Assembly: GCA_016212295.1 (NCBI GenBank)
Contig: JACRGO010000011.1
Span: 1 to 22,952, forward strand
DNA from: Nitrospinota bacterium
GTDB taxonomy: Bacteria; Nitrospinota; Nitrospinia; JACRGO01
DNA length: 22,952 nucleotides
Reading direction: 5' to 3'
Shown: positions 1-22,952 of the stretch, in pieces
Position numbering within the stretch: the stretch's first letter is position 1
How the letters are laid out: each line of letters begins with the position of its first letter
Translations under genes and position numbers: made by a program
The notes under the pieces: generated by a model
Seen by the model: the letters and a program-made list of their open reading frames with translations, nothing else
The model's database searches: none
Told to the model about the DNA's origin: nothing

Positions 1-38
1 CCAAAGGTGTCTCCAATGTCGCGCAAAAGATGAGGCAA

Positions 39-956
39 CTACACCGTAGCGCCAGGTTGGTCTTCGATTACCTGCGCATGACAAAAAACTCCTGCACCCT
101 TAATGGCGTGTGAGATATGGTAGAACAAATTTACCGTGGTGCTATTGACGGTGTGATTTATATAGTCCATATCTATACTATAAAACCACCCATCTTTCTC
201 TCCATATTTTTGTTCCATAAAAGCCTTTACCATGCAGGGAACAAGCGTTCCAGAACATCCATTAAAAGGATCGGTAATCCCAAGTTTTTCAGAAAGCCCG
301 TCAGTGCCGCAACCGGAATACATTCTCGTTAATACTCTCTCAATGGAGCTTTCCATTACAAACTCTCTATTGGCAGTTGACAGGCTCCATGTAGCGAAAA
401 GATTATTGGCTATACTGAATGTTTTACTGGTCAAATGCTTGGCAACTTCAAAAGGTGTTGGGTTTGACAATACAGCAATGCCGTCATAGGCTTCACTCAA
501 TCCGCCAATAAGTGTCTCGTTTGTGTATTCGGAAGCCGTGCCTTCGCCATAGGATCTCAGTCCGTCTTGTACGATGTCCATTGCCACTTCTTTGGCTCCT
601 CCTTTCACGCCCAACCCCTTTTGAAAATCGAGGAGGCCAGTAGCCACAATCAGCATAGCATCACGGTATTCTTTTTCGCTTATTACGCCATTTTTTTTCA
701 TTTCCGCAGTCGCTTTGTTTGCCCACAATACGGGCAAAAAACCTTTATTAAAAATTCCGAACTGCAGGTCCTTCAGTGGTTCGTGGCAGCTTGTGTTTGC
801 CGAAATAACCTTTTCTCCACTGTCTAAAGCAACGCTTTCAGCGTATGCGGAATGAATCGGGCATAGGAAATTTCCAAGCAACATTCCGAATAATAAAGTA
901 ATGACAAATAAAATTCTTTTTAGATGCAGACAAAAAAGCCAGTTTCTCTTCAACAT
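39..956 (-). CDS. Secreted protein of unknown function (305 aa)
   Basis: Not recognised as any family. The start is firm: an AAGGAGGG ribosome binding site lies about 6 bases before the ATG. Residues 1-39 form a signal peptide with basic residues, a long hydrophobic stretch (about residues 15-33) and an AYA|ES cleavage site after residue 39, so the mature part (about 266 aa) is probably exported to the periplasm or outside. The mature part is soluble-looking and mostly helical, with about five cysteines (for example the CSGTLVPC stretch near residue 235), which would suit disulphides in an exported protein. It lies 45 bases downstream of a 46-codon ORF on the same strand and probably shares its promoter at 1151-1179, divergent from an XRE regulator. 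Function is open. Confidence 0.75.
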   Translation of the reverse strand: MLKRNWLFCLHLKRILFVITLLFGMLLGNFLCPIHSAYAESVALDSGEKVISANTSCHEPLKDLQFGIFNKGFLPVLWANKATAEMKKNGVISEKEYRDAMLIVATGLLDFQKGLGVKGGAKEVAMDIVQDGLRSYGEGTASEYTNETLIGGLSEAYDGIAVLSNPTPFEVAKHLTSKTFSIANNLFATWSLSTANREFVMESSIERVLTRMYSGCGTDGLSEKLGITDPFNGCSGTLVPCMVKAFMEQKYGEKDGWFYSIDMDYINHTVNSTTVNLFYHISHAIKGAGVFCHAQVIEDQPGATV

Positions 957-1001
957 AGTCTTCCCTCCTTAAAAAATTTTTTTTATGAAAAGACATAAGG
1001 T

Positions 1002-1142
1002 TCAATCTTTAACGGGTATAAGCGTACAACTATTTTGGCCGGTTGTGAATAGAGAAAAGTACTCAATTTCATAAGCGCTTGTGCTCAATTCAGGATCGCC
1101 GATCACAACACGAATCAGAAAATCCACTTTTTCAGGTTCCAT
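1002..1142 (-). CDS. Small ORF (46 aa), possible leaderless leader gene of the secreted protein
   Basis: A 46-codon ORF, beginning MEPEKVDFLIRVV and ending TLIPVKD, too short for usual gene calling. It has no Shine-Dalgarno sequence, but a strong promoter (TTGACA-N17-TATAGT) places the expected transcription start about 3-6 bases from the ATG, so translation from a leaderless or nearly leaderless mRNA is plausible. Its amino acid composition is protein-like, with alternating hydrophobic residues. It is followed after 45 bases by the secreted-protein gene, which has its own good ribosome binding site. No family recognised; it could also be a non-coding 5' leader that happens to be open. Confidence 0.4.
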   Translation of the reverse strand: MEPEKVDFLIRVVIGDPELSTSAYEIEYFSLFTTGQNSCTLIPVKD

Positions 1143-1150
1143 GAGCAGTA

Positions 1151-1179
1151 ACTATACAACCACAGATTGAATTTGTCAA
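1151..1179 (-). promoter_or_regulatory. Sigma-70-like promoter for the 46-aa ORF and secreted protein
   Basis: On the minus strand TTGACA (1179-1174) and TATAGT (1156-1151) are separated by exactly 17 bases: a full consensus -35 and a 5/6 -10. The expected start point falls just before or on the ATG at 1142. A CAACC-N3-GATTG dyad (1157-1169) fills the spacer right against the -10, so a bound repressor would block this promoter. Confidence 0.7.
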
Positions 1180-1224
1180 ATATTTTTCAACCTGCGGCTT
1201 ATAGATGTTTTCAACCTCCGGTTG
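1157..1224. promoter_or_regulatory. Three CAACC-N3-GGTTG dyads, candidate operators of the XRE regulator
   Basis: Three related 13-base dyads sit between the divergent genes: CAACCACAGATTG (1157-1169), CAACCTGCGGCTT (1188-1200) and the perfect palindrome CAACCTCCGGTTG (1212-1224). Start-to-start spacing is 31 and 24 bases. The first lies in the spacer of the minus-strand promoter; the third touches the -10 (TATAAT, 1225-1230) of the regulator gene. This is the layout expected of an autoregulating XRE-type repressor. That the neighbouring regulator binds them is inferred from position only. Confidence 0.55.
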
Positions 1225-1230
1225 TATAAT
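1225..1230 (+). promoter_or_regulatory. -10 box of the XRE regulator gene
   Basis: Perfect TATAAT 30 bases before the GTG start. The -35 at 17 bases (TAGATG, 1202-1207) is weak, so the promoter may be moderate or depend on an activator. The perfect operator-like dyad ends at 1224, directly next to the box. Confidence 0.5.
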
Positions 1231-1260
1231 TTTTCAAAAAATCAAGGGGGACTCCGGACA

Positions 1261-1647
1261 GTGGCCGACAAATCCATCGGATCAAGAATAAGGAAAATGA
1301 GAAAGGCTGCGGGAATTTCTCAAATGAAGCTGGCCGAGGCTGTGGGGATTTCCTTCCAGCAGATTCAAAAATACGAAAGCGGGGCCAATAAGGTCTCACT
1401 CGAAAAGCTTCAAAAGATCGCCGAGGCGCTCAGGGCGCCTTTAGGCTATTTGATAGGAGAGGAGGGAGAAAGGCCCGGATTCGCCGTCGAAACGGAAGAA
1501 AAACCGGGACGGCTTAATTTTGGAGACCTCTCCCTGGAAGAGATGCGGCTTGTGGCCGGATTCCGAGGAATAAAAAATTCCGATTTAAAAAAAGGTATTT
1601 TGCTCCTGGTCCGGGGAGCAGCCCAATCAGCTTATCAATCAAATTAG
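1261..1647 (+). CDS. XRE/Cro-CI family transcriptional regulator (128 aa)
   Basis: Residues 6-68 form a helix-turn-helix domain of the XRE family: IGSRIRKMRKAAGISQ, then LAEAVGISFQQIQKYE as recognition helix region, and ALRAPLGYLIGE closing it. The remaining 60 residues are charged and probably serve in dimerisation. I choose GTG at 1261 because AAGGGGG (1244-1250) precedes it at 10 bases; the open frame runs further upstream to a TTG at 1222, but that lies inside the promoter. Divergent from the secreted-protein operon, with three dyads in between, so autoregulation and control of the neighbour are likely. This class is common in phage-derived and housekeeping regulators alike; the true target is not shown by the sequence. 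Confidence 0.85.
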   Translation: MADKSIGSRIRKMRKAAGISQMKLAEAVGISFQQIQKYESGANKVSLEKLQKIAEALRAPLGYLIGEEGERPGFAVETEEKPGRLNFGDLSLEEMRLVAGFRGIKNSDLKKGILLLVRGAAQSAYQSN

Positions 1648-1704
1648 CAAAAAAAGATAACACATCAGGAGTCAGAATAAAGGAAGAATTTTTCACATTC
1701 ATTT

Positions 1705-1731
1705 CTTCGCGGCTTTGTGCCTTTGTGTGAG
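1705..1731 (+). repeat. Partial R1 repeat (TTTGTG family)
   Basis: CTTCGCGGCTTTGTGCCTTT and following bases match the left arm of the two complete R1 copies at 1890-1965 and 21592-21675. Confidence 0.6.
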
Positions 1732-1738
1732 TAAAAGA

Positions 1739-1784
1739 CAAAAAAAGCCCGCTCATCAGGCTATAGCAGCCTTTTGAGCGGGCT
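1739..1784 (-). terminator. Rho-independent terminator, minus strand
   Basis: AGCCCGCTCA (1746-1755) pairs with TGAGCGGGCT (1775-1784); the 19-base loop holds a further AGGCT/AGCCT pair. Read on the minus strand the stem is followed by a run of seven T, a textbook intrinsic terminator. Read on the plus strand the tail is poor in T (ATGAAAC then five T), so it is only a weak end for the XRE gene. It most likely closes transcripts of the 52-aa gene that ends at 2006. Confidence 0.7.
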
Positions 1785-1889
1785 ATGAAACTTTTTCAAA
1801 TCCATGTGGGAAACTAAAATGAAGCCGTGAGATTTACCGAAAAGAATAAACCTGCCCAATGTTACAATTTGAATGGTTGCTTGTTTTAA

Positions 1890-1965
1890 CTTAGTGAACC
1901 TTTGCGCCTTCGTGTCTTTGTGGCTATTATTTTTTGCCGCTAAGAAACAAAGAAACACAAAGTGC
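1890..1965 (+). repeat. R1 dispersed palindromic repeat, copy 1
   Basis: Left arm CTTCGTGTCTTTGTGGCT, a T-rich centre, and right arm GCTAAGAAACAAAGAAACAC form an imperfect inverted repeat. A second copy of the same layout lies between rplK and nusG at 21592-21675, with near identity over the opening CTTAG(T/C)GAACCTT and the centre. Such a unit could fold as a long hairpin in RNA or DNA. No protein is credible here. Confidence 0.75.
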
Positions 1966-2005
1966 CATAGATTATTATCAACAACACCTTATTTCCAAAA
2001 ACTTA

Positions 2006-2164
2006 TTATTTTATCTCGCTTTTTCTCTTGACCACTGTTTTGCCCTTGTGGTTCTTGAAGTCCACCTTCAGGTAAACCGTCTTGTCAAAAACCTTGGTGA
2101 CAATTCCCTCTTTTTTTTCCTTTTTCTTGCCAAAATCAAATTTAACTTTTTTTCCTACTTCCAT
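2006..2164 (-). CDS. Small basic protein (52 aa), hypothetical
   Basis: ATG at 2164 with AGGA about 7 bases upstream opens a 52-codon gene beginning MEVGKKVKFDFGKKKEKKEG and ending VVKRKSEIK. Lysine makes up about a third of the residues, and the alternating hydrophobic pattern around GIVTKVFDKTVYLKVDF suggests a small beta-barrel (KOW- or SH3-like), which with the charge hints at nucleic-acid binding; that is inference. It lies downstream of a MITE-like element and a TCAGG repeat block, and is followed by a same-strand terminator about 220 bases on. Too short for default gene calling, but codon use and composition look real. Confidence 0.6.
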   Translation of the reverse strand: MEVGKKVKFDFGKKKEKKEGIVTKVFDKTVYLKVDFKNHKGKTVVKRKSEIK

Positions 2165-2198
2165 TATTTTTCCTAGGTTAGAAATTTAGTAATAGCTT

Positions 2199-2258
2199 AC
2201 AGGTATCAGGTTTCAGGAGTCAGGAGTCAGGTTTCAGGGGTCAGGTTTCAGGGGTCAG
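2199..2258 (+). repeat. R6 tandem TCAGG(T/A)(T/G)TCAGG block
   Basis: About eight imperfect units of 6-8 bases (TCAGGTTTCAGGGG, TCAGGAG and variants) in a row, in the 5' region of the 52-aa gene. Confidence 0.7.
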
Positions 2259-2310
2259 AGGGAACAGATAAGAGCCAAGTCCTTATTTTCGGCCCCTGTA
2301 CAACAAATAC

Positions 2311-2320
2311 ATAAAACTTT
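2311..2320 (+). repeat. Left target-site duplication of the MITE-like element
   Basis: ATAAAACTTT, identical to 2548-2557 and abutting the left inverted repeat exactly. Confidence 0.75.
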
Positions 2321-2547
2321 TTGATTAATAACCAATTTCAGCCTTATTTGCAAGCAATGCAACCAATTGATAAATAACACATTACATCAAATTTTGAAAC
2401 CCAAATGATGTGGCTTTTTCTATCTCAGCAACCTTTTAATCCTTTTGCTTTTTGAGCAAGATACAGATATTGCCTGCAATTTCGCCATAATACTGGCTAA
2501 ACTCATAGAGATAGGCTCACGAATGGCTGAGTTTCGTTATTAATCAA
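2321..2547. mobile_element. MITE-like non-autonomous element (227 bp)
   Basis: The ends are 23-base inverted repeats with 20 matches: left 2321-2343 starts TTGATTAATAACCAATTTCA; right 2525-2547, read inward on the minus strand, starts TTGATTAATAACGAAACTCA. Immediately outside each end is the same 10-base direct repeat ATAAAACTTT (2311-2320 and 2548-2557), as left by transposition. The inside has no transposase; a minus-strand frame of about 25 codons ending ICILLKKQKD is open but not recognised. A 10-base duplication would suit a parent of an IS4-like or ISAs1-like family, but this is only a guess from duplication length. Confidence 0.8.
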
Positions 2548-2578
2548 ATAAAACTTTGCTAAAAAAACAAAGTTTTAT
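2548..2578. repeat. Right target-site duplication inside an 11-bp-stem hairpin
   Basis: ATAAAACTTTG (2548-2558) pairs perfectly with CAAAGTTTTAT (2568-2578) around a 9-base loop. The first ten bases are the duplicated target, so the element appears to have inserted at the foot of an existing hairpin. Confidence 0.7.
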
Positions 2579-2582
2579 GAAA

Positions 2583-2720
2583 CTCCAAATCTCAATTGCC
2601 AAATAACAAATAAATATCAATAACCAAAATTACAAATTACAAACAAGGAAATGGAGTTGTTTTGGACATTCAGTAATTGTGATTTATTTGTAATTTGCTA
2701 TTTGTCATTTGGGATTTTGT
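2583..2720. repeat. R5 A/T-rich inverted repeat (CAAATAACAAATAA family)
   Basis: Left arm GCCAAATAACAAATAAATAT (from 2598) and right arm, read on the minus strand, GCAAATTACAAATAAATCAC (from about 2699) are imperfect inverted copies; further CAAATTACAAA words fill the arms. No coding potential. Confidence 0.6.
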
Positions 2721-2723
2721 TTT

Positions 2724-2755
2724 CCATTTGGTTGCGGCGAAGCCGCGCCATGAAC
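2724..2755 (+). repeat. R3 REP-like palindrome, copy 1
   Basis: TTTGGTTGCGGCGAAGCCGC: the core GCGGC-N3-GCCGC preceded by TTTGGTT, shared with copies at 5959-6017 and 19352-19411. It ends 13 bases from the mdh stop codon and could act as a 3' mRNA-protecting or terminating hairpin. Confidence 0.65.
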
Positions 2756-2767
2756 TAATTAAGAACT

Positions 2768-3721
<954 letters not shown>

Positions 3722-3725
3722 TTAA

Positions 3726-3757
3726 AATCCCCCTCCCCCCCTTTTTCAAAGGGGGAA
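3726..3757. repeat. R7 CCCCC...GGGGG hairpin
   Basis: ATCCCCCTCCCCCCCTTTTT followed by CAAAGGGGGAATA folds as a short C/G hairpin in the acn-mdh gap. It is the sort of short palindrome found scattered between genes; it may modulate acn-mdh read-through. Confidence 0.45.
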
Positions 3758-3777
3758 TATGTTGCCCCTCTTACAAG

Positions 3778-3845
3778 CTACAATCCAAAATCCGCAATCT
3801 GAAATCCGCAATCTGAAATCTGAAATCTGAAATTTAAAATCTCAA
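3778..3845 (+). repeat. R4 tandem (G/A)AAATC(T/C)G repeat block
   Basis: Units such as AATCCGCAATCTGAAATC recur about nine times over 68 bases, directly after the acn stop codon on the minus strand. No coding potential. Confidence 0.7.
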
Positions 3846-3850
3846 ATGCC

Positions 3851-5764
3851 CTAGTCTTTACCTTCTTTTACATATCCCAAGGCCCCGCCTGCTTTCAGAA
3901 TGGCCATGTCTCTGTCCCCAAGGGAGTGCGTCACTTTGTATTCCGTGCCCTTGGTCTTGTTTTTCAGGACAAGAGGCGGGTCCAGTTTCGCCACGGCAAG
4001 CTCCAATTCATCACCTTGCGCGACATTGTCATAGTCCTTTTCATTCACGAAGGTGAGGGGCAGAATGCCGAAGTTGATCAGGTTGGCCAAGTGGATTCGG
4101 GCAAAGGACTTGGTAATTACGGCCCTTACTCCAAGATACATCGGGGCCAGGGCCGCGTGTTCCCTGCTGGAACCCTGGCCGTAGTTAGCCCCCCCAAGCA
4201 CGAAACCGCCGCCTTTCTCCTTAGCGCGTTTCGGAAACTCCGGATCAACGCTGGCAAAGACATGCTCGGAAATGGCGGGGATGTTTGAGCGGAGCGGGAG
4301 TATCTTGGCCCCTGCGGGCATTATGTGGTCAGTCGTGATATTGTCCCCGGTTTTCAAAAGCACTGACCCGCATAGTGTGCCAGGCATGGCCACGCTCTTG
4401 GGCAGGGGCTTTATATTCGGGCCCCGGAAGACTTCAATTTTTTTATTGGAAGGCGCGACTATCAGGTTGTCGTCTATAAGATACTTTTTAGGCTCTTGAA
4501 TCTTCGGCGCCTTGGCCCCCAATTTCCTTGGATCGGTTATTTCCCCGGTCAGTGCGCAGGCCGCCGCCACTTCCGGGCTGGCGAGATAGACCTGGGCGTT
4601 TTTGGTCCCGCTCCTTCCCTGGAAATTTCTGTTGAACGTCCGCACCGAAACCGCCTCTGTTTGGGGGGCTTGGCCCATTCCGATGCATGGACCGCAGGTG
4701 CTTTCCAGAATCCTTGCCCCTGACGCGATAAGGTCCGCCAAGGCGCCGTTGTCGGCTATCATCTTAAAAACCTGCTTCGAACCCGGGGAGATGACCACGC
4801 TGACGTCAGGATGGACCGTCTTGCCCTTTAAAGCCTTGGCAACGGTCATCAGGTCCTTGAAGGAGGAATTCGTGCAGCTTCCGATGGCGACCTGATGGAC
4901 CTTTGTCCCCGCGAGTTCCTTGACAGTGCAAACGTTGTCAGGCATGTGCGGCTTGGCGATCATCGGCTCCAGTTGCTTCAGGTCGATTTCTATTTCCTCG
5001 TCGTACTGGGCGTTCTTGTCCGGTCCGAGTTCCACCCAGTCATTCAATCTTCCCTGCGCCTTCAGGAATTCCTTGGTGACCCCGTCACTTGGGAAAATAG
5101 AGGTGGTGGCCCCCAACTCGGCGCCCATGTTGGTTATGGTCGCCCTCTCTGGAATTGAAAGGGTGGCGACTCCGGGTCCGCTGTATTCCAGCACCTTCCC
5201 GACCCCGCCTTTCACGGTGAGCCTGCGAAGAATTTCCAGAATAATGTCCTTGGCGGAAACCCAGGGGGAGAGCTTGTTTTTCAAATTGACCCTAAGGACC
5301 TTCGGCATGGAAAGGTGGAAAGGCTGTCCTGCCATGGCAAGGGCCACATCCAGTCCGCCCGCCCCAATGGCGATCATTCCAAGGCCGCCTTGAGTGGGGG
5401 TATGGCTGTCGGACCCAAGCAAGGTTTCTCCGGGCCTTCCGAACCGCTCCAGGTGGACCTGGTGGCAAATGCCGTTTCCTGGCCGGGAGAAATATATACC
5501 GTGTTTAGAGGCTATGGTTTGGAGAAAGCGATGGTCGTCGGCGTTTTCAAAGCCGGTCTGGAGGGTATTGTGGTCAACGTAACTTACTGAAAGCTTGGTC
5601 TTTACCTTGGGGATGCCTATGGCCTCGAACTGAAGATAGGCCATGGTCCCGGTGGCGTCCTGGGTGAGGGTCTGGTCTATCTTGATGCTGATTTTCTCGC
5701 CAGGGGCTATACTGCCTGATTTTAAATGCTTCTTAAAAATCTTCTGAACGATGTTTAATCCCAT
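3851..5764 (-). CDS. acn: Aconitate hydratase, Aquifex type (637 aa)
   Basis: Isomerises citrate to isocitrate in the TCA cycle using a [4Fe-4S] cluster. Cluster ligands are C297 in GSCTNS and C357/C360 in STCGPC. SDSHTPTQGGLG (from residue 118) belongs to the catalytic core, and the C-terminal swivel domain carries NYGQGSSREHAAL and SFARIHLANLINFG. At about 640 residues it is the short form with domain 4 attached, as in Aquifex-type aconitases, rather than the 900-residue AcnA or AcnB. I chose ATG at 5764 because GGAGG lies 8 bases upstream and the protein then starts MGLNIVQKI like relatives; the open frame also allows a TTG at 5779. Its strand neighbour downstream is mdh, so the two TCA enzymes probably form one transcript. 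Confidence 0.95.
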   Translation of the reverse strand: MGLNIVQKIFKKHLKSGSIAPGEKISIKIDQTLTQDATGTMAYLQFEAIGIPKVKTKLSVSYVDHNTLQTGFENADDHRFLQTIASKHGIYFSRPGNGICHQVHLERFGRPGETLLGSDSHTPTQGGLGMIAIGAGGLDVALAMAGQPFHLSMPKVLRVNLKNKLSPWVSAKDIILEILRRLTVKGGVGKVLEYSGPGVATLSIPERATITNMGAELGATTSIFPSDGVTKEFLKAQGRLNDWVELGPDKNAQYDEEIEIDLKQLEPMIAKPHMPDNVCTVKELAGTKVHQVAIGSCTNSSFKDLMTVAKALKGKTVHPDVSVVISPGSKQVFKMIADNGALADLIASGARILESTCGPCIGMGQAPQTEAVSVRTFNRNFQGRSGTKNAQVYLASPEVAAACALTGEITDPRKLGAKAPKIQEPKKYLIDDNLIVAPSNKKIEVFRGPNIKPLPKSVAMPGTLCGSVLLKTGDNITTDHIMPAGAKILPLRSNIPAISEHVFASVDPEFPKRAKEKGGGFVLGGANYGQGSSREHAALAPMYLGVRAVITKSFARIHLANLINFGILPLTFVNEKDYDNVAQGDELELAVAKLDPPLVLKNKTKGTEYKVTHSLGDRDMAILKAGGALGYVKEGKD

Positions 5765-5958
5765 ATCTCTAACCTCCAAAATAAGGAATAAGAAAGGAAT
5801 GGGGCGGCCCCCACAAGGAGAATGAATTTTATTTAATTTTCAATAGGAAGTCAAGCAAGGAAAAATCGCGGCCGTTCACAGGGCGGCAGGAATAGAATGG
5901 CTTCACAAACTGATTAATGAAAATAGCTGATTTTCCAAAAAGCTGAGCGCCTAAATAG

Positions 5959-6017
5959 CATAGCGCGACGTGGCCGCAACCAAAATAAAATTTCGACGTA
6001 TTCAAACGCTTCGATGG
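5959..6017 (-). repeat. R3 REP-like palindrome with conserved flank, copy 2
   Basis: On the minus strand it reads CGAAGCGTTTGAATACGTCG, then TTTTGGTTGCGGCCACGTCG. It matches 19352-19411 over nearly 60 bases with a few substitutions and one indel, including the flank GTTTGAATAC(A/G)TCGAAATTT. The core GCGGC/GTCGC is slightly decayed. Confidence 0.7.
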
Positions 6018-6054
6018 TATTAATACACGTTTTGTTTCCCGGTTTTTGTTTTCC

Positions 6055-6083
6055 TTTCAACTGATTCCATGTTATTTTATATT
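6055..6083 (+). promoter_or_regulatory. Candidate sigma-70-like promoter for the CBS gene
   Basis: TTTCAA (6055-6060), 17-base spacer, TATATT (6078-6083), 36 bases before the ATG. The -10 is good (5/6), the -35 is poor (3/6). Confidence 0.4.
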
Positions 6084-6119
6084 CATTGCCCACTGAATTT
6101 TTTTTAAAGGAGAAATGCC

Positions 6120-6743
6120 ATGTTTGTCGGTGAAATAATGTCCAAGGAACTCATTACCCTATTCCCCAATGACAAGATCAGCGCCGCCCTTAAATTAATG
6201 GTAAAGCATGACGTCCGGCAACTGCCGGTTGTTGACAAGACGGACAAATCAAAACTCCTGGGCATAGTCACATCAAGAGACGTAAAGCTAAACGTAAATC
6301 AGGGGAAAAACGACGTCCACGAGCTGAAATCAGTGTCCGTGGAATCCGTGATGCAGCGCGATTTGGACACGGTCACCTCAAAGACCTTTGTCCAGGACGC
6401 GGCCAGGTTGCTCTACATAAAAAAGACCGGAGGGTTTCCGGTTGTGGACAAGGGAAAGCTGGTGGGAATCATCACCTACCAGGATATCCTGGGGGTCTTC
6501 ATTGAACTGATGGACGGACTCCAGAAATCGGCCAGAATCGACGTGCAGGTAAAAAACCTTGAGGACGTGGAAGAGATAAAGCGTCTTTTGGAATCCAAGG
6601 ACTGTAAAATGATCGGGATCGGCCAGGTTTCTGAAAAACACGGCGAAGAGGTGTACTCTTTCAGGATCAAGCACCGTGAGACCCTGCCCTTATGCAATCT
6701 TTTGTCCAACGCGGGTTATAAGGTTGTGGAACATTTTTGTTGA
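6120..6743 (+). CDS. CBS-domain pair protein with C-terminal ACT-like domain (207 aa)
   Basis: Two CBS domains are visible: residues 1-62 (VGEIMSKELITLFPND ... LLGIVTSRDVKL) and 74-130 (SVMQRDLDTVTSKTFV ... LVGIITYQDILG). Residues 135-207 (RIDVQVKNLEDVEEIKRLLE ... NAGYKVVEHFC) look like an ACT-type regulatory domain, as in AcuB-like proteins. Such proteins bind adenosine nucleotides or amino acids and act as cytoplasmic sensors; the ligand and partner here are unknown. ATG with AAAGGAG about 7 bases upstream. The SGNH hydrolase gene starts 12 bases after its stop, so the two are co-transcribed. Diverges from acn. Confidence 0.85.
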   Translation: MFVGEIMSKELITLFPNDKISAALKLMVKHDVRQLPVVDKTDKSKLLGIVTSRDVKLNVNQGKNDVHELKSVSVESVMQRDLDTVTSKTFVQDAARLLYIKKTGGFPVVDKGKLVGIITYQDILGVFIELMDGLQKSARIDVQVKNLEDVEEIKRLLESKDCKMIGIGQVSEKHGEEVYSFRIKHRETLPLCNLLSNAGYKVVEHFC

Positions 6744-6755
6744 ATAAATAGCAAC

Positions 6756-8543
6756 ATGGAAAAACCAAACATTCCTATTTGGAAGGGGGCCTTATTCCTA
6801 TCTTTTTTCTTGATTTTATTCCTTGGGGCGGCGGAGACCTCTCTGAGAATTTCCAGCGTATGGACGCCAAAATTTGATTATAAGAGGTGGCACAAGGAGA
6901 ATGTGGCCTTGAACTCTTACGGTTTGCGTGATCGTGAATACAGCCTTGAAAAGCCTGAAGGAGTGTTCCGGATACTGATTTTGGGAGATTCAATGACCTT
7001 TGGACATGGGATCAACAGGCTGGAAAACACTTTTCCTAAACTTCTTGAAAGGAGCCTGAATGAAAACTCTCCGCTCACGCGCTTTGAGGTGATCAACGCA
7101 TCAGGGCCAGGATGGGGGAGCGATACTGAATTGTATTTTTTATATGAATCAGGCATGGCCTTTGACCCGGACATGGTTATAGTGTCGTATTTTTTTAATG
7201 ACATTCCTGTTCCTTCTTTCTTTGATTGCAGCGGCTCCGAACTGGATTTGGCTAAGTCCAGCGAAAAAATAAACGCTTTTTTGAATAAGTCGCTGCTTTA
7301 TTCCTTTTTGAAACAAAGAGTGAATAGATTTTTAGAAAAGTATTGGGGAAAGGCCGCCTACGCTGATTGTCTTAAGGAACTTTATGAGACGCGTGGATGG
7401 GAGATGGCAAGGATATATCTTGATTCTATTTGGATCGCTTGCAAGATAAAGGGAATAAAGCTGATGCTTGCCCCTATACCGGCGCTGGAAAAACTGGCCG
7501 GAGACTATCCTTTCATGGAGCCTGAGAAAAAATTGAAGGGGTATTGCGAGGGGAGGCAGATAGAATACATAGATATTTTTAACAAAGGCTTCAAGGGAAA
7601 GGACGAATCTGAATTATGGATTGATCCATCGGACCGGCATATCAATGAGCTGGGCGCTGAAATTGTCGCAAAGACCATATACAACAAACTGGCCCCATTA
7701 AAGGACTACGGACATTTGCGTTTTTTAAGTAAGGTTTTTCCGGAAAAGCCCCTCCTTAACAAGGAAAAAATATGTGTTGAATTGGAGAAAAATTTTTCGG
7801 ATCTGGAGAGCGGACACGAGTTTGTTTTCGCGATTGAAGACGCTGGCAAAAATAAATCAAGCGCACCGGCGGAGTTCCGCGCTTATAAAGGGTCGGACGG
7901 TTTTCATTTTCAAAATACTGAGTTCCCGGGCCAGGACAAACTATTTTCCCATCTTGTTCTGGATTCAAAAGGCAGGCTTTTGAAAAATGAAAAGCAGGCC
8001 CTTGACCCTATTTCCGGGTCTATAAAAGAGTGGAGCAAGGTTTCGTTTGAAGAGGAAGGATATATATTTAGCCACGGCAAGGGCGCGGTAAATGGCATCA
8101 ACCTGGAATCGAACCGAAGAGAGACCAAGATAAAATTTGTTTTTAAATACACGAAACTGCCTAATGGCGCCAATTTGGAGCTTGAGGACGGGAAAATTTT
8201 TTTAGACCCTAAATTCATGGAAAAACAGTTCTTTCAAGAGACATATTCTGACATACCAACATCCGACGAGCTCGCCGACCTGATGCTCTACATGGCGTAT
8301 TTTGGCTGGTCTGGTTATGTCAATCAATTGGCTGACGCAGTTATAAAGCACAAACCGACACCGGCATATCTCAGGTCAGTCACGCGGTTTTATATGGCCC
8401 TTAACGATAACAAGAAGGTAAATGCCATTTTAATCGATAAGCCGGCAATTGTAAAAAAATTCATAACGCATGGCTCGGAATCAATAAATTCGCGAGAGAA
8501 CCAAGACGAGCCTGACATCATTTCACTTGTTTCACGGATGTAA
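6756..8543 (+). CDS. Membrane-anchored SGNH/GDSL-type hydrolase with large C-terminal extension (595 aa)
   Basis: A single N-terminal membrane segment (about residues 11-27, WKGALFLSFFLILFLG) anchors the protein. The SGNH core runs from about residue 72: block I ILILGDSMTFGHG with nucleophile S79, GPGWGSDTE as block II, YFFND with N148 as block III, and DPSDRHINELG with D293/H295 as the catalytic Asp-His. The core probably cleaves or transfers an ester (acetyl) group outside the membrane; the substrate is not shown. Residues about 325-595 match nothing I recognise, with a beta-rich middle and a helical end. There is no Shine-Dalgarno sequence before the ATG, which follows the CBS stop by 12 bases, suggesting translational coupling. 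Confidence 0.8.
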   Translation: MEKPNIPIWKGALFLSFFLILFLGAAETSLRISSVWTPKFDYKRWHKENVALNSYGLRDREYSLEKPEGVFRILILGDSMTFGHGINRLENTFPKLLERSLNENSPLTRFEVINASGPGWGSDTELYFLYESGMAFDPDMVIVSYFFNDIPVPSFFDCSGSELDLAKSSEKINAFLNKSLLYSFLKQRVNRFLEKYWGKAAYADCLKELYETRGWEMARIYLDSIWIACKIKGIKLMLAPIPALEKLAGDYPFMEPEKKLKGYCEGRQIEYIDIFNKGFKGKDESELWIDPSDRHINELGAEIVAKTIYNKLAPLKDYGHLRFLSKVFPEKPLLNKEKICVELEKNFSDLESGHEFVFAIEDAGKNKSSAPAEFRAYKGSDGFHFQNTEFPGQDKLFSHLVLDSKGRLLKNEKQALDPISGSIKEWSKVSFEEEGYIFSHGKGAVNGINLESNRRETKIKFVFKYTKLPNGANLELEDGKIFLDPKFMEKQFFQETYSDIPTSDELADLMLYMAYFGWSGYVNQLADAVIKHKPTPAYLRSVTRFYMALNDNKKVNAILIDKPAIVKKFITHGSESINSRENQDEPDIISLVSRM

Positions 8544-8594
8544 ACCACCGCGGTTCTTAAAGCCCGGAAAGACTTGAACATCGAACACTGGCCA

Positions 8595-8910
8595 ATGGAC
8601 AAAATATCTTTCCCATACGGCAAACAGGCATTTGATTTAGATCCTTCCCACCTGGGCGATTGCCGGATTTTCTCTCCAGGAAATTTTGAGCCGGAGGATT
8701 TTGTCCAGGCCCTGAGGAAAAATTTTGGGATCAACGGCCAGACCGCCTTATCTACTTTCCTGAAATGGCAATATTTTAAAAAGGATGAACATTACAAAGG
8801 CCGCAAGCATAGGGGAATTCGTGAAAATAGAAAAGCTGGATAAAAAAAAGGTGGCTCTTATTCCGCATGGATCAGTGACACGGGCCACCAGGAACGCCAA
8901 ACTTCGCTAA
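8595..8910 (+). pseudogene. Possible remnant of a LarA/DUF2088-type gene
   Basis: Two short frames together resemble the beginning of nickel-dependent lactate racemase-like (LarA, DUF2088) proteins. The first frame (from ATG 8595, stop at 8843) has ISFPYGKQAFDLD and FEPEDFVQALRKNF, like the family's opening 'PYGK' strand and following helix. The second frame (ATG 8785 to stop 8910) has KKVALIPHGSVTRATRNAKL, like the family's 'VAIVVsDxTRPTPN' stretch. They are in different frames, there is no good ribosome binding site, and nothing of the remaining 300 or so residues follows. Read as a frameshifted, truncated relic; the resemblance is by eye, and two tiny unrelated ORFs or non-coding DNA remain possible. 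Confidence 0.3.
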
Positions 8911-8915
8911 GAGCT

Positions 8916-8934
8916 GCTGTTTATTGAATACAGC
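8916..8934. promoter_or_regulatory. Dyad GCTGT-N9-ACAGC, candidate operator of the toxin-antitoxin pair
   Basis: Perfect 5-base arms around TTATTGAAT, overlapping the -35 (8924-8929) of the candidate promoter; toxin-antitoxin complexes commonly repress their own promoter at such sites. Confidence 0.4.
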
Positions 8935-8952
8935 ATAATAATAGAATAAAAT
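8924..8952 (+). promoter_or_regulatory. Promoter of the toxin-antitoxin pair
   Basis: TTGAAT (8924-8929), 17-base spacer, TAAAAT (8947-8952). The -35 is 4/6 and the -10 is 5/6; it lies 35 bases before the antitoxin ATG. Confidence 0.5.
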
Positions 8953-8986
8953 TTTGTTACTATAAAAATCCGCGGAGGACAAAACC

Positions 8987-9172
8987 ATGCAGACCTTAAA
9001 AAAGGAAGTTATTAGTTTAATAGAAAAAATGCCGGATAAATCTTCAGTCGCGGATATTATGGCTGAAATATTCTTTAAAATGAAAGTAGATAAAGGCCTT
9101 CAAGAATTGGATGAAGGTCTCGGCATACCGCAGGAGCAAGTTGAGGAAGAGTTTGCCAAATGGGTAAAGTAA
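8987..9172 (+). CDS. Antitoxin of a ParE-type module (61 aa)
   Basis: A short acidic protein with helical N-terminal part (KKEVISLIEKMPDKSSVADI) and a C-terminal acidic tail (EQVEEEFAKWVK), as expected of an antitoxin that wraps around a ParE/RelE toxin. GGAGG sits about 8 bases before the ATG. Its last 13 bases overlap the toxin gene, which ties their translation. No clear DNA-binding fold can be named from this length, but the dyad upstream suggests autoregulation. Confidence 0.75.
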   Translation: MQTLKKEVISLIEKMPDKSSVADIMAEIFFKMKVDKGLQELDEGLGIPQEQVEEEFAKWVK

Positions 9173-9456
9173 TTTGGTCGCCTTCAGCTAAAATTGACCT
9201 AAAGGAGATTATTGAATACATCTCGAAAGATTCCAAATATTATGCTCAAATATTTGGGGCGAAATTATTCGCGTCCACAAAAAAGTTGAAAGAATTTCCC
9301 TTACTTGGCCGCATTGTTCCAGAATATAGCAGGCAGGATTTGCGGGAAATAATATTCCAGAATTACAGAATTATTTACAGAGTCAAAGAGAACTTTATAG
9401 AGATTGTAACCGTTTGCCACGGAAGCGTTGACATTAAACGAAAAATGGACCTTTAA
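9160..9456 (+). CDS. ParE/RelE-family toxin (98 aa)
   Basis: Typical ParE-like layout: an opening strand VIWSPSAKIDLKEIIEYISK, a helical hairpin through AKLFASTKKLKEFPLLGR, then REIIFQNYRIIYRVKENFIEIVTVCHGS closing the sheet. The conserved arginine and tyrosine of YRIIYR and the closing 'V.H' motif (CHGSVD) are present. ParE members poison gyrase and RelE members cut mRNA on the ribosome; the sequence looks nearer ParE, but the target is inferred. It begins inside the antitoxin gene (13-base overlap). Intact, so probably a functional pair, whether for stabilisation, stress or phage defence is not shown. Confidence 0.85.
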   Translation: MGKVIWSPSAKIDLKEIIEYISKDSKYYAQIFGAKLFASTKKLKEFPLLGRIVPEYSRQDLREIIFQNYRIIYRVKENFIEIVTVCHGSVDIKRKMDL

Positions 9457-9479
9457 ATAGAAAAATTTAAAAAAGATAT

Positions 9480-9591
9480 AGAACGCGGATTACGCGGATG
9501 AGACGGATCTACACGGATTTAATATTATTGAAAATAAAAATCATAAAAAATCCGTGCAAATCCGTTTTATCAGTGTCATCCGTGTTCTATT
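9480..9591. repeat. R2 dispersed inverted repeat (CGCGGAT/CCGTGTTC family)
   Basis: GAACGCGGATTACGCGGATG (from 9481) with ACGGATCTACACGGATTT on the left, and AAATCCGTGCAAATCCG then CATCCGTGTTCT on the right, form a 110-base imperfect inverted repeat. It sits between the convergent toxin and psd genes and could fold as a long hairpin that stops both transcripts. Confidence 0.75.
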
Positions 9592-9597
9592 AAAATT

Positions 9598-9624
9598 TCT
9601 CAGCGTCTCTGTGTCTCCGCGGTA
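9598..9624 (+). repeat. R2b repeat fragment (GTCTCTGTGTCTCCGCGG)
   Basis: CTCAGCGTCTCTGTGTCTCC followed by GCGGT lies directly after the R2 unit; its wording resembles the R1 and R2 words and it is probably a fragment of a further family. Confidence 0.5.
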
Positions 9625-9685
9625 TATTTTTAATTTCTAAGTCCCTTGGAAAGATCATCGAGCATGAAAGGGAAAAGACGTTAAT

Positions 9686-10702
9686 TCACTCCACGACCCT
9701 CCTCCTTATCTTTTCCCCTCCGCTCCACACCTCCATAGCCGTTCCATCAGAGACCTGGAATTCGCCGCTTTTTATCTCCCTGGAATAGAAAAGGGCGGTC
9801 CCCCTTTTGACTTCACAGACTTTATCACCGGTGGAATTCCAGTGAATTTCGCTTATGATATTCACCTTTTCCATGAAACTCCCAGGAAGGACCATTGCCA
9901 CCGTGGAGCCGAAGTTGAAATGGGATTTTTGGCTGCCCCTGGGATGTATCGCAACGTTAGGACCGAAATCCTGCTCAATGGAGTTAACGATGTTGGCCCC
10001 TATCTCCAGGAAAACGTATTTTTCCCTGAAAGCGGCCGCCTCCAAGATGGTTACCACCCTGTGGTTTTCGTCCAGGACCGCCTTTTTATGGGACCGGGAA
10101 TGCCTTATGAATTCAAGGTCAGTGGAGCCGACGAAGAGTCTCTTTTTATTGTATTCCCTGGGGCCGGAAAGTATCCTGGAGGAAACCGGAAAATCAACGG
10201 TATGGCCGTGGTGGGGTTTCAGCGTGAAAACAAACAACTTTCCATTAAGGTACAATTCATTGTCGTTTGTCCCGATCATTTTTGGAACATTAAGAAAAAC
10301 CCCGGGCAGAAACTCCACCGTGTCCCCAGCAATATCCCTGATGCTCAAATAGGAATCGGCAGGGGAAGAAATGAATTTTTCCTTATCTGCTTGCGAGGCG
10401 TCACCCGCAGGATAGATATCTCTTTCGTATTGGTGGATAAAGGCTGAATTGAGGTTATCGTAATTATACTTGCCGTAAGTTTCGCTTAATTGCGCGTTCA
10501 TGGCTTTGGCAATGCCGGAGAAATACAAAAACCTGGACATGGCCTTGCTGTAAAAAACGAGTCCTGCCATCTTTGATACAAATCGGTTGAGGAGAAAAAA
10601 ACGTCCTATGCTTCCCTTCCAGCCGGAGCAAACCAAGGCGACCTCCAGAGGGACCGGCAGGCCCTTTAATTCGCCTGAATCAAAATGAAAAAGCGACAGC
10701 AT
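9686..10702 (-). CDS. Phosphatidylserine decarboxylase-like protein (338 aa)
   Basis: Psd enzymes make phosphatidylethanolamine at the membrane and cut themselves at a serine to form a pyruvoyl group. The self-cleavage motif FGSTV (S266) is present near the end, followed by 70 residues as expected for the small alpha chain, and SSPADS (D116) matches the family's 'SPaDG' aspartate. The opening region NYDNLNSAFIHQYERDIYP parallels the 'FNTFFxRxLKP' segment. The histidine segment differs: PHHGHTVDFPV stands where E. coli has YHRVHMP, so one of the two histidines appears as D170. There is no clear ribosome binding site; the ATG is about 30 bases past the rpoC terminator, so an internal start is possible. 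Convergent with the toxin gene. Confidence 0.75.
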   Translation of the reverse strand: MLSLFHFDSGELKGLPVPLEVALVCSGWKGSIGRFFLLNRFVSKMAGLVFYSKAMSRFLYFSGIAKAMNAQLSETYGKYNYDNLNSAFIHQYERDIYPAGDASQADKEKFISSPADSYLSIRDIAGDTVEFLPGVFLNVPKMIGTNDNELYLNGKLFVFTLKPHHGHTVDFPVSSRILSGPREYNKKRLFVGSTDLEFIRHSRSHKKAVLDENHRVVTILEAAAFREKYVFLEIGANIVNSIEQDFGPNVAIHPRGSQKSHFNFGSTVAMVLPGSFMEKVNIISEIHWNSTGDKVCEVKRGTALFYSREIKSGEFQVSDGTAMEVWSGGEKIRRRVVE

Positions 10703-10737
10703 ATTGGGGTCTTATAATAATTTTAACATAAAACCAA

Positions 10738-10770
10738 AAAGCCGCAAGCTATGAAACAGCTTGCGGCTTT
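10738..10770 (-). terminator. Rho-independent terminator after rpoC
   Basis: AAAGCCGCAAGCT (10738-10750) and AGCTTGCGGCTTT (10758-10770) form a perfect 13-bp stem with a 7-base loop; on the minus strand it runs into TTTTTGG. It lies 35 bases after the rpoC stop and closes the ribosomal-RNA polymerase operon. Confidence 0.92.
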
Positions 10771-10804
10771 AATTTGTCAATAATTTTCTGTGTGAAGGCC
10801 CCTC

Positions 10805-13800
10805 TTATTCACCTAAACCCACAAAGACCTTGATGCCTTCCAACTGGGCAGGGGGGATGGTTTCGTCTCCCTCCTGCTGCTTCGCCACTGACTTATACTC
10901 AACGGTTCTATAAGCCCTGGCGCCTGTCCCTGCCGGGATGGGCCTGCCCATGATGACATTTTCCTTCAGGCCCTTCAGGTAGTCCACCTTGCCGGAGACG
11001 CTCACCTCCGTGAGGACCCTGGTGGTTTCCTGGAAGGAGGCGGCGGAGATGAAGCTTTCAGTGCTCAAGGAAGACTTGGTGATCCCCAGGAGGATGGGTT
11101 TGCCCTTGGCAGGCACGCCGCCCTCTTGCGCCACTTCCTGGTTCGTGTTTTGAAACTGCTGCTTGGTGGCCATTTCCCCTTCAAGGAATTGAGTGTCTCC
11201 AGCTTCCTCTATGACCACATGCTTGAGCATTTGCCTGACAATAACCTCGATGTGCTTGTCATTGACCTGGACGCCTTGGAGGCGGTAGACCTCCTGGACT
11301 TCATTAACCAGGTATTTCTGCAGTTCCTTCTCGCCCAATATCGCGAGGATGTCGTGGGGATTAGCGGCCCCGTCCATGAGCGCCTCTCCGGCCTTGACCC
11401 GGTCGCCTTCGTGGACGTTGATATGCTTTCCACGCTTGATGAGGTATTCCTTTCTCTCGCCTACTTCATTCTCAACTATGACCTTCCTCATTCCTCTTTC
11501 AAAACCGCCGAACGAGACCACGCCGTCAATTTCGGAAATAGTGGCCTGCTCATGGGGCTTTCTGGCTTCAAACAATTCAGCGACCCTCGGCAAGCCCCCG
11601 GTGATGTCCTTTGTCTTGGTGGTCTCCCGCGGGATCTTGGCGATTACGTCTCCGGCGGCCACCTCTTCTCCTTCCGCCACGGACAAATGCGCCCCTGACG
11701 GGAGCAGGTAACGGGCTATGGTCTTGGTCCTCTTTTCCTTGTCCTTTATGGAAACGCGTGGATGCTTGTCCTCTGCCTTATGCTCCTTGATGACCTTCAT
11801 GGAAAGGCCGGTGATTTCGTCCACCTCTTCCTTCATGGTCAGTCCTTCGATGATGTCCCCGAAGGCGATTACCCCGTCCATTTCAGTGAGAATGGACATG
11901 GTATAGGGATCCCATTCCGCAAGGATGTCCCCTTCCTTGACCTCATATCCCTCCTTGATTTTTATTTTTGCGCCATAAACAACGGTGAACCTCTCCTTTT
12001 CCCTTCCATTGGCGTCCTGAACGATCAGGCTTCCGTTCCTGTTCATGGCCACGATATCGCCGTGCTTGTTCTTCACGGTCCTGAGATCGCTGTATTTCAC
12101 GATGCCGCCCTTCAGGGTCTTCAAGGTCGTCTGCTCCACGATCCGGCTTGCGGTGCCGCCTATGTGGAAGGTCCTCATGGTCAACTGTGTCCCGGGCTCT
12201 CCTATGGACTGGGCGGCCACGACTCCCACAGCCTCCCCTATTATAACCAGCTCGCCTGTCGCCAGGTTTCTTCCGTAGCAGAGCTGGCATGCGCCGTCCT
12301 TGGCCTCGCATGTGAGAACGGAGCGGATCTTTACCTTTTCGATGCCGGCATTATCTATCAACTCCAACTGGCCTTCATTGATTTCCTCGCCGGCCTTGAG
12401 CAGTACGTCACCTGTGAAGGGGTCCTGGATGTCCTCGCAGGCTATACGCCCGAGTATTCTTTCCCCAAGGGTCTGAATGATTTCGCCGCCTTCCACCAGG
12501 GGTTTTATCTCAATTCCATTGATGGTGCCGCAATCCCTTTCCAGAATAATGATATCCTGGGCAACGTCCACCAAACGTCTGGTGAGGTACCCTGAATTTG
12601 CGGTCTTCAGCGCTGTATCGGCCAAACCTTTTCTGGCGCCGTGAGTGGAGATGAAATACTGCAACACGGTCAACCCTTCGCGGAAATTGGCTGTTATCGG
12701 GGTCTCAATGATTTCACCGGATGGCTTTGCCATCAAACCACGCATTCCGGCCAATTGCCGGATCTGCTGGGAACTGCCCCTGGCGCCGGAATCGGCCATG
12801 ATATAAATGGAGTTGAACCCCTTTTTCTTTGCTTCATCGGAGGCGGTCCCTTCCACCAGGGCCTCGTCCTGCAGTTCCAATTCCTTGAACATTTCCTCTG
12901 AAACCCTTTCCGTTGAATGAGCCCAGATATCCACGACCTTATTGTATCGCTCGCCGTTTGTTATAAGACCCTTGTGGTATTGTTTCTCCACCTTGATGAC
13001 TTCCTTTTTCGCCTCGTCAACGATCCTGACCTTGGTCTTGGGGATTATCATGTCCTGGATGGAAATGGAGATCCCGGCCTGGGTGGCGTGCTTGAATCCA
13101 AGCGCCTTCAGTTTGTCCAGAAACACTACAGTCGTTTCCCTGCCGGCTTTCAAGTAACTTTCGCTTATGAGCTCGGTCAGGACCTTTTTGTTCATTTCCC
13201 TGTTCACCAGCCTGAAGGGAAGTTCCTTAGGGAATATCTCGTACAGGATGATCCTGCCTGTGGAAGTGACAACGAGTTCTCCGTTCATGCGGACCCTGAT
13301 CCTGGCCTGAAGGCCGATCTTTCCGGCGTCGTAAGCTGATCTTACTTCATCGGAGTTTGAAAATATCTTGTCCTCGCCCTTCAGACCGCCCCTGATTTTC
13401 GTGAGGTAATAGCATCCAAGGATGATGTCCTGGGTGGGAACGGTCAATGGCTTGCCATGCGCCGGGGAAAGGATGTTCTGGGACGCAAGCATGAGCACCT
13501 TGGCCTCCGCCCTGGCTTCAAGGGAAAGCGGGACGTGAACGGCCATCTGGTCCCCGTCGAAGTCGGCGTTGAAGGCCGTGCAGACCAGGGGATGAATTCT
13601 AATGGCCTTTCCCTCGATCAGCACTGGTTCAAAAGCCTGTATGCCAAGCCTGTGCAAGGTGGGCGCCCTGTTCAGCAGTATGGGATGTCCCTTGATGACC
13701 TCTTCCAATACCTTCCAGACCTCCGGGTGGCATTTGTCCACCATCTTCTTGGCGCTTTTTATGGTGGTGGCGTAGCCTTTTTCCTCGAGTTTGTTGAAGA

Positions 13801-14941
13801 CAAAGGGTTTAAAAAGTTCAAGTGCCATTTTTTTCGGGAGCCCGCATTGATGAAACTTTAATTCAGGTCCAACCACTATTACGGAACGGCCGGAGTAATC
13901 GACCCTTTTCCCGAGCAGGTTCTGCCTGAACCGGCCCTGCTTGCCCTTCAACATATCGCTAAGGGACTTCAAGGGCCGCTTGTTGGACCCCTTGAGGATT
14001 CTTCCCCTCCGTCCGTTATCATACAACGCGGACACGGCCTCCTGGAGCATCCTCTTCTCGTTCCGGATGATGATGCTAGGGGCCCTTAATTCGTACAGCC
14101 TCTTGAGCCGGTTGTTCCGGTTTATGACCCTTCGATACAGATCGTTTAGATCGGAGGTGGCGAACCTGCCGCCTTCCAAGGGGACCAAGGGCCTCAATTC
14201 CGGCGGAATGACCGGTATCACCTTCAAAATCATCCACTCCGGCTTATTGCCGGAACTCTTAAACGCCTGGACGATTTTCAGTCTCTTGGTGTATTTCCTT
14301 TTGTTCTGGACGGAATGGGTTTCCTTGATGTCCTTTTTCAAGTCAATGGCAAGCTGGTCGATGTCAATATTCTTGAGCATTTCCTCAATGGCCTCCGCCC
14401 CGATCCCCAGCTTGAAATTTTCATCGTATTTGTCCTGCGCCTCGGCCCTCTGCTCATCGGTCAGGATTTGTCCCACCTTCATCCCGGAATCGCCGGAAGA
14501 AATCACGACGAAGGTCTCGAAATAAAGGACGCGCTCCAGGTCCCGCAGGGTCATGTCCAGCATATTGCCGATGCGGCTTGGGAGGCCCTTGAAAAACCAT
14601 ATGTGCGCCACCGGGCTGGCAAGCTCTATATGGCCCAGGCGCTCTCTCCTTGATTTGGAGAGGGTCACCTCAACGCCGCACTTTTCGCAAATCACCCCTT
14701 TGTGTTTCATGCGCTTGTACTTGCCGCAATTGCACTGCCAATCCTTTATCGGACCGAATATCTTGGCGCAGAACAGACCATCGCGTTCCGGCTTGAAGGT
14801 CCTGTAGTTGATGGTTTCGGGTTTTCTGACTTCGCCGAAGGACCATGATCTGGTTTTTTCAGGAGAGGCTATCCGGATGCGAATGGAGTTAAAATCCAGA
14901 GGGTTCTTGGGTTTTTCGAAAAGATTTAAAAAATCTTTCAT
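10805..14941 (-). CDS. rpoC: DNA-directed RNA polymerase subunit beta' (1378 aa)
   Basis: Largest subunit of RNA polymerase. The N-terminal zinc ribbon has C70, C72, C85 and C88 (DWQCNCGK ... GVICEKCG). The catalytic loop NADFDGDQ is at 458-465, with the Mg-binding aspartates D460, D462 and D464. [19 protein letters not shown]-type switch segment (about 335-352), bridge helix and trigger-loop regions ([25 protein letters not shown]) and the second zinc site (CGTINGIE ... [11 protein letters not shown]) are all present. Length is near the proteobacterial norm (about 1400), without extra inserts. ATG with GGGAA about 7 bases before it; 62 bases downstream of rpoB; followed by the terminator at 10738-10770. 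Confidence 0.98.
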
Positions 14942-15003
14942 ATAAATTCCCTTTTTTTAAAATTTTGGGGTTTTAGGGAAGAAAGGCCGGATCGCCGTTT
15001 TTT

Positions 15004-18000
15004 CTACTGTTTTTTATTTTCCAAAAGCTCAACGTCCAGGGACAGGCTTTGCAGCTCTTTCACCAAGACATTGAAGGACTCCGGCAAGCTGGGCTGGATC
15101 GAGCTTTCTCCCTTGACTATGGACTCATACATGCGCCTCCGGCCTTCCACGTCATCCGACTTGACGGTAAGCATCTCTTGCAAGGTAAACGCGGAGCCAT
15201 ATGCCTCAAGCGCCCAAACCTCCATTTCCCCAAGCCGCTGTCCGCCGAATTGGGCCTTTCCGCCCAACGGCTGCTGGGTGACGAGGGAATAGGGGCCGGT
15301 GGACCTGGCGTGGATTTTGTCGTCCACAAGGTGATGAAGCTTCATCATGTAGATAACGCCGACGGTAACCGGTTGATCAAATTTTTTGCCGAATCTCCCA
15401 TCATTGAGGGTGACTTGGCAAAACTCATTGATATGGGACTCCTTCAGCATTTTGCGTATGTCCTCCTCGGTGGCCCCGTCAAAAACCGGGCTCGCAACGA
15501 AAGTATTTTGCGCCGCCGCCGCCATGCCAAGGTAGGTCTCCAATATCTGCCCGACGTTCATTCTTGATGGAACGCCTAACGGATTGAGTATTATTTCGAT
15601 TGGCGTTCCGTCCTCCATGAACGGCATGTCCTCTTCCGGGACTATCACTGACACCACGCCCTTATTGCCATGCCGGCCAGCCATCTTGTCGCCCACCGAC
15701 AGCTTTCTTTTCATGGCGACGTATACCTTGACTAGTTTTATAACTCCCGGCGCCAGTTCGTCCCCCTTTTTAAGCCTGGAGATTTTTTCGTTCATCGAGT
15801 TCTTCAACTGCTTTACCTTGTCGGTCGAGGCCTCGATTATTTCATTGAATTTTTTAATTGCCTCCGTATCGGATTTACGCAGTACAACGGACGTAAGGTT
15901 CTTGCCGGAAAGTTCCTTCAATAATTCAGCGGCCAGGTGCTTTCCCTTGGCGGCGATCGTTTTTTTAGACTTTGGATCTTCGATAGGCTCGGCCAGGACC
16001 TTGTCCACCAGAAAGGAACGAAGCTGGTTGTCCCTCTCAATCAAGGTGATCTTTATCTCCTCAAGGGTATCGTTTTCCAGGGCTGTTATCTCTTCTTCCT
16101 CAATGGACTGGGACCTGGAGTCCTTTTCCATGCCTCTTCTGGAGAAAACCTGGACCTTGATTACCGTTCCTTCCACTCCGGGCGGAACCCTGAGGGACGT
16201 GTCCCGCACGTCCTCCGCTTTTTCTCCGAAGATCGCCTTCAGGAGCTTTTCCTCCGGGCTGAGCTGGGTCTCGCCCTTGGGGGTAATCTTGCCGACCAGG
16301 ATATCGTCCGGCTGAATTTTGGCCCCAAGCCTTATGATTCCGCTTTCATCCAGGTCCTTCAAGGCCTCCTCGCCTATATTAGGGATGTCCCTCGTGATTT
16401 CTTCCTTTCCCTGCTTGGTGTCGCGCGCCTCGACCTCGAACTCCTCGATGTGAATGGAGGTGTAGACGTCTTCCCTTACCAATTTTTCGCTGACTATGAT
16501 GGCGTCTTCGAAATTGTATCCTTCCCACGGCAAAAAGGCGACGCGCACATTCCGCCCCAGCGCCAATTCGCCGTTATCGGTGCAAAAGCCATCGGCTATG
16601 ACATCGCCCCTTTTGACCTTTTCCCCGATCTTCACAATGGACTTCTGGTTAATGCAGGTGTTCTGGTTGGATTTCTGGAATTTTTTCAGCGAATATATGT
16701 CAACGTTGGACTCAGGGTTCAGCGTGTCCTTGTCCGTAAAGCTCTTGCGGACGACTATCCTTTGCGCGTCCACGAACACTATTTCGCCCGAATTCCTGGC
16801 CACGACCACTGCCCCGGAGTCCCTGGCGACGATATCTTCCATGCCAGTCCCTACCCTGGGGGCCTCTGTTCTCATAAGGGGAACGGCCTGCCTCTGCATG
16901 TTGGAGCCCATCAAGGCCCTATTGGCGTCGTCGTGCTCCAAAAACGGGATAAGGGACGCGGCCACGCTTATGAGCTGCTTTGGCGAAATTTCCATATAAT
17001 GGATTTTTTCCGGCTCCACCATCACATACTCCCCGCTGTGCCTGGCCGAAATCATCTCGCTTGTAAAACGGTTGCCCTTGTCCATTTCCGTTTTTGCCTG
17101 GGCGATTACAAACTTCTCTTCCTGGGAAGCGGTGAGGAAATCAACCGTGTCCGTGGCCCTGCCGCTTTCCACCCTTCGATAGGGGGTTTCTATGAATCCG
17201 AACTGGTTGACGCGCGCAAAGGCGCTCAATGATGCTATCAAACCGATATTCGGCCCTTCAGGGGTCTCCACCGGACATATCCGTCCATAATGCGTGGGAT
17301 GGACGTCCCTGACCTCGAATCCGGCGCGTTCCCTGGTCAATCCTCCAGGACCCAAGGCGCTCAACCGGCGTTTGTGGGTTATTTCAGAAAGGGGATTGGT
17401 TTGGTCCATGAACTGGGACAATTGGCTGCTGCCGAAAAATTCCTTTATGGCCGCTGAAATAGGCTTTGAATTTATCAAATCATGCGGCATCGCTACCGCC
17501 ATGTCGGTTATGCTCATCCGCTCCCTTATGGCCCTTTCCATCCGGACCATGCCGACGCGGAACTGGTTTTCTATGGACTCGCCCACTGACCGTATCCTCC
17601 GGTTTCCAAGGTGGTCAATGTCGTCAATATTGCCGATTCCCTGGCGAAGGTTCAGCAAGTACCGGACAACGGCAATTATGTCATCTTTCGTCAAGGTCCT
17701 CTGATCAAGAGGAAAATCGAGGCAAAGCCTCTCGTTCATTTTAAGCCTGCCGACTTCCGAGAGGTCATAGCGGGCCATATCAAAAAACAAGGCGCGCAAT
17801 AAGGACCTGGCGACATCCAGCGATGGCGGGTCCCCTGGCCTCATTCTCTTATAAATCTCGCCCACGGCCTCTTCTGTCGTGCTGACCTTGCTGACCGCCA
17901 GCGTGTCCCTTAGCGCTGTGTCAGGGTGGCTTTCATCAATGCGAAGGATATAAAAATCCTGGATTTTAAGCTCCTTCATCTTGTCCAGCAGCGATTCAGT

Positions 18001-19314
18001 AACCGCGGTATTTTCTTCTCCTATGACCAATCCGGTGCTTTCATCCACCACGTCATAAGCAAATATTTTTCCAACGATGTCGGATGGCCTTCGCACCGCC
18101 TTTTTGTGGCATTTTCCGCATATTACGTCCTGTCCTTCTGGTTTCTTGAATTTAAATTCGCCGCAACCGCACTCCCATCCGCCGTCATCCACGGCCACTG
18201 TGGGGATGTCTTTCAACTTCCCTATTCTCTTCAGGGAAGCCTTAGTGGCTTTTTTAAATGCCTTCAGCAAAACCTCGTCCTTGTTTTGCGGATCAAGGAC
18301 ATCGGTCTTGACTCTCATGCCTGTCAAGACCTCGGATGCCTTCATGTATAATTCGCCGGTGTCCGCGCAGGAAATCCTGGAAACATCATAAAACTCGGCC
18401 AGCAATTCGGCATTGCTGTAACCGATGGCCTGGAGGAGGACAGTCGCCGGGAATTTTCTGCGGCGGTCAATCCTTACAAAAAGAATGTCCTTTATGTCAA
18501 ACTCGAAATCCAGCCATGACCCCCTATAGGGGATAATCCGCGCTGAGTAGAGAAACTTTCCACTGGGATGGGATTTTCCCTTATCGTGGCTGAAAAAGGT
18601 CCCAGGAGACCGGTGCATCTGGCTTACAATGACCCTCTCAACCCCATTAACGACAAAAGTGCCGTTGTCCGTCATGAGGGGTATTTCGCCCAAATAAATC
18701 TTCTGCTCCTTTATTTCCCGGATGCTCCTTACCGTCAACTCGCCGGAGTATTCCTTTTCGAGAACGCCCAAATCCTCCTTAAGGAACTTGTGGCCGGCGG
18801 GGAAAATCAGCCTGCCTGTTTTGCGGTCCGAGATATCATCGCAGGCGAATTTGCCCACCAGGCTTGGATCCAAATGAGAGGGGCATTCAATTTTTTCCTT
18901 ATCATATTGAGCAAGCCTGACCAAGACCTTGATCGGGTCGGCATAGGTCATGCCTTTTTGGTGGCACTCATCAATGCTATATTTCAACTTATGCGTCAGT
19001 TTTTTCTTGCATTTTCCACAAACCACCGCGCTGGAGCCCAGACCCGCGTAGTCGCCGCACTCACACTCCCAACTCCCGATCTCATACCCCACATATTCCA
19101 GGGAATTTGTTTTATTGATATCGTTTATCGGGAAAACGGACTTAAAAACCTCCTCCAGCCCGCAAAACCCGCGCCGGGAGGGGAGACTATCCAATTGTAA
19201 AAAGCGTTCAAAAGATTTCTTTTGAATCTCAATCAGGTTTGGAATAGAAACTATGTCGGGAATTTTAGCGAAGTTTTTTCTGTCCCTTCGCTTTCTAACT
19301 TTTTCTTTGGCCAT
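15004..19314 (-). CDS. rpoB: DNA-directed RNA polymerase subunit beta with two zinc-ribbon-like insertions (1436 aa)
   Basis: Beta subunit of RNA polymerase. The rifampicin pocket is intact ([18 protein letters not shown], then [13 protein letters not shown]): positions equal to E. coli D516, H526 and S531 are D637, H647 and S652, with T639 for N518. The C-terminal [11 protein letters not shown] and [20 protein letters not shown] segments are normal. Unusual is the N-terminal lobe, about 120 residues longer than in E. coli before the rifampicin region: C84-x-C86 ... C99-x2-C102 (WECECGDY ... VVCGKCKK) and C382-x-C384 ... C399-x2-C402 (WECGCGEF ... VICGKCHK) look like zinc ribbons, and residues 151-195 look like an extra copy of the lobe segment at 412-457. 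ATG with GGGAG about 8 bases before it. Confidence 0.97.
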
Positions 19315-19351
19315 TTAGTAAGCTCCCATTTCGCCTTTGTCTTTGCTTGGA

Positions 19352-19411
19352 CCATCATCGAATGTTTGAATACATCGAAATTTATTTTGGTTGCGGCCAT
19401 GCCGCCCTATG
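19352..19411 (+). repeat. R3 REP-like palindrome with conserved flank, copy 3, in the rplL-rpoB gap
   Basis: CGAATGTTTGAATACATCGA leads into TTTTGGTTGCGGCCATGCCG; the core GCGGC-CAT-GCCGC is perfect. Near-identical in layout to the minus-strand copy at 5959-6017. In the operon mRNA it forms a GC hairpin about 85 bases before the rpoB start. Confidence 0.75.
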
Positions 19412-19438
19412 TAACGAACAGCGGTTTGGAAAGCTGAA

Positions 19439-19816
19439 TTACTTGATTTCCACCTTTGCCCCGGCTTCTTCCAGTTTTTTCTTGATTTCCGCTGCTTCTT
19501 CCTTTTTCACGCCTTCCTTTACTGTTTTTGGGGCGCCTTCCACGAGGTCCTTGGCTTCCTTCAAGCCAAGGCCGGTAACCGCCCTGACCTCTTTAATCAC
19601 ATTGATTTTTTTATCACCGGCGGAAGCGAGAATAACATCAAACTCAGTCTTCTCCTCCGCGACGGCGCCGCCTCCAGCGGGCATCACTGCGGCCATGGCC
19701 ATTGGGGCGGCCGCTGTTACTCCATATCTTGTCTCCAGTTCCTTTACGAACTGGGACATTTCCAAAACGGACATATTGTCAATAAACGAAACAACTTCTT
19801 CCTTGGTAACCGCCAT
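19439..19816 (-). CDS. rplL: Ribosomal protein L7/L12 (125 aa)
   Basis: Stalk protein that recruits and activates translation GTPases. N-terminal dimerisation helices ([20 protein letters not shown]), an Ala/Gly/Pro hinge ([16 protein letters not shown]), and the C-terminal factor-binding domain (EKTEFDVIL ... [20 protein letters not shown] ... [20 protein letters not shown]) are all present. ATG at 19816 is preceded by AAAGGAGAG at about 6 bases; the open frame extends to a TTG at 19834 that would bury this signal, so I reject it. Lies 42 bases after rplJ. Confidence 0.97.
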
Positions 19817-19858
19817 TTTTTCTCTCCTTTTCAAAAAAGGTTATCGTTGTTATTTATA

Positions 19859-20383
19859 TTAAGAGGAACTCTCTTTTTTCTCTTTTATTGCGTTCAAAAC
19901 CCCGACAAAATTCACCGTTATGGCGTTAAGGGTCCCGACAAAACCGCGCGCCGGACCATTCACTGTCGATAACATCTTGCCCAAAAGAATTTCCCTGGAC
20001 GGAAGGTCGGCCAATTCCTTAAGCCCGGCTGCATCAACTTTTTTCCCCTCCACGAAGCCTGCTGTTATTTTCAGCTTCGGTTCCTTCTTGACGAATTCCG
20101 CGAAAACCTTGGCAGGCGAGATAGGGTCATTATAGCTGAAGGCGATAACGGTCGATCCCTTGAAATAATCCGAAAGAACATTAAAGGGGGTTTCCTCCAT
20201 GGCCCTTTTAGCAAGGGTGTTTTTCACGACGCGCAACTCAACGGATTTCTCCCTCAGTTCCCTACGGAGAGTTTCCAATTGCTTCACGCTCATCCCTTGA
20301 AAATCAGAAATGACAGCGCCTTTCACCCGTGTGAATTTTTCATGCAAATCTTCAATGATTCTTGTTTTTTTAGGATCGGGCAA
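19859..20383 (-). CDS. rplJ: Ribosomal protein L10 (174 aa)
   Basis: Base of the ribosomal stalk; its C-terminal helix holds the L7/L12 dimers. Visible family features are RIIEDLHEKFTRVKGAVISD, the LRRELREKSVELRVVKNTLA segment and a helical tail. I choose TTG at 20383: GAAAGGGGG ends 9 bases before it, the protein then begins PDPKKTRIIEDL like other L10 proteins, and the alternative TTG at 20404 lies ahead of that signal. The rplA-rplJ gap is only 41 bases, too short for the long L10-binding leader that controls this operon in E. coli. Confidence 0.94.
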   Translation of the reverse strand: MPDPKKTRIIEDLHEKFTRVKGAVISDFQGMSVKQLETLRRELREKSVELRVVKNTLAKRAMEETPFNVLSDYFKGSTVIAFSYNDPISPAKVFAEFVKKEPKLKITAGFVEGKKVDAAGLKELADLPSREILLGKMLSTVNGPARGFVGTLNAITVNFVGVLNAIKEKKESSS

Positions 20384-20424
20384 TTTTATATACCCCCTTT
20401 CCAAAAAATAATTTTAAAGGTTTA

Positions 20425-21126
20425 TTATAATAATTTCTGAGTTAAAGCGGGATCGATCTTCAAACCCATACCCATTGTTGACGATACCGAAAGCCCTTTC
20501 ATATAATGTCCCTTGCTTGAAGATGGCTTTAATTTCATCAAAATTTCCAGGAACGACTTGGCGTTTTCCACCAGGGCCTCAAGAGAAAAGCTTACTTTTC
20601 CTATGGGCGCGTGGACAATCCCCGCCTTATCCACCCTGAAATCCACCTTGCCTGCCCGAATTTCATTGATGACCTTTGAGACCTCAAATGTCACGGTCCC
20701 GGTTTTAGGATTAGGCATCAGACCTCGCGGGCCAAGTATCTTTCCGATCTTGCCGACCGCTCCCATCATATTAGGGGTGGCGACGACCCTGTCAAATTCC
20801 ATCCATCCCTTTTCTATTTTTTCAATCAATTCTTTTCCGCCGGCGAAATCAGCCCCGGCTTCCTCGGCTTCCTTTATCTTTTCGCCATCCGCCAAAACAA
20901 GGATTACCACCTTTTTCCCGGTGCCATGCGGCAAGGTGACGCTTCCGCGGATGTTCTGGTCCGCCTTCCGCGGGTCCACTCCCAAACAAACAGCCATGTC
21001 CAAGGTTTCATTGAATTTGGCATAGGCGTTTTCCTTGGACAATTGCAGGGCCTCTTCAAGTTTCAAGGCTTTTTTAGGCCCGATTTTCTGCAACGCCCCT
21101 TTATATTTCTTTCCTCTTCGTTTCAT
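20425..21126 (-). CDS. rplA: Ribosomal protein L1 (233 aa)
   Basis: Forms the L1 stalk at the ribosomal E site and often represses its own mRNA. Family segments: GKKYKGALQKI at the start, VCLGVDPRKADQNIRGSVTLPHGTG, GPRGLMPNPKTGTV and FRVDKAGIVHAPIGKVSF. ATG at 21126 follows AAGGA at about 6 bases; the open frame reaches a start at 21153 (MIFFLEKDA) that is not family-like and is rejected. Begins 23 bases after rplK. Confidence 0.96.
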   Translation of the reverse strand: MKRRGKKYKGALQKIGPKKALKLEEALQLSKENAYAKFNETLDMAVCLGVDPRKADQNIRGSVTLPHGTGKKVVILVLADGEKIKEAEEAGADFAGGKELIEKIEKGWMEFDRVVATPNMMGAVGKIGKILGPRGLMPNPKTGTVTFEVSKVINEIRAGKVDFRVDKAGIVHAPIGKVSFSLEALVENAKSFLEILMKLKPSSSKGHYMKGLSVSSTMGMGLKIDPALTQKLL

Positions 21127-21149
21127 CGCATCCTTCTCCAAAAAAAAAA

Positions 21150-21572
21150 TCACACTACCCTGATTCCCATGCTTCGGGCGGTGCCTTCGATTATCTTCAT
21201 TGCCGCTTCCTCATCCACCGCGCTCAGGTCCGCCTTTTTGATATTCACGATCTCCCTGACTTTGTCACGCGCTACCTCTCCCACTATATTCTTGTTAGGC
21301 TCGCTCGACCCCTTGGCGATTTGGGCGGCCTGCTTCAAAAGGACCGAGGCGGGAGGGGACTTTAAGATAAAGGTAAAAGTCCTGTCCGCGAAAATGGTTA
21401 TAATAACAGGTATAACCATTCCTTCCTTGCCTTGGGTTTTGGCGTTGAACGCCTTGCAAAACTCCATGATATTGACGCCATGTTGCCCCAAGGCCGGGCC
21501 AACTGGAGGGGACGGCGTGGCTTGCCCGCCTTTACATTGAAGTTTAACCTCTGCTATAACCTTTTTAGCCAT
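21150..21572 (-). CDS. rplK: Ribosomal protein L11 (140 aa)
   Basis: Binds 23S rRNA at the GTPase centre. N-terminal [20 protein letters not shown] with the proline-rich hinge, [15 protein letters not shown]-type loop and C-terminal RNA-binding domain ending [10 protein letters not shown] match the family; 140 residues is the usual length. AAGGAG at about 7 bases before the ATG. The gap to nusG holds an R1 repeat. Confidence 0.97.
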
Positions 21573-21591
21573 TCAAAACTCCTTTTTAAAA

Positions 21592-21675
21592 CTTAGCGAA
21601 CCTTAGTGTCTTCGTGGCTTTGTGGCTATCATTTTTTTGCCACTAAGACACAAAGCCACAAAGAAGCACAAAGAA
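21592..21675 (+). repeat. R1 dispersed palindromic repeat, copy 2, between nusG and rplK
   Basis: CTTAGCGAACCTTAGTGTCT ... GTGGCTTTGTGGCTATC, a T-run, then GCCACTAAGACACAAAGCCA and more: an imperfect inverted repeat of about 80 bases, matching 1890-1965 in layout and wording. It fills most of the nusG-rplK gap, a place that is usually short and repeat-free, and in the operon mRNA would form a long hairpin. Confidence 0.8.
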
Positions 21676-21705
21676 CTATACATTAGCAATACAGGAGAAA
21701 ATTGC

Positions 21706-22242
21706 TTAAACTTTCTCTATCTGGGAAAACTCCAATTCCAATGGCGTGGCCCTTCCAAATATATTGACCATGATCTTTACCTTGCCCCGCTCCGAATTCA
21801 CCTCTTCCACCACGCCGACAAAATTATTGAATGGGCCTTCCACTACCCGCACATTTTCCCCTTGAAGGAAAGAATACTTGGGCCTGGGCTTGGAAGTGTC
21901 CCCCCCCTTCATCTGCTCCATCAAATCCTTTATTTCCGCCTCGGTGACAGGGGTCGGCTCGTTATGTCCGCCTAAAAATCCGGTGACCTTTGGAATATTT
22001 TTTATAAAATACCATGTTTCCTCGTCCATCTCCATTTCAACGAAAACATAGCCGGGATAAAACTTTCTTTCCGATATTCTTTTCTTTCCCCCGCTCACTT
22101 CCACTACATCCTCCGTGGGAATAATGACCTGGGAGATCTTATTTTCCATGCCTTTTTCCTTTACTCTTTCCTCAATATTGGCCTTGACCTTGGATTCGTA
22201 TCCGGAATAAGTATGAATTACATACCACGTCTTTTTGTTCAT
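21706..22242 (-). CDS. nusG: Transcription termination/antitermination factor NusG (178 aa)
   Basis: Links RNA polymerase to Rho or the ribosome. The NGN domain starts KKTWYVIHTYSGYESKVK and includes RKFYPGYVFVEM; the C-terminal KOW domain has LQGENVRVVEGPFNNFVGVV followed by the closing strands. Length is typical. No Shine-Dalgarno sequence precedes the ATG, which is only 10 bases after the secE stop, so translation probably depends on coupling to secE. Confidence 0.97.
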   Translation of the reverse strand: MNKKTWYVIHTYSGYESKVKANIEERVKEKGMENKISQVIIPTEDVVEVSGGKKRISERKFYPGYVFVEMEMDEETWYFIKNIPKVTGFLGGHNEPTPVTEAEIKDLMEQMKGGDTSKPRPKYSFLQGENVRVVEGPFNNFVGVVEEVNSERGKVKIMVNIFGRATPLELEFSQIEKV

Positions 22243-22252
22243 AGTGTACGAT

Positions 22253-22447
22253 CTAATGAAGAATTTTTTTGATCAGATTGGCCAAGCCAATATCAACGAC
22301 TCCTAAAAACGCCGCAATAAAAAATACGGTAACAAGAACCACTATAGTGATGGAGATAACCTCCTTGCGGCCAAGCCAAGTCACTTTGTTCAGCTCCAGC
22401 CGCACATCGGAAAAAAACTGCTTCGCCTTGGCAAAATATACCGTCAT
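22253..22447 (-). CDS. secE: Preprotein translocase subunit SecE (64 aa)
   Basis: Small essential partner of SecY in the inner membrane. An amphipathic helix (FFSDVRLELNKVTWLGRKEV, the family's conserved 'E..KV.WP.r.E' segment) precedes a single membrane helix (about residues 32-55). One-helix form, unlike the three-helix enterobacterial one. The ATG is within a perfect palindrome-flanked stretch (ATGGAATTCCAT, 22449-22460); the best ribosome binding site is GGAA at about 8 bases or GGAG further up. Confidence 0.93.
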   Translation of the reverse strand: MTVYFAKAKQFFSDVRLELNKVTWLGRKEVISITIVVLVTVFFIAAFLGVVDIGLANLIKKILH

Positions 22448-22559
22448 GATGGAATTCCATGTTCTCCAAACAGCACACCCTGAAAAAAGGGAATAAAAAC
22501 CCTCCGGATGGAAAAACTTTTAATTTATATTGGGTGGAAGTAAAGAAATATTATATGAA

Positions 22560-22636
22560 TGGCAGGCCAGGAGGGATTCGAACCCCCAACACCCGGATTT
22601 GGAGTCCGGTGCTCTAGCCGTTAGAGCTACTGGCCT
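22560..22636 (-). tRNA. trnW: tRNA-Trp (anticodon CCA)
   Basis: Cloverleaf by eye: acceptor AGGCCAG/CTGGCCT, D arm GCTC/GAGC with GG in the loop, anticodon arm CCGGA-CTCCAAA-TCCGG giving CCA, T arm GGGGG-TTCGAAT-CCCTC with one G-U pair, discriminator G, and CCA encoded in the DNA (77 bases in all). It is in its usual place between rpmG and secE. Confidence 0.97.
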
Positions 22637-22662
22637 TCATACCCAAATCAAACCGCAAAAAA

Positions 22663-22812
22663 TTACTTTATCTCCCTATGCAAAGTATGTTTTCTGCAAA
22701 ACTTGCAATATTTTTTAAATTCCAACTTGGAAGTCGTCTTCTTCTTGTTCTTCGTTGTTGTGTAATTTCTGCGTTTGCAATCCGAGCAAGCTAACGTAAC
22801 AATTTCTCTCAT
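22663..22812 (-). CDS. rpmG: Ribosomal protein L33 (49 aa)
   Basis: Begins [20 protein letters not shown] and ends [10 protein letters not shown]9/C12 (CSDC) and the CKFC pair make the zinc-binding form of L33. Its ATG overlaps the tuf stop by one base (TAATG), so its translation is coupled to tuf. Missed by ORF callers with a 60-codon cut-off. Confidence 0.95.
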
Positions 22813-22952
22813 TATTCCAATACCTCGCTGATAACGCCGGCGCCCACGGTCCTGCCGCCTTCGCGGATAGCGAACCGGAGTTCCTTATCCATTGCTATGG
22901 GGGTAATGAGCTTGACCGTCATGCTCACGTTGTCGCCGGGCATGACCATCTC
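22812..22952 (-). CDS. tuf: Elongation factor Tu, C-terminal fragment (cut by window edge)
   Basis: The 46 residues inside the window read [20 protein letters not shown] ... [21 protein letters not shown], the strongly conserved end of EF-Tu domain 3. The start lies beyond the window edge. The stop codon shares one base with the rpmG ATG. Confidence 0.97.

Follow-up and report, generated by a model that had tools for sequence, protein, structure and literature searches.

A putative zinc ribbon in the beta1 lobe of Nitrospinota RNA polymerase is related to the N-terminal ribbon of the beta' subunit

Lineage-specific inserts set the RNA polymerases of different phyla apart, and the literature on them stresses two kinds of module, BBM2/BEAN and SBHM/HABAS. 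BBM2/BEAN inserts are modules common to the beta and beta' subunits that occupy lineage-specific sites (Opalka 2010, PMC2939025; Alvarez-Carreno 2024, PMC11515920). The survey of beta and beta' inserts left out those shorter than 50 residues without database similarity and does not mention zinc (PMC11515920). A zinc ribbon is known from the N-terminus of beta' (the beta' ZBD, or beta'-bD1 in the Alvarez-Carreno scheme), where in at least one case, that of putRNA, it binds RNA (PMC9378689). For the beta subunit of bacteria we found no report of a zinc ribbon in the open-access literature, and a mention in the Lane and Darst or Iyer originals is possible. Here, we describe two four-cysteine ribbons, termed Z1 and Z2, in the beta subunit of a member of the Nitrospinota, and compare them with the beta' ribbon, with the BBM2/BEAN modules and with the proteins that dock on the same lobe.

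The window, i.e., the whole stretch of 22,952 nucleotides analysed here, belongs to a Nitrospinota genome whose genus is represented by two species in our comparison set. It contains rpoB (15004-19314, minus strand; 1436 aa; NCBIfam TIGR02013, 1799 bits), encoding the RNA polymerase beta subunit, and rpoC (10805-14941, minus strand; 1378 aa; TIGR02386, 1795 bits), encoding beta'. Directly 3' of rpoC, on the same strand, is a phosphatidylserine decarboxylase-like gene (9686-10702, minus strand). Near the start of the window, an ORF of 305 aa (39-956, minus strand) has no Pfam match at E 0.001 and is possibly not a gene. RpoB has 18 cysteines, eight of which form two groups of four (residues 84, 86, 99 and 102, and residues 382, 384, 399 and 402). 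A sequence-only reading of this DNA had placed a ribbon at each group, and we confirm both in their position and in their cysteine spacing. Z1 (18988-19077, minus strand; RpoB 80-109) reads W82-E-C84-E-C86-G-D-Y ... V-C99-G-K-C102, with W82 to C102 at nt 19071-19009. The N-terminal ribbon of RpoC, the likely source of Z1 (14663-14740, minus strand; RpoC 68-93; Cys 70, 72, 85 and 88), reads W68-Q-C70-N-C72-G-K-Y ... C85-E-K-C88. The spacing C-x-C-x12-C-x2-C is the same in Z1 and the RpoC ribbon, and the middle interval is x14 in Z2.

The resemblance of Z1 to the beta' ribbon is not confined to this spacing. Both have a Trp before the first Cys as well as the elements CG-x-Y/F and V-C-x-x-C, and hhalign gave 98.05% for the two profiles (98% similarity). 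Z1 shares with the beta' ribbon family this profile similarity and the four cysteines with their preceding Trp; it differs in having an acidic instead of a basic loop, in having lost the cysteines in several lineages and, as does Z2, in lying in beta rather than at the N-terminus of beta'. For each of the three pairs formed by Z1, Z2 and the RpoC ribbon, one partner was shuffled 2000 times and no shuffle scored as high as the real alignment; blastp between RpoB and RpoC, run unfiltered, returned E = 3e-4 for Z1 and E = 1e-3 for Z2. The likeness among the three therefore lies above chance.

It could be argued that Z1 and Z2 are unrelated to beta' and merely converged on a common zinc-knuckle pattern, given that zinc ribbons are generally known to be short and easily convergent. 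No result here favours such convergence, and several make it improbable. When 13 Z1 sequences, trimmed to minimal flanks, were made into a profile and searched against 177,635 distinct PDB sequences, 60 of the 60 matches listed were beta'/gamma chains (best E = 4.5e-5) and not the many other ribbons, which bears out the match to RpoC expected from the earlier claim. When whole Nitrospinota genomes were searched with Z1 plus its flanks, the RpoC ribbon came second in nearly every genome (E about 3e-7 to 7e-6), nearly always with no match beyond these two. Moreover, the pattern common to Z1 and the RpoC ribbon reaches past the cysteines to W, G, Y/F, V, K and V. By these profile and alignment comparisons, Z1 is related to the beta' N-terminal ribbon. 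We infer that copying ran from beta' to beta, because the beta' ribbon occurs in every beta' compared and Z1 in some lineages only.

Z1 is inserted in the beta1 lobe, or protrusion. This lobe is close to the upstream part of the bubble, and CarD and Mfd bind to it in other bacteria (PMC4593161, PMC7864632). The lobe (beta-uD1), which hosts both Z1 and a further insert, X, is outside the five insertion sites listed in PMC11515920. With a Z1 profile that included flanks, E. coli and other PDB beta subunits gave two matching stretches per chain, both confined to the flanks, and their alignment resumed at profile column 54/55, corresponding to E. coli residue 80. These chains are therefore without the insert, and the statement of the sequence-only reading that E. 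coli-type beta lacks these cysteines proved correct. A 720-residue AlphaFold model gave Z1 a pLDDT of about 87-88 and Z2 one of 59-73, with the same strand pattern in the second knuckle of each; Z1 modelled in isolation reached a poor 49.5. The 720-residue model aligned to E. coli beta across the Z1 region with a Z of about 28. The fold comparison of this model had beta subunits only among the matches listed, which is uninformative on the ribbons because such matches are expected from the whole 720-residue model. Pfam scans of Z1, Z2 and X, each alone, returned no family above cut-off.

The distribution of Z1 was examined across Nitrospinota and beyond. A Z1 profile matched 62 of 72 Nitrospinota genomes, one of which (G050) matched through RpoC only. 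Most of the ten genomes without a match were without an RpoC match too, and the rpoBC region is therefore probably absent from these incomplete assemblies. Wherever a Nitrospinota RpoB aligned over the region, both the insert and Trp82 were present (63 of 63 distinct sequences). A search of 84,980 species for one strict peptide pattern returned 45 loci, nearly all from Nitrospinota, a result that could miss diverged versions in other phyla because a single strict pattern was used. One exception, L107, led us to a second phylum, where six of eight genomes (G073, G081-G085; loci L107, L114-L125) have an insert at the same site and the remaining two gave no RpoB match at all with a longer RpoB query. 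This second-phylum insert has eight invariant cysteines and is apparently a ribbon nested in a ribbon, on an inferred pairing of the cysteines. Judged by the sequences compared, Z1 is a lineage-specific insert, restricted to few lineages and absent from other bacterial beta subunits at this site.

Two further observations concern the sequences gathered here. The RpoC ORFs of the second phylum measured 1577-1601 aa in G081, G082 and G084 (L128-L130) versus 1375-1382 aa in the other three genomes, which suggests a large beta' insert in the longer ones. Separately, a locus labelled as Verrucomicrobiota (L098) grouped inside Nitrospinota on the tree, and we rejected it as a Verrucomicrobiota RpoB; its contig is probably mislabelled or a contaminant.

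The four cysteines of Z1 are predicted to bind zinc. Among the 63 RpoBs, the four positions read CCCC in 53, NECT in three, TECT in one, TQDT in two, TQDS in one, VGDT in two and TGDT in one. The ten Z1s that have lost ligands lack three or four cysteines together, with no case of a loss limited to one or two. When mapped by parsimony onto a FastTree phylogeny from which the insert had been left out, Cys loss required five changes, a count to be taken as rough since the sequences are related. In the ligand-losing lineages (L014, L020-L022, L137-L141 and L147) the second knuckle has become D/C-x-x-T/S-G, and W82, E83, E88, Y/F89, L92, G93, G94, V97 and K111 are kept in these domains. Such all-or-none loss on a kept scaffold therefore points to one shared structural metal site, and the ligand-losing Z1 is, by this alignment, a natural zinc-free form of the domain. 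The sequence-only reading had named redox or zinc sensing among the possible roles. Sensors of this kind would tune transcription upon a change in metal or thiol state, and four reactive cysteines on the surface of the enzyme would suit such a role. However, about five lineages lost the ligands together and kept the rest of the domain, which fits a structural metal better; for Z1 we consider the earlier suggestion disfavoured, and sensing by either ribbon very unlikely.

Modules of the BBM2/BEAN type are present in this polymerase as well. The betai4 of RpoB is a standard tandem of BBM2 modules (first, 18187-18363, minus strand, RpoB 318-376; second, 17926-18084, minus strand, RpoB 411-463), and RpoC has a BBM2/BEAN module of its own (12320-12466, minus strand, RpoC 826-874). 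X (18739-18894, minus strand; RpoB 141-192), which the sequence-only reading had missed and which is located in the beta1 lobe immediately ahead of the IKEQ strand, is a further BBM2/BEAN-like module by profile similarity: hhalign gave 98.1% to the second betai4 module, its closest relative, 95.6% to the first and 95.8% to the beta' BBM2, with which blastp also aligned it (E = 1.8e-4). TG(D/E) is the motif of BEAN domains in beta (PMC11515920). It was found in none of the X relatives shown: the X of the window reads TGR at this point, and that of many relatives reads TGK. The insert is missing in one clade (L023-L028) and present in the remaining Nitrospinota RpoBs compared, a distribution by which X is gained or lost within Nitrospinota. 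Z1 differs from these modules and is not a BBM2, with hhalign values under 0.1% (0.06% against X, 0.04% against the beta' BBM2).

Z2 (18088-18186, minus strand; RpoB 377-409) reads W380-E-C382-G-C384-G-E-F ... I-C399-G-K-C402 (nt 18177-18109) and occupies exactly the junction of the two BBM2 modules that make up betai4 in tandem. Among the 63 distinct Nitrospinota RpoBs it was found only in the two species of the window's genus. In E. coli, betai4 corresponds to Si1, which contributes to the channel wall around downstream DNA and contacts TraR (PMC6970531). Both ribbons had earlier been placed near downstream DNA; this fits the site of Z2 and is not supported for Z1, which sits in the upstream-side beta1 lobe (PMC4593161, PMC7864632). 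The companion claim that the ribbon was copied from beta' into two places likewise fits Z1, whereas Z2 more closely resembles Z1 (hhalign score 62) than the RpoC ribbon (40), with 98.6% for the Z2-Z1 pair. Z2 also scored 25.7-26.2 bits with the Z1 profile versus 9.9-16.6 bits with that of RpoC, a comparison that is not perfectly fair as the Z1 model is broader. Constrained trees deriving Z2 from Z1 or from beta' differed by about one log-likelihood unit (lnL -1162.7 versus -1163.7) over some 30 columns, too little to separate the two origins. Z2 is probably a copy of Z1.

Between the two species of the genus, Z2 has a saturated pS of 0.82 versus a pN of 0.255 and keeps its Trp and all four cysteines (4/4); by this measure, Z2 is under purifying selection. 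We rejected an assembly artefact as the origin of Z2, given its presence in the assemblies of two species at saturated synonymous divergence. The same comparison bears on whether the inserts are near-neutral passengers, lineage-specific extensions kept because their loss is rarely favoured. Inserts are common in bacterial RNA polymerases, E. coli betai4 was first called dispensable (PMC2939025), and evolution has been faster in Z1, X and Z2 than in the core (amino-acid identity 0.52-0.63 versus 0.85 between the two species). On the other hand, Z1 occurs in 63 of 63 RpoBs, always with its Trp, and both Z1 and Z2 show a pN much lower than their pS, so we regard a passenger status as distinctly unlikely.

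What the ribbons may contact was approached through their charge, which is a weak guide to function. The mean net charge of Z1 across the phylum is -2.8 versus +4.1 for the RpoC ribbon, and that of Z2 is +3 to +4. In the loop between the Cys pairs, the mean is -1.2 for Z1 versus +4.6 for RpoC, the KYKRMKHK loop of beta' being gone in Z1. The C-terminal tail of Z1 tips its overall charge slightly above zero (+1 to +2) in the genus of the window, which weakens the charge argument there. As Z1 is acidic and has lost the basic loop of beta', docking or packing of a protein is favoured over contact with DNA. The competing reading, in which Z1 and Z2 are nucleic-acid contacts, with Z1 on the upstream duplex or non-template strand and Z2 on downstream DNA, would parallel the beta' ribbon and RNA at the exit channel. 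DNA passes close to both sites, along the upstream bubble in the case of the beta1 lobe (PMC4593161) and along the downstream channel in that of the beta lobe-Si1 (PMC6970531); the binding of putRNA by the beta' ZBD sets a precedent, and the net positive charge of Z2 suits it. Nevertheless, the acidity of Z1 throughout the phylum and the absence of the basic loop weigh against it, and we deem it unlikely, while granting it some weight.

The lobe that carries Z1 serves as a docking site on the upstream face for CarD and for the RID of Mfd. These are separate proteins with a Tudor-like fold, whereas Z1 would be a putative docking ribbon built into the polymerase itself. Of 32 near-complete Nitrospinota genomes, 30 encode a RID protein, which is usually as long as Mfd (about 1150 aa) and nearly always the sole one; a second was found in G043 only, and none in the assembly of the window, which is possibly incomplete. 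With nearly all Nitrospinota having one RID protein, mostly of Mfd length, CarD was rejected as the partner of Z1. DksA-type zinc fingers occurred in all genomes tested. The presence of RID and DksA-type proteins means that the usual partners of both lobes exist, and none is linked to the ribbons.

Taken together, we favour, at a probability of roughly 55%, a reading in which Z1 is a beta'-derived structural zinc ribbon that docks or packs a protein at the upstream face, and Z2 a later copy near the downstream channel. Under this docking reading, a ribbon derived from the beta' N-terminus would have been placed in the beta1 lobe of Nitrospinota RNA polymerase, where its four cysteines most likely hold one Zn(II). 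The zinc would stiffen a small surface made up of Trp82, Glu83/88, Tyr/Phe89 and the LGG turn. The most likely use of the acidic Z1 surface is to dock a protein, or to pack against one, on the upstream face of the enzyme, which in other bacteria receives Mfd and CarD; a grip on nucleic acid is unlikely. The metal may act as a replaceable strut: the scaffold has outlasted its loss on at least about five occasions. Z2 would be a later ribbon at the level of the genus, probably copied from Z1 and situated beside the downstream channel; the C-terminal half of Z2 is basic and could contact DNA or a factor in the secondary channel.

A broader view, which we offer tentatively and do not hold to be the likelier outcome, would place the beta' ribbon alongside BBM2 and SBHM as the third portable module of bacterial RNA polymerase. 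Such a module would have been planted in the beta1 lobe either once, before the two phyla diverged, or independently in each. Further copies would have followed, one inside the ribbon itself (in one phylum) and one in betai4 (in a genus of Nitrospinota). The role of the ribbon would have shifted from nucleic-acid contact to protein docking, and zinc would have become a strut that can be removed.

The main nitrite oxidisers of the sea are members of the Nitrospinota, which lends ecological weight to the polymerase of this phylum. If our reading is true, a beta'-derived ribbon in the beta1 lobe would constitute a third module shared between beta and beta', located at the very lobe used by Mfd and CarD, and its repeated all-or-none ligand loss would offer a natural experiment on the zinc requirement of such ribbons.
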